A DNA stretch of 64,000 bases, taken from Bacteroidota bacterium. Lineage in GTDB: Bacteria > Bacteroidota > Bacteroidia > Chitinophagales > Chitinophagaceae. Positions 1 through 64,000 of the stretch are shown here, one piece after another (position 1 is the stretch's first letter; each line of letters opens with the position of its first letter). Location: assembly GCA_016868455.1 (NCBI GenBank), contig VGGV01000006.1, forward strand, positions 62,001 through 126,000, written 5' to 3'. The notes beneath the pieces are model-generated. The model was not told the DNA's origin, did no database searches, and worked only from the letters and a program-made list of their open reading frames with translations. The position numbers and the translations under genes were made by a program.

Positions 1-715
1 AATAGAGTGTCCAGAGGGCAACTGTGAGGAATATAAACTGCCATCTTTTTTTAAGGTGCCGGATGGCACCCACACCTTCGGCAATTCGCAGACCAATTTT
101 TTTCAGGATACGGCCCACATCCCTAAAGGTTTTCTTTTTGACCAGGATCCAGACGAAAAAAAGAAAAACCACAATGCCAATCATAGTCAGTGTAATGAAG
201 GTATAAGATGTTTTCTTTGCCGTTCCTTCATCCCGGGAATTGAAGAATGTGTCAATGATATTGGTGTACAAATCAGGCTGAATGGCCAGCGTAATACCAA
301 AAACAAGGAGGAGGGTTATGGCGTCAATGATCCTTTCAAGAATGATTGTGCCGATCAGTTTTTCCACCGGAATTTTTTCGTAACGGCCCAGCACGGTGCA
401 TTTAACTACCTCGCCCAGTCGGGGCACCCCCTGGTTCACCAGGTAACCAATCATCACTGCGAAAAAAGAATTCAGGCGGGATGGTGAGTAACCCAGCGGC
501 TGAATCAGGAGGCGCCAGCGCAAGCCCCTTATATAATGGCTAAGAAAAAGAATGACAAAAACAAGAACAATCAGCCAGTGTCTTGCATTGCTGAAAGCAG
601 TTTTTATTCTTTCCGTGCTTTCCTTATCGAGGTTTTTCAACGACAGCCATGCAAAGAAAATACCCAAGCCAAGAAAAAAAAGGTATTGAAGTATAGTGCG
701 GAGACGCCTGTTCAT
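1..715 (-). CDS. Lysylphosphatidylglycerol synthase TM region / UPF0104-type integral membrane protein, C-terminus cut by window edge
   Basis: Reverse-strand reading from ATG at 715 is open to the window edge: MNRRLRTILQYLFFLGLGIFFAWLSLKNLDKES...HYIRGLRWRLLIQPLGYSPSRLNSFFAVMIGYLVNQGVPRLGEVVKCTVLGRYEKIPVEKLIGTIILERIID. Not in the ORF track because no stop lies inside the window. Confidence 0.8.
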   Translation of the reverse strand, partial: MNRRLRTILQYLFFLGLGIFFAWLSLKNLDKESTERIKTAFSNARHWLIVLVFVILFLSHYIRGLRWRLLIQPLGYSPSRLNSFFAVMIGYLVNQGVPRLGEVVKCTVLGRYEKIPVEKLIGTIILERIIDAITLLLVFGITLAIQPDLYTNIIDTFFNSRDEGTAKKTSYTFITLTMIGIVVFLFFVWILVKKKTFRDVGRILKKIGLRIAEGVGAIRHLKKRWQFIFLTVALWTLY

Positions 716-842
716 GAGTACCGAAAATAGGTTAGCCTGGGAAGAAAGTCAAATAAGTCATATAAGTAAAATTTGTTCAACGAAGATTTAGCGTAGTCGG
801 GTGGATCATAGAGTTCATGAATTTTTTATGCGGCATATCTGT

Positions 843-1730
843 TCATGAAATTTCACCAGTTAGCTGTAAGTTATCAATTAGCCTTATATCGTTTAAAAAC
901 GCTGCAATCACCGCCACCAGGGGCTGTTTCCCGTTCCACTCATGTACGATGTTCAGGTTTTCTGCATCGGCAATCTCGGCATAATCGGGCCTGAAGCCTG
1001 AGTGGATAAGGCGGCTTACTGCTTTTTCCTTAATCTTCTCCAAATTGCCTTTGCTCAGATTCTTTTTTATTTGCAGCAGGCACTGGTAAATGCCGGCAGC
1101 GGATTTTCTTTCCTTTTCATTCAGCCGCATATTCCGGCTGCTCATGGCCAGTCCGTCTGCCTCACGAAGGGTGGGGCATATCCTGACTTTTATTTTGCCT
1201 TCCTTACCGGTAAGTATTATCATACGGGTAATCACCATACATTGCTGGTAATCTTTTTGTCCGAGGTATATTTTATTGGGGTTTACAATATCAAGAAGCC
1301 TGTCAACCACCAAACACACACCCTGAAAATGCCCCGGCCGGTATTTGCCTTCAAGTATGGTTTCAAGGTAACTCAAATCAAAATGCCGGAGGTGCAACAA
1401 TCCCATTGGGTAGATTTCAGCTACAGAAGGCAGAAAAAGAACATTACAACCCGCCTCCTCCAGCAGGGCAATATCCTGCTCTATAGTAACAGGATATTTT
1501 TCAAAATCTCCCGGGTCATTAAACTGGGCAGGATTTACAAATATGCTGCAAACAGTTACATTGTTTTCTGCTTTTGAAGTATGAATGAGTGAAAGATGCC
1601 CCGGGTGCAGGGCGCCCATGGTAGGCACAAAACCCACATGCAGCCCTTTTTTTCGCTGAGCATCAAGCCATTTATTAAGGTCATTTATTTTTTTAAATAA
1701 AATCACTCCGGTTCGGGTATTTGTATACAA
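843..1730 (-). CDS. panC: Pantothenate synthetase
   Basis: 295 aa with VGFVPTMGALHPGHLSLI, QKDYQQ and SSRNMRL motifs. Confidence 0.95.
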   Translation of the reverse strand: MYTNTRTGVILFKKINDLNKWLDAQRKKGLHVGFVPTMGALHPGHLSLIHTSKAENNVTVCSIFVNPAQFNDPGDFEKYPVTIEQDIALLEEAGCNVLFLPSVAEIYPMGLLHLRHFDLSYLETILEGKYRPGHFQGVCLVVDRLLDIVNPNKIYLGQKDYQQCMVITRMIILTGKEGKIKVRICPTLREADGLAMSSRNMRLNEKERKSAAGIYQCLLQIKKNLSKGNLEKIKEKAVSRLIHSGFRPDYAEIADAENLNIVHEWNGKQPLVAVIAAFLNDIRLIDNLQLTGEIS

Positions 1731-1766
1731 ATGATTTCATTATCACAGCAATTCGCTGTAAAAGGT

Positions 1767-1775
1767 TACCTTTGC
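1767..1775 (+). promoter_or_regulatory. Bacteroidota-type -7 box TACCTTTGC upstream of the glycogen/starch synthase-like gene
   Basis: TAnnTTTGC consensus just upstream of the CDS. Confidence 0.5.
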
Positions 1776-1788
1776 TGCCTTTTATCAG

Positions 1789-1810
1789 CCTGCCCGCTTT
1801 GGCCGGCAGG
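1789..1810. repeat. Family A palindrome CCTGCCCGCTTTGGCCGGCAGG
   Basis: Inverted repeat with CCTGCC/GGCAGG arms; related to the other family A copies in the window. Confidence 0.6.
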
Positions 1811-1830
1811 AATTCATCAAAAAGGAGCCC

Positions 1831-2646
1831 ATGTCAGCAAAGAAAAGAATTTTATTCATCGCCAACGAAATGTCGCCCTACCTGGAGCTGACGGAATTTT
1901 CAGAGATTGTAAATAAACTGGCCATTAAATCCAATGATAATAATTTTGAAGTACGCTGCATTATGCCCCGGTTCGGGATTATTTATGAACGCCGCCACCG
2001 CCTGCATGAGGTGGTAAGGCTTTCCGGGATTAACGTCTCAGTCGATAATGATGATTTACCGCTTCAGATCAAGGTAGCCTCATTGCCAAGCGCCAGGCTG
2101 CAGGTGTATTTTCTCGATAATGAAGAGCTTTTCAAAAGGAAATTTGTTTTCCATGATGAAAATGACAAATGGTTTGATGACAACGATCTCCGCACTGTTT
2201 TTTATTGCAAAGGCGCCCTTGAGACAGTAAAAAAATTTGGTTGGCCGCCTGACATTATCCATTGCAGCGGGTGGATGACCGGACTGATCCCCGCTTATCT
2301 GAAAACTGTGTACAAAAAAGAACCTGTGTTTGCACACAGCAAAATCGTTTTCACTATCGGGCAGAATACCTTTAAAGAAAAACTGGGCAGCGGGTTTATG
2401 AAGAAAGCCCTGATTCATGCATCGCTGAAGGAAAAGGACCTGGAGGTTTTTAAAGAAGGAACCAATACGGCTATGTTCCGAGGCGGAGCGACCTTTGCCG
2501 ATGCCATTACATTTGGGGCTGAAAAAAATGAAAAGAAACTGGCCGACGAATTTTCCAAAGTGCGGGGCAAGAAGACATTGCACTATAATCCCGGGGGAGA
2601 TTTAACAGACTATTTACAACTGTATAACGACCTTGCGGGCAAATAA
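1831..2646 (+). CDS. Glycogen/starch synthase-like protein (GT5 N-terminal domain only)
   Basis: 271 aa; KRILFIANEMSPYLELTEFSEIVNKL...PDIIHCSGWMTGLIPAYLKTVY; divergent from panC. Confidence 0.75.
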   Translation: MSAKKRILFIANEMSPYLELTEFSEIVNKLAIKSNDNNFEVRCIMPRFGIIYERRHRLHEVVRLSGINVSVDNDDLPLQIKVASLPSARLQVYFLDNEELFKRKFVFHDENDKWFDDNDLRTVFYCKGALETVKKFGWPPDIIHCSGWMTGLIPAYLKTVYKKEPVFAHSKIVFTIGQNTFKEKLGSGFMKKALIHASLKEKDLEVFKEGTNTAMFRGGATFADAITFGAEKNEKKLADEFSKVRGKKTLHYNPGGDLTDYLQLYNDLAGK

Positions 2647-2674
2647 AATCACTAACCCTGACTAAAGCTGATTT

Positions 2675-4153
2675 GTGAAGAAACATTACCCGGTTCTGTC
2701 TTTTATAGCCTTCATTTTCACGGTTGTTTTTCTGTTTTCAGCCTGTCGCAAAATCAACGATTTTACTGACCTAGGCGGAGGGCTTATACCACCGGTGGAT
2801 CACATAAACACCTTCGATACCAGTATATCCGTATTTGCTTTTAATGATACTTTCAGTTTTACAACCGATTCACTCCGTATCAGAAAAGGAGATGAGCAGT
2901 TCCTCGGTATAATCAACACCGACCCGATTTTTGGCAGAACAAATGCAGAACTGTATATGGAACTGAAGCCGGACTTTTACGGCTTTTATCCTTTTGCCCG
3001 CAGAGACAGTCTTAAGCTCGATTCCGTCGTGCTGATTTTAAGTTATTTGGAAAACTACGGAGACTCCCTTGTTCCGCAAACCATACAGGTGCATGAACTG
3101 ACACAAGCATTCAAAACTGATACTTTTTATTTGGTGCGTCAGCAGCCACTGCTCTATGGGGCTGTTTTACTAAATGCAGGCGGCACCGGGCAAACCATAT
3201 TCCCGAACAGACTGGCCGACTCTGTAAAAGTTTTCAGGGACACCACTGCAGGCCAATTGCGCTTAAAGTTAGATACCAGTTTTGCCAGGCGGCTGATGAA
3301 TTATGACACTTCCAACGCTTACAGATCCGATTCCGCATTCAGGAGTAATTTTAAGGGTTTTGCCATCCGTTCAGTAAGTTCGGGCAAGGCCATCATCGGT
3401 CTCAATATGAACGGTCTGAACACCAAACTTGCTTTTTACTACAAGCAACCGAAAAAAAGCGGCACATTCGACTCGTTGAATGTTTCCTACTTTTATTTTC
3501 ATTCAGGCTGTAATGCAGCCAGCTATGTGAGGCGGGATTATGCTGGCACACCGGTGGCCGCCGCAGCCGGGCAAACCACGCAGGCAAGCGTTGTGTACAT
3601 TCAGAATGCGCCGGGTACATTCGCCACATTAAAAATTCCTGACCTGCCCGCTATCGGCAACCGGGTGGTTCACCGTGCCGAACTGATAGTGGAACAGTTG
3701 TACGATGTAAGCGATACTATTTTTACACCTCCTTCCAGCCTTTATATAGATGCATACGATTCCAGTCTTTCCGGCAGCTACAAATTCCGCACTATTCCTG
3801 TTTCGCTTGACTTTTCTCCCAACTCGGGTCTAAACCTTGTTACATTCGGTGTTATACCAGAAACTGCAAAAGACGCTTTTGGCAATACTATCAAAGTGTG
3901 GAAGTTCAATCTTACCCGATATGTACAGCATATAGTAAGGGGAACGCAGACCTCATTCGACCTCCGTCTTCATGCACCTTTTACGCTAAAAGGCAAAACA
4001 GGTATAGCCGGCGGTGGCTTAGCTGATTTTTCGGATCCTTTTTTTCCCCGCACCTTTGTGAACCCCGCCATCGCCAACGGACGCATTCGGGTTGGCGGCG
4101 GCAACCGTCCAACACAGCGGATGCGGCTCCGTATCATTTATTCCAAGCTGTAA
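2675..4153 (+). CDS. DUF4270 family lipoprotein-like protein
   Basis: 492 aa; N-terminal signal ending FSACRK; DUF4270-like repertoire; follows the glycogen synthase-like gene. Confidence 0.75.
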   Translation: MKKHYPVLSFIAFIFTVVFLFSACRKINDFTDLGGGLIPPVDHINTFDTSISVFAFNDTFSFTTDSLRIRKGDEQFLGIINTDPIFGRTNAELYMELKPDFYGFYPFARRDSLKLDSVVLILSYLENYGDSLVPQTIQVHELTQAFKTDTFYLVRQQPLLYGAVLLNAGGTGQTIFPNRLADSVKVFRDTTAGQLRLKLDTSFARRLMNYDTSNAYRSDSAFRSNFKGFAIRSVSSGKAIIGLNMNGLNTKLAFYYKQPKKSGTFDSLNVSYFYFHSGCNAASYVRRDYAGTPVAAAAGQTTQASVVYIQNAPGTFATLKIPDLPAIGNRVVHRAELIVEQLYDVSDTIFTPPSSLYIDAYDSSLSGSYKFRTIPVSLDFSPNSGLNLVTFGVIPETAKDAFGNTIKVWKFNLTRYVQHIVRGTQTSFDLRLHAPFTLKGKTGIAGGGLADFSDPFFPRTFVNPAIANGRIRVGGGNRPTQRMRLRIIYSKL

Positions 4154-4219
4154 GTAGTTATCAAGACATGTTTAAAAGTCCCGCAGCCTGCAGCACTTTG
4201 TTCATAGGTACAGCAGGCT

Positions 4220-4228
4220 TATCTTTGC
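4220..4228 (+). promoter_or_regulatory. -7 box TATCTTTGC upstream of metK
   Basis: TAnnTTTGC 18 nt before the metK ATG. Confidence 0.5.
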
Positions 4229-4245
4229 TGCCTAAAAAATAATTC

Positions 4246-5502
4246 ATGCCGTATTTATTTACTTCAGAATCTGTAAGTGAAGGACACCCGGATAAAGTGG
4301 CTGACCAGATTTCTGATGCCCTTATTGATAATTTTCTGGCCTTTGATCCGCAATCAAAAGTAGCCTGCGAAACATTGGTAACTACAGGGCAGGTGGTACT
4401 GGCGGGGGAAGTAAAATCGCAGGCTTATCTCGATGTACAGGAGATTGCCCGTAGTGTTATCAGAAGAATCGGATATACCAGGAGTGAATATATGTTTGAA
4501 GCCAGCAGTTGCGGTGTGCTTTCCGCTATTCATGAGCAATCAGCCGACATCAACCAGGGTGTTGACAAAAAGAAAAAAGAAGAGCAGGGCGCCGGCGACC
4601 AGGGTATGATGTTTGGCTATGCCACCAACGAAACAGAGCATTATATGCCTCTGGCTTTGGACCTGGCACATAACCTGCTGATTGAGCTGGCTGCGATACG
4701 CAGGGAAAGGAACTCTAAAATGCCTTACCTGCGTCCGGATGCCAAAAGCCAGGTAACATTGGAGTATAATGATAAGAACAAACCGGTGAGAATAGTGGCA
4801 ATAGTTATCTCCACACAACATGATGATTTTGATTCTGAAACTAAAATGCTGGCCAAGATCAAGAGTGATGTGATCAACATCCTTATTCCGAGAGTGAAGA
4901 ACAAGTACAGGAAGTACGCAAAACTTTTCAATACTGATATTAAGTATTATGTGAACCCCACCGGTAAGTTTGTGATTGGCGGCCCGCATGGTGATACCGG
5001 GTTAACCGGAAGAAAGATCATTGTTGACACATATGGAGGCAAAGGTGCCCATGGCGGAGGTGCATTCAGCGGAAAAGATCCTTCCAAAGTTGACCGTTCA
5101 GCCGCTTATGCCACAAGACATATTGCCAAGAATATGGTAGCAGCCGGTTTGTGTGATGAAGTGCTGGTGCAGGTTTCTTATGCAATCGGTGTGGCACAGC
5201 CCACCAGCATAAACCTTAATACCTATGGTACTGCTAAAGTGAATATGACTGACGGGCAGATCGCCAAAATTGTGCAGGGCTTGTTTGATATGCGTCCTTA
5301 TTTTATTGAGCAAAGACTGAAACTGCGCAATCCGATCTACAGCGAAACAGCAGCGTATGGTCATATGGGACGAAATCCGCAAATAGTAGATAAGACATTT
5401 GTTTCGCCGGATGGTAAAGTGGTAAAGAAAAAAGTGGAACTGTTTACCTGGGAAAAACTGGATTATGTGGAGAAGGTGAAAAAAGCTTTTAAGCTTAAAT
5501 AA
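4246..5502 (+). CDS. metK: S-adenosylmethionine synthase
   Basis: 418 aa; [45 protein letters not shown]. Confidence 0.97.
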
Positions 5503-5510
5503 ACAAGTAA

Positions 5511-5534
5511 CCCTCTCCGCCGAGAGGGTTTTTT
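5511..5534 (+). terminator. Rho-independent terminator after metK
   Basis: CCCTCTC-cgcc-GAGAGGG followed by TTTTTT. Confidence 0.8.
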
Positions 5535-6318
5535 GTTTGCCTACATTTGTATTGTGAAAAATTTCAGACAACAGCAAAGGCCGAAGAAGAGTTCATTGGT
5601 TATTGGCCGGCAGGCCGTGATGGAAGCATTGCAGACGGGCAGGCAGCTTGACAGGATATTTGTTACAAAAGATGTAAGGGGAATGATGGCCGAAGAGATA
5701 TTTTCTCTTGCAAAGCAATACAACGTTCCCGTCAACAAAGTGCCGGTGGAGAAACTGAATGGTTTTAATGTAAGTAATCATGAAGGCTGTGTGGCTGTTA
5801 TTGCAAAGATTCAGTATCAAAACCTGCAGGATATTATCTCACATGTGGTGGAGAAAGGGAAAGCCCTGCTGGTGCTTATTCTTGATGGTATAACTGATAT
5901 ACGAAATATTGGTGGTATTGCCCGTACGGCTTACTGTACCGGAGTGGATGCCATCATCATTCCTGATAAAGGTGTGGGGGCTTTAAACGAAGATGCCATA
6001 CTGACTTCTGCCGGGGCATTGGAGAAAATAGCTGTTTGCCGTGTTAACAGCTTAATGAAAGCGGTTGATGAACTGCATCTGAACGGTATAAAAGTATTTG
6101 CCAGCGAAACGACAGCAGCAAAGAGCATTTCCGAAGTTGATTTTACCGGGCCCTGTGCCATTGTAATGGGCAGTGAGGAAAAAGGAATTTACCCGGCATT
6201 ATTGAAGATATGTGATGAAAAAATAAAAATCCCGATGGCGGGTGATTTTGAATCACTCAATGTTTCGGTTGCCACCGGGATCATTTTATATGAAGCCATG
6301 AAGCAGAGAACGAAATGA
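5533..6318 (+). CDS. rlmB: SpoU/TrmH-family 23S rRNA (guanosine-2'-O-)-methyltransferase
   Basis: 261 aa; LVIGRQAVMEALQTG, LDGITDIRNIGGIARTAYCTGVDAIIIP, VMGSEEKGIYP; true start may be slightly internal. Confidence 0.85.
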   Translation: MFAYICIVKNFRQQQRPKKSSLVIGRQAVMEALQTGRQLDRIFVTKDVRGMMAEEIFSLAKQYNVPVNKVPVEKLNGFNVSNHEGCVAVIAKIQYQNLQDIISHVVEKGKALLVLILDGITDIRNIGGIARTAYCTGVDAIIIPDKGVGALNEDAILTSAGALEKIAVCRVNSLMKAVDELHLNGIKVFASETTAAKSISEVDFTGPCAIVMGSEEKGIYPALLKICDEKIKIPMAGDFESLNVSVATGIILYEAMKQRTK

Positions 6319-6452
6319 CTGATGAAAAAAAAATAAAACTGATCGAATGCCCCCGTGATGCCATGCAGGAGCCTCCCCAAACCCTGCCTGTCCGGCAGGC
6401 AGGCCCTCCGAAGGAGGGGCTTAAGTATCTCAAAGTAAGTAATATGACCTAA
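6315..6452 (+). pseudogene. Relic duplicate of the HMG-CoA lyase N-terminus (MTDEKKIKLIECPRDAMQ) running into a palindromic repeat
   Basis: Hand translation; IKLIECPRDAMQ matches the N-terminus of the downstream gene; ATGA overlap with the upstream methyltransferase stop. Confidence 0.7.
6371..6419. repeat. Composite palindromic repeat: outer GCCTCCCC/GGAGGGGC and CCCTCCGAAGGAGGG with inner family A CCTGCCTGTCCGGCAGGCAGG (6383-6403)
   Basis: Inverted repeats read directly from sequence. Confidence 0.75.
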
Positions 6453-6455
6453 ACA

Positions 6456-7358
6456 ATGGAAGCAATAAAATTAATAGAGTGCCCGAGAGATGCCATGCAA
6501 GGATGGAAGGTTTTTATTCCAACGGATAAAAAAATTGAATACATTAACTCTTTGCTGAAAGTGGGTTTTGATACCATTGATTTTGGCAGTTTTGTTTCGC
6601 CGAAGGCTATTCCGCAGATGGCGGATACGGGTGAAGTAGTTCGGGGTTTGAAGTTGGGAGTTAGCAGTTCTAAGTTGCTGGCCATAATTGCAAATTACCG
6701 GGGGGCAGAAGCAGCCTGCGGCTTTGACAAAATAACTTACCTGGGGTTCCCCTTTTCTGTTTCGGAAACTTTTCAGCAGCGCAATACCAATTCATCAATA
6801 GGAGAGTCACTCGGTAGGGTTGAAGCAATACAAAACCTCTGTATAAAAACCGGAAAACAGCTGGTTGTTTATATCTCCATGGGATTTGGAAATCCTTATG
6901 GTGACGCCTATGATGAAGAGATAGTTTTTGAATGGGTGAACAGATTAGTTGCAATGGATATTGGTATAATTTCTTTAGCCGATACGGTGGGTGTGGCTTC
7001 TCCTCAGCAGGTCTATGATATAACCAGCTACCTTGTTGAGTCGTTACCCGGAACAGAAATAGGGGTGCACCTTCACTCCACACCTGAAAACCGGAAAGAT
7101 AAACTGGAAGCGGCGGTAAAAGCCGGTTGCAAGCGGTTTGACGGTGCGCTGAGAGGAATCGGCGGCTGCCCCATGGCCGATGATGAACTGGTGGGGAATA
7201 TGAATACCGAAAGAATGATTGATTACTTTGAGGAGCGTGAAATGCTTTCCGGACTGGATAAAGAAGCGCTGGCCGAAAGCTTGCGGATTGCGGGAGAGAT
7301 ATTTAGCCTCACCCCCAACCCCTCTCTGCCCCGCGGAGAGGGGAGTAATTCCCGATAA
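6456..7358 (+). CDS. Hydroxymethylglutaryl-CoA lyase
   Basis: 300 aa; IECPRDAMQGWKVFIPTDKKIEYINSLLKVGFDTIDFGSFVSPKAIPQM; GVHLHSTPENRKDKLEAAVKAGCKRFDGALRGIGGCPMA. Confidence 0.9.
   Translation: MEAIKLIECPRDAMQGWKVFIPTDKKIEYINSLLKVGFDTIDFGSFVSPKAIPQMADTGEVVRGLKLGVSSSKLLAIIANYRGAEAACGFDKITYLGFPFSVSETFQQRNTNSSIGESLGRVEAIQNLCIKTGKQLVVYISMGFGNPYGDAYDEEIVFEWVNRLVAMDIGIISLADTVGVASPQQVYDITSYLVESLPGTEIGVHLHSTPENRKDKLEAAVKAGCKRFDGALRGIGGCPMADDELVGNMNTERMIDYFEEREMLSGLDKEALAESLRIAGEIFSLTPNPSLPRGEGSNSR
7308..7345. repeat. Family B palindromic repeat forming the C-terminal end of the HMG-CoA lyase ORF
   Basis: CTCACCCCCAACCCCTCTCTGCCCCGCGGAGAGGGGAG; arms CCCCTCTC/GAGAGGGG; encodes LTPNPSLPRGEG. Confidence 0.75.
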
Positions 7359-7368
7359 AATAACCTGA

Positions 7369-8370
7369 ATGGATTTATTACTGAATATTGAACTGAATAA
7401 ACTACCAGAATCTATTACTTACCGTGACAAAAGCATGCTCGTGGGTTCCTGTTTTACCGAGCACATAGGTAATACACTGGGCGAACTGAAATTTCAAACG
7501 CTTCAAAATCCTAACGGGATACTCTTTGGCCCAGATGCTGTTTGCAAGAGCCTGCTTTCACATGTTCAAAACAAACAGTACGCAGAACAGGATTTGTTTT
7601 ACCTGAACGAAGTCTGGAACAGTTGGGACCATCATTCACGGTTTTCTCATATTCATAAAGATGAATGCCTGAAGGGAATTAATCAATCACAACAAAAAGC
7701 CCATGATTTTCTTTATGTGGCGGATTGGTTAATAATAACGCTTGGTTCTTCATTTAGTTATTTCCTCACCCCCCAACCCCCTCTCCACTTGTGGAGAGGG
7801 GGGGAGGCTGTGGCCAATTGCCACCGGGCGCCGGCCAATTGGTTTGAGAAAAAAATGCTGGAGGTTGATGAGATAAAAGAAATGCTGGAAAGCTGCCTGA
7901 AACAATTAAAACAATTCAATCCCGGTCTGAAGTTCATATTTACTGTGAGTCCTGTACGCCACATCAGAGATGGAGTGGTGGAGAACAACCGAAGCAAGGC
8001 AAGGCTGATTGAAGCCGTACATTTCATCTGCTCTAAATTTGAATCAGCCCATTATTTCCCGGCCTATGAACTGGTGATTGATGTGCTGCGGGATTACCGG
8101 TTTTATGATATTGACCTGGTGCACCCCAATTATCCTGCTACTGAATTTGTACTTGAAAAGTTTATTGAAACCTGTATTGCTGAAGAAACGCAACAACTGA
8201 TGAAGGAAATAAAGCAGATTGTGATTGCAAGAAAGCACCGCCCTTTTCAGCCGGATACCAATGCCCACCGGCAGTTTTTGAAATCCTATCTTGAAAAGGT
8301 GAAAGATTTACAGCAAAAACACAATTTTCTTGACTTGAAAGAAGAACTGAATTACTTTTCACAGGCATAG
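7369..8370 (+). CDS. GSCFA domain-containing protein
   Basis: 333 aa; MLVGSCFTEHIGNTLGELKF, NPNGILFGP, TVSPVRHIRDGVVENNRSKA. Confidence 0.85.
   Translation: MDLLLNIELNKLPESITYRDKSMLVGSCFTEHIGNTLGELKFQTLQNPNGILFGPDAVCKSLLSHVQNKQYAEQDLFYLNEVWNSWDHHSRFSHIHKDECLKGINQSQQKAHDFLYVADWLIITLGSSFSYFLTPQPPLHLWRGGEAVANCHRAPANWFEKKMLEVDEIKEMLESCLKQLKQFNPGLKFIFTVSPVRHIRDGVVENNRSKARLIEAVHFICSKFESAHYFPAYELVIDVLRDYRFYDIDLVHPNYPATEFVLEKFIETCIAEETQQLMKEIKQIVIARKHRPFQPDTNAHRQFLKSYLEKVKDLQQKHNFLDLKEELNYFSQA
7765..7806. repeat. Family B palindromic repeat in frame inside the GSCFA gene
   Basis: CCCCCTCTCCAC-TT-GTGGAGAGGGGG perfect 12-bp arms; encodes LTPQPPLHLWRGGE. Confidence 0.85.
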
Positions 8371-8374
8371 GTAT

Positions 8375-8617
8375 ATGTGGATTGTTACTGTTGTTTTCCG
8401 GCTTCAGGCCTTTGTGGCCCCGGTTAATCTTTTCGGGGCAATCGGTTTTGTCATTGGCCATGAAACATTTTTTTATCTGTTGCTTATTGTTGGTGTTATT
8501 ACGGGTATAATTGTAGCCGAATATATCCGCAGAAAGACAGGATTGGATACTTTCTTTGGCCGTATTTACGGCTTAAATGAAATGGATGAGAAATTCAAGA
8601 GGAAGAATAAGAAATAA
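8375..8617 (+). CDS. Small membrane protein, hypothetical
   Basis: 80 aa with one or two hydrophobic segments, immediately downstream of the GSCFA gene. Confidence 0.5.
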   Translation: MWIVTVVFRLQAFVAPVNLFGAIGFVIGHETFFYLLLIVGVITGIIVAEYIRRKTGLDTFFGRIYGLNEMDEKFKRKNKK

Positions 8618-9656
8618 GTTTGTAAACGGTCTTCTGATAATAGGCCTCTCCCGGCCTTAAAAAAGTAATTGGAAAAGAAGGAATATTGACAGCATTGGGA
8701 TGTTTATGCGTTTCAAGGCAGAGGCCCGAGAATGGCCCATACTGAATTTCATTTTTTCCCTCAACCTGAGGGATCCATTTGCCCGAATAAAAATGAACAA
8801 CCGGCTCGGTTGAATATACCTGCAGGCAGATTCCAAATTCCTTTGTTCTTAATTCAGCTACAAGTTTAGTTGTCTTTACCGGATCCTTCGATGCTTCATA
8901 GCTCTTATCGTATTCATCAATTTGCATCAGCCCTTCACCTATTAAGCGAAATTCTCTGAAATCATAAGCGGTGCCGGCTACATCCTCATATTCGCCGGTG
9001 GCAACAAGATTTTCTCCCTGCTTCAGTATTTTATCTGCATTTATTTTCAGTTCATGATCATGTATGGCCCCTCTGCCATTATTGAGATTGAAATAGCTAT
9101 GGTGAGTAAGATTAACCGCGGTTGGTTTATCGGTAACGGCCCTGTAGTGGTAGCTGAGTTCATCATTTTCGCTTAGCTCAAAGCGCATGACAACCTCCAG
9201 GTTGCCGGGAAATCCTTCTTCACCATCCGCACTCAGGTATTTTAATTCAAGAAAAAGACAGGGATAATGGCCGAATGAAACGATTTGCCAGACCTTCCTG
9301 TCAAACCCCTCATACCCCCCGTGCAATTGGTCGTTGCCACGGTTTGCAGATACATGAATGGTTTTTCCATCCAGAGGAAAGGAAGCGTTTTTTATCCTGT
9401 TGGCATACCTGCCCACGGCAGCCCCAAACCAGGGGTGTTGTTTTAAATATTCCGGCGACCAGTAATCTTCAATTTTATCAAAGCCGAGTACAATATCATT
9501 GGTGGTTCCGTCTGCTTTGCTTACTTTGAATGCGGTGATGATGGCCCCGTAGTTGGTAATCATTACTTCGGTATTATGCTCATTGCGCAGCGTAAACAGG
9601 TAAATGTCATCACCGGAAGAATGGGTGATGCAATATTGCCGGATTATACTGTTCAT
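8595..9656 (-). CDS. galM: Aldose 1-epimerase
   Basis: 353 aa; NYGAIITAFKV, GAAVGRYANRIKNASF, NLTHHSYFNLN; divergent from galK. Confidence 0.93.
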   Translation of the reverse strand: MNSIIRQYCITHSSGDDIYLFTLRNEHNTEVMITNYGAIITAFKVSKADGTTNDIVLGFDKIEDYWSPEYLKQHPWFGAAVGRYANRIKNASFPLDGKTIHVSANRGNDQLHGGYEGFDRKVWQIVSFGHYPCLFLELKYLSADGEEGFPGNLEVVMRFELSENDELSYHYRAVTDKPTAVNLTHHSYFNLNNGRGAIHDHELKINADKILKQGENLVATGEYEDVAGTAYDFREFRLIGEGLMQIDEYDKSYEASKDPVKTTKLVAELRTKEFGICLQVYSTEPVVHFYSGKWIPQVEGKNEIQYGPFSGLCLETHKHPNAVNIPSFPITFLRPGEAYYQKTVYKLISYSSS

Positions 9657-9680
9657 GCCGATTAAAATTATTCGTTTTAA

Positions 9681-10844
9681 ATGAACCGGGAAGAATTAAT
9701 GCAGGAATTCAGAAACCGCTTCCATAAAGAACCGGCCAATATCTTCTTTTGTCCCGGCCGTGTCAATCTCATCGGCGAGCATATTGACTATAACGGCGGC
9801 CGGGTAATGCCTGTTGCAATATCCATGGGCACCTGGCTGGCGGTATCAAAAAATACAGACGGGATTATCCGTTTTTACAGCCTGAACTTTCCGGAATCTG
9901 CTGAGTTGCATTTGCAGTCATCCTATTCCAAAACAGGATCAGCATGGTTTAATTACCCTCTGGGAGTTATCGACCATTTGCTGCAGGACGGGCATACTGC
10001 TTCGGGACTTGATATGCTGTTTTACGGAAACCTGCCGGTAGCAGCAGGACTTTCTTCCTCTGCCTCAATAGAAATGCTTACCGCCTTTGCCATGAAGGAA
10101 TTGTTCGCATTGAATATCTCCCGTAAAGAACTGGCAGTGATGTGCAAAGAAACCGAAAACAGGTTTATCGGGGTAAACTGTGGTATCATGGACCAGTTTG
10201 CTGTGGCAATGAGCAAAAAACATCATGCCCTACTGCTGAACTGCGATACACTGGAATATGAATACATTCCCTTTGAAGCGGGTGGTTTTTCTCTGGTGAT
10301 TATTGATACCTGTAAACAAAGAATGCTGGCTGATTCAAAATACAATGAGCGGTTTGCCGAGTGTGGCGCTGCTCTCAGACTGTTTAAAAAAGAACTGCCA
10401 CATGTGCAGAACCTCTGTGACATCAGCATGGCAGATTTTGAATTATATAAAGATATTATCAGCAACCCGGTGTTGGAAAAAAGGGCCTTGCATGTCATCA
10501 GTGAAAATCAGCGGGTAAAGGATGCAGCCTTAGCGCTGCAGACAGGCGACCTGGCGACATTTGGAAAATTGTTGTATGCTTCGCATGCATCCCTGCGTTA
10601 CCATTATGAAGTAACGGGCAGGGAACTGGATACTGTTATTGATTTTTGCAGAGGGTATAAAGACTGCCTGGGTGCAAGAATGACAGGAGCCGGTTTCGGC
10701 GGATGTGCCATCGCACTGGTAAAGGAACGTACTGCCGGGGATTTCAGTAACAGCCTGGAATCGTATTATGCAAGGGCAATAGGTTATCCGCCCAAAATTA
10801 ACTTTGCAGAGGCTGATGAAGGAGTACGGGAAATCAGATTTTAA
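9681..10844 (+). CDS. galK: Galactokinase
   Basis: 387 aa; GRVNLIGEHIDYNGGRVMPVAI, GLSSSASIEM, GARMTGAGFGGCAIALV. Confidence 0.97.
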   Translation: MNREELMQEFRNRFHKEPANIFFCPGRVNLIGEHIDYNGGRVMPVAISMGTWLAVSKNTDGIIRFYSLNFPESAELHLQSSYSKTGSAWFNYPLGVIDHLLQDGHTASGLDMLFYGNLPVAAGLSSSASIEMLTAFAMKELFALNISRKELAVMCKETENRFIGVNCGIMDQFAVAMSKKHHALLLNCDTLEYEYIPFEAGGFSLVIIDTCKQRMLADSKYNERFAECGAALRLFKKELPHVQNLCDISMADFELYKDIISNPVLEKRALHVISENQRVKDAALALQTGDLATFGKLLYASHASLRYHYEVTGRELDTVIDFCRGYKDCLGARMTGAGFGGCAIALVKERTAGDFSNSLESYYARAIGYPPKINFAEADEGVREIRF

Positions 10845-11976
10845 ACCGGTAGGATGCAGCAAGGAATTCTTCCAGGCTCTTCAGCAGGGTAAGCTGGTTC
10901 AGGGTCCTGTCAAAGTTCTGTTCAGGATAAGCTACCTGGTAATAGGCATCGCCATTCAGGTAATCAGTTAAAAAACGAAGGGCCTGCATATAGATCATCA
11001 GCAACCCTGCGCTGTGTATATATTTTCTTTCGGAAGAACTGAGTTGCCCGCCCAGCACATCAAGGTACCCGCCGAGGATGGCTTCATAAAAATCTTTTCT
11101 TACAGACAATGTACCCTCAACACTGTTTTCATCCCTGCTGCACACCATAGAGCGGATCATATCCCCAATATCAGAAAAGAAATAACCGGGCATTACGGTA
11201 TCATAATCAACCAGGCAAACCGGTTTGCCGGTTTTTTGATGAAAAAGGATATTGCTGATTTTGGCATCATGGTGCATCACTCTCCTGGAAAACTCGCCCG
11301 ATTCTGTTATGATTTCAAAAAAATGTTTGTAACGCTCCCGCTGTTTCAGTTCGCTTACCAGGGTTACCGCTTTAGCCATCCGTTCGCAGAGCTCTGTGTT
11401 CAGCGATTCCTCAAATTGCCGGTAGCGCAAACTGAGGCTATGAAAACCGGGAATGATTTCTTTCAGCAAGTTTGTGTTCATGTCTTCAAAGGCCGCTGTA
11501 AATTTTGCAAAAGCCCGGGCGGTTGCTTTTGTCTGGGCGGGTTTTAAGGCAACGTTTATTGTTTTACTGTCAGGTATCCATTCAAAGGCCCTCCAGTAAC
11601 CCCCGGTTTCATCCACATACAAGGTTGCCTGTCCTTCATAATAAACAGGGGCGGGCATACGCAAGCCGGTGAATTCAAATTCAGCATACTGCCAGATATA
11701 GATATAATTTTCCTGTACATCATGGGGTTTTGAAAAAACATGGGTATTTATCTTCTGGAGAAAGAAATCCGGTTTTAGTTCACAGGAAACCTTATAAGAA
11801 CGGTTAATTAACCCGTGACCGATTTTTTCAACCGTTATCTTTCCTGCAGAGTGTGGCGGCAAACCGGGACTGTACGATGTAAATGCCTCCAGCACTTCCT
11901 GTGGTACTTCATTACTCATCATAGCTTTCATGGGATGAATATAAGAAGAGTGAGAAAAAAAGACAATGAAAAACAC
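10834..11976 (-). CDS. Aminoglycoside phosphotransferase / N-acetylhexosamine kinase-like family protein
   Basis: 380 aa (probable start 11931); RRVMHHDAKISNILFHQKTGKPVCLVDYDTVMPGYFFSDIGDMIRS. Confidence 0.8.
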   Translation of the reverse strand: MFFIVFFSHSSYIHPMKAMMSNEVPQEVLEAFTSYSPGLPPHSAGKITVEKIGHGLINRSYKVSCELKPDFFLQKINTHVFSKPHDVQENYIYIWQYAEFEFTGLRMPAPVYYEGQATLYVDETGGYWRAFEWIPDSKTINVALKPAQTKATARAFAKFTAAFEDMNTNLLKEIIPGFHSLSLRYRQFEESLNTELCERMAKAVTLVSELKQRERYKHFFEIITESGEFSRRVMHHDAKISNILFHQKTGKPVCLVDYDTVMPGYFFSDIGDMIRSMVCSRDENSVEGTLSVRKDFYEAILGGYLDVLGGQLSSSERKYIHSAGLLMIYMQALRFLTDYLNGDAYYQVAYPEQNFDRTLNQLTLLKSLEEFLAASYRFKI

Positions 11977-12008
11977 CCCGGCAAAAAGCTGCAGACCCTG
12001 AATAACGG

Positions 12009-12617
12009 TTAATGTATCCGGTCGCCCCTTAGCTCCAGTTTTTGCATTACCCCGGCTTCATACTCCAGCCAGTCTTTCCAGCGGCGGCGCACTTTTTCCT
12101 TGTCAACATAAGTTTCGGCCAATCCGATAAAGAGGGTATAATGCCCGGCCTCGCTTTCCATAAAGCGCCGGTAGAAGTTCTTCATATATTCATCATTCAG
12201 CCCTTCGCTCAGCCTTTTAAAACGTTCGCAGCTTCTTGCTTCAATCAGCGCCATGGTCAATAACTGGTCAAGCAGGCGTCCTTCAGCATTCCCCCCTTTT
12301 TGCTGAAAATCAAGCAGGGCATTCACATACTCATCCTTGCGCTGTTTGCCCAGTTTCAGTTTTCTTTTTTGTAATTCGGTCAATACCAGCCTGAAATGTC
12401 CCCATTCCTCCGTTACCACCGGCGCCAGCTCTGTTACAAGTTTTTCTTTGTCGCTGTGTCGCTGGATAATAGAAATGCAGGATGTGGCGGCTTTTTGTTC
12501 ACAATAGGCATGGTCGGTAAGTATTTCCTGCAAAGAAATACCCGCCAGGTTTACCCAGCGGGGATCAGAGGGAAGCTGCAAACCAAGAATATTCCGGGTA
12601 TCCTGGGACAAATCCAT
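12009..12617 (-). CDS. miaE: tRNA-(ms2io6A)-hydroxylase
   Basis: 202 aa; ILTDHAYCEQKAATSCISII, VTEEWGHFRLV, ESEAGHYTLFIGLAETY ferritin-like motifs. Confidence 0.9.
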   Translation of the reverse strand: MDLSQDTRNILGLQLPSDPRWVNLAGISLQEILTDHAYCEQKAATSCISIIQRHSDKEKLVTELAPVVTEEWGHFRLVLTELQKRKLKLGKQRKDEYVNALLDFQQKGGNAEGRLLDQLLTMALIEARSCERFKRLSEGLNDEYMKNFYRRFMESEAGHYTLFIGLAETYVDKEKVRRRWKDWLEYEAGVMQKLELRGDRIH

Positions 12618-12716
12618 GGCGCAAATGTAGACTATGTATTAAAAACCAGCAGTGATAAAGTCCTGTGAATCTTAAAAATAGCCATTCAAAGCTATTGCTG
12701 TTCACATTATCTGGCT

Positions 12717-12725
12717 TACCTTTGC
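12717..12725 (+). promoter_or_regulatory. -7 box TACCTTTGC upstream of rpsO
   Basis: TAnnTTTGC motif. Confidence 0.5.
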
Positions 12726-12776
12726 CGCCTTAAATATTGGATGAAAAAAATCGGATGAAACTTAAAAATTAAAAAG

Positions 12777-13046
12777 ATGCCCTTAACAAAAGAAAAAAAA
12801 TCAGAAGTTTTAAAAACTTATGCCGGTTCAGAAAAAAGTACCGGCTCCATCGAAGGACAGATCGCCCTTCTGACGGAAAGGATCGCCCAGATCAGTAATC
12901 ATTTACAGGACAACAAAAAAGATTTCTCCACGCATCGCGGACTGATGCAGTTAGTAGGTAAACGTAAGAGACTGCTGAACTACATGCAAAAGCACAACCT
13001 AACCGGCTACCGCCAGCTGATTGAGAAACTTGGAATAAGAAAGTAA
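12777..13046 (+). CDS. rpsO: 30S ribosomal protein S15
   Basis: 89 aa; STGSIEGQIALLTERI...HRGLMQLVGKRKRLLNYMQ. Confidence 0.97.
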   Translation: MPLTKEKKSEVLKTYAGSEKSTGSIEGQIALLTERIAQISNHLQDNKKDFSTHRGLMQLVGKRKRLLNYMQKHNLTGYRQLIEKLGIRK

Positions 13047-13269
13047 GGTAACAGTCTGCTAAATCCCCCAACGGGGGACTTTTAGTTTCTGCTATACACC
13101 GTTTCTTTTTTACTCATTGAATTTTCTGCTTTTGCCCAGTAGCGAACAGAACCCCCGAAGAGTGCGACGCAAGGGACGATGATAGTAGTAATGCAGCTGA
13201 CCTAATAAAAATTCTTCAGAAGGTTTGGATGTTAACCATAAACAACAAACCATAAACTACAAACTAATT

Positions 13270-15450
13270 ATGTTACAACAACCTATTCGCAAAACATTTG
13301 ATATAGGCGGAGGCCGCATGGTTACCATAGAAACCGGCAGACTGGCCCGCCAGGCCGACGGCGCTGTTACCGTAAGCCAGGGCAATTGTATGATACTGGC
13401 AACAGTATGTGCAACCAATGAACCCCGGGAGGGGCAAAGCTTCTTTCCGCTTTCAGTTGACTACCAGGAAAAATTTGCAGCCGCCGGCCGCATTCCGGGT
13501 TCTTTTTTTAAGAGAGAAGCAAAGCTGAACGACTATGAAGTGCTGACCAGCCGCCTGATTGACCGGGCGCTGCGTCCGCTGTTCCCGGAAGATTATTTCT
13601 GCGATGTGCAGGTGCTGGTCACATTGATATCCAGCGACCCGGATGTTATGCCCGACTCGCTGGCCTGCCTGGCAGCATCTGCAGCGCTGGCAGTCTCAGA
13701 TATCCCAATTAAAGAGATCATTTCTGAGGTAAGGGTATCCCGCATAGGCGGAGAGTTTGTGGTAAATCCCACCCGAAGCCAGATGGAAAGTTCAGATATG
13801 GATTTCATTATCGCTGCCACCGAAAAGAACCTGATGATGGTGGAAGGGGAGGCCCAGGAATGCAGCGAAGCCGACCTGGTGAAGGCCCTGCAGATAGCCC
13901 ATGATGCCATTCGTATACAGGTAAAGACACAGGAAGAACTCAGGGAAATGGCCGGGGTGAAAGGCAAAAGGGAGTATACCAAACCTGCTACTGATGAAGC
14001 GCTGAAAGCAAAAGTGTATGCCTTTGCACAACCAAAAGTATATGAAGTGGCAAAAGGCAAACTGAGCAAGCATGAAAGAAGCGACCGATTTGAGGCCATT
14101 AAAACTGAGCTGGATGAATTCCTGCTGAAAGAATATAATGTGGCGGAGGGTGAAAGCCTGCCTGACCTTACAAAGAAGCTGGCTTCACAATATTTTGGCG
14201 ACCTGCAATATGATGTTGTAAGGGATATGATACTGGATGAAAGGGTAAGGCTGGATGGCCGTAACCTCGAAACTGTCCGCCCGCTGGATATGGAAGTGGA
14301 TGTGTTGCCTTCACCCCACGGCGCATCAATTTTTACAAGAGGTGAAACCCAATCACTTACCACGGTTACATTAGGTACTCCTTTAGATGAGTTGTTGATT
14401 GAAAGTGCAGCCGTTTCCAGGGATTCCAAGTTCTACCTGCACTATAATTTCCCTCCCTTTTCTACCGGTGAAGTAAAGATGATGAGAGGGCAGAGCCGCA
14501 GGGAAGTGGGGCATGGTAACCTGGCACAGCGTTCATTAAAACAAATGATGCCCGGGAACGATTATCCTTATACCGTAAGGGTAGTGAGTGATATCCTGGA
14601 GTCCAACGGTTCATCCTCCATGGCTACTGTATGTGCCGGATCACTGGCATTAATGGATGCCGGGATACCCGTACCCAAACATGTAAGCGGTGTGGCGATG
14701 GGGCTTATCACCAAAAACGACAAATATGCCGTATTGACCGATATATTGGGCGATGAAGACCACCTCGGGGACATGGATTTCAAAGTAACGGGAACAAGGG
14801 AGGGTATTTGCGGTGTACAGATGGATATTAAAGTGGATGGTCTGAAAATGGAAGTAATGCAACAAGCGCTGGAACAGGCAAGAAAAGCCCGTTTGCACAT
14901 ACTGGATGCCATGTACAACTGCATTCCCGAAGCAAGACCCGATGTGAAGCCACATGCCCCCCGAATGGTGAAGCTGTTTATTGACAAAGAATTTATCGGA
15001 GCTGTAATCGGCCCCGGTGGCAAGGTGATACAGGAAATACAAAGAGAAACCGGCACTACGATCAACCTTGAAGAAATAAACAACAGGGGTGAGGTTAGCA
15101 TTTTTGGTTCCAATAAAGAAGGAGTGGATAAGGCGGCATCATGGATCAAAGGCATTGTGGCAGTACCTACCGTTGGCGACACCTATGAGGCGACAGTAAA
15201 ATCCATCATGCCTTTTGGCGCCTTTGTTGAATTTCTTCCCGGCAAGCAGGGCCTTGTTCATATAAGCGAGGTTAGCTGGAAACGCCTGGAAACGCTGGAT
15301 GGTGTGGTGAAAGAAGGAGATATGATGAAAGTGAAACTGATAGGTACCGATCCCAAATCAGGCAAGTTTAAGCTATCAAGAAAAGTACTGATACCAAAAC
15401 CCGAACAGAAACCAAGGGAACAACAGACGCCGCCGGCACAGCCGGGATAA
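13270..15450 (+). CDS. pnp: Polyribonucleotide nucleotidyltransferase
   Basis: MLQQPIRKTFDIGGGRMVTIETGRLARQADGAV; KH and S1 domains at the C-terminus; ORF track extends upstream to 13225. Confidence 0.97.
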   Translation: MLQQPIRKTFDIGGGRMVTIETGRLARQADGAVTVSQGNCMILATVCATNEPREGQSFFPLSVDYQEKFAAAGRIPGSFFKREAKLNDYEVLTSRLIDRALRPLFPEDYFCDVQVLVTLISSDPDVMPDSLACLAASAALAVSDIPIKEIISEVRVSRIGGEFVVNPTRSQMESSDMDFIIAATEKNLMMVEGEAQECSEADLVKALQIAHDAIRIQVKTQEELREMAGVKGKREYTKPATDEALKAKVYAFAQPKVYEVAKGKLSKHERSDRFEAIKTELDEFLLKEYNVAEGESLPDLTKKLASQYFGDLQYDVVRDMILDERVRLDGRNLETVRPLDMEVDVLPSPHGASIFTRGETQSLTTVTLGTPLDELLIESAAVSRDSKFYLHYNFPPFSTGEVKMMRGQSRREVGHGNLAQRSLKQMMPGNDYPYTVRVVSDILESNGSSSMATVCAGSLALMDAGIPVPKHVSGVAMGLITKNDKYAVLTDILGDEDHLGDMDFKVTGTREGICGVQMDIKVDGLKMEVMQQALEQARKARLHILDAMYNCIPEARPDVKPHAPRMVKLFIDKEFIGAVIGPGGKVIQEIQRETGTTINLEEINNRGEVSIFGSNKEGVDKAASWIKGIVAVPTVGDTYEATVKSIMPFGAFVEFLPGKQGLVHISEVSWKRLETLDGVVKEGDMMKVKLIGTDPKSGKFKLSRKVLIPKPEQKPREQQTPPAQPG

Positions 15451-15467
15451 TTTATTAAATAACTTTA

Positions 15468-15492
15468 CCCCGGCATCACCGTCGGGGTTTTT
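15468..15492 (+). terminator. Rho-independent terminator after pnp
   Basis: CCCCGgcatcacCGTCGGGG followed by TTTTTT. Confidence 0.7.
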
Positions 15493-15493
15493 T

Positions 15494-16309
15494 ATGTCCA
15501 GTCATATTGAGATAAAATTTACTGATCTCCTGCCTGAGCAATTTGAACTTCTTATTGCTCATCTTACTGAAGCAGGGTTTGAGGGTTTTGAAGAAAACGA
15601 GACTGAACTGAAGGCATTCATTCCGGAAAAAAATTATGATAAAGCATTACTCCATGAACTGGCCTATAAATATCAGCTTCCCTTTACAGAGAAAATTATT
15701 CCTGAACAAACCTGGGATGCAGCCTGGGAGACGGGCTTTCAACCTGTAGTCGTTGACGATTTTGTAACCATCCGGGCAGATTTTCATGAACCTGCAAAGA
15801 GTACCAGGCATGAAATCATTATCACTCCCAAAATGAGTTTTGGAACCGGTCACCATGCCACTACCTGTATGATGGTGCAGCATATGAGGACTATTGATTT
15901 TACCGGAAAAAAAGTTCTTGATTTTGGCGCCGGTACGGGCATCCTTGCCATCCTTGCTGAAAAACTGGGAGCAGGGGAAATTACAGCCATTGACCATGAT
16001 GACTGGAGCATCAGCAATGCGGCAGAAAACATAGAAAAAAATCAATGCAGGAAAATAGAATTGCGCAAAGCTGATTCGTTGCCGGAGAGGCAACAGTACG
16101 ATATTATTCTTGCCAATATCAACAAGAATGTGATCGCCGGAAATTTTGCATCTTTTGCGGCTAATTTAATACCTGGCGGCGTTTTATTGCTGAGCGGACT
16201 GCTGGCGGATGATGAAGAGGAAATCAAACGACTGGCGGCTTCATTTAACATGATACTTTCGGCAAAAAAGGAACAAAGCCAGTGGATTTGCTTAAGACTC
16301 AGTTGTTAA
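15494..16309 (+). CDS. prmA: Ribosomal protein L11 methyltransferase
   Basis: 271 aa; MSFGTGHHATTCMMVQHM, VLDFGAGTGILAILAEKLGA, NINKNVI. Confidence 0.93.
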   Translation: MSSHIEIKFTDLLPEQFELLIAHLTEAGFEGFEENETELKAFIPEKNYDKALLHELAYKYQLPFTEKIIPEQTWDAAWETGFQPVVVDDFVTIRADFHEPAKSTRHEIIITPKMSFGTGHHATTCMMVQHMRTIDFTGKKVLDFGAGTGILAILAEKLGAGEITAIDHDDWSISNAAENIEKNQCRKIELRKADSLPERQQYDIILANINKNVIAGNFASFAANLIPGGVLLLSGLLADDEEEIKRLAASFNMILSAKKEQSQWICLRLSC

Positions 16310-16390
16310 TATCATATTTCCCGGCCATTAAATTACTGTTACCAATCTGTCTTTTTACCTATTTTTGCAGTTCCCTTTGGATGGGTTTCT

Positions 16391-17041
16391 ATGAACGAAC
16401 TTCTTCTGGTTATTCTGGCATATCTGATAGGAAGCATACCCACTTCTGTATGGGTAAGCCGTCATTTTTTTGATATTGACATCCGGGATTATGGCAGCGG
16501 TAATGCCGGCGCCACCAATACTTTCAGGGTACTGGGCCCTAAATGGGGAACTTTTGTGATGCTGACGGACATGCTGAAAGGAATGATTGCGGTTAAACTG
16601 GCCCTTCTCTTACCGGAGTATGCCGACAATGAAGTAAATCTGCAAAACCTGCAAACAGGTCTTGGCCTGGCAGCAGTAATCGGTCATATTTTCCCAATCT
16701 GGGCCGAGTTCAGGGGCGGAAAAGGCGTGGCTACGCTTTTCGGTCTTGTGCTTGGCATTTCCCCGTGGACGGCGCTGAGCTGTGTGGGTATTTTTATCCT
16801 CGCACTTTATCTCACCCGTTTTGTGTCGCTGAGTTCTATTCTTGCCAGTATTGCATTCCCCGTTTTTATTCTTGTTATTTTTAATGTGGAGAATCCGCTG
16901 TACCGGATATTTGCCATTACGGTGGCATTGCTGGTGCTGCTTACCCATCAGAAAAATATCGGCCGTCTGCTGAAAGGCAGTGAAAGCAAAGTGCCTATTT
17001 TTAAAAACCGTGGAAAGCGGCGCAGACGCAGCGCTGCATAA
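16391..17041 (+). CDS. plsY: Glycerol-3-phosphate acyltransferase
   Basis: 216 aa; AYLIGSIPTSVWVSRHFF, DYGSGNAGATNTFRVLG, GGKGVATLFG. Confidence 0.95.
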   Translation: MNELLLVILAYLIGSIPTSVWVSRHFFDIDIRDYGSGNAGATNTFRVLGPKWGTFVMLTDMLKGMIAVKLALLLPEYADNEVNLQNLQTGLGLAAVIGHIFPIWAEFRGGKGVATLFGLVLGISPWTALSCVGIFILALYLTRFVSLSSILASIAFPVFILVIFNVENPLYRIFAITVALLVLLTHQKNIGRLLKGSESKVPIFKNRGKRRRRSAA

Positions 17042-17135
17042 TGTACGAATTGATAAAAATCCATCTTAGTTCCTAAATATTTTTCCTTATTGCCAACCTG
17101 GTAGACTCGCTGAACGTCAATGAAAAAACAGAATA

Positions 17136-17954
17136 ATGATACGTAACATCACTTCCGTTTTCGTTTTGGCAGCGTTGCTGATTGCCTGCTCCAAAAACGT
17201 TTTGACCGGAAAAAAACAATTTACCTTATTGCCAGAGTCTGAACTTCAGGCAATGACTACAACCGAGTATCAGACTTTTCTTTCAAAAAATAAAGTTGTA
17301 TCTGCCACCACCAACCGGGATGCTGAAATGGTGAAGAGGGCAGGCAACCGGATAATAAAAGCAGTGGAAGAACACTATGCTGAACTGGGCATCAGCGATA
17401 AACTTGCAGGTTTTAAATGGGAAGTGAACCTGGTGGAAGATAAAACGGTAAACGCCTGGTGCATGCCCGGTGGCAAGATTGTAGTGTACACCGGTATTCT
17501 CCCCATTACACAAAACGAAGCGGCGCTGGCGGCGGTAATGGGGCATGAGGTTTCTCATGCTTTGCTGCAGCATGGTAACCAGCGTATGAGCCAGGTGCTA
17601 ATGGCAACAGTAGGGCAGGCGGCTTTGGCAGTAGTCGTGGCCAATAAGCCCCGGGAAACTCAAAATCTTTTTTTAAATGCCTATGGTGTAGGAGCCACTG
17701 TTGGTGTTTTGTTGCCTTTTTCCCGCAAGCATGAGCTTGAAGCAGATAAATGGGGATTGATTTTTACAGCCAGGGCGGGCTATAACCCCCAGGAAGCCAT
17801 CGGGCTTTGGGAAAGAATGGAAAAAGCGGGTGATGGACAAAAGCCCCCTGAATTTCTGAGCACACACCCTTCTGAAGGCCGCCGTATAGAAAAACTGAAA
17901 CAAATGATGCCTGAAGCCCTGAAGTATTACAAACCAATGGGAACGGGCAAATAA
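17136..17954 (+). CDS. M48 family metallopeptidase, lipoprotein
   Basis: 272 aa; LLIACSKN lipobox-like, VMGHEVSHALLQHGNQRM. Confidence 0.9.
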   Translation: MIRNITSVFVLAALLIACSKNVLTGKKQFTLLPESELQAMTTTEYQTFLSKNKVVSATTNRDAEMVKRAGNRIIKAVEEHYAELGISDKLAGFKWEVNLVEDKTVNAWCMPGGKIVVYTGILPITQNEAALAAVMGHEVSHALLQHGNQRMSQVLMATVGQAALAVVVANKPRETQNLFLNAYGVGATVGVLLPFSRKHELEADKWGLIFTARAGYNPQEAIGLWERMEKAGDGQKPPEFLSTHPSEGRRIEKLKQMMPEALKYYKPMGTGK

Positions 17955-17974
17955 AAAACTTGTTTTCAGGCAAG

Positions 17975-18010
17975 AATCCCGTCCAGCAAGGGTTTGGACG
18001 GGATTTTTTT
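17975..18010 (+). terminator. Rho-independent terminator
   Basis: AATCCCGTCC...GGACGGGATTTTTTT. Confidence 0.85.
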
Positions 18011-18102
18011 ATCAACTTATATGTGGTATTTACACAGTATTTGTTTACCTTTGCCCTCCCTGCCATGAGAACTCCGTTAACAAACCCGCAAACCGGGTTT
18101 TT

Positions 18103-18579
18103 ATGCGGTTAACTCTAAAACAGTTTCCAGGTATGTCACAAACACTGCTTGAAAAGCTACAACTGGCCGACGAAAAGAATCTTTTAATTCAGGGTTTGCC
18201 TTCCTCCATCGAAAAACAGTTCAGTAAACTGTCCTTTGCCAAAAACATGACCCCGCTGCTGAAAAGCCGGAAGATTGATTTTGTACTGGTGTTTGCCGTG
18301 AACGAAAATCAGCTCAATGGCATTTTGAAAGAAGTGATGCCTTCGCTAAAAGGGGAGTCCAAATTCTGGGTGGCCTATCCTAAAATCACATCCAAAATTG
18401 TTACCGACCTGAACCGGGAATGCAGCTGGAACCGCCTCACCTGCGAGGGCTACGAAAGCATTGAGCGGGTTGAGCTGGACCATGTGTGGTCGGCCATGCG
18501 GTTTACCCGATGCGATAGCCAGCGGGATGAGGATGTGGTGCACAGCCGTAAAAGACAGGTTGCGGCCATGGCAGAGTAA
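18103..18579 (+). CDS. Conserved hypothetical protein (DUF3052-like)
   Basis: 158 aa ORF preceded by TTTACCTTTGC promoter-like box at 18045-18054. Confidence 0.55.
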   Translation: MRLTLKQFPGMSQTLLEKLQLADEKNLLIQGLPSSIEKQFSKLSFAKNMTPLLKSRKIDFVLVFAVNENQLNGILKEVMPSLKGESKFWVAYPKITSKIVTDLNRECSWNRLTCEGYESIERVELDHVWSAMRFTRCDSQRDEDVVHSRKRQVAAMAE

Positions 18580-18603
18580 GAAGCCAGGTTCTTAACTAAT
18601 CAG

Positions 18604-18630
18604 AGGTTTGTCATCCGGCAAACCTTTTTT
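18604..18630 (+). terminator. Rho-independent terminator
   Basis: AGGTTTG-tcatccgg-CAAACCTTTTTT. Confidence 0.8.
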
Positions 18631-18690
18631 GTTTTGCACCATTTAATCCCGGTCATTAAGGGGAGAAGCAGTATTTTATACATTTACTCC

Positions 18691-19215
18691 ATGACATACC
18701 TGAATGTTGAAATAAAGGCCCGCTGCCCCAACCCTGCTTTTGTACGAAATTACCTGCTGGACAATAATGCTGAATTCAAAGGAACGGATGAACAAACCGA
18801 CACCTATTTCCATGTTCCCAACGGGCGGCTCAAGCTTCGTGAAGGAAAAATTGAAAATAACCTGATATACTATGAAAGGCCCGACCAGCCCGGACCCAAA
18901 AACTCACACTTTAAGCTGATAAAAGTGGAAGATGCAGCCGCCCTGAAAGAGGCGCTGAGTAAGTCGCTGGGAGTAAAAACAGTGGTTCAAAAGAAAAGGG
19001 AGATATATTACATACGAAATGTGAAATTTCATATTGATGAAGTGCCGGGGCTGGGGTCCTTTGTGGAGATAGAGGCCGGTAATATTCTCGCCGGCCTGTC
19101 ACAGGAAGAGTTAAGGCAGCAATGTGATTTCTATCTGCAGGCATTCGGCATCAGGGAAGAAGAACTGGCAGAGTTTTCATATAGTGATATGCTCTTGGAT
19201 AAAATCAGCGGATAA
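18691..19215 (+). CDS. CYTH domain / class IV adenylate cyclase-like protein
   Basis: MTYLNVEIKARCPNPAFVRNYLL...QTDTYFHVPNGRLKLREG; CYTH ExExK-like motif. Confidence 0.85.
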   Translation: MTYLNVEIKARCPNPAFVRNYLLDNNAEFKGTDEQTDTYFHVPNGRLKLREGKIENNLIYYERPDQPGPKNSHFKLIKVEDAAALKEALSKSLGVKTVVQKKREIYYIRNVKFHIDEVPGLGSFVEIEAGNILAGLSQEELRQQCDFYLQAFGIREEELAEFSYSDMLLDKISG

Positions 19216-21259
19216 ATACGGTTCCTGTTTTGGCAGCAAGCACCATTTCCATACTTTTCAAATGCTCATGGGTCTGCTGCAGCATATGGTATTCTTCAGG
19301 GGTATGCATTTTTTCCATATCCAGCTGGTTTTCCAGCAACATCCGTTTTATTTTCCGCAGCTTGAGATAGCTTACTGCCGATTCCACGGCTTCATGGGTA
19401 CGGTCCTCATCCATTTTCAGGTATTGCATCAATTGCGGCCCGTTGTCCTTTGCCACTGTTTGCATGAAATCCTCATACGATTTTTCAAAAAGCCGGGGCT
19501 GGTAGCCGGTTGACTGGCTGAACTCTTTCTTCCAGTGCTCACTTTCCTCGTAAGGAAAATTAAGCAGGGAAACCGTAAACGAGCTGATGCGCTGATCAGG
19601 ATGGTAAACAAAATAATTAGAACTCACCGCTTCACGGTTGCTGTGAAATATATCCCTGAAAGCCCCGATAAGATGAAGCACCTCTTTATTATCCACCAGG
19701 GTTTCATCCACCATCTCTTCAAAAATATAGTCGGCAACCAGCCTGTTATCATCCCATTTTTTGATACCATGCTCCAGTAATATGCGGGCCACTTCTTTTT
19801 CCTGCAATTCATCTTTGAACAGCAGGCTGAAGGTGGCATCATCATAATCCGTTGCTGCAGCCTGCCTAGCATTTTCCTTTGCCAGTTTTGCCTCTTCAAA
19901 GGGTAACTTCCTTTCCTGTGTTACAATGCGGTCACGGATAAATTTATTGACAAGGCTATGCATGCCGGCCTCATCAATTTTTAGTATTTCAGCACATTGC
20001 CGGATATAATCCTGCTGTTTGGTAAAATCTTCCGCTTTGTTGATGCGGGAAATGGTTTCGGCGATCCGGTTCACCACCTCCGATTTTTTTACAGAGTCAG
20101 TACCCGCATCATTCAGCCCCACTTGTAGCTGGAAAAGAATAAAGTCTTTCTTATTCCTGTTCACAAACTCCCTGAAAGCCGAAGCGCCGACTTTGTTGAC
20201 ATAGCTGTCGGGATCATCGTTGTCAGGTATCAATACCAGTTTTACATTAAGGCCTTCTTCCAGCGCCAGGTCCAACCCCCGCAGGGCAGCTTTTACACCG
20301 GCTTCATCACCATCATAGATAATTGTGAGGTTATTGGTGTATTTCCTGATCAGGCGGAGCTGGTCCAACGTAAGTGAGGTACCACCGCTGGCCACCACAT
20401 TTTCAATACCGGCCTGGTGCAGGGAAATTACATCGGTATAACCTTCCACCAGCAGGCATTCATCCGATTTATCAATCGCCTGGCGGGCAAAATAAGAACC
20501 ATACAGGATTTTGCTTTTTACATAAATCTCATTCTCCGGTGTATTGATGTACTTGGGTGCTTTGTCATTGCTCTTTAATATCCGGGCGCCAAAGCCCAGC
20601 ACCTTGCCGCTGTGATTATGTACGGGAAATATTACCCGTCCCCGGTAATTGTCCGCCAGCTGATCGCCTGCCTGCCGGTCAGGCAGGTTGCGGGTTACTA
20701 TAAGTCCCGATCGAATCAGTAATTCCCGGTTATATTGCCTGGCGAGGGCTTCCTTTGTAAAAGCATCTCTTTGCTCAGGGGAATAGCCCAACTGGAATTT
20801 CCGGATGATGTCTTCCCTGAACCCTCTTTCTTTAAAATAAGACAGGCCAATGTCCCGGCCTTCGTCGGTTTCAAATAATTGCTGTACAAAAAACTGCTGG
20901 GCAAACTGGTTGATGATAAAAAGACTGTCGGCCGCCAGCAATTGTTGCCGTTGTTCATCCGACTGAAAAGTTTCTTCGATCTCTATTCCATATTTATTGG
21001 CCAGCCATCGCAACGCTTCGGGGTAACTATATTTTTCATGCTCCATGATGAAGCTGACAGCATTGCCGCTGCGGCCGCAGCCAAAACACTTATAAAGCTC
21101 TTTGGTGGGGGACACGGTGAAGGAAGGCGTTTTTTCATTGTGAAAAGGACAGAGACCAAGGAAGTTGGTTCCCCTTTTTTTGAGCTTTACAAACCCGCCG
21201 ATCACATCAATAATATCCAGCCGGCCAAGAATTTGCTGTATGGTATTCTGTGAGATCAA
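19205..21259 (-). CDS. dnaG: DNA primase
   Basis: 684 aa; FLGLCPFHNEKTPSFTVSPTKELYKCFGCGRSGNAVSF, EGYTDVISLHQAGIENVVASGGTSLT. Confidence 0.96.
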   Translation of the reverse strand: MISQNTIQQILGRLDIIDVIGGFVKLKKRGTNFLGLCPFHNEKTPSFTVSPTKELYKCFGCGRSGNAVSFIMEHEKYSYPEALRWLANKYGIEIEETFQSDEQRQQLLAADSLFIINQFAQQFFVQQLFETDEGRDIGLSYFKERGFREDIIRKFQLGYSPEQRDAFTKEALARQYNRELLIRSGLIVTRNLPDRQAGDQLADNYRGRVIFPVHNHSGKVLGFGARILKSNDKAPKYINTPENEIYVKSKILYGSYFARQAIDKSDECLLVEGYTDVISLHQAGIENVVASGGTSLTLDQLRLIRKYTNNLTIIYDGDEAGVKAALRGLDLALEEGLNVKLVLIPDNDDPDSYVNKVGASAFREFVNRNKKDFILFQLQVGLNDAGTDSVKKSEVVNRIAETISRINKAEDFTKQQDYIRQCAEILKIDEAGMHSLVNKFIRDRIVTQERKLPFEEAKLAKENARQAAATDYDDATFSLLFKDELQEKEVARILLEHGIKKWDDNRLVADYIFEEMVDETLVDNKEVLHLIGAFRDIFHSNREAVSSNYFVYHPDQRISSFTVSLLNFPYEESEHWKKEFSQSTGYQPRLFEKSYEDFMQTVAKDNGPQLMQYLKMDEDRTHEAVESAVSYLKLRKIKRMLLENQLDMEKMHTPEEYHMLQQTHEHLKSMEMVLAAKTGTVFIR
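20667..20687. repeat. Family A palindrome in frame inside dnaG
   Basis: CCTGCCTGCCGGTCAGGCAGG; reverse complement differs by one base from the copy at 6383-6403; encodes LPDRQAG. Confidence 0.8.
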
Positions 21260-21430
21260 AATATAAAACTTACAGGACTGCGAATATACATCATTGACTG
21301 CCGGGTAGCCGGAAAATCACACCCGGGCGTCATTGGTGTTAAAACAGAATGTTTCAATTTTGTTATGTAAATTAAAATTTATCTCAATAAACCATAATCT
21401 TGGGAAGGAGTCTCAGAAAAAAAAGATTTT

Positions 21431-22126
21431 ATGAAAAAAATCAGGATACCAACAGGCATACTTGCCTGTTTACTTTTCATTTCATTTTCTGCAGCAGCAC
21501 AAAACCAGCCGGGGGTTAACTCGACAGGTCTTCCGGGGGATAACTTCAGCCTCCAGGGAGTCCTTCAGATGTTCAAGGATGCTGCTTCCATTGAAGATTT
21601 TGAAAAGGCCATCAATACAGATGGGAATCATGTTAATAACCTCGATTTAAACGGGGACGGGGAAACAGACTATGTGAGTGTTATTGAGAAATCAGAAAAA
21701 GACGCCCATGTCTTTATACTCAGGGCGCTCGTATCAGAAAAGGAGAGCCAGGATGTGGCCGTAATAGAGCTGGAAAAAACCGGGGCCGAATCAGCCGTTA
21801 TACAAATTGTGGGGGATGAAGAGATATATGGTGAGCAAACTATTGCAGAGCCTGCCGGCGATGGCGCCTCAGCTTTTTTAACTGACTATCCTGATTACGG
21901 CACCATCAGCGCACCGGGTAGTGCATGCTCACCGGGTATATACCCCCCACCGAACCCATTCAGCAACTGTAAGAACCCGTCATTCCGCAGCAGTAGGAAA
22001 TTTCCGGGTGACCAGGACAAAAACAAGGGTAACAGACCCGGCTGGTAAAACCACGACTGTTAAAAAGACCACTGTTACCGGTCCAAAAGGGGGAAGGCTA
22101 CAAAAGTGAAAGTCAGGAGACACTGA
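21431..22126 (+). pseudogene. Hypothetical secreted protein gene, apparently disrupted
   Basis: Frame-1 ORF 21431-22048; basic C-terminal part HRVVHAHRVYTPHRTHSATVRTRHSAAVGNFRVTRTKTRVTDPAGKTTTVKKTTVTGPKGG lies in another frame (about 21909-22095); final GKATKVKVRRH* in a third frame ending 22126. Confidence 0.6.
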
Positions 22127-22146
22127 TTACCTCACAACGAATTACG

Positions 22147-22172
22147 GGCTGCCCTGCAAGGCAGCCTTTTTT
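22147..22172 (+). terminator. Rho-independent terminator
   Basis: GGCTGCC-ctgcaa-GGCAGCC TTTTTT. Confidence 0.75.
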
Positions 22173-22340
22173 ATGACCCGGCACATCTGTGCATTACTTT
22201 TTATAAATATTCTGACCCGGTATTTGATTTTTCCGAATTTGGCATTAACTTTCTGGTATTCAGAATACCACCTGACCAATCCGCACCCTCCGAAAAGGCA
22301 AGAGATCTTTTATTGTTTCACTTTTTAAATTTTAAATGCC

Positions 22341-22721
22341 ATGGTTCAGGTAGACATCTCACAGCTCTCCGGCGAGTGCAATGCCTGGAGAGAGAAACTT
22401 CGTCAGTACAAAGAAGAATTTACTTACGATCAGACAAAACTCCAGGAAACCACCCGCCAGTCACTCTCCAAAGATCAGCTACAGGACGTAGAACATCTGC
22501 ACAACCAGTTTCATATTCAGCTTATCAACATCCACGACTTAAAGCAGGCAATTAAAACACACGACCGCAAAATGCAATTTGAAAGAGTTGCCTTCAATGG
22601 CTTTGTAAATGAAGACAGCCTCAGGCGGCATGAAGCCTTGCTGGAAGAATTTCAGTCGTTGGAGCAAACCCTGCTCGGCCTCAGGGAAGAGTTTAACGAT
22701 TACCTGAAGCAAACGCAGTAA
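22341..22721 (+). CDS. Hypothetical coiled-coil-like protein
   Basis: 126 aa, Q/E/K-rich helical composition. Confidence 0.6.
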   Translation: MVQVDISQLSGECNAWREKLRQYKEEFTYDQTKLQETTRQSLSKDQLQDVEHLHNQFHIQLINIHDLKQAIKTHDRKMQFERVAFNGFVNEDSLRRHEALLEEFQSLEQTLLGLREEFNDYLKQTQ

Positions 22722-22812
22722 TAAGTTAACTGGTTGATTGGCTAATTGGTTGATCAGCCCTGTGCACATACCTTTTGTTAATGTGCTTGTCTTTATACCC
22801 CCCATTAAATTC

Positions 22813-22831
22813 TCCGAAGGAGTCCTTCGGA
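22813..22831. repeat. Double palindrome TCCGAAGGA-g-TCCTTCGGA
   Basis: Perfect 9-bp arms; core shared with CCTCCGAAGGAGG of the 6371-6419 repeat. Confidence 0.6.
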
Positions 22832-22871
22832 CTGAAGACAAATAAGTTTTTTCATATCTAAAGCGAACGTC

Positions 22872-25007
22872 ATGCCTGAATTTGATACCTCACATGTAAA
22901 AAATATTGTCTTGCTGGGCCATGCCGGCTCGGGTAAGACCACCTTAGCGGAATGCATGCTATATGAAGCCGGCATCATTACCCGCCGCGGCAGCATAGCC
23001 GAAAGAAATACCACTGGAGATTACCACGAACTGGAACAGGACCGTGGTAATTCTATTTTTAGCAAGCTCCTGCACGCCAAATGGAGGGGTTATAAGATCA
23101 ATATTATTGACACTCCCGGTTATGATGACTTTGTGGGCGAAGTGATATCTGCATTAAAAGTTGCCAACACCGGGGTGATGATGCTGAATGCCGTAATGGG
23201 AGTGGAGGTGGGGACCGATATCATCTGGGATTACACCGAAAGATTTAAGACCCCGATGATATTTGCTGTGAACAAACTGGATGATGACAATGCCGACTTT
23301 GATAAAACAGCGAGGGAGGCCAAAGCTCATTTTGGCAGCAAAGTGTCGGTAGTGCAGTACCCCCGCCAGACAGGAGCCGGTTTTCATGAGATCATTGATG
23401 TGCTGCGGATGACCATGTACAAATTTAAGGATGGAGGCGGCAAGCCGGAGAAAATGCCCATCCCGGATGATGAAAAAGCAAGGGCGGATGAACTGCACAA
23501 GGATCTGATTGAGGCAGTGGCCAGCAATGATGAAACCCTGATGGAAAAATATTTTGACAAGGGCGAACTGGATGAGGATGAAATGAAGAGCGGGTTGAAA
23601 AATGCAATGATCAACCACGACCTGTTCCCGTTGTTCTGTCTTTCAGCAGAACGCAATATGGGCAGCGGCCGACTGATGGGTTTTATTGATAATATATGCC
23701 CCAGCGCCAACGAAATGCCGCCTCAAAAAACCAAAAGCGGCGAAGCGCTTGCCTGCGACGCAAATGGCCCGGCCTGCGTCTTTATTTATAAAACTATTTC
23801 AGAACCGCATGTGGGTGAACTTTCTTTCTTTAAAGTATATTCCGGCACCATTAAAAGCGGGATGGAACTGGAAAATGAAAGTACCGGCGTAACGGAAAAG
23901 ATCAGCCAGCTCTTCCTGGTGGAAGGCAATAAACGAACCGCCACCAATGAACTGGTGGCCGGTGATATCGGTGCTACGCTGAAACTGAAGAATACTCATA
24001 CCAATAACACCCTGCATGCAAAAGGTAAGAATTATGAACTGCCGCCTATTGAATTTCCTCCGCCGAATATGACGGTAGCTATTGAACCGCTGAAGAAAGG
24101 AGAGGAGGAAAAACTCTCCCAGGCCATGCACCAGCTGAAAGAAGAGGATCCGACACTTATTGTGGAAGTTTCATCCGAACTGAAGCAAACACTGATCCAT
24201 TGCCAGGGTGATATGCACCTTGCCGTTGCCAAATGGAAGATTGAGCATAATCATAAACTGGAAGTGAAGTTTGTTAAACCCAGAATTGCTTACCGGGAAA
24301 CCATCCGCAAAATGGCCGATGCCAGCTACCGCCATAAAAAACAAAGCGGCGGCGCCGGTCAGTTTGGCGAAGTGTATATGCGGATAGAACCCTGGTACGA
24401 GGGCATGCCCGAACCAACTGACCTGAACGTACGGGGCCGGGATACCCATGACCTCGACTGGGGAGGTAAACTGGTTTTTTACAACTGCATTGTCGGCGGC
24501 GCCATTGATGCCCGGTTTCTTCCTTCTATATTAAAAGGGGTGATGGAAAAAATGCACAACGGCCCGCTTACCGGCTCCTATGCACGGGATATCCGGGTAT
24601 GTGTGTATGACGGCAAGATGCATCCGGTTGACAGTAATGATATCTCTTTTAAAATTGCCGGGTTGCAGGCTTTCCGCCAGGCTTTCCAGCAGGCTGACCC
24701 GCAGATACTGGAACCTATTTATAAAGTGGAAGTGCTTTGTCCGGACGACCTTACCGGTTCAGTGATGGGTGACCTGCAGAGCCGCCGCGCCATTGTGGAA
24801 GGGATAGACAACGAAGGGCATTTTCAGAAAGTGATAGCCAAGGTGCCGCTGGCGGAAATGGACGGGTATTCTTCCTCACTCCGCTCCATTACACAGGGAA
24901 GGGCTAGGTTCACCATGGGTTTTCATGCCTATGAAGCGGTGCCCTTTGAGCTGCAGCGAAAACTGATTGATGAGTATGCCAAACATGCAAAAGAAGAGTA
25001 CGCATAA
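22872..25007 (+). CDS. Elongation factor G-like protein (EF-G paralog)
   Basis: 711 aa; LLGHAGSGKTTLAECML, DTPGYDDFVGEV, NKLDDD; diverged G1 region compared with canonical EF-G. Confidence 0.9.
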   Translation: MPEFDTSHVKNIVLLGHAGSGKTTLAECMLYEAGIITRRGSIAERNTTGDYHELEQDRGNSIFSKLLHAKWRGYKINIIDTPGYDDFVGEVISALKVANTGVMMLNAVMGVEVGTDIIWDYTERFKTPMIFAVNKLDDDNADFDKTAREAKAHFGSKVSVVQYPRQTGAGFHEIIDVLRMTMYKFKDGGGKPEKMPIPDDEKARADELHKDLIEAVASNDETLMEKYFDKGELDEDEMKSGLKNAMINHDLFPLFCLSAERNMGSGRLMGFIDNICPSANEMPPQKTKSGEALACDANGPACVFIYKTISEPHVGELSFFKVYSGTIKSGMELENESTGVTEKISQLFLVEGNKRTATNELVAGDIGATLKLKNTHTNNTLHAKGKNYELPPIEFPPPNMTVAIEPLKKGEEEKLSQAMHQLKEEDPTLIVEVSSELKQTLIHCQGDMHLAVAKWKIEHNHKLEVKFVKPRIAYRETIRKMADASYRHKKQSGGAGQFGEVYMRIEPWYEGMPEPTDLNVRGRDTHDLDWGGKLVFYNCIVGGAIDARFLPSILKGVMEKMHNGPLTGSYARDIRVCVYDGKMHPVDSNDISFKIAGLQAFRQAFQQADPQILEPIYKVEVLCPDDLTGSVMGDLQSRRAIVEGIDNEGHFQKVIAKVPLAEMDGYSSSLRSITQGRARFTMGFHAYEAVPFELQRKLIDEYAKHAKEEYA

Positions 25008-25010
25008 AGC

Positions 25011-25049
25011 CCTGCCTGACGGTTTACCTACCGAAGGTAGGCAGGCAGG
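25011..25049. repeat. Family A palindrome with a nested palindrome (CCTGCCTGACGG-TTTACCTACCGAAGGTA-GGCAGGCAGG)
   Basis: Direct read; family A arms with an additional ACCTACC/GGTAGG hairpin at the centre. Confidence 0.7.
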
Positions 25050-25313
25050 CAATACTAACTGCTGCGTTTTAAAAAGGCTGCCGGTTGGCGACCTTTTTGT
25101 TTAAGTACATAGCTTCAGTTGTGTGTTAGAAACCCAGATCAACTTTTTTGAACTTGATATCTTTTTATTGTGAGGAAGACTCAGGATGACCGGAGTCTCC
25201 TTCGTAACGCAAAAAAAGGAAAAATGGAAGGAAGAACTCCTTGACAACAAAAACGGTCTCATTTAAAAGTATTTCAACAAGGGGTATTAATCAATATTTA
25301 GTACCTTGACCGG

Positions 25314-26099
25314 ATGAAGAATCTGCCCAACCTCTCTGACCCTTTCTGGTTTTTTGCAGCCACCCTCATCATCTTTGCCATAGTGGTGGGCCGTTATTTT
25401 CTTATTTCTGGGTTATTCTACCTGGCTTTTTATGTTTGGCGCAAAGAGAAATGGGCAAAACGAAAACTCAACCAGCGGGAATATCCCCGCGGGCAGTTTC
25501 GTAAAGAAATAACCCGGAGCACCATCACCAGCATCCTGTTTGGCTTATCCGACGCTTTATTGCTGCTGCTATGGCAGCAAGGATATGCCAGAATATATGA
25601 AGATGTTCATGACTACCCTTTGTGGTGGATGCCCTTCAGTTTGCTGATTGCACTGGCGCTGCAGGAAACCTATTACTACTGGCTGCACCGCTGGATGCAT
25701 ATCCCCGGAATCTACCGGATCGTACACCAGTGGCATCATGAAAGCCATATAGCCTCACCGTGGACGGCTTTTTCCTTTCATCCCATCGAAGGTTTTATTC
25801 AGGCCATATTCCTGCCGCTGGTATTGCTTTTTCTGCCTATGAATGTTTGGGTGCTGGTTTTCATGCTGGTCATTATGTCGTTCAGCAGTGTGATCAATCA
25901 CCTCGATATTGAAATCTATCCCCGCTGGTTTGCCCGAATTCCCCTGTTACGGACGGTGATCGGGGCCACACATCATTCCCTGCACCACAAGCAATTTAAA
26001 TACAACTATGGACTATACTTTACCTGGTGGGATACCTGGCTGAAAACTGAAAGCCCGCTATTCAATCAGGTATTTGAAGAAAAAACAGGGCAAAAATAA
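25314..26099 (+). CDS. Sterol desaturase / fatty acid hydroxylase family protein
   Basis: 261 aa; YWLHRWMHIPGIYRIVHQWHHESH, HHSLHHKQFKYNYGLYFTWWD. Confidence 0.92.
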   Translation: MKNLPNLSDPFWFFAATLIIFAIVVGRYFLISGLFYLAFYVWRKEKWAKRKLNQREYPRGQFRKEITRSTITSILFGLSDALLLLLWQQGYARIYEDVHDYPLWWMPFSLLIALALQETYYYWLHRWMHIPGIYRIVHQWHHESHIASPWTAFSFHPIEGFIQAIFLPLVLLFLPMNVWVLVFMLVIMSFSSVINHLDIEIYPRWFARIPLLRTVIGATHHSLHHKQFKYNYGLYFTWWDTWLKTESPLFNQVFEEKTGQK

Positions 26100-26101
26100 A
26101 T

Positions 26102-27302
26102 CTACCTGTCCCTGTACACAGCGATAGAGGAAGTTTTGTCACTCCATCCCGAAAGATAAAACCGGTTTTTTGATCCGGTGATGGTATAATTTTTACCGCC
26201 GAAATTTTCATTTTCATACAGCACTACCCGGTAGCCTGCGGGCACCTGCAGTGAGCTGAGTGCATTGTCCGGAAAACCGAGCATGGCCATATTGCTGTAA
26301 GTGCCCGGTAAAACTGCAGCAGATTGCCCTTTGTAATTCTCATCCACATAAATGATAACCTGCTGGTTGCTGCCCGGGGGGATTGTTGCCGTAATTACCT
26401 CCGTACCCTTTGTCTTCCACTACCAGGGATCCGATCCGGTCGTTCAGCGAATAGGAGAGGCAATTCTGATTTTCTGTAAGTGTATAGGAAGAGCCGGAAA
26501 GGTTTTCATTATTCACAAAAACTTTTACCCGAAGACTGGATGGTATTTCAACCGATGAAATATCATACCTGAAGAGCCCCAGTTTATCGCCCTGGTAATA
26601 GCCCGGGACCAGATGAATGCTGTTGCCCCGGAAATTACAGTCAGTATAAAATGCAGCAACTGCATTACCACCTCCGTAATTACCGCCACCATATCCACCA
26701 CCTGCCTGCCGGTATTCGATGACCAGTGATGTGATTCTGTCATTATAGATACTGCCCAGGCAGTTTTGGCTTTGCTCAAATGTGTAAGAGTATCCTGTTG
26801 CATTTTCACTGGCCGTGTACACTTTTACCTGCAGGTTGCCATAAATCATGAAGGAAGAAATATTTTCCCTTAATGAACCTAACTGTGCTGCTGTATAAGT
26901 ACCGGGCCCCAGGCTGCGGGAATAACCTTTGGAGTAACAGTCGTTGTAGAAAATAACATAATCATTGGGATTATATCCCGGGGGTAAGGTGCTTTCCACC
27001 ACTATTGAAGAAGCCATATCATTCCACTCATTATCCAGGCAGGTAACAGTAGAGGTAAATGTTTTTGATTTTCCTTTAAAGTCGTCGTGTTCATAAATAG
27101 TTATCCGCATACCGTTGGGTACCTAGAAACCGGATAAACGGTCGTTGTCAATTTTCATCTGGTAACCGCGGTAGTTGCCCGGCTCCAGGAAATAGGAGCG
27201 GCCCCGGTAATTGCAGTCCTCGTAAAGTGTTACATATTGCTGGGCCGATATGCTGGTAACAAAAAAGAAGATAACTCCGGCGAGAAGCAGTTTCGGTTGC
27301 AT
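26102..27302 (-). pseudogene. Four-domain beta/gamma-crystallin-like secreted protein, broken by an amber codon and a frameshift
   Basis: Signal peptide at 27302 (MQPKLLLAGVIFFFVTSISAQQYVTLYEDCNYRGRSYF); in-frame TAG at 27125-27123; frame change near the C6 tract (plus-strand G run 26376-26381); ORFs 26340-27110 and 26102-26347 are its pieces. Confidence 0.85.
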
Positions 27303-27358
27303 AAGGCTGATTTTAATGGTTCAGGAATAAAAAAGTTAGGCATTTTATACCGGTTTTC

Positions 27359-28015
27359 TTAAAACTTTACACATTCATTCAGCTCTTTTTCGGTGTATGA
27401 CAGGTTATATTGTTTCAGTACTTCATCCGGTACGCCATTCCACTGGTTTGGCTTGTTGCCGTTATAGCCCAGGTCTTTTACACCGATTTCTGATGTATAA
27501 AAGCCGGTGGCGGTTAAATCCCGCATCAGGCTGAAAAATTTTACGCCCTGGCTCATGCCCGGTTTTGCTTTTTGAGGATAGGCAATCTGGTCCACCAGTT
27601 CAGTTTGCTGTGCAGGGGCACAGTCTTTAAACGGCTTCTCATACTTCTTCAGGCATTGCATATCCAGCCACCGCAGCCCGCCCCGCAGGGGCACCTGGTG
27701 CTGGGGCATGTCTTTTACAATGAATTCAATGAACTCCGGCACTTTGGCATCGGAAGCGCTGCCGCTTATTTCATCTTTGGGAATGATGATATCTGCAAGA
27801 ATGGTAATGGTTGCCATTTCATGTTCCGTAAAGAATTTTTCTTTGGCAAGAATTTCTTTTTCATATTTCAGTTCATCAGGATTGCGGTCGAGATTGAACT
27901 TGGGTTCGCTTTTTGCAGCAGTTGTTTTTTTGTCATCGGTTTTACAGCCTGCGACCACTGCAGGAACAGATATTGCTCCTGTTGCTATTAGTTTAAGTGA
28001 TTCCCTTCTGTCCAT
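27359..28015 (-). CDS. Gluconate 2-dehydrogenase subunit 3 family protein
   Basis: 218 aa; Tat-like/lipobox N-terminus MDRRESLKLIATGAISVPAVVAGCK; FTEHEMATITILADIIIPKDE; adjacent to GMC oxidoreductase. Confidence 0.88.
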   Translation of the reverse strand: MDRRESLKLIATGAISVPAVVAGCKTDDKKTTAAKSEPKFNLDRNPDELKYEKEILAKEKFFTEHEMATITILADIIIPKDEISGSASDAKVPEFIEFIVKDMPQHQVPLRGGLRWLDMQCLKKYEKPFKDCAPAQQTELVDQIAYPQKAKPGMSQGVKFFSLMRDLTATGFYTSEIGVKDLGYNGNKPNQWNGVPDEVLKQYNLSYTEKELNECVKF

Positions 28016-28029
28016 TTCCTTTCATTTGC

Positions 28030-28090
28030 GGGCTAAAGCCCAGTTTTTATTATCAGTATTTTTCTCTCCGCCCTGAAGGGCGGAGTTTTT
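28030..28090. repeat. Paired palindromes GGGCTAAAGCCC and CTCCGCCCTGAAGGGCGGAG
   Basis: Two hairpins, each followed by a T-rich stretch on the plus strand, between two minus-strand genes. Confidence 0.6.
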
Positions 28091-29837
28091 AAAAATTTTG
28101 TTTCTTCATTTCATCAATAATATACTCCGAAGCCCGCATACTCAATGCCAGGATCGTCCAGGTGATATTTTTATCCGCCTGGCTCACAAAAGGTCCTCCG
28201 TCCACACAAAAAAGATTTTTGCAGTCATGCGCCTGGCACCATTTATTCAGTGCCGACCGTTTGGGATCATTGCCCATACGCACCGTGCCCGCCTCATGTA
28301 TAATTTCACCGGGTTTAGATAAGCCCCATTGGTTCTTCTCATCATCATCGCCTCCCCAGGTTATTACAGCGCCCATATTATGCATGATCTCCTTAAAAGT
28401 CTCCTTCATGTGCCTGGCCTGTTTTATTTCATGCTCACTCCATTTTACATTGAACTTTAAAACCGGAATGCCATATTTATCAACCGTGTTCGGGTCAATG
28501 GTGCAATAATTAGTTTCCAGCGGAATTGCTTCGCCGCGGCCGGCCATGCCCACACCACAACCAAAGAAGTAGCGATAATCCTCTTTTAACGAAGGGCCGT
28601 AGCCGCCGGCTTCTTTTTCCTTTCCATGCACTACATATTTCCCATTCAATCCTTCAATGCCCCAGCTAAAGCCATAGGAGGGCTGACTCATGCCGCCCCA
28701 GTATTCAATATGGTATCCGCGGGGAAAATCCAGTTTTTTATTATCCAGCCACCAGGGTGAGTAGATGTGCATGCCGCCCACTCCGTCTTCATTGTATCTT
28801 TTTCTGTCAAAGAGTTGGGGAAGTATGCCGCCGAGTGCTGCACCCGTTGAGTCATGGAGGTAACGGCCTACCGCATCACTGCTGTTGGCCAAACCATTTG
28901 GGTGACGTTGTGATTTTGAATTGAGCAGCAGCCTTGCACTTTCACAGGCGCTGGCCGCCAGGATCACCACTTTTCCTTCCACCTGGTATTCCATCGTATC
29001 CTCTTTATCGATGTAAGAAACACCTGTGGCAAGTCCTTCGCTGCTGGTCAGCACTTCTCTTGCCATGGCATTCGCCACTACATCGATATTGCCTGTTTTT
29101 ATAGCAGGATAGATGAGAACATTCGGAGAAGAAAAGTCGGCTTTGGCCATACTGCAGTTACGGTTACACTGTCCGCAGAAGAAACAGGCTCCCCGGCCTG
29201 CATCATTTTCTATGGCTTTGGTGAGAATGGATAAACGGGATGGAATGACTTTAACTCCCGCCTGTACCGCGGCATTTTTGATAAACAGTTCATGAAGCCT
29301 GGGTTTGGGTGGAGGAAGAAAATATCCGTCGGGATCATTTTCCAATCCTTCATTGGTGCCAAATACACCAATCAGTTTATCCACCCTGTCATAATATGGT
29401 TTGATGTCTTCATAACCTATGGGCCAGTCATCGCCAAGACCGTCAATGCTTCTTCTTTTAAAATCTTTCGGGCCGAAGCGGAGTGAAATTCTTCCCCAGT
29501 GATTGGTACGGCCGCCCAGCATACGGGCCCTCCACCACATCCAGTCGGTTCCGGGTTCTTGGGTAAAGGGTTCGCCTTCTACTGACCAGCCGCTGTAGCA
29601 GGCGTCAAAATCTCCAAAAGGCCTGATCTTAGTGCTGGCGCCGCGGCGGGGCGAATCCCAGGGGTTTTTTAACTGCGTAACATTTTTTTGCGGGTCATAC
29701 ATGTAACCGGCTTCCAGCAGGCAAACCTGTAACCCTGCTTTGGCAAGAATGTAAGCCGACATACCTCCACCGGCCCCGGAGCCAACTATTACAGCGTCGT
29801 ATTTCTTTGTTTGTGTTTTTATCTGAACTTCTCCCAT
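28089..29837 (-). CDS. GMC family oxidoreductase
   Basis: 582 aa; YDAVIVGSGAGGGMSAYILAKAGLQVCLLEAG, FCGQCNRNC, HEAGTVRMGNDP. Confidence 0.92.
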   Translation of the reverse strand: MGEVQIKTQTKKYDAVIVGSGAGGGMSAYILAKAGLQVCLLEAGYMYDPQKNVTQLKNPWDSPRRGASTKIRPFGDFDACYSGWSVEGEPFTQEPGTDWMWWRARMLGGRTNHWGRISLRFGPKDFKRRSIDGLGDDWPIGYEDIKPYYDRVDKLIGVFGTNEGLENDPDGYFLPPPKPRLHELFIKNAAVQAGVKVIPSRLSILTKAIENDAGRGACFFCGQCNRNCSMAKADFSSPNVLIYPAIKTGNIDVVANAMAREVLTSSEGLATGVSYIDKEDTMEYQVEGKVVILAASACESARLLLNSKSQRHPNGLANSSDAVGRYLHDSTGAALGGILPQLFDRKRYNEDGVGGMHIYSPWWLDNKKLDFPRGYHIEYWGGMSQPSYGFSWGIEGLNGKYVVHGKEKEAGGYGPSLKEDYRYFFGCGVGMAGRGEAIPLETNYCTIDPNTVDKYGIPVLKFNVKWSEHEIKQARHMKETFKEIMHNMGAVITWGGDDDEKNQWGLSKPGEIIHEAGTVRMGNDPKRSALNKWCQAHDCKNLFCVDGGPFVSQADKNITWTILALSMRASEYIIDEMKKQNF

Positions 29838-29959
29838 AAGTCGCCAGTCATTTAATAATTGCCCGACAATTTACTGGATTGCGATTTTACAACGCTGATT
29901 ATTCATAGAAATTTCTTCACAATGCCGTTCTGTATCTTTAAGCCGCAAAGTTGACTAAC

Positions 29960-30595
29960 ATGAAGAAAGCAATGATGATTTTCAGTTTTATACTGCATTT
30001 GTTTTCCGGGAAGGCACAACATGATGAGTTTGCCAAGTACCCGGTGTATGCGGGGAATGACCTTGGAGTTATTTATTCGCCCAGGCAATCCGTTTTCCGG
30101 ATATGGGCGCCTGATGCCATTGCTGCAAGCCTGCACCTTTATCCGGATGCCCATAGTCCCAATTTTTCAGAAGTGTTCCCGATGACAAAAGATACGAACG
30201 GAACCTGGGTGTTTGTGTGACCGGGTGATCACAAGGGGGCGTTATATGCTTTTTCTGTTGTTCATAAAGACCTGAAACAATCCGACCTTGTACCTGACCC
30301 CTATGCAAAAGCAGTGACCGTAAATGGTAAAAGGGCTGTGGTAATTGAAATGAAAAGAAACCAACCCGGCAGGATGGCAGGCCGACAAAAACCCGGCATT
30401 TGGCAATAAAACGGATGCGGTGATTTATGAACTGCATGTAAGAGATGCCAGCATTGCAGCCGGTTCGGGCATAAAAAATAAAGGGAAGTTTTTGGGACTG
30501 ACTGAAACAGGAACTAAAAATGCAGCAGGCTTATCAACCGGGCTTGATCATTTAAAAGAGCTCGGGGTAACCCATACCGGATACGATAATTATTG
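29960..30595 (+). pseudogene. Type I pullulanase (GH13) N-terminal fragment
   Basis: HDEFAKYPVYAGNDLGVIYSPRQSVFRIWAPDA...GTWVFV*PGDHKGALYAFSV...DPYAKAVTVNGKRAVV; then frame change to AVIYELHVRDASIAAGSGIKNKGKFLGLTETGTKNAAGLSTGLDHLKELGVTH; ends abruptly. Confidence 0.85.
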
Positions 30596-30597
30596 TT

Positions 30598-30855
30598 TCA
30601 CTCTTCGTTCTGGCTTTCCACCCTTTTTCCAATAAGATAACCTGCAGCACCGCCTGCCAGTAAACCGATAACAAGCCAAAGCATGCTGCCTGGTGTGGCA
30701 AAATAACCAATTGCAAAGCCCAGCACAGCTCCGGAGATGGTGAAGACGGAAGTTGCCCTTCCTTTTCCTTTTGTTGGTGAAACAGAAGTGTCATGGCTTT
30801 GCCTGAACTGCCTGACATGTGTTTTATGCTTCTTGCGATGGTGTGACCGGGCCAT
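30598..30855 (-). CDS. Small membrane protein with a glycine-rich hydrophobic hairpin, hypothetical
   Basis: 85 aa; ISGAVLGFAIGYFATPGSMLWLVIGLLAGGAAGYLIGKR. Confidence 0.6.
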   Translation of the reverse strand: MARSHHRKKHKTHVRQFRQSHDTSVSPTKGKGRATSVFTISGAVLGFAIGYFATPGSMLWLVIGLLAGGAAGYLIGKRVESQNEE

Positions 30856-31034
30856 TTTTTATTTGAAATTACAAAAACAGTGAATTATAAGCACAATGAA
30901 TATTTTTTATCAAAACCAGTCATAAAATTCACGGAAGGCGCTATAATTTTTTTTAACAGTTACAGGCGGTTACATCTCTTTTTCATGTGGTTACTCATTA
31001 CCGTAACCAGATTTCTATAACTAATGAACCAGTC

Positions 31035-31508
31035 ATGAAAATCTCCGTATTGTTCGCCGCCCTGGCATTCGTTTCTTTTTCCGCCTGCACCAAATCATCA
31101 ATAGATGATATTAACAAAAGCGGAACCGTAAATATAGTTTCTGCTGCAGCCGTGCCGGCTGCAACAACTACCGCCTTTTCCAATGACTTCAGCGGGGCAA
31201 CCGCTATGGAATGGCAAAAGAACAGCAGCAGCAGTTTTACGGTTCAGTTTAACCATAGCAGCCAGCGCCACAGCGCAGGATATGACGATAATGGCCACCG
31301 TTCATCTCACTCCGTTATTTGTACAGACGGCCCCGTGCCCCAGGCCGTACTGGATGTATTCCGCCAAAATTTTCCTGGTGATAATGTGTATGAGTGGAAA
31401 TTGCGCAATGACGGTACCTGGAGGGCGCATATCATGAGGGGAAGCACAAAATATGAAGCCACTTTTTCTGCCACAGGCTCATTACTGAAATTTGAAAGAT
31501 CGGCATAA
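31035..31508 (+). CDS. Hypothetical lipoprotein with PepSY-like C-terminal region
   Basis: MKISVLFAALAFVSFSACTKSS lipobox; PQAVLDVFRQNFPGDNVYEWKLRNDGTWRAHIMRG. Confidence 0.6.
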   Translation: MKISVLFAALAFVSFSACTKSSIDDINKSGTVNIVSAAAVPAATTTAFSNDFSGATAMEWQKNSSSSFTVQFNHSSQRHSAGYDDNGHRSSHSVICTDGPVPQAVLDVFRQNFPGDNVYEWKLRNDGTWRAHIMRGSTKYEATFSATGSLLKFERSA

Positions 31509-31532
31509 GATTTACTTTTGATTTTAACAAAG

Positions 31533-31559
31533 GCCGCCGTAACAGATGGGCGGCTTTTT
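31533..31559 (+). terminator. Rho-independent terminator
   Basis: GCCGCC-gtaacagat-GGGCGGC TTTTTG. Confidence 0.7.
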
Positions 31560-31598
31560 GTTTGATATGTATCATGATTCGCTACTCTGCGGACTTCT

Positions 31599-31607
31599 TA
31601 TCTTTGC
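31599..31607 (+). promoter_or_regulatory. -7 box TATCTTTGC upstream of thiolase
   Basis: TAnnTTTGC about 20 nt before the ATG. Confidence 0.5.
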
Positions 31608-31627
31608 GGCGCTAATTCAAATGCAAT

Positions 31628-32809
31628 ATGAAAGAAGTAGTGATTATTTCCGCAGTCCGCACCCCGATGGGCAGTTTCGGCGGCAGTTTAAAGGCATTAT
31701 CCGCAACACAATTAGGCGCACTGGCCATAAAGGCCGCTGTAGAAAAAGCGGGCATTAAGCCCGGGCAGGTTCAGGATGTATTGATGGGCTGTGTGTTGCA
31801 GGCTAACCTGGGACAGGCGCCGGCAAGACAAGCAGCCAAATTTGCAGGCTTGCCCGACGATGTTAATTGCACCACAGTAAATAAAGTTTGCGCCAGTGGT
31901 ATGAAATCCGTTGCCATGGCTGCTCAGAGCATTATGCTGGGTGATGCAGATATTGTGGTAGCGGGTGGCATGGAGAGCATGAGCAATGTGCCCTATTACA
32001 GCCCCCTGCTACGCTGGGGGAATAAATATGGCGATGTAATACTGATTGATGGGCTGGCCAAAGACGGCCTGACAGATGTGTACGATGGCAAAGCCATGGG
32101 TAATGCTGCGGAACTTTGTGCAAAAACATGCGGCATCAGCCGGGAAGAGCAGGATGCCTTTGCCATTGAAAGTTATAAGCGCAGCCAGGCAGCATGGGAT
32201 GATGGCCGGTTTGCCAATGAGGTGGTACCGGTGGAAATACCACAGCGTAAAGGTGACCCGGTTGTTATTTCCAAAGATGAAGAACCTTTCAATGTAATGT
32301 TTGATAAAATTCCTTCGCTGAACCCGGCTTTTCAGAAAGACGGAACCGTGACAGCCGCCAATGCCAGCACCATGAATGATGGCGCTGCCGCTCTTGTATT
32401 GATGAGTGCTGATAAAGCAAAGGAACTCGGGTTAAAACCCATTGCCGGAATAAAATCTTATGCCGATGCAGAGCAGGCCCCGGAATGGTTTACCACTACT
32501 CCTTCTCTCGCAGTTCCCAAAGCCGTAGCCAAAGCAGGTTTGAAAATGGAAGACATTTCTTACTGGGAGCTAAACGAAGCATTTTCTGTTGTAGGCATTG
32601 AGAATACAAGAAGGATGAAACTGGATCCTGCCAAAGTGAATGTACATGGCGGCGCAGTCTCACTGGGGCACCCATTGGGCTGCAGCGGCGCCAGAATTAT
32701 TGTTAGCCTTATCAATGTACTGAAGGCCAACAGCGGCAAGTATGGTGCTGCAGGCATATGTAATGGTGGCGGAGGAGCTTCGGCAATGGTGATAGAGAAT
32801 GCTGGATGA
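31628..32809 (+). CDS. Acetyl-CoA C-acetyltransferase (thiolase)
   Basis: 393 aa; [53 protein letters not shown]. Confidence 0.95.
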
Positions 32810-32849
32810 TGAATGTTGAATTGTGGTGTATAGGGCAGAAGCTTTCTTT

Positions 32850-33340
32850 TTATAGCCAACGCCGTGTTTTCTTTTTGTAATTCCTGTATTCTTCCCCAAA
32901 CTTTTCTTCAAGATGCGGCTCTTCAATAAAAATAACTACCATTGTAAAAATGACATAAAGGGCAAATGCATACCAAAGTAAATTTGAATATTGAAAATAT
33001 AATCCCTGTCCTGCTACGGTTGTTATTACACCCACATACATAGGATTTCTTGAATACTTGTATAAACCCGTTGAAATCATTTTTACTGGTTCTTCACCGA
33101 TAATAAAACCGATAAACTTCGTGAACCAGATAGCTGGGGTACCCTTCCCCCGGATTAAAAAAGAAAGGAAAGTGATCAGATAAATAAGAATACCGATACA
33201 GATTACCGGAAGCCCTGTCAGTGAAATTGCTCGATGTTCAGGTCGGGCAAACGGTTTCGCATAAATAAATAAGGAACATAGCCTGCAACCATTCCAGGGA
33301 CTAATACCGTGAAAAAAATACCTTGTATCCAGAGTAGCAT
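32850..33340 (-). pseudogene. Isoprenylcysteine/phospholipid methyltransferase-family membrane protein, frameshifted
   Basis: N-terminus MLLWIQGIFFTVLVPGMVAGYVPYLF in one frame from 33340, continuing as AKPFARPEHRAISLTGLPVICIGILIYLITF...GLYKYSRNPMYVGVITTVAGQGLYF in another; shift near TTATTTATTTATG. Confidence 0.7.
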
Positions 33341-33372
33341 TTGTATCTGTTCGGTGTTAAGTTACTACATGA

Positions 33373-33825
33373 ATGAAAATTAAAAAAACCTCTGCGATCT
33401 GAAGGTGGTTTTAAATAATTTGCATCTCTTATTTGGAACACAGTTCAGCCGTGAAAAACTGATGGCTGAAGTGGGCGAAGAGGGCAATATCTTTTTACTG
33501 GCTTTTGCAGATGATGAGCCGGCAGGTTATGCCAAACTCAGGGACGGAATAAATCATTCCGAGCTGGCTGGCAGGGCTGCCATTGAAATTGCAAGAATTT
33601 ATGCTGCCGCCTCTTTCATTGGCAAAGGCGTAGCCAGCGCCCTGATTCAAAAATGTATTGATGCGGCCCAGGAGATGGGAAAAGAAGTTATCTGGCTGGG
33701 TGTATGGGAAAAAATCAAAGTGCCATAGACTTTTACATCCGCTGGGGTTTTGAAAAATCCGGCACACATGTTTTCCTGCTTGGCGATGACCCGCAAACCG
33801 ACTGGCTGATGAAAAAGGGATTATA
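33373..33825 (+). pseudogene. GNAT acetyltransferase relic
   Basis: MKIKKTSAI* at 33373; FSREKLMAEVGEEGNIFLLAFADDEPAGYAKLRDG...GVWEK, then a 1-nt frame loss at A6 (33709-33714) before NQSAIDFYIRWGFEKSGTHVFLLGDDPQTDWLMKKGL*. Confidence 0.8.
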
Positions 33826-33861
33826 AAACCGGTTGTTGCATCAATTTTTTTAAATTGCTGT

Positions 33862-34280
33862 ATGATGTTGCCTTTCCGGAAAATCCTTTACCTCCTTTGC
33901 TGCTTACTGGCCAGCGCCCTGTATTCGTTTGCCCAGACAAGGGATAAAAACGTAACCATTCGTATTCTACAGGATGAAAATGTTTATACTCCGGATGAAA
34001 AGCAGGGCAGCATAACATTACAAAAGAAAACCTTTAAAATACAGGTGCTGCTGCAGAACATTGAGGGTATATATGCTTTTGCAAGCTTTCGGGACTCTTT
34101 GTACAATCTTCCTGACAATAAACCGGTTCCGGGATTTGACCTCATGCCTGTAATGACCATGGCTGAAGAAGAGTTTAACAAAGAAAAAGAGCTGATTTTG
34201 GATGATGAGGGATGGGCATACTGGTTTTTTAAGCCCGAATTATCCTGGAACTGAAAATTGAATGGAAAGAGGAAGATTAA
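33862..34280 (+). pseudogene. Hypothetical secreted protein, paralog 1 of a tandem pair, internally deleted
   Basis: Homologous to 34312-34912 through GWAYWFFKPE; original C-terminus ELKIEWKEED* found in another frame immediately after (compare RRKIRIEWFDEL* of paralog 2). Confidence 0.65.
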
Positions 34281-34311
34281 ATATCATGTACCTTTGGCTT
34301 TAATTCTTGCA

Positions 34312-34912
34312 ATGAAGCATCCCTACTTTATCCTGGTTCTGGCATTTCTTTTATGCGTTCCGGTTGCGGCATTTTCGCAAAAACAGCAGGTATTGATAAG
34401 GATTGTACAGGAAGAATCATCCCTTCTCGGAGAATTTCAGACAAATATTGTGCTGGAAAGAAAACCTTTCAAATTTCAAATTATGCTGAAAAATGTGGAA
34501 GGGATTTATGTTTTTGCAAGCATCCGTGATTCGGTGTACAGGTTTACCGAAACCAGCGTTATCCAGGATTTTCCTTATATAAAATTACTTGAACTCAGGG
34601 ATGAAGATGTATATAATACCAATAAAGAACTTAATATCAGCGAAACCGGCTGGTCGTACTGGTTTTATAAACCGGAACCCGAACTTCATGCATTTAACCG
34701 GAAAATAATTCCTTTGGACAGCGGTCGTATCGTATGCAAAGGCTATCCGTCAATTATTTGATTTGTCTGATAACAAAGTGATGAGGCTCCGGGAGGTTAA
34801 AAAACCGCTTTATCTTTTCTTTGTGGCAGTATCGGAGTATGATGCTAATGGCAAACCGGTAAAAGAACTTATGCGCCGCAAAATAAGAATTGAGTGGTTC
34901 GATGAATTGTAA
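34312..34912 (+). pseudogene. Hypothetical secreted protein, paralog 2 of a tandem pair, frameshifted
   Basis: ORF to 34761; after about 34725 coding continues in another frame as VVSYAKAIRQLFDLSDNKVMRLREVKKPLYLFFVAVSEYDANGKPVKELMRRKIRIEWFDEL*. Confidence 0.65.
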
Positions 34913-35096
34913 AGTTACAGGTCCTTATCGTAAAATCCCGGATGCTGAAAAGTAGTTTTCTTTTTTCGTATTTACACTAAATCTCCTGAAGCAGCGTTTT
35001 AAATCACCAGCAGTAACCTCCTGCGGGCAGTCGAACCGGGATGCTGTGCCTGCAGGATATGGACTATGCCATATTTATTAAATCTAAAATCCTATT

Positions 35097-36022
35097 ATGA
35101 AAGCGAGAATGCTGATGCAAACAGCAGCTTTTTGCTGCGCCGCACTGTTTTTTACTTCCTGTCAAAAAAATGCCGGCGCACCCGATTACCGTTCTGAATC
35201 CACAGTTCATGCAGATGATCAGAACCGGTTTTCCGGCGAAGCCGATGCTGTGGCCAATGAAGCCAACCTGTTGCTGGAAGCAACAGCGGGGTTTGCGAGG
35301 AAAACGGACAACCTGCAATCACTGATATGTGATGCAACTGTGGCAGTGGATACCGCCAGTAATCCCAGAACAATTACCATTACTTAGAACGGAACAAATT
35401 GCCTGGGTAACCGCACCCGTACCGGAGTGATTGTACTTTCCATGGCACAGGGCGTAAGGTGGAGGGATGCCGGGGCGCAGTTAAACATCAGTTTTCAGAA
35501 TTTTAAAATAACCCGCCTGAGTGATAACAAGAGTATTACCATCAATGGCACGTAACGCATACCAATGTAAGCGGCGGATTGCTCATCAACCTGCCGGTAC
35601 TGGGCACTATAACCCATACTATTACGAGCGGTAATATGTCTGTTACATTTGACAATAATACACAACGCACCTGGCAGGTGGCCCGCCAGCGGGTGTTTAC
35701 CTATAATAACGGGATTGTTATCACAATTACCGGGCTGCATTCGCAAAACGGAATTAGTGGGATTGCTGAATGGGGTACAAACCGCTTTGGCAATGCGTTT
35801 ACCACAGCTATTACCCAGCCCCTTGTGCTGAAGCAAGATTGCAGTTTCAGGCCCGGCAGCGGCAAAGCAGAACATAACACTTCATTTTTTACCGCCACTG
35901 TTACATTGGGGCTGGATGCCAATGGCAACCCCACGGGGTGTTCGGGAACAGACCCTTACTATATGAAGGTAGTGTGGACAGGGCCTGCAGGCAATACCCG
36001 TTCGGTTTTGTTACCTTATTGA
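35097..36022 (+). pseudogene. Hypothetical lipoprotein-like protein, broken by an amber codon and a frameshift
   Basis: MKARMLMQTAAFCCAALFFTSCQKN...NPRTITIT*NGTNCLGNRTRTGVIVLSMAQGVRWRDAGAQLNISFQNFKITRLSDNKSITING, then frame change into HVTHTNVSGGLLINLPVLGTITHTITSGNMSVTF...RSVLLPY*. Confidence 0.8.
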
Positions 36023-36110
36023 CCTTTTCCAACTGTTTTCAATAGAAGCCGTTCTGCATAAGCAGGGCGGCTTTCTTTTTCCTCTGAACTTTTGCAAGTA
36101 AATTGCAGGC

Positions 36111-37352
36111 ATGGCTGCCACGGCGATCATCAATATCAAACTGCTTGTTAATACAAGGGGGGAAAACAGGTTGTTGCGGGGAGGCGATCTTGCCAAACTT
36201 CCCTGCATTGAAAACGCTTTCCTGGTTATTGAAGACGGCATCATATCTTCTTATGGTAAGATGGATACACCGGGATCACCGGCTGAAACGGCAACTAATA
36301 TTATTGATGCCTCGGGTCAGTTACTGTTGCCCTGCTGGTGCGACAGCCATACCCACCTTGTATTCGCTGCCAGCCGGGAAGAAGAGTTTGTGGACAAGAT
36401 CAGGGGGCTGAGTTATGCAGAGCTTGCTGAAAGGGGAGGAGGAATACTGAATTCGGCGGAGAAGCTTCATCAAACAAGCGAATCTGAATTGCTTCGCCAG
36501 GCATGGAGAAGACTTCAGGAAGTAATGCTACTGGGCACCGGGGCCATTGAAATCAAAAGCGGATATGGCTTATCGGTGGAAGGAGAACTAAAAATGCTTC
36601 GGGTGATAAAAAAGCTCAAAGAAACTTCGCCCATACCGGTTAAAGCCACTTTCCTGGGAGCACATACTTACCCCGTTGCCTATAAAGACAATCACCAGGG
36701 CTATATTGATTTGATCATTAACGAAATGCTTCCGGCAATTGCAAAGGAGAAACTGGCTGATTATATTGATGTGTTTTGCGAAACAGGTTTTTTTTCACCT
36801 GAAGAAACGGAAACCATCTGCCGGGCCGGAATGAGATATGGCTTAAAGCCGAAGATTCATGCCAATCAGCTAAACCTGTCAGGCGGTGTACAGACGGGTG
36901 TAAAGCTGGGGGCGGTATCCGTTGATCATCTTGAAACAATGGATGAAGAAGCTGTGAACACACTGGCACGGTCAACTACCATCGGAACATTATTGCCATC
37001 CGCTGCTTTCTTTTTACGTATGCCTTTTCAGCCGGCAAGAAAACTCATAGATGCCGGATGCGCTGTTGCGCTTGCATCGGATTACAATCCCGGCTCATCG
37101 CCTTCAGGTAATATGAACCTTGTTGTTTCCATGAGCTGTATTCAGATGAAAATGCTGCCCGAAGAGGCCATTAATGCCGCCACGCTGAACGGGGCCTATG
37201 CGATGGAACTGCAGGATGAGCTGGGAAGCATTACGGTTGGCAAAAAAGCAAACCTGATATTGACAAAACCGGTTCCCTCGCTGGCTTATTTACCCTACTC
37301 CTTCGGTTCAAACCTGGTTGACAAAGTAATGATAGCGGGAGAATGGGTGTAA
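36111..37352 (+). CDS. hutI: Imidazolonepropionase
   Basis: 413 aa; CWCDSHTHLVFAASREEEFVDKIRGLSYAELAERGGGI, FCETGFFSPEET, ALASDYNPGSSPSGNM. Confidence 0.96.
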   Translation: MAATAIINIKLLVNTRGENRLLRGGDLAKLPCIENAFLVIEDGIISSYGKMDTPGSPAETATNIIDASGQLLLPCWCDSHTHLVFAASREEEFVDKIRGLSYAELAERGGGILNSAEKLHQTSESELLRQAWRRLQEVMLLGTGAIEIKSGYGLSVEGELKMLRVIKKLKETSPIPVKATFLGAHTYPVAYKDNHQGYIDLIINEMLPAIAKEKLADYIDVFCETGFFSPEETETICRAGMRYGLKPKIHANQLNLSGGVQTGVKLGAVSVDHLETMDEEAVNTLARSTTIGTLLPSAAFFLRMPFQPARKLIDAGCAVALASDYNPGSSPSGNMNLVVSMSCIQMKMLPEEAINAATLNGAYAMELQDELGSITVGKKANLILTKPVPSLAYLPYSFGSNLVDKVMIAGEWV

Positions 37353-37422
37353 TCACCCTGTTTTGAATTACCGGCTATTTGCCTCCTGCATAAACAAGCC
37401 ACAAGTTGTATTTTCGGCGTTC

Positions 37423-39471
37423 ATGATCCGGCTAAGAAAAAAGAAACCAGGTTTTTTTGAACAGATTGTTTCCGGTAATACAATCATTGATGCACATGAC
37501 AGGCGGGCAGGTCTGAATTTCCTTGTTTCCTTTTTTAACGAGGTGCGGCCGGCATCAGAAAAAAGGAAAGTTGCTGAAAAAAACCTGCTTGCTGCGACAG
37601 AGCAATTACAAAAGCATCGCATCATACTGGCCAATATGCAGCATGCCCTGCTTTCGCAGATCAACAATACCGACCTTACAGCTGCCATTACCGAAAGCGG
37701 TATTCCGCTTGCAAGGGGTTTCTGGCAGGAACTCTCCAACCGGCTGAAACATAAAATCCTTCCGCCATTAATGGATGAAGATGATTTTCTCTACGTCATC
37801 AACCAGGTGTTTTACCGCAAAAGCGATTTCAAATGGGTGGAGGCTGTTTCCCGTCAGGCATGGATGGGTTTTTTTGAAGCAGCGGGGTTTGATTTTGGAA
37901 TGGCTAATGTTGAGTTTAAAAAGGAATTGCTGCAGGCAATGAAAATACTTTCGTTCCAGGTGGCGCAGCTGGGGCTCGAGAAAATGGTGCTTGACTATTT
38001 ACCAAAGGAGCAGCAGCACAACGATACACCTTTTGTGATTCAGAATTATAAAGTGCATGACCTGGAAAAACTGCTGCTGGACAACACTACTGAACATGAA
38101 GTGAAAGCCGCTTCCTTCCAGCTCAAAAATGATATTGAAAATTGCTACGAACTGATCAGCCACATACGGGAAAGCCATTCAGAAAAAGGGGCCAGCATTC
38201 AGCAAACCTATATCCTGCTGATATTATCCAACCGGCTGCAGCGGATGCAGCTGATAACGGATGTGCTGGACACCGACACTACTTTTGATACCGGCCGGTT
38301 TGTGGATATTTTCACGATGCTGGTTCGGAATGAAAAGAGGAAAAACTCCATCCGGGAATTTTTATCACAGGGGGTCGGCTATCTTGCTTACCAGATTGCT
38401 GAGCATAAAGGCAGTAAGGGCCACAAATATATTACGGAAACAAGAAAGGAATTTTACCGGATGATATACAGCGCCATGTGGGGCGGACTGATCATCAGTT
38501 TTGTTGCCATTGTAAAAAACCTGATTGGCAAACTGAAACTGGCCCCTTTTCCTGCCGGTTTTTTATTCAGTGTGAATTACAGCGCCGGTTTTATTTTAAT
38601 TGAAGAAACAGGGTCAACCCTGGCCACTAAACAACCGGCCTTTACCGCCAGCGCTGTCGCAAGTTCGCTTGATACAAAAAAAAATGAAGGCGAGCCGGAC
38701 ATAGAGGGCCTGGCAGCCATGGTTGCCAAAGTATCCCGCAGCCAGATAGCTTCTTTTTTGGGTAACCTGATCATTGTTTTTCCGCTTACTTTTTTACTGG
38801 CATGGGGTTATCATGAATTTTCGGGTACTAAAATTGCAGAAGGAGAAGCTGCCATGCAAATGCTGCGGGACCAGCATCCCTGGCGGAGTGCAGCATTGCT
38901 GTATGCCTGTTTTACCGGTTTCTTTTTATTTGCAAGCGGCATCATTGCGGGGTACTGGCAAAATAAAATCCGATATGGGCAAATAAGGGAAAGGATGATA
39001 AAACACCCCGTACTAAAAAGATCCTTTTCACCCAAACGGCTGAACGGGATAGCCATTTATGTGGAAAAGCATTTCGGCGCCATTATGGGCAACCTGGCAC
39101 TGGGTTTTTTTCTGGGTTTTTCCGGGGTAATGGGAAATATTTTCGGGATACCATTTGATATACGTCACATCACTATAGCTGCAGGCAATACGGCTATCGG
39201 GGCATACGGTTTCGGGTTGGAGAATATACCGCCTTATTTTATGCTCGCTGTACTTGGAGGTGTGTTGGGTATCGGGTTTTTGAATTTCCTGATCAGTTTT
39301 TCGCTGGCTTTTGTGATGGCCGTAAAATCAAGGGGCATTCATCTTTCGCAATATCCCCGGCTGTTCCGTACCATTGGAAACTACTTTTTCATGAATCCGA
39401 GGGAGTTTATACTTCCTTCACTTAAAGCTAAAGAGACTGTTTATCGGCCGCTGAAAAGAAATGAAAACTAA
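37423..39471 (+). CDS. SpecificRecomb / Gcr-family ('site-specific recombinase'-named) membrane protein
   Basis: About 680 aa; multiple TM segments in the C-terminal half, GFFLGFSGVMGNIFGIPFDIRHITIAAGN; ORF track start 37363. Confidence 0.7.
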   Translation: MIRLRKKKPGFFEQIVSGNTIIDAHDRRAGLNFLVSFFNEVRPASEKRKVAEKNLLAATEQLQKHRIILANMQHALLSQINNTDLTAAITESGIPLARGFWQELSNRLKHKILPPLMDEDDFLYVINQVFYRKSDFKWVEAVSRQAWMGFFEAAGFDFGMANVEFKKELLQAMKILSFQVAQLGLEKMVLDYLPKEQQHNDTPFVIQNYKVHDLEKLLLDNTTEHEVKAASFQLKNDIENCYELISHIRESHSEKGASIQQTYILLILSNRLQRMQLITDVLDTDTTFDTGRFVDIFTMLVRNEKRKNSIREFLSQGVGYLAYQIAEHKGSKGHKYITETRKEFYRMIYSAMWGGLIISFVAIVKNLIGKLKLAPFPAGFLFSVNYSAGFILIEETGSTLATKQPAFTASAVASSLDTKKNEGEPDIEGLAAMVAKVSRSQIASFLGNLIIVFPLTFLLAWGYHEFSGTKIAEGEAAMQMLRDQHPWRSAALLYACFTGFFLFASGIIAGYWQNKIRYGQIRERMIKHPVLKRSFSPKRLNGIAIYVEKHFGAIMGNLALGFFLGFSGVMGNIFGIPFDIRHITIAAGNTAIGAYGFGLENIPPYFMLAVLGGVLGIGFLNFLISFSLAFVMAVKSRGIHLSQYPRLFRTIGNYFFMNPREFILPSLKAKETVYRPLKRNEN

Positions 39472-40004
39472 ATTTCTCTGAACTTAAATTTCTGCCCACC
39501 GATGGAAGCCTCATACATCAGCCCGCCTTTTGCTGGTGTGAAGATCATAACCCCGTTTTTATATTTGGCATTGGCTGATGCCCCGGCAGTAACCGCCACA
39601 GCAGATGCCTGTGCCGAAAGCTCAAGCCTGTTCTCTTTGAACCGGTCAAGCTCTGCCTTAGTTTCAAAAAATATCACCTCCCTGTAAGCCTGGCCTCCCC
39701 ATTGAAAACCTACCGTTACCTGCGTCATTTTAGCCATACCAATATGTGAACCTCCCTGAAAAACGGCTCCATTACCGGCAGCTCCTCCAATACCAATTCC
39801 GCCCTTACCTACATTGGGCAGTATTGCATATGCATATGCGTTGTTAAACAGGTTGCGCATAAGGCCATCAGCTTTTATAAACTCTTCCCTGGCCTGCCTG
39901 GCATCATCCACCATTTTCCGGTCCTTAGAGCTGAGCTGGGCAGAAACCGAAAAAGCAATCAGCAAGAATGAGGCTGATAACAATATACTTTGCATGAATT
40001 TCAT
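39468..40004 (-). CDS. SYLF/Ysc84 lipid-binding domain protein
   Basis: 178 aa; AYAILPNVGKGGIGIGGAAGNGAVFQGGSHIGMAKMTQVTVGFQWGGQAYREVIFF. Confidence 0.88.
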   Translation of the reverse strand: MKFMQSILLSASFLLIAFSVSAQLSSKDRKMVDDARQAREEFIKADGLMRNLFNNAYAYAILPNVGKGGIGIGGAAGNGAVFQGGSHIGMAKMTQVTVGFQWGGQAYREVIFFETKAELDRFKENRLELSAQASAVAVTAGASANAKYKNGVMIFTPAKGGLMYEASIGGQKFKFREI

Positions 40005-40075
40005 AAGTCAGATTTTATGCAAGGTGCCGGAGAAAATAAAGAGACGGAATATAAGTTTTGTTAATTACAGGAACA

Positions 40076-41092
40076 TCAATGGTTTTCCAGCCATTTGATA
40101 ATAGTAAGAATTTTTTCATCTTTCATCAGGTCATCAAAATTATCCGGTTTTTCCATCAAAATATCTACAGGAACATTGAATTGGTAGAAGTTCATCTTCC
40201 TGTCGGCAACAAAATGTGTTGCAAAATGAAAAATAAAATCTGGTGCAAACCGGAATTGCCCGTTGGAGGTGGTATAGCCATGGGTGGTGGCCTCACCAAA
40301 GAAAGCCGTGCCGGGCCGGTGCTTAAAGGCGATAGCCGTCATACTACCAGAACTTGCAGTGATTGGCCCGGTAAGCACAACTACAGGTGTTCTTTCAAAT
40401 GCCGGGTTAAATGGCTGCCGCAATGCAGTTAGTTTTTGTCCGTTCATTGTAATATTGCCGTTCTCTATCTTCCATTTTCTTGCAACCACACTGTCAGGGT
40501 CAACTTCATATCCCACAACTGAATTACCAAGGATGGGGCTGAGGCCGGCCAGCATAGGGTATAAATTACCGCCCGCATTCAGCCGTAAATCCACTATTAT
40601 TCCTCTTATTTTTCGTGAAGCGAACTGTGCAATACTGTCATACAAATTTTGGGCTGCGAAGTTTATAGCCACACTGTCTGCTGCTGAAATTCCTGGTACC
40701 TGTATGTATAAAAATTCTTTTTTGAGTATTTGAACAGCAAAGCGCCCTTTTTCCTGTTTTGACCTGTTCAGCAAAGGCTGCATTTGTGCAAGGCTGAAAC
40801 TGTCAACCGGTACAAAATGGTTATAATATTTATTTTTATAAATAAAGTAGGAATGCACATCATTCAGTTTTTCCAGTACAGAAACAAAACACCTGACAGT
40901 GTCCTCTTCAGTTTTGGCTGCTTTTATTTGTGACTGATATAAGGAATCATAAGGCTGCCAGCTTCTGACGGTTTTCCGCCACACAGAATTTTGTTTGATG
41001 AAAACATAAATACTGTCCGGATGAACGGGAAACTGGGCCCTGGCAGAATGCAGAAAAAAGATGAGGCAAACAAAATTTGCAATTTTTTTCAT
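40076..41092 (-). CDS. S41 family peptidase
   Basis: 338 aa; IRGIIVDLRLNAGGNLYPMLAGL, VVVLTGPITASSGSMTAIAFK. Confidence 0.88.
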   Translation of the reverse strand: MKKIANFVCLIFFLHSARAQFPVHPDSIYVFIKQNSVWRKTVRSWQPYDSLYQSQIKAAKTEEDTVRCFVSVLEKLNDVHSYFIYKNKYYNHFVPVDSFSLAQMQPLLNRSKQEKGRFAVQILKKEFLYIQVPGISAADSVAINFAAQNLYDSIAQFASRKIRGIIVDLRLNAGGNLYPMLAGLSPILGNSVVGYEVDPDSVVARKWKIENGNITMNGQKLTALRQPFNPAFERTPVVVLTGPITASSGSMTAIAFKHRPGTAFFGEATTHGYTTSNGQFRFAPDFIFHFATHFVADRKMNFYQFNVPVDILMEKPDNFDDLMKDEKILTIIKWLENH

Positions 41093-41180
41093 GGGTGCTT
41101 TTTAACCGGCAAATATAAAAAAATATTGCTTGCCGTTTTATTCGGGAAGAAGCGGGCATCCATTGCGGGAGAGTCCAAAT

Positions 41181-41702
41181 TTATTTTCCCGGTACACATT
41201 TAAGCGACCCCAGCCCGGTAGACCAGGTTTTGGCTTCAGCGAGCTGCAAGGATCTTCTTTCTTTTAAACCGGTAAACAAAGGCTTACCACTGCCAGGAAC
41301 AACGGGATGTACTGCAAACCGGTATTCATCAATCAGGGATTCATTCAGAAATGAAGCAACCAGTGATGCCCCTCCAAAAAGGCAGATGTCCCTGCCGGGT
41401 TGTTCTTTTATTTGCCATACCTGTTGTTTCCAGTTGCTGTTTATGAGCACTTTTCCTTCTTGTACTTTCTGCAGTGAAGAGGAGAACACATAATAAGTGA
41501 GATTGGGAAAACCTGCAGTTGCCGCCTCCCCGATATTCAGTGTAAGCTCATAGGATTTACGGCCCATGAACACACTGTCAATCTGTTTAAAAAAATCACT
41601 CATGCCGTAATCCAGGTCGGTAAAGCACCAGTCAAATTCCCCGTTTGGGCCTTCAATATAGCCATCGGGGCTAAGGGTAACATTCAATATTACTTTTCTC
41701 AT
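41181..41702 (-). CDS. Dihydrofolate reductase (RibD C-terminal) family protein
   Basis: 173 aa; MRKVILNVTLSPDGYIEGPNGEFDW, SVFMGRKSYEL. Confidence 0.88.
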   Translation of the reverse strand: MRKVILNVTLSPDGYIEGPNGEFDWCFTDLDYGMSDFFKQIDSVFMGRKSYELTLNIGEAATAGFPNLTYYVFSSSLQKVQEGKVLINSNWKQQVWQIKEQPGRDICLFGGASLVASFLNESLIDEYRFAVHPVVPGSGKPLFTGLKERRSLQLAEAKTWSTGLGSLKCVPGK

Positions 41703-41798
41703 ACCGGCTGTTTTGGTTTATTTAAAATTAAGTAATCGAAGCTGACCTGTATCATAATTTCAGTGTGCACTTCAGTCATACATTTACCGGCAAATTTT

Positions 41799-42611
41799 AT
41801 GAACCGGCTGCTGTTATATTTTGTACTGGCCTATCTTATTTCATGGGCAATCTGGCTGCCGCTGATTCTTCTAAAATATGGTATAGACACATTACCGGTA
41901 TTGCCTGAATATCATCATTACCTTGGTTCATTTGGCCCTATGCTGGCCGCATTTATTGTGCGGTTTATTTATGAAGGCAGGGCAGGTGTAAAGGATTTGC
42001 TGAAGCGATTAGTACAATGGAAAGTAAACGGGATTTGGTATGTTATTGTTCTTGCGGTCCCTGTTGCATTAACGATTGTTGCAGGGTATACCAGCCAGTT
42101 GATAAACGGCGAACCGTTTTCCATGAAAGGGTTTTCTACCAATAATGAATTTCCGCAGTTCGGGCCGCTGGCTTATTTTATGTTTAACTTCCTCACTTTT
42201 GGTGTAGGCGAGGAAACCGGCTGGAGGGGATTTGCTTTACCAGCTTTACAAAAAAGATTTTCAGCTCTTGTATCCACGCTGATACTAACCGTATTCTGGG
42301 CCTGCTGGCACATCTCTGCATTTACTTACCGCCCATTGTACAGTCAAATGGATGCGGCAGGTATTGCGGGTTTCTTGATGAGCATGCTGATGGGTTCAGT
42401 TATACTTACCTGGCTGTATAATTCTGCAAAGGGGAGTTTGCTGATCGTTTCCCTTTTTCATGCTATGATTGAGCTCATTTTCATTTCGGATAATATCACA
42501 CCCCGGATAACACAGTATGAGGGAATGGCATTTGCTGTCGCCGTTTTGCTTATCGTTTTTATCACTAAGCCTCTGAACCTTTCATTCTTAAAAAGGCAGA
42601 AATCGGTTTAG
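41799..42611 (+). CDS. CPBP family intramembrane glutamic endopeptidase
   Basis: GVGEETGWRGFALPALQKRF, WACWHISAF. Confidence 0.92.
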   Translation: MNRLLLYFVLAYLISWAIWLPLILLKYGIDTLPVLPEYHHYLGSFGPMLAAFIVRFIYEGRAGVKDLLKRLVQWKVNGIWYVIVLAVPVALTIVAGYTSQLINGEPFSMKGFSTNNEFPQFGPLAYFMFNFLTFGVGEETGWRGFALPALQKRFSALVSTLILTVFWACWHISAFTYRPLYSQMDAAGIAGFLMSMLMGSVILTWLYNSAKGSLLIVSLFHAMIELIFISDNITPRITQYEGMAFAVAVLLIVFITKPLNLSFLKRQKSV

Positions 42612-42766
42612 GCATCTGCATGCATTAACACAGGATGCTAACCGCTAAAAGTCTTTTTATTTCACTTTACGGTGCTTTATTTCATGCTAAAATAGATGGA
42701 TCAGCGGTTGAGAATTATACAGTATATCCCACAAATAGTAACGCATGTTATTAATATCTTCGCAGC

Positions 42767-44422
42767 ATGCAGCAGCTAATTGAATGTGTTCCCAATTTCA
42801 GTGAAGGGAATGATTTAAATATTATAAAACAAATCACTGACCAGATTGAGTCGGTGGAAGGGGTCCGTTTATTAAATGTTGACCCCGGCAAAGCCACCAA
42901 CAGAACCGTGGTAACATTTGTAGGGAACCCTCTGGCAGTTGTTGAAGCAGCTTTCAGGGCTATTAAAAAAGCGGGTGAACTGATTGATATGACCAAACAC
43001 AAAGGCGAGCATCCCCGCATGGGTGCAACGGATGTATGCCCGCTGATACCGATTGCAAACATAAGCATGGAAGAAACAGCGGAGTATGCACAGCAACTGG
43101 CAAAGCGAGTGGGGGAGGGATTGCAAATTCCTGTTTACTTGTATGAAGCAGCACAACCCAATAAAGATCGCAGCAATTTATCAGTGATCAGGGCTGGTGA
43201 ATACGAAGGCTTCTTCAAAAAAATAAAACAGCCTGAATGGAAACCCGATTTCGGCCCGGCAGAGTTTGATGTAAAGCGTGGTGCTACTGTTATTGGCGCC
43301 AGGGATTTTCTTGTAGCCTACAACGTCAACCTGAACACCACATCAACCCGGAGAGCCAATGCCGTTGCTTTTGATGTAAGAGAAGCAGGGAGAAAGATAA
43401 AAGATGATAGCGGACAGATGATAACTGTTCCCGGAACTTTGAAGTATGTAAAAGCGATTGGGTGGTATATTGAAGAGTATGGCATAGCACAGATCAGCAT
43501 CAACCTTACCCATATTAATCTAACACCGGTGCATATTGCCTTTGATGAAGTATGCAGGAGGGCGGAAGCAAGGGGCCTTCGGGTTACAGGAAGTGAATTA
43601 GTGGGATTGATACCATTAAAAGCTATGCTCGATGCCGGAAAATATTTTCTGCGAAAGCAACAGCGTTCAGTCGGTGTTTCGGAAAAAGAACTTATAAAGA
43701 TCGCAGTGAAATCACTCGGGCTGGATGAACTGGGACCATTTAAACCTGAAGAAAAAATCATTGAGTATATGCTGAAAAACAAAGATGACAACCGGCTGGT
43801 CAATATGACGCTTTCCGGTTTTGCGGATGAAACAGCCGGTGAAAGCCCCGCACCGGGCGGTGGCTCCGTTTCTGCCTATGTGGGTGCATTGGGTATTTCA
43901 TTGGGAACGATGGTGGCCAATCTTTCTTCGCACAAAAAAGGATGGAATGAGCGCTGGGAAGAATTCAGCAACTGGGCGGAGAAGGGACAACAGTATAAGG
44001 ATGAACTGCTCCGGCTGGTAGACGAAGATACCAAAGCATTTAATCAGATTATGACTGCAATGGGCTTACCCAAAGGAACGGAAGAAGAAAAAGTGATAAG
44101 GGCAAAAGCGATTCAGGAGGCTACGAAGTACGCAATAGAAATTCCCTTTAAAGTAATGCAGGCGGCTTATGAAAGCATGGAAGTTATAAAGGCAATGGTG
44201 GAAACTGGCAATCCTAACTCCATTACCGACGCAGGTGTGGGAGCATTATGCGCCCGCAGCGCTGTCATCGGCGCTTTCATAAATGTCCGGATAAATGCCG
44301 GAGGATACGATGATAAAGCTTTTGGGAACGATATAATTGCAAAAGGAAAAGAAATTGAAGGTAAAGCAATAGCTTTAGAAGCCGGAATCATACAATATAT
44401 CAATGGAAAAATCGGAAACTAA
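42767..44422 (+). CDS. ftcD: Bifunctional glutamate formimidoyltransferase / formimidoyltetrahydrofolate cyclodeaminase
   Basis: 551 aa; ECVPNFSEGNDLNIIKQI, HPRMGATDVCPLIPI, ESPAPGGGSVSAYVGALG. Confidence 0.95.
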   Translation: MQQLIECVPNFSEGNDLNIIKQITDQIESVEGVRLLNVDPGKATNRTVVTFVGNPLAVVEAAFRAIKKAGELIDMTKHKGEHPRMGATDVCPLIPIANISMEETAEYAQQLAKRVGEGLQIPVYLYEAAQPNKDRSNLSVIRAGEYEGFFKKIKQPEWKPDFGPAEFDVKRGATVIGARDFLVAYNVNLNTTSTRRANAVAFDVREAGRKIKDDSGQMITVPGTLKYVKAIGWYIEEYGIAQISINLTHINLTPVHIAFDEVCRRAEARGLRVTGSELVGLIPLKAMLDAGKYFLRKQQRSVGVSEKELIKIAVKSLGLDELGPFKPEEKIIEYMLKNKDDNRLVNMTLSGFADETAGESPAPGGGSVSAYVGALGISLGTMVANLSSHKKGWNERWEEFSNWAEKGQQYKDELLRLVDEDTKAFNQIMTAMGLPKGTEEEKVIRAKAIQEATKYAIEIPFKVMQAAYESMEVIKAMVETGNPNSITDAGVGALCARSAVIGAFINVRINAGGYDDKAFGNDIIAKGKEIEGKAIALEAGIIQYINGKIGN

Positions 44423-45503
44423 AAGCGCTGGAACAAGGCCTGCCGGCATGCCCCACCTGAAAATTTACAACAAGGCGGATGTGCTTTCGCTTACCAAAGT
44501 CCGCCGCTTTGAGACCAAACTGGGCGAAAGGCTGCAGGTGATGCAGGGTGCTGATATGGCAAAGCCGATGGCCTCATCAACGGCTCCCTATGTTCTTTTT
44601 GGAATACCGGAAGATCTGGGCGCCAAAGGCAACATGGGAATCGGGGGCACAGACACTCTGTGGATACCTTTCCTGCAATCTTTTCTGAATGTGCAGAGCA
44701 ACGATTTTTTTGATGGCAGTGAAATATTGCTGCTTGGTCATTTTGATTTCGGCGATATACAATACCTGATTGATACTACTGCGAAAACGGATGATGAAAA
44801 GATTGAAGCTTACCGTCATGCTGTAAATACGATTGATGACGAGGTGGAGCACCTGGTGAAAATGATAACGGAGAACAAAAAAATTCCGATAGTCATTGGC
44901 GGAGGCCATAATAATTCTTATCCCTTAATAAAAGGCGCAGCCAAAGGCTGGCACAACGCAGGTATTATTCCACTGGCGCAGATTAACTGCATCAACCTGG
45001 ATGCGCATGCTGATTACCGCCCGATGGAAGGCCGGCACAGCGGTAATGCCTTCCGCTATGCGGAAGAAGATGGTTACCTGCAGAAATACTGCGTTATCGG
45101 GCTGCATGAAAATTATATTCCCCAGAACAGCTGGGTGGATATCGTCAACAACCCCTTTATCGACTGTATCACTTTCGAAGACATTTTTGTACATGAGAAG
45201 CGCAGCTTTATGCAGGCTGTATCCCATGCCACCGGTTTTACAGAAGATATGCTGACCGGTATTGATATTGACCTGGATGGTATTCAGAATACCCTGAGCA
45301 GCGCCATGACGCCGGTAGGTATTTCTCCGGTGCATGCAAGGCAGTATATTTTTTTTGCTGCAGCTGATACCAAACCAGCTTATCTGCATATCTGCGAAGG
45401 AGCAACAAGATTAAGTGATGGAAGAACAGATGCCACCAGCGGTAAACTGGCCAGTTACCTGGTGAGTGATTTTGTGAAGGCAAGAAACCCCAGCAGTCAC
45501 TAA
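44403..45503 (+). CDS. hutG: Formimidoylglutamase (arginase/ureohydrolase family)
   Basis: 366 aa; GGGHNNSYPLIKGAA, NLDAHADYRPMEGRHSGN, GIDIDLDGIQ. Confidence 0.9.
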   Translation: MEKSETKSAGTRPAGMPHLKIYNKADVLSLTKVRRFETKLGERLQVMQGADMAKPMASSTAPYVLFGIPEDLGAKGNMGIGGTDTLWIPFLQSFLNVQSNDFFDGSEILLLGHFDFGDIQYLIDTTAKTDDEKIEAYRHAVNTIDDEVEHLVKMITENKKIPIVIGGGHNNSYPLIKGAAKGWHNAGIIPLAQINCINLDAHADYRPMEGRHSGNAFRYAEEDGYLQKYCVIGLHENYIPQNSWVDIVNNPFIDCITFEDIFVHEKRSFMQAVSHATGFTEDMLTGIDIDLDGIQNTLSSAMTPVGISPVHARQYIFFAAADTKPAYLHICEGATRLSDGRTDATSGKLASYLVSDFVKARNPSSH

Positions 45504-45508
45504 AAAAA

Positions 45509-45860
45509 TCATCGGCAGCTCTCAGCCAGCTTCAGCTTTTTGAAGGCCTGCTTGGCTGAGTTCTCTGTAATTTCCTGGCAATAAACATTATTAATAAATG
45601 CACCGCCTTCAAAAGTAATCTGGATAAAATATTTTTTACCGGCCTCAATATTCACCTCAAGTTTTTCAGATTTTTCTTTTGACTTCTTTCCGGCAAACTG
45701 GACGGAAAACCGATGTTTGCCTGGTGCAACCAGGTGAGCTGAATAAGTATTATTTGCCAACCGGCAAACAAGTATTTCATCAATAAACATATTAAAAGTT
45801 ACGGCGCTACCTGTAAAACCGGTTGAACGCATTAAAAAAACAGTTCCATTCTCCTCTTCC
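45509..45860 (-). pseudogene. DUF2846-like protein lacking its N-terminus
   Basis: GTVFLMRSTGFTGSAVTFNMFIDEILVCRLANNTYSAHLVAPGKHRFSVQFAGKKSKEKSEKLEVNIEAGKKYFIQ; no signal peptide; runs into the TPR gene fragment. Confidence 0.6.
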
Positions 45861-46421
45861 GGCGGTATAGTCCCGGTTCAGTTGTGCACGGGTTGCATCA
45901 GCCGAATCGGCCGTGTAACGAAGACTCATGGCATCAATCAGTTCTTTTTCCATTGCTGAAATACCGGATACCGGTTCTTTTGCTTTATTAAGTGCAGCAA
46001 GCGCCTCCGGCGAAGCCCGGTAACCAAAATCATTGATGTTAAGGCCATAGCCTAATGCCTGAGCCCAGTACAGCATGGCACAGCCGGAATCAAATTTTGC
46101 CGCCTTTTTAAAAGAGGCCATGGCTTCGATTATATGAAAGCCATAATAAATATTGATACCCTGGTTAAAGTAAAACTGGGCGCTGTCGCTTGTTGTGGAA
46201 ATTTTCCACTTATGGCTTCCCGCCCCGGGCATGGGAGGGATGTCTGCTTCTTCCAGCCAGTCTTTCAGCTCGTTCCAGTCAGGCGAACAGCGGATAATTG
46301 CTTTTTCCCTGCTGGCGGTATCGTTATTTTCTGAGAAAATGATTTTTCGTTTATCCCCGCTGCGGAAAGCGAGCAACAGGGCAACGGCAAATGCAGCCAT
46401 TACAAAAAATACTTTTTTCAT
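45807..46421 (-). pseudogene. Truncated N-terminal part of a TPR-type secreted protein
   Basis: Signal peptide plus DSAQFYFNQGINIYYGFHIIEAMASFKKAAKFDSGCAMLYWAQALGYGLNINDFGY; stops soon after RAQLNRDYTAG at the junction with the DUF2846-like piece. Confidence 0.6.
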
Positions 46422-46481
46422 ACAGCAAATGATTTGGCTGAGAAAAGGTACGAAAACTTAAAAAAATGGAAATATCAAGTA

Positions 46482-48452
46482 TCAGGGCAGTTTCTCTTCC
46501 AGCTCCATTATTTTAACAAACAACTGCTCATACCGTATGTTCAGGCGGGCAAGTTCTTCTTCAGCTTCTTTGTAAGCAGCCTCTGTTTCCAGAAATTTTG
46601 TTTTATCTGAATAAGTGGACGGGTCGGTGAGTAACCTTTCGAGATCGGCCCTTTGTTTGCTCAGTTCAGCAATCTTTTCTTCCAACTGTTGAAATTGCCT
46701 TTGGGTTTTCTGTAACTCCTTTTTATACTCTTTATTGATGGCAGGTTGCCGGGTTTTAGCCGGGGCGGTTTCCGGTTCAATTAAATCTTTCTTTTCAGCA
46801 GCCTCATCATTCTGACTTCTGTCATCGGACTTCATATTTCGCACCTCCTGCTTCGCCATTCGCTCTTTCCACTGCACCCATTCCTCATAACCGCCCTTGA
46901 ACACTTTTATTTCCTGGTCAACAATCTCCCATATTTTATTGGCTGTTTTGGAAATAAAATACCGGTCATGGCTTACCAGGATGATGGTGCCTTCATATTT
47001 GTTCAGGGCTTCTACCAGCAGGTCGCAGCTGTGCATATCCAGGTGGTTCGTTGGTTCATCCAGCATCAGGAAATTGGCCTTGCTTATAATCACTTTTGCC
47101 AGCGCTACCCGGGCTTTTTCGCCGCCACTGAGGATTTTAATTTTTTTATCCGCGTCATCCCCGCTGAAAAGGAAACAACCAAGCAAACTGCGTAATTCCA
47201 GTTCGGTCATCTGGCTGCCGCATTCTTTCATTTCAGCAATAACATTATTATTTATGTTCAGCGCTTCCAGCTGGTGCTGGGCATAAAAACTTTCTTCCAC
47301 ATTGTGCCCCCATTTTCTTTCCCCTGTAAAGGGTTCGGTGCCTGCAATAATGCGCAGCAGGGTGGATTTTCCCTTACCGTTGGCGCCGATCAATGCTATT
47401 TTGTCGCCCCTGTCAATCTCAGCCGAAGAATTCTTAATAACCATATTATCGCCGAATGCCTTGGTGATGTTCTTCAGTTCCGTGATGATCTTGCCCGGTG
47501 TTTTATCTACCCTGAAATTGATGCGGATATTCGGCCGTTCCAGTGTTGCATCTTCTATTCGCTCAAGCTTATCCAGCTTTTTAATCAGGCTTTGCGCCAT
47601 CGCTGCTTTGCTGGCCTTGGCCCTGAAACGGTCAATCAGCCTTTCCTGCTGCCGGATATAGTCCTGTTGGTTTTCGTAGGCTTTTTGCTGCTGTTCAATT
47701 CTCAGCGCTTTTTCCTTTTCATAGAAATCATAATTACCGCTGTAGCTATGCAGTTCCTGCTGGTAGAGTTCAACAATTTTCGTCACCATACGGTTCAGGA
47801 AGTACTTGTCATGGCTGACGATCACCACGGCGCCCGGGTAATGCTGCAGGTATTTTTCCAGCCATTCGATGGAAGGCAGGTCCAGGTGATTGGTAGGTTC
47901 GTCCAGCAGCAAAAGATCAGGCTGCTGCAAAATCATTTTGGCCAGCAATACCCGCATCCTCCACCCGCCGCTGAATTCTTTATAAGGACGTTGCAGTTCA
48001 GCATTTGCAAAACCGAGCCCCTGCAACACTTCTTCTGTCCGGTGATGAATGTTGTAGCCGCCAAGGGTCTCCAGTTCATGCAGCTTATCGGTGTACTCAT
48101 GCATGATTGTTTCGTCACCCGTTCTTTCGAGTTCTTTTCCCAGGTTCTCAATTTCTTTTTCCAGCTGTAATACTTTTTCAAAAGCGCCGAGTGCCACCTG
48201 CTGGATGGAATCACCGGTGTTAAAACTGAGCAGATCCTGGTGCAGGTAACCAATAGTGGTGCTGCGGCTCCTTTCCACTGATCCCCGGGAAGGCTGGTAT
48301 TCCCCGGCCAGAAGTTTTAAAAGAGTTGACTTACCGGTACCGTTGTACCCGATGAGACCAATACGTTCACCCGGCTGTATATGCCAGGTGGCATCTTTTA
48401 CAATGTTTCTTGCACCAAATTCAAATGTTATATTTTGTAACCCTGCCAGCAT
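46482..48452 (-). CDS. ABC-F family ATP-binding cassette protein
   Basis: 656 aa; two Walker A (GYNGTGKSTLLKLLAG, GANGKGKSTLLRIIAG), LSGGEKARVALAK, LDEPTNHLD twice. Confidence 0.95.
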   Translation of the reverse strand: MLAGLQNITFEFGARNIVKDATWHIQPGERIGLIGYNGTGKSTLLKLLAGEYQPSRGSVERSRSTTIGYLHQDLLSFNTGDSIQQVALGAFEKVLQLEKEIENLGKELERTGDETIMHEYTDKLHELETLGGYNIHHRTEEVLQGLGFANAELQRPYKEFSGGWRMRVLLAKMILQQPDLLLLDEPTNHLDLPSIEWLEKYLQHYPGAVVIVSHDKYFLNRMVTKIVELYQQELHSYSGNYDFYEKEKALRIEQQQKAYENQQDYIRQQERLIDRFRAKASKAAMAQSLIKKLDKLERIEDATLERPNIRINFRVDKTPGKIITELKNITKAFGDNMVIKNSSAEIDRGDKIALIGANGKGKSTLLRIIAGTEPFTGERKWGHNVEESFYAQHQLEALNINNNVIAEMKECGSQMTELELRSLLGCFLFSGDDADKKIKILSGGEKARVALAKVIISKANFLMLDEPTNHLDMHSCDLLVEALNKYEGTIILVSHDRYFISKTANKIWEIVDQEIKVFKGGYEEWVQWKERMAKQEVRNMKSDDRSQNDEAAEKKDLIEPETAPAKTRQPAINKEYKKELQKTQRQFQQLEEKIAELSKQRADLERLLTDPSTYSDKTKFLETEAAYKEAEEELARLNIRYEQLFVKIMELEEKLP

Positions 48453-48516
48453 TTAAGTGAATAGTGAGTGGGGAATGGAATTTTTGAATTAGCGTTTGTA
48501 TATTGCCGATTGCCCG

Positions 48517-48537
48517 CCTGCCTGCCGGCAACGCAGG
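48517..48537. repeat. Family A palindrome, degenerate: CCTGCCTGCCGGCAACGCAGG
   Basis: Related to the copies at 6383 and 20667. Confidence 0.55.
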
Positions 48538-48603
48538 TTCATCATTCATCCAAATAGTTTGCAAAAATAACAGAATGTAATCCATCATCCGGCTGCCGGC
48601 AAC

Positions 48604-48612
48604 TATCTTTGC
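48604..48612 (+). promoter_or_regulatory. -7 box TATCTTTGC
   Basis: TAnnTTTGC upstream of the hypothetical CDS at 48663. Confidence 0.4.
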
Positions 48613-48662
48613 AACACTTTTTCAGCTGCCAAACAAAAAAGCCTTCCGCCTGTTTCAGTTAT

Positions 48663-48974
48663 ATGCTAAAATTCGCCTCTGTGATGCTGCTGCTGATGTG
48701 CTCCTGCCCGGGATTTTCGCAAAACCCCGCTGCACCTGATCGTCTTGACCAGGTTACACTTCGGGTTGATTATCTGAAAAAAGAAAAGGTAGTAGGTTCA
48801 GAAACGCTGGTGCTGAATACTATCCCGGCAAGAGGCACCATGAATGTACAGGCTGCAGGTAATAAAAAAGGAAAAACGGTCAATGTATACATCACCGGTA
48901 TTACCAGCCGGCAACTGCACTTTTGCTATCCTTCCGGAAGCGGAAAGGCAGGCGACCCGTACTACTGTAACTGA
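48663..48974 (+). CDS. Hypothetical secreted protein
   Basis: About 103 aa with signal peptide MLKFASVMLLLMCSCPGFSQ. Confidence 0.6.
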   Translation: MLKFASVMLLLMCSCPGFSQNPAAPDRLDQVTLRVDYLKKEKVVGSETLVLNTIPARGTMNVQAAGNKKGKTVNVYITGITSRQLHFCYPSGSGKAGDPYYCN

Positions 48975-49056
48975 TTCCATAAAAAACAGGGGCTGTTATT
49001 TATTAACAGCCCCATCGTATGTTTAATTGAACTTATTTAACCGGCGGGGTGCAATC

Positions 49057-49566
49057 TTATTTTTGTTCTGTAGCAGGCTGAGGCTGCGCCATACCCGACA
49101 TCGTTTTCATAACATCCCTCATTTCACCAAACGACCAGTGTTCAACAGCTTTGCCGTCTTTAAACCTGACCATATCAATTGTATTCATTTCAAAGGGGCC
49201 TTTGGGCATTCCCATTGAACCATCGCTGGTTCCTGTAAGCTTATACCATACAGCAGCATAATCATCATCAGCAAGTTCTTTTACGGTGTTAAACTTCAGA
49301 TCGGGCATTGCCTTGTGCATCATTGTGATCATGGCCTTCAGACTGTCACGCCCAATATCACCTCTGTCAGTATGATCAACGAAATCGGCGGCTACCACCT
49401 CGTCAATTTTTCCGACATCCCCGGTTTCAAAAGCTTTTGCAACAGCCTGAAGCGACTCAATATTTTTTTTGGCTTTTCCGGAATCGCCATTATCATCTTC
49501 CTTGTCAGAACAGGAAATAAAAAACAAGAGCAATCCGGTAATAGCGGAAAACAGGATTTTTTTCAT
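49057..49566 (-). CDS. SnoaL-like / ester cyclase family lipoprotein
   Basis: 169 aa; LLLFFISCSDKEDD lipobox; VAADFVDHTDRGDIGRDSLKAMI...HWSFGEMRDVM. Confidence 0.8.
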   Translation of the reverse strand: MKKILFSAITGLLLFFISCSDKEDDNGDSGKAKKNIESLQAVAKAFETGDVGKIDEVVAADFVDHTDRGDIGRDSLKAMITMMHKAMPDLKFNTVKELADDDYAAVWYKLTGTSDGSMGMPKGPFEMNTIDMVRFKDGKAVEHWSFGEMRDVMKTMSGMAQPQPATEQK

Positions 49567-49636
49567 GTTGGGTGTATTTTGGTTAAGAAATAAACGTTGG
49601 GCGGATAGTTAAACAGGGGTGGAAAATCCGGAAAAA

Positions 49637-50494
49637 TCAGGGTGAGTGCTGTGCCCCGGCAGGTTTTTCGTAAATAAACCTTACCATGGCATTTTTCTGC
49701 TCATCTGAAGTAAGATACAACTGGTATCTTTTATCTCCGGCATTCACGATCATCAGTGCTGTATTGGGTGGAATGGATCCCAGGTTTTCGCCTACCATAA
49801 TGAGTTCCTGTTCGGTGCGTTTCAGGTCAATCTTAATGGTAATAGAAACGGGTTTGGCTGCTAACCTTCTGTTGGATACCACCGGCATACCGTTTGCGTA
49901 AACCGATATGGTATCGCCGTCAATCTGGCCATTATCGTAAAAGTCAATATGGATAATGCCGGTATCCACCTTGATTTCTTTTACCAGTTCAGCCTTTCTT
50001 TTAGTTAGGGTGGGGGGTAGTTTAAAATCAGGTTTAAAGGTGGATTTGTCAAAACGGGTTAGTACCAGTGTGCCGGGATCGCAGGCCGTTTTACCGTCGG
50101 TGGCTTTGCCGGTCCAGGTGCCGCGGAGCTGTTCTTCCGTTACCACATTGCCGCCGCCCTTGTGATAGCTGAGCAGATATTTTTTTACACAGGGTACACA
50201 GTCTTCTTTTATACGAAAAGTAATGATGCCGTTTTCCTGTATCACAATCTGGTTACTGTCTTTTTTAAATATGCCTTCAAAATTTTCTCTTACATAATTC
50301 AGGGAATCAGAAAAATGATAAGCTGTACCGGTAATCCGGGTTCCGGCTACCTGAAGCTGCAGTTCGATATTATAAACCGGGAAACATCCGCCCGGCGCCA
50401 TTACCAGCTTACCCTTCCAGATGCCGTTAATATCCTGAGCCTGTACGGGGGTGCTGTAAAAAAGGAGCAGGTATAGAACGAATTGCCGGTACAT
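49637..50494 (-). CDS. Hypothetical secreted protein, paralog of the upstream gene
   Basis: 285 aa; DNGQIDGDTISVYANGMPVVSNRRLAAKP...ENLGSIPPNTALMIVNAGDKRYQLYLTSDEQKNAMVRFIY. Confidence 0.7.
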   Translation of the reverse strand: MYRQFVLYLLLFYSTPVQAQDINGIWKGKLVMAPGGCFPVYNIELQLQVAGTRITGTAYHFSDSLNYVRENFEGIFKKDSNQIVIQENGIITFRIKEDCVPCVKKYLLSYHKGGGNVVTEEQLRGTWTGKATDGKTACDPGTLVLTRFDKSTFKPDFKLPPTLTKRKAELVKEIKVDTGIIHIDFYDNGQIDGDTISVYANGMPVVSNRRLAAKPVSITIKIDLKRTEQELIMVGENLGSIPPNTALMIVNAGDKRYQLYLTSDEQKNAMVRFIYEKPAGAQHSP

Positions 50495-50578
50495 TGATGC
50501 GGAAAAATAAATGAAAATGCCGAAGCGGTTTTAAAAAAACTTGTCCCGCGGCGGCGGGGTTACAGAAACGGCTGTATT

Positions 50579-51775
50579 TTATTTTCGTTTCCGGTATTTG
50601 AACCGTACAACGGCATTTTTCTGTTCTGTTGACGTAATCCGCACCTCATATCGTTGCTCGCCGGCTTCAACAATCATAAGGGAAGTGTTGGGCGGAATGG
50701 AGCCCAGGTTTTCGGCCACCATGGTCAGTTCATGCTCGCTGTCTTCCTCATCCATTTTAATTTTCACCACCAGCGGCGAAGCAGTAAGACGTTTGGATGA
50801 AAGCACCAGTTTGTTATCGAGGTAAACAGAAATTGTATCCCCGTCAATCTCTCCGTTATCAAAAAGTTTTACAGTAATTTCCTCTTCGCTTATCATAAAT
50901 GTTTTTACCAGTTCATTGGTCCTGTTTTTAATGACCCCAGGTGCGGGAACAGTTACTTCCGGCTGCGGCTTTGTATCATTGCCTGCAAACACTTTTCTGG
51001 TAGTGTCAGTTTTGGTTACAACCGGCACCGGGTTTTTTGTTATGGGTTTTGTAACAGGGGGCTTTGCCGGATTGGTATTGGTGTTATTCTTTTTAACCGG
51101 TGGTTTTGAAACCGGTTTAAGCACCGGTTTGGTAACGGGCGGGGTTTTGGCTGCCGTGTCTTTTTTAGGCGGGGGGGCTTCGTTTACAATTACAGGTCTG
51201 GCTTTTACTTTATTTTTCAGAAAGGGTTCCACGTAAAAATCGGTTGTATTTACTTTCCGCAAAAAAACTTTGCCGCCTCCGCAGTCGCCCCAGCGGCCGG
51301 TAGCCGTTGCGCTGTAATTCCTGTTTTCATATTTGCCGAGATAACTGCCTTCGAGGAATTCCTCTTTACCCGATTTTGAATAACTAAGATTATAATTCAT
51401 GATGCAGGTGCCGCCGCCCAGTGTACTTCTTACTTCCACCGTCTTTATTTCCCTTATGCGGAAGGTGGAAGATGATTTGATGAAGTTACCGGTCATCGTG
51501 GCTTTACCATAGAACCTCACATCGAGGTAGGAGTAAGAAACACCCGTAGTGGCTGAACTGCCGTTTTGCAATACCTGAAACTCCAGTTTGTAATACTCAC
51601 CGCTTTCAGTAATAAAGTAACCCTTCCATATCCCTGTAACATCCTGGGCCGAAAGGGTAAGAATGCTGCAGGCAATAAAAAAAACAGATAAACGCAGTTT
51701 CCTGGAAACAATCCGCATCATAGCGGCATCAAAGCTAATAAATACAGGCATAAGAAATAAACCCCACCGAAGCAA
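50579..51775 (-). CDS. Hypothetical secreted protein with K/P/T-rich linker, paralog of 49637-50494
   Basis: 398 aa (probable start 51721); DNGEIDGDTISVYLDNKLVLSSKRLTASP...ENLGSIPPNTSLMIVEAGEQRYEVRITSTEQKNAVVRFKY. Confidence 0.7.
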   Translation of the reverse strand: MLRWGLFLMPVFISFDAAMMRIVSRKLRLSVFFIACSILTLSAQDVTGIWKGYFITESGEYYKLEFQVLQNGSSATTGVSYSYLDVRFYGKATMTGNFIKSSSTFRIREIKTVEVRSTLGGGTCIMNYNLSYSKSGKEEFLEGSYLGKYENRNYSATATGRWGDCGGGKVFLRKVNTTDFYVEPFLKNKVKARPVIVNEAPPPKKDTAAKTPPVTKPVLKPVSKPPVKKNNTNTNPAKPPVTKPITKNPVPVVTKTDTTRKVFAGNDTKPQPEVTVPAPGVIKNRTNELVKTFMISEEEITVKLFDNGEIDGDTISVYLDNKLVLSSKRLTASPLVVKIKMDEEDSEHELTMVAENLGSIPPNTSLMIVEAGEQRYEVRITSTEQKNAVVRFKYRKRK

Positions 51776-51811
51776 GAGTTTGTTAATTTTAAATTGCTGA
51801 TTTTATGCGCT

Positions 51812-52519
51812 ATGCGGTTAAAAAACACCTCGCTGTTGATTATCTGTATCCTGTTTTTCAGCAATGCTGCGCCACAGGTAAGCGATGAAGAAATCCGGTT
51901 GCTGCAACAACTGGACTCCACTGCCCGCAGCCCTTCCAAAGCAAGGCATTTTACCCGGTTATATTCCGAAACTACAGCCGAAGCAGTTTTATTTTTCCGG
52001 AAGGCGGGGAAAAAAGAAAAAGACTTTATCAGAAGGCTGGAACTGTCCTTCGCAGAATATTTTTTCAGTGCTGTTGAGGCAAATCAGCAGGGCAAGGATA
52101 TTTCCGCCGTCTGGCAGATGTATTTTTCAGATTCTTCCCTAAAGCCCCTGCAGTATGAGCTTTTAGGTATCAATGCACACATCAATGGCGATATCTGGCA
52201 GGCATTGATCACAGAATTTACCCTCGCAGAAATCAGGCAGAACCGCCGCACATATTTACGTTTTCAAAAGGGACTGAATAAAATTTATAACCGGTTTTAC
52301 AGCAGGGCAAATAATACCAGTCAAACCACCCGGATGTTGGGTGGTGTATTCATCGGGTTCGACAGGTTATATGGAAAGATAATGCTGCTCCGGTGGAGAA
52401 AAAGACAATACAGGCTGGCAACAATTTGGTTTACCCGGCCTGATGAGTTCAATAAAAAAATCAGAGAACTGGATCGGAAAATGAACCATATAAACCAGCT
52501 TATTCTCCGTCATCTTTAA
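51812..52519 (+). CDS. DUF5995-like family protein
   Basis: Signal peptide; LLGINAHINGDIWQALI motif. Confidence 0.55.
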   Translation: MRLKNTSLLIICILFFSNAAPQVSDEEIRLLQQLDSTARSPSKARHFTRLYSETTAEAVLFFRKAGKKEKDFIRRLELSFAEYFFSAVEANQQGKDISAVWQMYFSDSSLKPLQYELLGINAHINGDIWQALITEFTLAEIRQNRRTYLRFQKGLNKIYNRFYSRANNTSQTTRMLGGVFIGFDRLYGKIMLLRWRKRQYRLATIWFTRPDEFNKKIRELDRKMNHINQLILRHL

Positions 52520-52530
52520 GCTGATTTTGC

Positions 52531-52539
52531 TACCTTTGC
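52531..52539 (+). promoter_or_regulatory. -7 box TACCTTTGC upstream of thrS
   Basis: TAnnTTTGC about 30 nt before the start. Confidence 0.5.
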
Positions 52540-52568
52540 AATCTCTTAAAAAGGAGGATTTTATTTTC

Positions 52569-54509
52569 ATGATTACAATCACTTTACCGGATGGTGCAAA
52601 ACGGCAATATGAGGAAGGAACAACTGCTCTTGAGATAGCCAAATCCATTTCAGAGGGACTGGCAAGAAAAGTGCTGGCAGCAGAAATAAATGGCGAAGTA
52701 TGGGATGCCACCCGGCCAATAAAGGATGACGCCGCACTTAAACTGCTTACCTGGAACGATAAAGACGGGCAAATGACCTTTTGGCATTCCTCTGCCCACC
52801 TGATGGCAGAGGCGGTTGAACAAAAATATCCAGGTGTAAAGTTTTGGGTAGGCCCGCCCATAGAGAATCCAAGAGGATTTTATTATGACATTGATCTTGG
52901 AGACAGAAAGATCAGCGAAGAAGATCTTGCAGACCTTGAAAAAACGATGAGGGAACTGGCGAAACAGGGAAATGCCTATGTCAGAAAAGAAATGAGCAAA
53001 AAAGAAGCAGTCGATTTTTTTTCAGAAAAGGGCGATGAATACAAGCTGGACCTGCTGCAAAAGCTCAGCGATGGTGAAATAACTTTTTACACACAGGGCA
53101 ATTTTACTGATTTGTGCAGGGGCCCGCACATTCCCGATACCGGATTCATTAAAGCGATCAAGCTTACTAACATAGCCGGCGCTTACTGGAAGGGCGATGA
53201 AAAAAACAAACAACTCACCCGTATTTACGGAGTAAGCTTCCCTTCCCAAAAAGAACTGGATGAATACCTGGTCCTGCTGGAAGAGGCCAAAAAAAGAGAT
53301 CACCGCAAACTGGGCAAAGAACTGGGTATCTACACACTGGATGATGATGTGGGACCGGGTCTTATTATGTGGCTGCCCAATGGTACGGTTATTATTGAGG
53401 AACTCGAAAAACTGGCCAAAGAAACAGAACTTGAGGCCGGTTACAAAAGGGTAGTAACACCTCATATTGCCAAAGAGAGCATGTACCTTACAAGCGGCCA
53501 CCTGCCTTATTATGCCGACAGTATGTACCCGCCCATGGAAATGGAAGGGGAAAAATATTACCTCAGGTCCATGAACTGTCCGCACCATCACAAAATATTT
53601 GCAGCAGAGCCGAAAAGCTACCGTGACCTGCCTTACCGTGTAGCCGAATACGGAACTGTGTACCGGTACGAACAAAGCGGTGAACTATTCGGGCTGATGC
53701 GGGTGCGCTGCCTGCATATGAATGATGCGCATATTTATTGCACCAAAGAACAGTTCAATGATGAGTTCAGGGCGGTGAATGATATGTACCTGAAATATTT
53801 TAAGATCTTCGGTATTGATAAATACGTCATGCGCCTTTCTCTTCATTCGCCTGATAAACTCGGTATTAAGTACGTAAACGAACCGGAACTGTGGAAGGAA
53901 ACCGAGACCATGGTGAGAAATGTACTGAGAGCATCTGACATTCCTTATGTGGAAGTGCAGGACGAGGCTGCTTTTTACGGACCCAAGATTGATGTGCAGA
54001 TATACAGTGTGATTGGCCGTGAATTTACCCTTGCCACCAACCAGGTTGATTTCTCACAGGGCAGAAGCTTTAAACTGCAGTATACAACACCCGATAACCA
54101 GACTGAAACGCCGCTGATTATTCACCGGGCGCCGCTGGGCACACATGAACGTTTTATCGGGTTTCTGCTGGAGCATTATGCCGGCAAATTGCCGTTGTGG
54201 CTGGCTCCGGTACAGGTAAAAGTGCTGCCGATCAGCGATAAGTTTACCGATTATGCAAAAGCGGTTTCGGAAAAATTAAAAAAGGCAGATATTCGCTGTG
54301 AGGTGGATGACCGAAACGAAAAGATCGGTAAAAAGATACGGGATACTGAATTAATGAAAGTACCTTACATGCTGATTGTAGGAGAGAAAGAATTGAATGA
54401 AAACAAAGTGGCGGTTCGGGTACAGGGCAAAGGTGATGCGGGGGTAAAAGGAGTGGATGAGTTTACAGCTGAAATTACAGTTGAAATAAAAGAAAGAAGA
54501 AGCGTTTGA
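52569..54509 (+). CDS. thrS: Threonyl-tRNA synthetase
   Basis: MITITLPDGAKRQYEEGTTALEIAKSI (TGS), HSSAHLMAEAVEQKYPGVKFW, MNCPHHHKIF; ORF track start 52527. Confidence 0.97.
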   Translation: MITITLPDGAKRQYEEGTTALEIAKSISEGLARKVLAAEINGEVWDATRPIKDDAALKLLTWNDKDGQMTFWHSSAHLMAEAVEQKYPGVKFWVGPPIENPRGFYYDIDLGDRKISEEDLADLEKTMRELAKQGNAYVRKEMSKKEAVDFFSEKGDEYKLDLLQKLSDGEITFYTQGNFTDLCRGPHIPDTGFIKAIKLTNIAGAYWKGDEKNKQLTRIYGVSFPSQKELDEYLVLLEEAKKRDHRKLGKELGIYTLDDDVGPGLIMWLPNGTVIIEELEKLAKETELEAGYKRVVTPHIAKESMYLTSGHLPYYADSMYPPMEMEGEKYYLRSMNCPHHHKIFAAEPKSYRDLPYRVAEYGTVYRYEQSGELFGLMRVRCLHMNDAHIYCTKEQFNDEFRAVNDMYLKYFKIFGIDKYVMRLSLHSPDKLGIKYVNEPELWKETETMVRNVLRASDIPYVEVQDEAAFYGPKIDVQIYSVIGREFTLATNQVDFSQGRSFKLQYTTPDNQTETPLIIHRAPLGTHERFIGFLLEHYAGKLPLWLAPVQVKVLPISDKFTDYAKAVSEKLKKADIRCEVDDRNEKIGKKIRDTELMKVPYMLIVGEKELNENKVAVRVQGKGDAGVKGVDEFTAEITVEIKERRSV

Positions 54510-54685
54510 TTTTTAGCGGGCAACAGCAATCTTTACTTATTGGCAGGTGATACCCGAAGCCGGCGTGAATATGGTTTGTTGCGTATTGATTTTTGTATAG
54601 TAAATTTAGATTCCTCAAACCCTGTCGGGGAATAATACAGAAAATAAATGCCCCCTGCAGGGATGGGGCTCACTAAAACAAGTAA

Positions 54686-55318
54686 ATGGCAGTACCACAA
54701 AAACCCGGAGGCGGGTTCAGGCCATCAGGCGGAGGCTTCAGGCCCGGCGGTGGCGGATTCAAAAAAGACGGATTCAGGGGCAGATTTGTCCCCCGCAAAG
54801 AAGCAGAACATCGTATCAATCATTTTATCCGGGTGCCGCAGGTAAGGCTGGTGGGCGACAATGTGGAAGTAGGGATCTACGATACACCGGAGGCCCTCAA
54901 AAAAGCACAGGAGCAGGGCCTTGACCTCGTGGAAATTTCCCCCAATGTAGACCCCCCTGTTTGTAAAATCATTGACTACAACAAGTTCCTTTACGATAAA
55001 AAGAAAAAGGAAAAGGAGATGAAAGCCAAAAGCAAGGTCTCCGAAGTGAAGGAAATCCGTTTTACACCCAATACCGATGACCACGACTTTGATTTCAAAG
55101 CCAGGCATGCTGAGAATTTTCTGAAAGAAGGAAACAAAGTAAAAGCTTATGTGCAGTTTAAAGGAAGAGCCATCCAGTTTCAGGACAGGGGGCAGTTGTT
55201 ATTGCTGAAGTTTGCAGAACGTCTTGCAGAAATAGGGGTGCTGGAAAACTTGCCTAAAATGGAAGGCCGCAGAATGCTTGCTATGTTCGCTCCCAAAGGA
55301 AAGAAAAAAGGAGGCTGA
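54686..55318 (+). CDS. infC: Translation initiation factor IF-3
   Basis: 210 aa; INHFIRVPQVRLVGDNVEVGIYDTPEALKKAQEQGLDLVEISPNVDPPVCKIIDYNKFLYDKKKK; Gly-rich N-terminal extension. Confidence 0.95.
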   Translation: MAVPQKPGGGFRPSGGGFRPGGGGFKKDGFRGRFVPRKEAEHRINHFIRVPQVRLVGDNVEVGIYDTPEALKKAQEQGLDLVEISPNVDPPVCKIIDYNKFLYDKKKKEKEMKAKSKVSEVKEIRFTPNTDDHDFDFKARHAENFLKEGNKVKAYVQFKGRAIQFQDRGQLLLLKFAERLAEIGVLENLPKMEGRRMLAMFAPKGKKKGG

Positions 55319-55358
55319 TATTTTTATTCAAATATTCAAACCACAAAAACCAGCAATT

Positions 55359-55619
55359 ATGAAACAAGTATGCACTGTCCTTCTGCTGATAGCTTTGGCA
55401 GTGGGATGTAAATCAAAGGGTAAAAGCGGATGGCCCGAAGCAGAAAAAAAAGCATTTATAGAGAATTGTGAGAAAAACGGAAGCGCCATGGGAGATAAAG
55501 CGAAATCTTATTGTGCCTGTATGCTCGACAAAGTGGAAGCAAAATATCCGGACGCTACCAAAGCAGGCGAACTGGATATGAATACCATAATGGATATGGC
55601 AAAAGACTGCCTGAAGTAA
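55359..55619 (+). CDS. Small hypothetical lipoprotein
   Basis: MKQVCTVLLLIALAVGCKSKGKSGWPEAEKKAFIENCEKN; lipobox VGC. Confidence 0.6.
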   Translation: MKQVCTVLLLIALAVGCKSKGKSGWPEAEKKAFIENCEKNGSAMGDKAKSYCACMLDKVEAKYPDATKAGELDMNTIMDMAKDCLK

Positions 55620-55793
55620 TTCTGAGTTCCGAAATAATTTTACCGGCACAAAGGGTCCTTTGTGCTTTTTTTGTGCCGGCCGGAAATACTCATAAAACAA
55701 AAAAGAGCCGCTTGTGTAAAATTAATGCTTATTCAGCGTTTAAACGTTGCTTTACGTATATTGGACGGATTATTATACTGCAAAAACAAGAGT

Positions 55794-58292
55794 ATGCAAA
55801 AAACCTTCCTGTCATTTATTATTTTGTCATGTATCACATTCGGTTTGTCGGCACAACGGCCGGATACTGCAAGAAGAGCTCCTGCGAATAACAGCGGCCC
55901 CAGACCTTATAAGGAGGTTATTACTTCCAAAGCAGTTTCGGATGCCGGCCTGTTTACTGCACACAGGGTGGAGGACAAATATTATTTCGAAATTCCTGAT
56001 TCACTCTTTGGCCGTGATATACTGGTAGTGAACCGCATCTCCAAAGCGGCGGCAGGTATGCGTAGCGGGGGTAGTTTCTTTGGTTACGGCGGAGACCAGA
56101 TCGGCCAGAATGTGGTCCGGTTTGAAAAAGGTCCCAACAACAAAATCTTTCTTCGTAATATTTCTTTTGCTGAGTATGCAAAGGATTCCACTTCCCCGAT
56201 GTTTACCGCCGTTACCAATTCCAATGTACAGCAGATTGCTGCTTCGTTTGATTTAAAGTCTCTTGGCAAGGATTCATCCGGAGCGGTAATTGATATAACC
56301 GATTTTATCAGCGGTGCTAATGAAGTACTTTTTTTTACCGGCGGATTGAAATCATCCCTCCGAATCGGTGAGCTTCAAAATGACAAGTCTTATGTGAGTT
56401 TCGTCAAATCATACCCTATTAATGTAGAAATCAGAACGGTGAAAACCTATGGCCGTACTGCCGGAACCCCGGGTGTCACAACTGCCATACCTACTCCTTC
56501 CGGCAATCTTACCATGGAACTGAACAGTTCCTTCGTACTGCTGCCCAAGATGCCGATGCAACCGAGATTTTTTGATCCCCGGGTTGGTTATTTTGCAGTA
56601 GGGTATACCGATTTTGACGTCAATCCGCAGGGTGTAAAATCCATCAGTCTTGTAAAAAGATGGAGGCTTGAGCCCAAAGAAGGCGACATGGAGAAGTATA
56701 AAAGGGGAGAACTGGTTGACCCAAAAAATCCTATCATATTCTATATTGACCCGGCTACACCTAAAAAATGGGTGCCTTATCTGATACAGGGTGTAAATGA
56801 CTGGCAGATAGCTTTTGAAAAAGCCGGATTTAAAAATGCCATCATGGCCAGAGAAGCGCCTTCGAAGGCAGAAGACAGCACCTGGAGCCTGGATGATGCC
56901 CGCAACTCCGCCATCGTTTACAAACCTTCTGACATTCCCAACGCCAGCGGCCCAAGCATCTCAGATCCCCGAAGCGGAGAAATAATGGAGAGCCATATCA
57001 ACTGGTATCATAATGTAATGGAACTGCTCCGCGACTGGTATTTTGTGCAGGCTTCGCCCATAGATGCCGGTGCAAGAAAAATGATTTTTGATGATGAACT
57101 TATGGGGCAGCTTATCCGCTTTGTTTCTGCACATGAAGTAGGCCATACCCTTGGTTTAAGACATAATTTTGGTTCCAGTTCATCTGTACCGGTAGAAAAT
57201 CTGCGCAACAAGGCCTGGGTAGAGGCCAACGGGCATACACCCTCTATTATGGACTATGCCCGCTTTAACTACGTGGCACAGCCGGAAGATAATATCAGCC
57301 GTGCCGGCATTTTTCCCCGCATCGGCGATTATGATAAATGGGCATTAGAGTGGGGATACAGATTATTTCATCAATTCAATTCTCCTGAAGCGGAAACCGG
57401 CCATCTGAACAAATGGGTAATTGAAAAACTGAAAGATAAAAGACTCTGGTTTGGCACAGAAACAAATCCCGACGACCCCCGCAGCCAAAGCGAACAGGTA
57501 GGAGATGATGCGGTGAAAGGAAGCATGTATGGCATCAAAAACCTTCAGCGCATTGTGCCGAACCTGCTGGAGTGGACCAAACAACCCAATGAAAATTATT
57601 CGGGTCTGGGAAAAATATATAGCCAGGTTTCCGGTCAGTTCAGCAGGTACATTGGCCATGTGGCCAAATATGTGGGAGGTATCATGGAAACACCAAAAAT
57701 GGTTGAGGAATCGGGCCCCGTTTATGAAATTATTCCCGAAACAAAGCAGAAAGAAGCCGTTGATTTCATCAATAAACAACTTTTTACCACTCCCGCCTGG
57801 CTCATCAATCAGGATATTTTCAGCCGCACCGGTGAAAGTGGTATGCGGGTCATCGGCAACCTGCAGGATAATGCCCTGAACCGGCTGCTCAGCAACCGCA
57901 ACCTGAATAAACTGGTTGATGCCGAGGCCATACTTGGAAACAACGCATATCAGGTAACAGAACTGCTGGCCGATCTTAAAAAAGGCATCTGGAGCGAACT
58001 GGCTGTCCGTAAGCCTGTTGATATCTACAGGCGAAATCTTCAAAAGTCATACGTTAATACATTAATTGGCCTTATCGCACCGCCTTCAACTACAACTACA
58101 GGAACAATTACAATAACCACCAGCGGGATCAGTACTGATAAATCAGATGTAAAAAGTGGGGTAATGGCCCACCTTTCGGCTTTAAGGGCAGAAATTAACA
58201 ATGCTGCCGTAGCAATTGCCGATCCAATGACTAAGTATCACTTGCAGGATCTATCAAAAAGAATCGATAAAGCCTTGAATCCTAAAGATTAA
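55794..58292 (+). CDS. Zinc-dependent metalloprotease (DUF5117/DUF4953 type)
   Basis: 833 aa from the internal start; VSAHEVGHTLGLRHNFGSS zinc motif; signal peptide. Confidence 0.88.
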   Translation: MQKTFLSFIILSCITFGLSAQRPDTARRAPANNSGPRPYKEVITSKAVSDAGLFTAHRVEDKYYFEIPDSLFGRDILVVNRISKAAAGMRSGGSFFGYGGDQIGQNVVRFEKGPNNKIFLRNISFAEYAKDSTSPMFTAVTNSNVQQIAASFDLKSLGKDSSGAVIDITDFISGANEVLFFTGGLKSSLRIGELQNDKSYVSFVKSYPINVEIRTVKTYGRTAGTPGVTTAIPTPSGNLTMELNSSFVLLPKMPMQPRFFDPRVGYFAVGYTDFDVNPQGVKSISLVKRWRLEPKEGDMEKYKRGELVDPKNPIIFYIDPATPKKWVPYLIQGVNDWQIAFEKAGFKNAIMAREAPSKAEDSTWSLDDARNSAIVYKPSDIPNASGPSISDPRSGEIMESHINWYHNVMELLRDWYFVQASPIDAGARKMIFDDELMGQLIRFVSAHEVGHTLGLRHNFGSSSSVPVENLRNKAWVEANGHTPSIMDYARFNYVAQPEDNISRAGIFPRIGDYDKWALEWGYRLFHQFNSPEAETGHLNKWVIEKLKDKRLWFGTETNPDDPRSQSEQVGDDAVKGSMYGIKNLQRIVPNLLEWTKQPNENYSGLGKIYSQVSGQFSRYIGHVAKYVGGIMETPKMVEESGPVYEIIPETKQKEAVDFINKQLFTTPAWLINQDIFSRTGESGMRVIGNLQDNALNRLLSNRNLNKLVDAEAILGNNAYQVTELLADLKKGIWSELAVRKPVDIYRRNLQKSYVNTLIGLIAPPSTTTTGTITITTSGISTDKSDVKSGVMAHLSALRAEINNAAVAIADPMTKYHLQDLSKRIDKALNPKD

Positions 58293-58325
58293 TCAGGATT
58301 ATTAAAGAATTTATTCATGAAATGA

Positions 58326-58352
58326 GGGAGGTAGCAAAACCTCCCTTTTTTC
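58326..58352 (+). terminator. Rho-independent terminator
   Basis: GGGAGG-tagcaaaa-CCTCCC TTTTTT. Confidence 0.8.
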
Positions 58353-58385
58353 TATTTCGGGCTTTGCCGTAATAGAGTTCAGGCC

Positions 58386-58394
58386 TATCTTTGC
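58386..58394 (+). promoter_or_regulatory. -7 box TATCTTTGC upstream of rpmI-rplT
   Basis: TAnnTTTGC, about 150 nt leader before rpmI. Confidence 0.5.
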
Positions 58395-58543
58395 AGCCCC
58401 AAAACAGGGGTTTCTGTTTTTAGCAGAAGAAGTTCTTAAAAAGCCGGTCATTTACATATTACCGGCAACCAATTGCCTGAAGAGGTTCGAAAAAGGTCCC
58501 CCGGTGGGGAATGCCTCAAGGGTGTAATTTTAATAAGGGTAAC

Positions 58544-58741
58544 ATGCCTAAAGTAAAAACGAATTCCAGCGCCAAAAAACGCTTTAAAGTAACGGCGACT
58601 GGTAAAATCACTCACCAGAAGAGTTTCAAGCGTCACATCCTGACCAAAAAATCAAAGAAAAGAAAAAGAGCACTTCGCAAGGACGGTTCAGTCAGCAAAG
58701 CCAATCTGGATTTTGTAAAACGCCTGCTGCGCCTGAAATAA
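58544..58741 (+). CDS. rpmI: 50S ribosomal protein L35
   Basis: [46 protein letters not shown]. Confidence 0.96.
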
Positions 58742-58782
58742 ACTCTTTTTACATCCATTATTAATTTTAAACTAATTATGAT

Positions 58783-59127
58783 ATGCCCCGTTCAGTAAAC
58801 GCTGTTGCCAGCAAGGCCCGCCGGAAAAAAATCCTGAAGCAGGCCAAAGGCTTTTACGGCAAACGTAAAAATGTATATACCGTTGCCAAAAACGTAGTAG
58901 AAAAAGGAATGACCTACATGTATGTAGGCCGGAAGGTTAAAAAAAGGGAGTACCGCAGTTTGTGGATAGCCCGTATCAATGCTGCTGTTCGTGAAGAAGG
59001 AATGACCTATTCTGCCTTTATCAAAAAATTGCAGGACAAAGGCATTGAACTGGACCGTAAAGTACTGGCCGATCTTGCCATGAACAATCCTGAAACTTTC
59101 AAAAGCCTGGTGGCTTCGGTAAAATAA
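58783..59127 (+). CDS. rplT: 50S ribosomal protein L20
   Basis: 114 aa; [42 protein letters not shown]. Confidence 0.97.
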
Positions 59128-59164
59128 TCAGCAGGTTGCAGCTGTTTAAAAGCCTCCTTTCCGG

Positions 59165-59315
59165 GAAAACCCGTTGGAAGAACGCATTAACAATCCTGCC
59201 AACCCCAAACATTACTGGTAATACCGCATGCACATCAGCCTGGAAGATCTCATTAAACAAAAAAAATTAATGAAGAACTGAAGAGATATGTGGTAAACAG
59301 CGGCAGAGGGTAAAG
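59165..59315 (+). pseudogene. 4-alpha-glucanotransferase (MalQ, GH77) C-terminal relic
   Basis: ENPLEERINNPANPKHYW*YRMHISLEDLIKQKK, then frame change to NEELKRYVVNSGRG*; the rest of the gene is absent. Confidence 0.7.
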
Positions 59316-59383
59316 GATATTGAACTGTGAAATGAAGAAGTAAATACGTCAGCCCTCCGTGTTCCCTGTTCGATAATTTATAT

Positions 59384-60433
59384 TTGCTCTTTAAACTTTA
59401 CAAATTGAAAGTTTCTTACTGGTCTTACAATTTGAAGTTCCGCCACCCCTTTACCATTTCCAAAGGCACCAAAACCCACCAGCCTACCCTGATAACAGAA
59501 CTAGAACATTTCGGTATCAAAGGGTATGGCGAGGCTCCTGCCATTGCTTATTATAATATCCCGGTTGAAAAAATGATTGCTGACCTGGTAGCCAAAAAAC
59601 AGTTTGTTGAGAAATTTGCTTTTACCGAACCAGAGCGGTACTGGCATTACCTGCATCATCTTTTCCCGCAAAATAATTCCCTGGTTTGCGCACTCGATAT
59701 TGCGGCATGGGATATCTATGGAAAGATGAAGGGAAAACCTTTGTATGAACTTTGGAAAGGCGATATTTCAAAAAATCCCGTTTGCGATTACACCATTGGC
59801 ATTGACAGCATTGAAAAGATGGTGGCTAAAATGAAGGAAAAACCCTGGCCCATTTATAAAATAAAAGTGGGTACGGCTGATGATATTGCCATTGTTAAGG
59901 CGCTGCGGGAGCATACCGATGCCACACTGCGGGTGGATGCCAATGCGGCATGGGATGTACAAACGGCTTTACAACTTATTCCAAAGCTAAAAGAACTGGG
60001 AGTGGAGTTTGTAGAACAGCCCCTTGCAAAAGATGACTGGGATGGAATGAAAATCCTGTATCAGGAATCTGAACTGCCATTATATGCAGATGAATCCTGT
60101 GTGCTGGAACAAGACGTGGAAAAATGTTCCAATCACTTTCATGGCATCAATATCAAACTCACCAAATGCAGCGGGATCACCCCGGCCAGGCGTATGATTG
60201 ATAAAGCCCGGCAGATGGGAATGAAAATCATGATCGGCTGTATGAATGAATCCACTATCGGCTCGGCCGCCATTGCGCATCTGTTGCCCTTCATTGACCA
60301 TGTGGATATGGACGGACCGCTGTTGCTGGAAGAAGACCTGGCAACAGGTATTGAGTATGATTTTGGAAAAATTATTTATTCAGATGCTAAGGGGCTGGGA
60401 GTAACCTTTACGGGAATAAGAAATAAGGAATAA
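59384..60433 (+). CDS. Dipeptide (L-Ala-D/L-Glu) epimerase, enolase superfamily
   Basis: 349 aa; TLRVDANAAWDVQTALQLIPKLKELGVEFVEQPL, YADESC, MIGCMNESTIGSAAIAHL; TTG start in the ORF track. Confidence 0.88.
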   Translation: MLFKLYKLKVSYWSYNLKFRHPFTISKGTKTHQPTLITELEHFGIKGYGEAPAIAYYNIPVEKMIADLVAKKQFVEKFAFTEPERYWHYLHHLFPQNNSLVCALDIAAWDIYGKMKGKPLYELWKGDISKNPVCDYTIGIDSIEKMVAKMKEKPWPIYKIKVGTADDIAIVKALREHTDATLRVDANAAWDVQTALQLIPKLKELGVEFVEQPLAKDDWDGMKILYQESELPLYADESCVLEQDVEKCSNHFHGINIKLTKCSGITPARRMIDKARQMGMKIMIGCMNESTIGSAAIAHLLPFIDHVDMDGPLLLEEDLATGIEYDFGKIIYSDAKGLGVTFTGIRNKE

Positions 60434-60535
60434 AGAATAAAGAATAAGCCCGCCTGACCGGACGGGCAGGGAATGGGAAAGTGACGATCCAATACTTTCT
60501 TATTCCTTATTACTTATTTCTTATTCTTTATTTTC
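60415..60535. repeat. A/T-rich imperfect inverted repeat flanking a family A palindrome (60449-60470)
   Basis: AATAAGAAATAAGGAATAAAGAATAAAGAATAAG versus CTTATTCCTTATTACTTATTTCTTATTCTTTATT. Confidence 0.55.
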
Positions 60536-60538
60536 ATT

Positions 60539-62578
60539 CTACCAGATCCGCACCCTGATGCTATCGGCCCGGTACATTTTATCACCCTCTTTTACATTGA
60601 AGGTGGTAAAAAATTCATCCACATCCACAAAGGGACCATTTACCCTGTACTTGGCAGGGGAGTGAACATCGGTCAGCAAATGGTTTTTCAATTGTTCTTC
60701 CCTTGTATGACCAAGCCAGCCCAATGCATAACCCAGGAAATAGCGCTGCATGGGATTCAGACCCGCGATGGGTTTGTTATCCTTGTATTGCTTTGTCTTT
60801 TTAAAAGCTTCGATCCCCAATAGTATTCCGCCCAGGTCGGCAATGTTTTCACCGGTAGTGGCCTTGCCATTGATATGATAACCCTTCACCGGCTCATATT
60901 CATCAAACTGTTTGATGATCACATCCGCTCTTTTCTTGAATTCTTCTTCATCACCCTTGGTCCACCAGCTCACCAGGTTGCCCTTTGCATCAAACTGCCT
61001 GCCCTCATCATCAAAACCATGTGTGATCTCATGCCCGATAGTGGAAGCACCGGCATATCCATACACGGTAGCATCATCCAGTTCCTCATCCCGGTAACCG
61101 GGAACGGTGAATATGCCCGCAGGTAACACGATCTCGTTGTTGGAAGGATTGTAATATGCATTATAGGTTTGCGGGAACATATCCCATTCGTCGCGGTCAA
61201 CCGGTTTACCTAATTTATTTGTATTGTAATTATGCCACCAGAGATTGGAACTGACCATGTTTTGAAAATAACTTTCCCTTCCCATCTGCATCGTGGAAAA
61301 ATCCTTCCATTTATCGGGGTATCCTACCTTCTTTTTGATCGCAGCCAGTTTTGCATAAGCTTTTTGCTTGGTGCTGTCGCTCATCCATGTCAGTTGCCCG
61401 ATACGGTCTTTCAACGCGGCACGGATCGCTTCCACCATATCTTCGTAACGTTTCTTAGCTGTTTCGTTGAAAAATTCTTTTACATATAATTTACCCAACA
61501 GTTCACCCATTACACCTTCTTCGGCAGAAATGGCCCTTTTCCACCTGGGTCTTCTTTCTTTGGCCCCACTGAATAATTTGCTGAACTCAAAGGCGGCCAC
61601 GCCGTATTGATCAGGTAAGGTGGCGGCAAAGTCAGTAATGAGATTGAATTTTACATATTGTTTCCAGTCGCTGAGCGGAACTGTTTTTAATGCATTGTCG
61701 AGCGCTTTAAAGAATTCCGGCTGACCCACAATTACCGAATCAAGCGACTTGATACCGGTGATACCCAGGAAATTTGTCCAGTCAATATTGGCATTCATTT
61801 TACCAAGATCAGCAATCGCCATTTTATTGTAGTTGGCATAAGGGTCCCGCAGGTCTTCCAGTTTGCGGCTGGCCAGGGCCAGTTTTGTTTCCAGTGCTAG
61901 AATATTTTTGGCTGAGGTTGCCGATGCAGTGGCATCTTCCCCGGCCATGGTGAGGATTTTGGCGATATACTTTACATATTCATTCCTGATATTAATAGTG
62001 GTGCTGTCAGATTTAAAATAATATTCCCTTTCCGGCAAACCGATCCCGCCCTGCCAGAGTTTATACGTCATTGCATCGCTGTTCTTATCATCCTGCGTAA
62101 TAAAATCAGCAAAGAGAGTGCTCGATCCCATTTTTTTCAGTTCGGCAACGGTTGCAACAAGACCCTTTAGATCGCTAATGGCATTGACTTTATCCAGCCA
62201 GGGCTGTAGCGGCTGTAGGCCATCCGCTTCAATTTTAGCGCTGTCCATGGCCATGGTCCAGAAGTCGCCGATCTTTTGTTCCGAGCTACCGGCGCTGGCG
62301 CCAGATTTGGCCGCACTTTCAGAGATCTCACGAAGCCTTTTCAGGTTTTCTTCAATAACAAGGTTGCCGATGTCCCAGGAGGATTGCTCATTGGGGATAG
62401 GATTTTTATTGATCCAACCGCCATTGGCGTACTGGAAAAAATCTTCGGCCGGTCTCATGCTGGTGTCAAGGTTCACGGCCAGTACATCCGGTTTTGCAGT
62501 ACTGTCTTTTGAACCGCTTTTGCAGGATGTTACTGAAATAATAAAGGCTGTAGCTAATAAGGGAGAAACTAAACGCAT
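60539..62578 (-). CDS. M13 family metallopeptidase (neprilysin-like)
   Basis: 679 aa; STIGHEITHGFDDEGRQFDAKGN, ENIADLGGI; lipobox SVTSCKS. Confidence 0.93.
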   Translation of the reverse strand: MRLVSPLLATAFIISVTSCKSGSKDSTAKPDVLAVNLDTSMRPAEDFFQYANGGWINKNPIPNEQSSWDIGNLVIEENLKRLREISESAAKSGASAGSSEQKIGDFWTMAMDSAKIEADGLQPLQPWLDKVNAISDLKGLVATVAELKKMGSSTLFADFITQDDKNSDAMTYKLWQGGIGLPEREYYFKSDSTTINIRNEYVKYIAKILTMAGEDATASATSAKNILALETKLALASRKLEDLRDPYANYNKMAIADLGKMNANIDWTNFLGITGIKSLDSVIVGQPEFFKALDNALKTVPLSDWKQYVKFNLITDFAATLPDQYGVAAFEFSKLFSGAKERRPRWKRAISAEEGVMGELLGKLYVKEFFNETAKKRYEDMVEAIRAALKDRIGQLTWMSDSTKQKAYAKLAAIKKKVGYPDKWKDFSTMQMGRESYFQNMVSSNLWWHNYNTNKLGKPVDRDEWDMFPQTYNAYYNPSNNEIVLPAGIFTVPGYRDEELDDATVYGYAGASTIGHEITHGFDDEGRQFDAKGNLVSWWTKGDEEEFKKRADVIIKQFDEYEPVKGYHINGKATTGENIADLGGILLGIEAFKKTKQYKDNKPIAGLNPMQRYFLGYALGWLGHTREEQLKNHLLTDVHSPAKYRVNGPFVDVDEFFTTFNVKEGDKMYRADSIRVRIW

Positions 62579-62733
62579 ATTTTTTTTATTTAGGTTTTAA
62601 AAGTAAGTAAATCGGGTTGGTGGTAAAAAAATAAATGACAGGCGGGAGAGAGAGTCATTAGTCATTAGACGGGAACCAGGATTACTTATCCCACTAACCA
62701 TTCTCACTTGCCATTTCCTACTCGCCACAAGCT

Positions 62734-62742
62734 TACCTTTGC
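62734..62742 (+). promoter_or_regulatory. -7 box TACCTTTGC upstream of the ubiD-like gene
   Basis: TAnnTTTGC immediately before the ATG, suggesting a very short leader. Confidence 0.5.
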
Positions 62743-62746
62743 AGTA

Positions 62747-64000
62747 ATGGCCTATAAAAATCAACAACAGTTTATCGAAGCGCTGGAAAAAGCCGGGGAA
62801 CTGGTCCGTATAAAGTCCTACGTAAATCCAAAGCTGGAAATGGCCGAGATCACGGACCGTATGAGCAAAGAACCCGGTGGCGGCAGGGCCATCCTGTTTG
62901 AAAACTCAGGCTATGGCATCCCCGTGCTGATGAATGCCTATGGCAGTGAAAAAAGAATGTGCATGGCGCTTGGGGTGAATCACCTTGATGATATAGCCCG
63001 TGAAATCGAGGATTTGTTTAAATTATTATCGGCGCCGAAAGAAGGTATTATTGATAAATTAAAATTGCTTCCTCAACTGGGCCGCTTTGCGAGTTGGATG
63101 CCCAAAGTAAAAAAGGGCAGGGGAGAATGCCAGGAAATTATTATGACGGTGCCGGATATCACCCAACTGCCCGTGATTACCTGCTGGCCAAAAGACGGTG
63201 GGCCATTCGTGACACTTCCCGTTATTCATACAAAAGACCCCAATAACGGCTCCCGTAATGTTGGTATGTACCGGATGCAGGTGTTTGGGCCCGTACTTAC
63301 AGGAATGCACTGGCATAAACACAAGGTTTCCGCCAAACATTTTGCAGAATATAAAAAACTGAATAAACGAATGCCCGTGGCAGTTGCGCTCGGTGGCGAC
63401 CCTGTTTATGCCTACGCAGCTACAGCTCCCTTACCGGAAAACGTGGATGAGTACATGCTGGCAGGTTTTCTGCGCAAGAAAAAAGTGGAGCTGGTAAAAT
63501 GTATTACCCAGCCTGAGGTGGAAGTGCCGGCTGATGCTGATTTTATTATTGAGGGATATGTTGATCCCAATGATGAGTTAATATGGGAAGGTCCGTTTGG
63601 GGATCATACCGGTTACTATTCATTACCGGACTGGTACCCCCGGTTTCATATCACCGCAATAACACACAAGAAAAATGCAGTTTACCCGGCTACTATTGTC
63701 GGCATACCGCCGCAGGAAGATGCCTGGCTTGGTAAAGCCACTGAACGGATTTTCCTGGCGCCAATTAAGATGACCATGGTGCCAGAGATTGTGGACATGG
63801 ATATGCCGGTAGAAGGCGTATTTCACAATCTTGTTATCACAAAAATTAAAAAAGATTATGCAGGGCAGGGGCAAAAAGTAATGAATGCTATGTGGGGTGC
63901 CGGGCAAATGATGTTTAACAAGATATTGGTACTTACAGCCCCCCCGCCCCCCAAGGGGGGGATAATCGAAGATTCATTTAAAATCAACGATTATTTGCGA
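62747..64000 (+). CDS. UbiD family decarboxylase, C-terminus cut by window edge
   Basis: MAYKNQQQFIEALEKAGELVRIKSYVNPKLEMAEITDRMSKEPGGGRAILFEN...; EGPFGDHTGYYSLPDWYPRFHITAITHKKNAVYPATIVG. Confidence 0.92.
   Translation, partial: MAYKNQQQFIEALEKAGELVRIKSYVNPKLEMAEITDRMSKEPGGGRAILFENSGYGIPVLMNAYGSEKRMCMALGVNHLDDIAREIEDLFKLLSAPKEGIIDKLKLLPQLGRFASWMPKVKKGRGECQEIIMTVPDITQLPVITCWPKDGGPFVTLPVIHTKDPNNGSRNVGMYRMQVFGPVLTGMHWHKHKVSAKHFAEYKKLNKRMPVAVALGGDPVYAYAATAPLPENVDEYMLAGFLRKKKVELVKCITQPEVEVPADADFIIEGYVDPNDELIWEGPFGDHTGYYSLPDWYPRFHITAITHKKNAVYPATIVGIPPQEDAWLGKATERIFLAPIKMTMVPEIVDMDMPVEGVFHNLVITKIKKDYAGQGQKVMNAMWGAGQMMFNKILVLTAPPPPKGGIIEDSFKINDYLR
63939..63961. repeat. C/G palindromic repeat in frame inside the ubiD-like gene
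   Basis: CCCCCC-AA-GGGGGG hairpin; encodes APPPPKGG within ILVLTAPPPPKGGIIEDSF. Confidence 0.7.

Follow-up and report, generated by a model that had tools for sequence, protein, structure and literature searches.

In xenologous gene displacement in situ, reportedly described by Omelchenko and colleagues in 2003, genes are displaced in place within conserved operons. In natural transformation, homology-facilitated illegitimate recombination combines homologous pairing on one side with a non-homologous joint on the other. Rickettsia palindromic elements (RPEs) are palindromes that are read in frame inside ORFs, and Allomyces-type mitochondrial insertions, which carry an endonuclease ORF, introduce a foreign end of atp6 while the old one stays behind downstream. 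The REP sequences of TnpA-REP (RAYT) systems are short multi-copy palindromes (PMC3733652, PMC8266576) and are defined by a tetranucleotide tag, GTAG or CGTC, at the end of the palindrome (PMC3733652).

Here we describe an HMG-CoA-lyase-like gene that is preceded by a second copy of its own start and by a palindromic element. It lies in a window of 64,000 nucleotides, the whole stretch of DNA analysed, from contig 6 of a genome (G000) of 2.64 Mb. Its nearest named records belong for the most part to Chitinophagaceae and Ferruginibacter.

Two starts of one lyase gene

The window carries the gene order metK (4246-5502), rlmB (5554-6318), lyase (6456-7358) and a GSCFA-like gene (7369-8370), which is common to the relatives and conserved on both sides of the lyase. 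The features of the locus are as follows.

5554-6318, + strand: rlmB-like SpoU rRNA methyltransferase, the native upstream neighbour (Pfam SpoU_methylase, E 7e-42); its stop overlaps the ATG of the stub
6315-6368, + strand: native lyase start kept as a relic, MTDEKKIKLIECPRDAMQ, 18 codons; relatives begin their lyase at this same ATGA fusion, and the codons are relative-like
6315-6452, + strand: stub ORF of 45 aa, a possible coupled leader; it stays open across the element, with its stop 3 nt short of the lyase ATG
6370-6422, + strand: palindromic element; its GCCTC end abuts the relic and its hairpin end faces the functional gene
6383-6403, + strand: second palindrome, CCTGCCTGTCCGGCAGGCAGG, of a multi-copy family, nested in the GCCTC element
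6423-6455, + strand: spacer, presumed 5' flank of the imported start; absent from the junctions of relatives
6456-6500, + strand: diverged, putatively imported start now used by the functional lyase, MEAIKLIECPRDAMQ; low codon agreement with relatives
6456-7358, + strand: functional HMG-CoA-lyase-like gene (Pfam HMGL-like, E 1e-24), the sole lyase match in the genome
7306-7345, + strand: another palindromic element, joined in frame to the 3' end of the lyase and adding the tail SLTPNPSLPRGEGSNSR

As an initial annotation had read from the letters, the stub ORF opens at an ATGA overlapping the rlmB stop and then runs into a palindrome, and the functional lyase begins again downstream. The stub encodes MTDEKKIKLIECPRDAMQ, the element has the ends GCCTC...GGAGGGGCTT, and the lyase begins with MEAIKLIECPRDAMQGW. 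A repeat finder independently paired 6332-6367 with 6464-6499 (81% identical, spacing 132). The two starts, 132 nt apart, are identical at 12 of 12 residues across IKLIECPRDAMQ, and a recount over these 12 codons returned the eight nucleotide differences that had been reported, which fall in six codons and are all synonymous. Chance, the other explanation that had been considered for the codon similarity, is answered by shuffling: the flanks of the element score 64 as a pair, against at most 40 for shuffled pairings of such elements, and when 1,852 gene ends were tested, the lyase start scored 63, with shuffled maxima of 41 for 5' ends and 44 for 3' ends. The duplicated lyase start is not a product of chance.

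Both palindrome families, the GCCTC element and the nested CCTGCCTGTCCGGCAGGCAGG, are multi-copy in the genome. A family pattern close to CCTGCCTGTCCGGCAGGCAGG and one base shorter has 36 forward and 34 reverse matches, with 0 in the control, and compound copies of the lyase-stub element (89% identical) lie at hisS and at C4:20302. As RNA, the element at 6370-6422 folds with -28 kcal/mol (z -1.5) and that at 7306-7345 forms a hairpin of -21.5 kcal/mol (z -4.0); an Rfam scan of 5000-7700 returned no structured RNA match. The tail SLTPNPSLPRGEGSNSR added by the latter element is missing from 18 of the 18 relatives compared. Seven-base tandem repeats (CTTGTAC..., GGGACAA...) also occur at L238:16625 and L303:3019, where they seem to be non-coding.

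In G029, G027, G005, G018 and other relatives there is a single lyase, and its start lies precisely at the ATGA that overlaps rlmB. The codons of the stub are closer than those of the functional start to 18 of 19 relatives; mean synonymous-codon agreement is 0.65 at the stub, falls to 0.34 at the functional start and is 0.45 across the lyase body. The stub is therefore the native lyase start, and the start in use is a diverged one, which we read as an import. An order-wide search yielded no closer donor for the lyase, the best relatives across genus and order being 86% identical; the lack of a donor for the start weighs against an import.

The same layout at other gene ends

About 2.29 Mb of the genome was taken in stretches and searched for peptides that are repeated within 260 nt and not in one ORF. 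At least seven gene ends, the lyase and six others, share the layout of functional end, spacer, palindrome and native relic. Two of these scars are at 5' ends (lyase, hisS) and five at 3' ends (dnaK, semialdehyde dehydrogenase, hutU, an MBL-fold gene and a gene at L215). The orientation is the same in these seven cases: the element abuts the relic with its CCTC-type end and turns its hairpin end towards the functional gene. The names hisS, dnaK, dehydrogenase, hutU and MBL are what we take these genes to be from their sequences, lyase and rlmB being the only Pfam-based names.

hisS start, L236 reverse strand 1902-2110 (C7, near 77970-78035): 20 of 21 residues identical, 8 synonymous codon changes
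dnaK end, VTDVPYEEVK-stop, L196:13788-13904 (C1:73788-73904): 11 of 11 residues, 8 codons synonymously different
Semialdehyde dehydrogenase end, WNPEAGVNWMS-stop: 12 of 12 residues, 9 synonymous changes
MBL-fold hydrolase end: 9 of 10 residues
Gene end at L215: 10 of 10 residues, 2 synonymous changes, the least diverged pair
hutU end: relic beyond the element, frameshifted

Across six pooled end pairs, 36 codon changes are synonymous and 2 are nonsynonymous. Under unconstrained drift about 29 nonsynonymous changes would be expected (minimum 21 in 5,000 trials), indicating that both copies were functional until recently. The earlier view that the lyase copies are old and diverged under selection on the protein, rather than arising by recent copying, is thereby strengthened.

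Among 22 elements of the strict GCCTC pattern, five are flanked by matching peptides, with scores of 52-82 against a maximum of 40 in 62 shuffled pairings; the remaining 17 have no relic. In the gene-end test, the top-scoring relics were hutU (110), hisS (104), dehydrogenase (73), lyase (63), MBL (58) and dnaK (57), all six with an intervening hairpin, and the other high hits that were examined look like adjacent or internal repeats. One gene end at L244:18095-18180 (C10) reads CSEGTKVWER-stop and is followed 16 nt on by a diverged relic, CSKGTKVWER, with no palindrome in between. This suggests that the palindromes favour the joint rather than being required for it.

At hisS, the relic MTKPTLPQETRDFGPEVVRKR, the element and the functional start follow in order, and the codons of relatives do not separate the two starts as to which is native. 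The relic ORFs at both 5' ends stay open through the element; that of the lyase ends 3 nt before the functional ATG, and that of hisS ends at -4 nt, its TGA overlapping the ATG. For the suggestion of a coupled leader ORF, the stop beside the functional ATG stands in its favour, but such a placement departs only weakly from chance (0.05 for lyase and 0.26 for hisS by shuffling). The native start likely still drives translation of the stub, and coupling of the stub to the lyase is plausible. For annotation, start-like stubs before genes and tails past stops may be scars of this kind, and not paralogues or leaders.

The hutU end is informative about the origin of the two copies. It is the relic beyond the element, LADGTDDAEERLKRVLRND..., that conforms to the genus pattern; the functional tail, VADGTEEAADRLSRVLKND..., deviates from it. 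Since many residues differ between the relic and its functional partner, and the relic is nearer the relatives, the partner is a diverged orthologue and not a recoded duplicate. Codon agreement with 12 relatives was 0.49 before the junction, 0.27 for the functional tail after it and 0.44 for the relic, which was scored in two pieces because it is frameshifted, as an abandoned piece would be; further along the tail there is no such advantage (functional 0.38, relic 0.24).

Three close sister species show hutU before and after insertion of the new end (L314 against L315 and L316). In G063 (L314), the gene has the ancestral end ...YEIAEETLQANDLDFKKRLK-stop. The bodies of the G060 and G059 genes align with it, mostly at 85-95%, up to the junction, after which G060 has a new tail, ELANETAKANNLNLADRLMK-stop, followed by CTT and the element CCCTCTCTGAAGGAGAGGGACGGGAGGGTGAGGCC; its old tail, AEETLQANDLDFKNRLK-stop, comes immediately behind the element. 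G059 has a new end and the element at the same point with the old end beyond. Little or no native sequence is missing at the insertion point relative to G063. The stop-CTT-element join also occurs in hutU of the genome under study, and G022 and G025 retain an old-type tail downstream of a different intervening sequence. Across the genus (L313-L324), hutU occurs in two forms, with or without about 38 residues at 163-201; a link between this body subtype and the tail type was considered and is broken by G025. An apparent hutU relic in G021 was discarded as a 100-N scaffold gap.

For the dehydrogenase, the relic and the element that follows it are contiguous with the 3' end of the gene in G022 (93% identical; 84% in G001), and both the downstream neighbour and the flanks are conserved. 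Given the contiguous match in G022 and the conserved neighbour, the relic is the native end of this gene. A dehydrogenase relic in G021, with a gap of about 102 nt, is probably an artefact and was discarded. In G022, metK (L174) is 74% identical to that of the window, against 83-93% for other relatives, making it a candidate displaced core gene. Collectively, the comparisons suggest that the scar reflects a recurrent mode of partial in-place gene replacement in this bacterium.

Proposed one-ended copying and alternative explanations

The account that we lean towards, with moderate confidence, is that the start of a diverged orthologous lyase was copied in from one end, up to the palindromic element, leaving the 18 native codons upstream as a relic. 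A broken or invading end within the native gene would pair with the foreign orthologue and be extended outward through the end and flank of that gene. Copying would stop at the distal (GCCTC) end of the palindromic element, and this end would be joined without homology to the other native end, so that the native terminal codons remain beyond the element. At the lyase, the joint with the native gene would lie immediately behind codon 18, with the functional gene beginning at the imported ATG. We infer the break, the copying, its stop at the palindrome, the end joining and the foreign donor from the junctions; one-ended copying would be the simplest process to yield 5' scars, 3' scars and the polarity alike. 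The scars suggest that replacement can begin where one side is homologous and end, with no homology needed, at a palindrome, that housekeeping genes are within its reach, and that a simple screen suffices to count it. It is unlikely that the GCCTC palindromes are themselves active agents of gene-end exchange in this genus, with dedicated machinery that recognises one end of the element, directs the copying of termini between species and acts in cassette-like fashion on core genes such as hisS and dnaK.

Either the start alone or the whole lyase may be foreign. G029 is nearest to the window at metK, rlmB and the GSCFA gene, with synonymous-codon identities of 0.62, 0.53 and 0.58, compared with 0.45 at the lyase (0.45 vs 0.58, p = 6e-4); G029 is not nearest everywhere, as it is not the closest relative at a gene neighbouring hisS. 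A DNA tree of the GSCFA gene joins the window and G029 (support 99/96), whereas the lyase tree does not. This apparent discordance with both neighbours suits whole-gene xenologous displacement in situ, in which a full foreign lyase would have taken the place of the native gene, sparing just the first 18 native codons. Also in its favour, the dehydrogenase of this genome shares 97% identity with its G022 counterpart, the other full-length matches reaching 84-91%. By contrast, AU tests did not reject a window+G029 clade for the lyase (p about 0.12), codon agreement of the lyase body is ordinary, and the G060 and G059 hutU genes show a new end only, on a vertical body. We regard whole-gene displacement as the less probable course at the lyase, to be given perhaps a minor share of the weight, and it may apply to the lyase and the dehydrogenase.

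One-ended copying must also be set against explanations in which no foreign orthologue is copied. A mobile palindromic element might have a recoded, alternative gene end as its cargo, insert cleanly into the matching gene in a homing-like manner and restore it. This would be indistinguishable from copying at the G060 and G059 hutU genes, where insertion is clean and at one point; the same stop-CTT-element join in this genome and the fixed polarity of the element fit it as well. Such a unit would nevertheless require a separate captured end for each gene; the element contains no ORF, most strict elements (17 of 22) have no relic and one relic (L244:18101-18180) has no element. We consider it improbable. 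Trimming of an old tandem paralogue or partial duplication, or a deletion between tandem paralogues as the initial annotation had proposed, agrees with the purely synonymous divergence of the lyase starts. It is at odds with what the junctions contain: comparison of the rlmB-lyase junction across the relatives examined, the check that had been suggested, revealed no tandem lyases, each having one lyase with the ATGA start; a search of this genome found one lyase; hisS, dnaK and hutU have the same pattern with an element each time; and the hutU relic resembles an orthologue and not a copy. Protein-level selection on old copies thus survives from that proposal, while a cut-down duplicate or tandem paralogues at the locus is very improbable. 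A joining of two strain alleles at a repeat during assembly deserves equally little credence. The genome is of metagenome style, many genomes of the genus are metagenome assemblies and the apparent G021 relic is such an artefact; however, the junctions in this genome contain no Ns, the joint between element and relic falls within a gene, where no sequence in common that could be mis-joined is visible, and the same type of scar is found in G022 (9 contigs), G060 (3 contigs) and G059. Target-site duplication upon insertion of the element, followed by drift, would place the element between two direct repeats, as observed. These repeats are 10 to about 50 codons long and differ by 2-11 nt per pair, being neither identical nor of fixed length, and the pooled excess of synonymous over nonsynonymous changes is far from the drift expectation. 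As a general explanation it is therefore extremely improbable; for the least diverged pair, at L215, with two differences, it is possible.

Comparison with known systems

REP sequences, RPEs and homing insertions each resemble parts of the scar, and the defining features tested in them were absent here. Like REP sequences, the elements are short multi-copy palindromes, some of them in coding regions, and the genome encodes Y1 transposases, but neither a GTAG nor a CGTC tag is present at the element ends (GCCTC...GGAGGGGCTT). We know of no REP feature that corresponds to gene-end relics. Two intact Y1 (HUH) transposase genes lie at C19:22422-22766 and 35510-35854, on the contig of the dehydrogenase scar. 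A RAYT/REP origin of the element, which calls for an associated Y1 transposase flanked by the same palindrome, was considered and set aside, as the one intact copy examined (Y1_Tnp at C19:22422) is flanked by the palindromes AACCCCGAAGGGGTT, which are unlike the GCCTC element. With RPEs, the locus shares an in-frame palindrome, in the stub ORF as well as in the lyase tail, although the sequence is different, and to our knowledge RPEs do not bring a second gene end. Palindromes of the CCTGCCTGNCGGCAGGCAGG type often seem to lie within reading frames in this genome (NLPAGQAG-like peptides, for example at L118, L119 and L120), in an RPE-like manner. Allomyces-type insertions come close in bringing a foreign gene end together with an element and leaving the native end as a relic; in the scar inserts, which consist of spacer and short palindrome alone, there is no endonuclease ORF. 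Native gene-end relics at palindromes were not described in the open-access papers searched.

Displacement in situ and one-sided illegitimate recombination are already known, and the scars share features with both. As in homology-facilitated illegitimate recombination, hutU of G060 and G059 compared with G063 has one homologous and one non-homologous junction, whereas here it is repeatedly the same palindrome end at which the non-homologous joint falls. As in displacement in situ, foreign orthologous sequence would have taken over within a conserved gene order; unlike it, the native end persists as a relic at a palindromic junction, and in hutU the end alone is replaced. Orthologue replacement inside operons is usually inferred from trees once its traces have been lost, whereas here the junctions themselves, consisting of relic, element and putatively imported end, are preserved.

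Follow-up and report, generated by a model that had tools for sequence, protein, structure and literature searches.

The locus described here raises the question of how a perfect palindrome comes to lie inside a protein-coding gene without breaking its reading frame, and what might have moved it there. Within the window, by which we mean the whole 64-kb stretch of DNA that was analysed, a 333-aa protein encoded on the forward strand (7369-8370) matches the GSCFA family (PF08885, E 5.5e-81), and its frame is uninterrupted by a solo palindromic element of sequence CCTCACCCCCCAACCCCCTCTCCACTTGTGGAGAGGGGGGGAG (7764-7806, forward), which encodes the peptide LTPQPPLHLWRGGE and matches the covariance model R1 with 56.8 bits (E 4.2e-10). 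The element comprises a conserved head, CCTCAC (7764-7769, forward), which lies outside the stem, and a perfect inverted repeat (7777-7802, no strand assigned) whose 12-nt arms (7777-7788 and 7791-7802) are 100% complementary and separated by a 2-nt loop. No other perfect inverted repeat in the window has arms of at least 12 bp and a loop of at most 10, and none of this size occurred in ten Markov randomisations of the window. A second copy (7307-7346, forward, E 1.6e-9), located 457 bp upstream, forms the C-terminal end of the preceding HMGL-like (HMG-CoA lyase type) ORF (6456-7358, forward), whose C-terminus SLTPNPSLPRGEGSNSR is encoded by the element. The sequence-only reading of this region had claimed a perfect palindrome with 12-bp arms in an unbroken GSCFA frame and a near-identical element about 450 bp upstream, and was correct on all three points.

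The element is a member of a dispersed palindrome family in Chitinophagaceae, the family to which the source organism is also assigned by its close homologs in named records. The family unit, 5'-CCTCAC-CCC(N)-CCCCTCTCC-loop-GGAGAGGGG-3', spans 36-43 bp and consists of the head, a spacer and a GC-rich hairpin. An exact pattern search returned 13 copies in the 2.64-Mb source genome compared with none for a reversed control pattern, and R1 gave 19 matches at E<=0.001, of which two overlap, which corresponds to about 18 strong sites; the element is thus not unique in the genome, an outcome that would have refuted the sequence-only reading. R1 matches are present in 66 of 150 genomes of the same GTDB family, with at least 38 in one genome (no more than 44 candidates were scored in any genome), and copies per genome range from 0 to 19 within the genus, indicating that proliferation of the palindrome is lineage-specific. 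Only about half of the strong copies in the source genome are in genes, and about 40% are gene-internal. Avoidance of stop codons by the elements was considered, but the effect is weak (78% of frames open vs 63% for random 39-mers).

Seven of the approximately 18 strong sites occupy in-frame positions in the interior of conserved genes, with the nitrilase-like CN_hydrolase gene counted twice; the other hosts are GSCFA, GH43, a dihydroorotase-like amidohydrolase, DNA polymerase III delta' (holB) and GNAT. Three weaker R1 matches are in frame in purN, paaC and purH, and the remaining strong copies are located at gene ends (HMGL; the N-terminus of LamB/YcsF) or in intergenic DNA. The element peptides LTPQPPLHLWRGGE, APPLHHVERGPGGE, TPPLRRMERGSGGE and SLTPNPSPGERGAK represent different frames and strands. 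At the first nitrilase site, the source genome has 16 residues compared with a 3-residue turn in most relatives of the same genus, and at the second site a sister species (G180) carries the same palindrome family in the opposite orientation, likewise as an R1 match. The behaviour that had been proposed by likeness to Rickettsia palindromic elements (RPEs), namely dispersal into unrelated ORFs in frame with the addition of a peptide, is borne out by these hosts. Elsewhere in the source genome, a trpE-like gene (L279, G000:C11:66800-69200) with a palindrome pair (also CTGCCGGCAGGCAGG) is split into several frames, and is either a pseudogene or an assembly error.

In relatives, the palindrome also occurs as inverted pairs, and the interval between the two copies encodes a DUF559 (PF04480) nuclease domain. 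The host genes, among them those for LeuRS and AroC (chorismate synthase), remain open across the insert. R1 palindromes flank the nuclease on either side in 12 of 30 DUF559 loci of the family, and their heads point outward in every case. The cassettes that were measured (n=13) are 454-552 bp long, in 11 of the 13 the frame extends without a stop through 60 nt of host sequence at each end, and the CCTCAC heads are the outermost sequence of each cassette end, coinciding with the ends in 13 of 13 pairs. The inverted palindrome pairs are the exact ends of DUF559 (Vsr-like, PD-(D/E)XK-type) cassettes of about 450-550 bp, which usually run in frame through housekeeping genes, although no expression or protein data are available. 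The source genome itself encodes a cinA with an in-frame DUF559 domain (G000:C14:37395-37715), located between two palindromes of a related family; the 605-aa ORF has CinA domains before and after it, and a Pfam scan of this protein detected only CinA domains and DUF559/REase, with no Hint splicing domain. Among the matches listed, approximately 65 of about 150 DUF559 matches in the family and 44 of about 150 in the phylum are in frames of more than 350 aa. No constant target-site duplication was found at the cassette flanks, and no empty site from the same species was available for comparison.

Several further DUF559 loci were observed alongside these cassettes. In MetH, MetRS and CinA proteins (L288, L308, L292, L306, L294), in-frame DUF559 domains lie between palindromes of other families, whose peptides include SLNPSKGGT and SQLPPSGGEV. 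An aroA-like (EPSP synthase) ORF that adjoins a DUF559-bearing aroC (L291, G088:C169) contains the in-frame palindrome-like peptides SPSNSLSKGEGG and SPFGGDLEGAG, and a helicase-like ORF with DUF559 (L302, G081:C2) is followed by several near-tandem in-frame palindrome copies (LTPSPSPVERGAKTEND repeats). In a type I restriction HsdR-like ORF (L280, G053:C9), a GIY-YIG-like domain and a DUF559 domain share the reading frame.

It is possible, though in our view unlikely, that the DUF559 cassette is instead a homing endonuclease specific to each host gene (leuS, aroC, metG, metH, cinA), in which case the palindromes would be scars of insertion or favoured landing pads and not its ends. DUF559 is found at the same loop, at the start of LeuRS CP1, in other bacteroidotal families (L369, L373), and as judged from sequence this shared site suggests recurrent or homing-like insertion; the flanking of the cinA, metH and metG copies by other palindrome families also fits this explanation. 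However, scars or landing pads do not account for heads that coincide with the cassette ends in every pair and always face outward, nor for the many genes that contain palindromes alone, without DUF559.

At the level of whole genomes, DUF559 is present in 37 of the 40 genomes with at least five palindrome copies vs 37 of the 110 others (150 genomes; odds ratio 24, p 3e-11). This statistic is not corrected for phylogeny and is partly circular, because each cassette contributes two palindrome copies. Three genomes have at least five copies but no DUF559 (G040 with 34, G139 with 19 and G079 with 8), which implies that DUF559 is unnecessary for persistence of the palindromes, and perhaps for their movement too. 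We consider it rather improbable that the palindromes are classical REPs that depend for their movement on a RAYT-type (IS200-like Y1 HUH) transposase from another locus, with the DUF559 cassettes as passengers captured between two palindromes. Such a system would be consistent with the layout of a head and an imperfect palindrome known from REPs, with the two intact Y1_Tnp ORFs of the source genome, with the finding that 36 of the 45 genomes holding three or more copies have Y1_Tnp, and with the single Y1_Tnp that G040 and G139 each carry in the absence of DUF559. In contrast, the association of Y1_Tnp with at least five copies is far weaker than that of DUF559 (odds ratio 2.9 in the same 150 genomes), no GTAG or CGTC tag is present, and no R1 palindrome lies within 1.5 kb of the three best Y1_Tnp matches of the source genome or of two in relatives (L310, L311). 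A RAYT link was accordingly not supported by any flanking R1 copies or by more than a weak genome-level association. More broadly, R1 gave no matches within 1.5 kb of 32 GIY-YIG/Y1 loci, taken mostly from palindrome-rich genomes; GIY-YIG was rejected as an R1 payload on the basis of 0 matches near 30 GIY-YIG loci. Two GIY-YIG nuclease matches with identical scores lie 334 bp apart at a contig end of the source genome (G000:C5:71-283 and 405-617).

The GSCFA gene offers a view of insertion at a single site. The element is flanked by the conserved blocks LGSSFSY and VANCHRAP, which border a hypervariable loop (7744-7836, forward) that is a recurrent insertion site. The loop is exposed in the structure model (pLDDT about 70), whose best, albeit weak, matches are SGNH/GDSL-type esterases. 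Across approximately 175 GSCFA homologs, loop length varies from 7 to more than 30 residues, and the borders are nearly constant. In 80 GSCFA loci (445 kb) picked by protein similarity alone, with the loop ignored, R1 matches at E<0.03 occur in five, all of them inside the loop, where about 0.03 would be expected at the density of the source genome. The other 95 loci agree, and the sole further strong match is the copy at the HMGL end described above. Intact forward copies are present in L046/L209 and L128, near-intact reverse copies in L212 and L221, and the loop of L047/L195 holds another palindrome, TCCCGACA-ATA-TGTCGGGA. When the states forward, reverse and absent were placed on a tree computed without the loop residues, at least nine changes resulted, with decayed copies counted, which we read as at least seven separate acquisitions. 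The GSCFA loop is thus a hotspot, with no fewer than seven independent entries that include both orientations. In many GSCFA genes RLT is encoded as CGCCTCACC, which matches the head and had suggested CCTCAC as an insertion target; since reverse-orientation insertions lack it, it is not taken as a requirement. Neither the hotspot character of the loop nor the DUF559 cassettes had been part of the sequence-only reading.

Comparison with relatives also indicates what follows insertion. In the closest relative (L160, 79% protein identity) the loop is equally long and contains no palindrome, and its DNA is 67% identical to the element, exceeding all 20,000 shuffles; L163 and L164 look like later stages of decay. 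The palindrome thus erodes into ordinary loop sequence and the loop persists. Relative to the shortest homologous GSCFA loops, a net 8 aa were gained here and 9-11 aa in other cases, with an overall range of 0-11 aa, and since this is less than the coding capacity of the element (12-14 aa), host residues must have been lost with or after insertion. A clean insertion at GSCFA was rejected on the basis of this variation. The predicted insertion of 12-16 aa therefore holds only partially: the shortest homologous loops do fall 8 aa short of this one, but equally long loops without the palindrome are found in most close relatives. Homologs with the same peptide but without the DNA palindrome had been named as grounds for refutation, and this condition is partly fulfilled, since L160 does have a similar peptide without a palindrome, but its DNA and the tree are read as decay of an inserted copy.

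This free decay in relatives weighs against the reading of the palindrome as a functional RNA hairpin (terminator, attenuator or mRNA stabiliser) maintained for regulation, which we regard as very unlikely. The predicted hairpins are stable (-24.1 and -21.5 kcal/mol, the former for the GSCFA copy), and one copy sits at the HMGL/GSCFA boundary. However, copies occur in both orientations and in many gene interiors, a T-run after the stem is absent, and the z-score of the GSCFA copy is only -1.75. That the palindromes are not mobile at all, and that slippage adds GC-rich, low-complexity DNA to hypervariable surface loops whose likeness reflects convergence on proline/glycine-rich peptides, is hardly tenable and already mostly refuted: the GSCFA loop is exposed, with a low-confidence model, and most loops of equal length lack the palindrome, but head and stem match at the DNA level across several frames, both strands, intergenic DNA and unrelated genes, which selection on peptides cannot explain.

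We therefore interpret the feature in the GSCFA gene as most probably a solo member of a REP/MITE-like, mobile palindrome family of the Chitinophagaceae, an interpretation that forms the best explanation jointly with the DUF559 cassettes bounded by the same palindrome. We infer that insertion would occur with little sequence specificity and that purifying selection would retain only in-frame copies in solvent-exposed loops, so that loops tolerant of insertion look like targets. With regard to the mover, we hypothesise, at roughly even confidence, that the DUF559 nuclease acts as an autonomous driver, moving its own cassette and, in trans, the solo palindromes. The nuclease would introduce a nick or a cut at the palindrome or at a target, and repair or replication might then copy the palindrome-bounded unit. 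Solo palindromes such as the GSCFA copy would be non-autonomous derivatives or remnants that are moved in trans.

RPEs are palindromic repeats of about 150 bp that are found in frame in unrelated Rickettsia genes, where they add a peptide, and also in intergenic DNA (PMC10969869). The element described here likewise lies in frame in unrelated protein genes, but it measures 36-43 bp rather than about 100-150 bp, has copies that are translated in various frames and from either strand rather than as one conserved peptide, and belongs to Bacteroidota rather than Rickettsia; no nuclease cassette has been described for RPEs. Since the tests of length and of a single peptide failed, the relation is an analogy in behaviour, drawn without comparison to any RPE sequence, and not membership. 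GTAG/CGTC REPs are tagged hairpins of 20-40 bp that occasionally occur in frame in genes for housekeeping and repair, and an intragenic copy is sometimes found at the same site in related species, as in recB (PMC3733652). Our palindromes resemble them as short hairpins with in-frame gene copies, but have an invariant CCTCAC head in place of GTAG or CGTC, are associated with a DUF559 nuclease rather than RAYT, and show the high gene-internal share given above. Like REPINs and MITEs, the cassette has inverted short repeats as its ends, that is, terminal inverted repeats; it differs in encoding a nuclease that is translated in frame with the host. No target-site duplication was seen, within the limits of flanks that have no same-species empty site for comparison.

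The Vsr-like EDxHD family is found among inteins and free-standing homing endonucleases, which share with the cassette a nuclease in frame inside conserved proteins. Here, however, a splicing domain is absent, the unit is palindrome-bounded, and, judging by sequence, the host protein retains the nuclease. Palindromes in coding genes are already known, whereas we found no description of a palindrome-bounded in-frame DUF559 in the open-access literature (DUF559, PF04480/MTES_1575, LTPNPSP, CCCTCACCC with REP, RPE with Bacteroidetes). The cassette has a fair chance of deserving its own class. More specifically, and only tentatively, since we hold it at somewhat below even confidence, we propose that bacteria harbour a separate class of mobile element, in which a DUF559 nuclease bounded by palindromes inserts in frame into essential proteins, unspliced and tolerated, with solo palindromes as non-autonomous, loop-diversifying offspring.

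To our knowledge, selfish palindromes in coding genes have been seen mainly as a Rickettsia oddity whose mover is unknown. The present data extend this behaviour to a large family of mostly free-living soil and water bacteria, in which insertion and decay have been replicated naturally many times within a single protein loop, and in which a candidate enzyme for mobilisation is physically bounded by the palindrome. Together, these replicates and this enzyme make the spread of such palindromes directly testable, and they show one way in which protein loops acquire new sequence.
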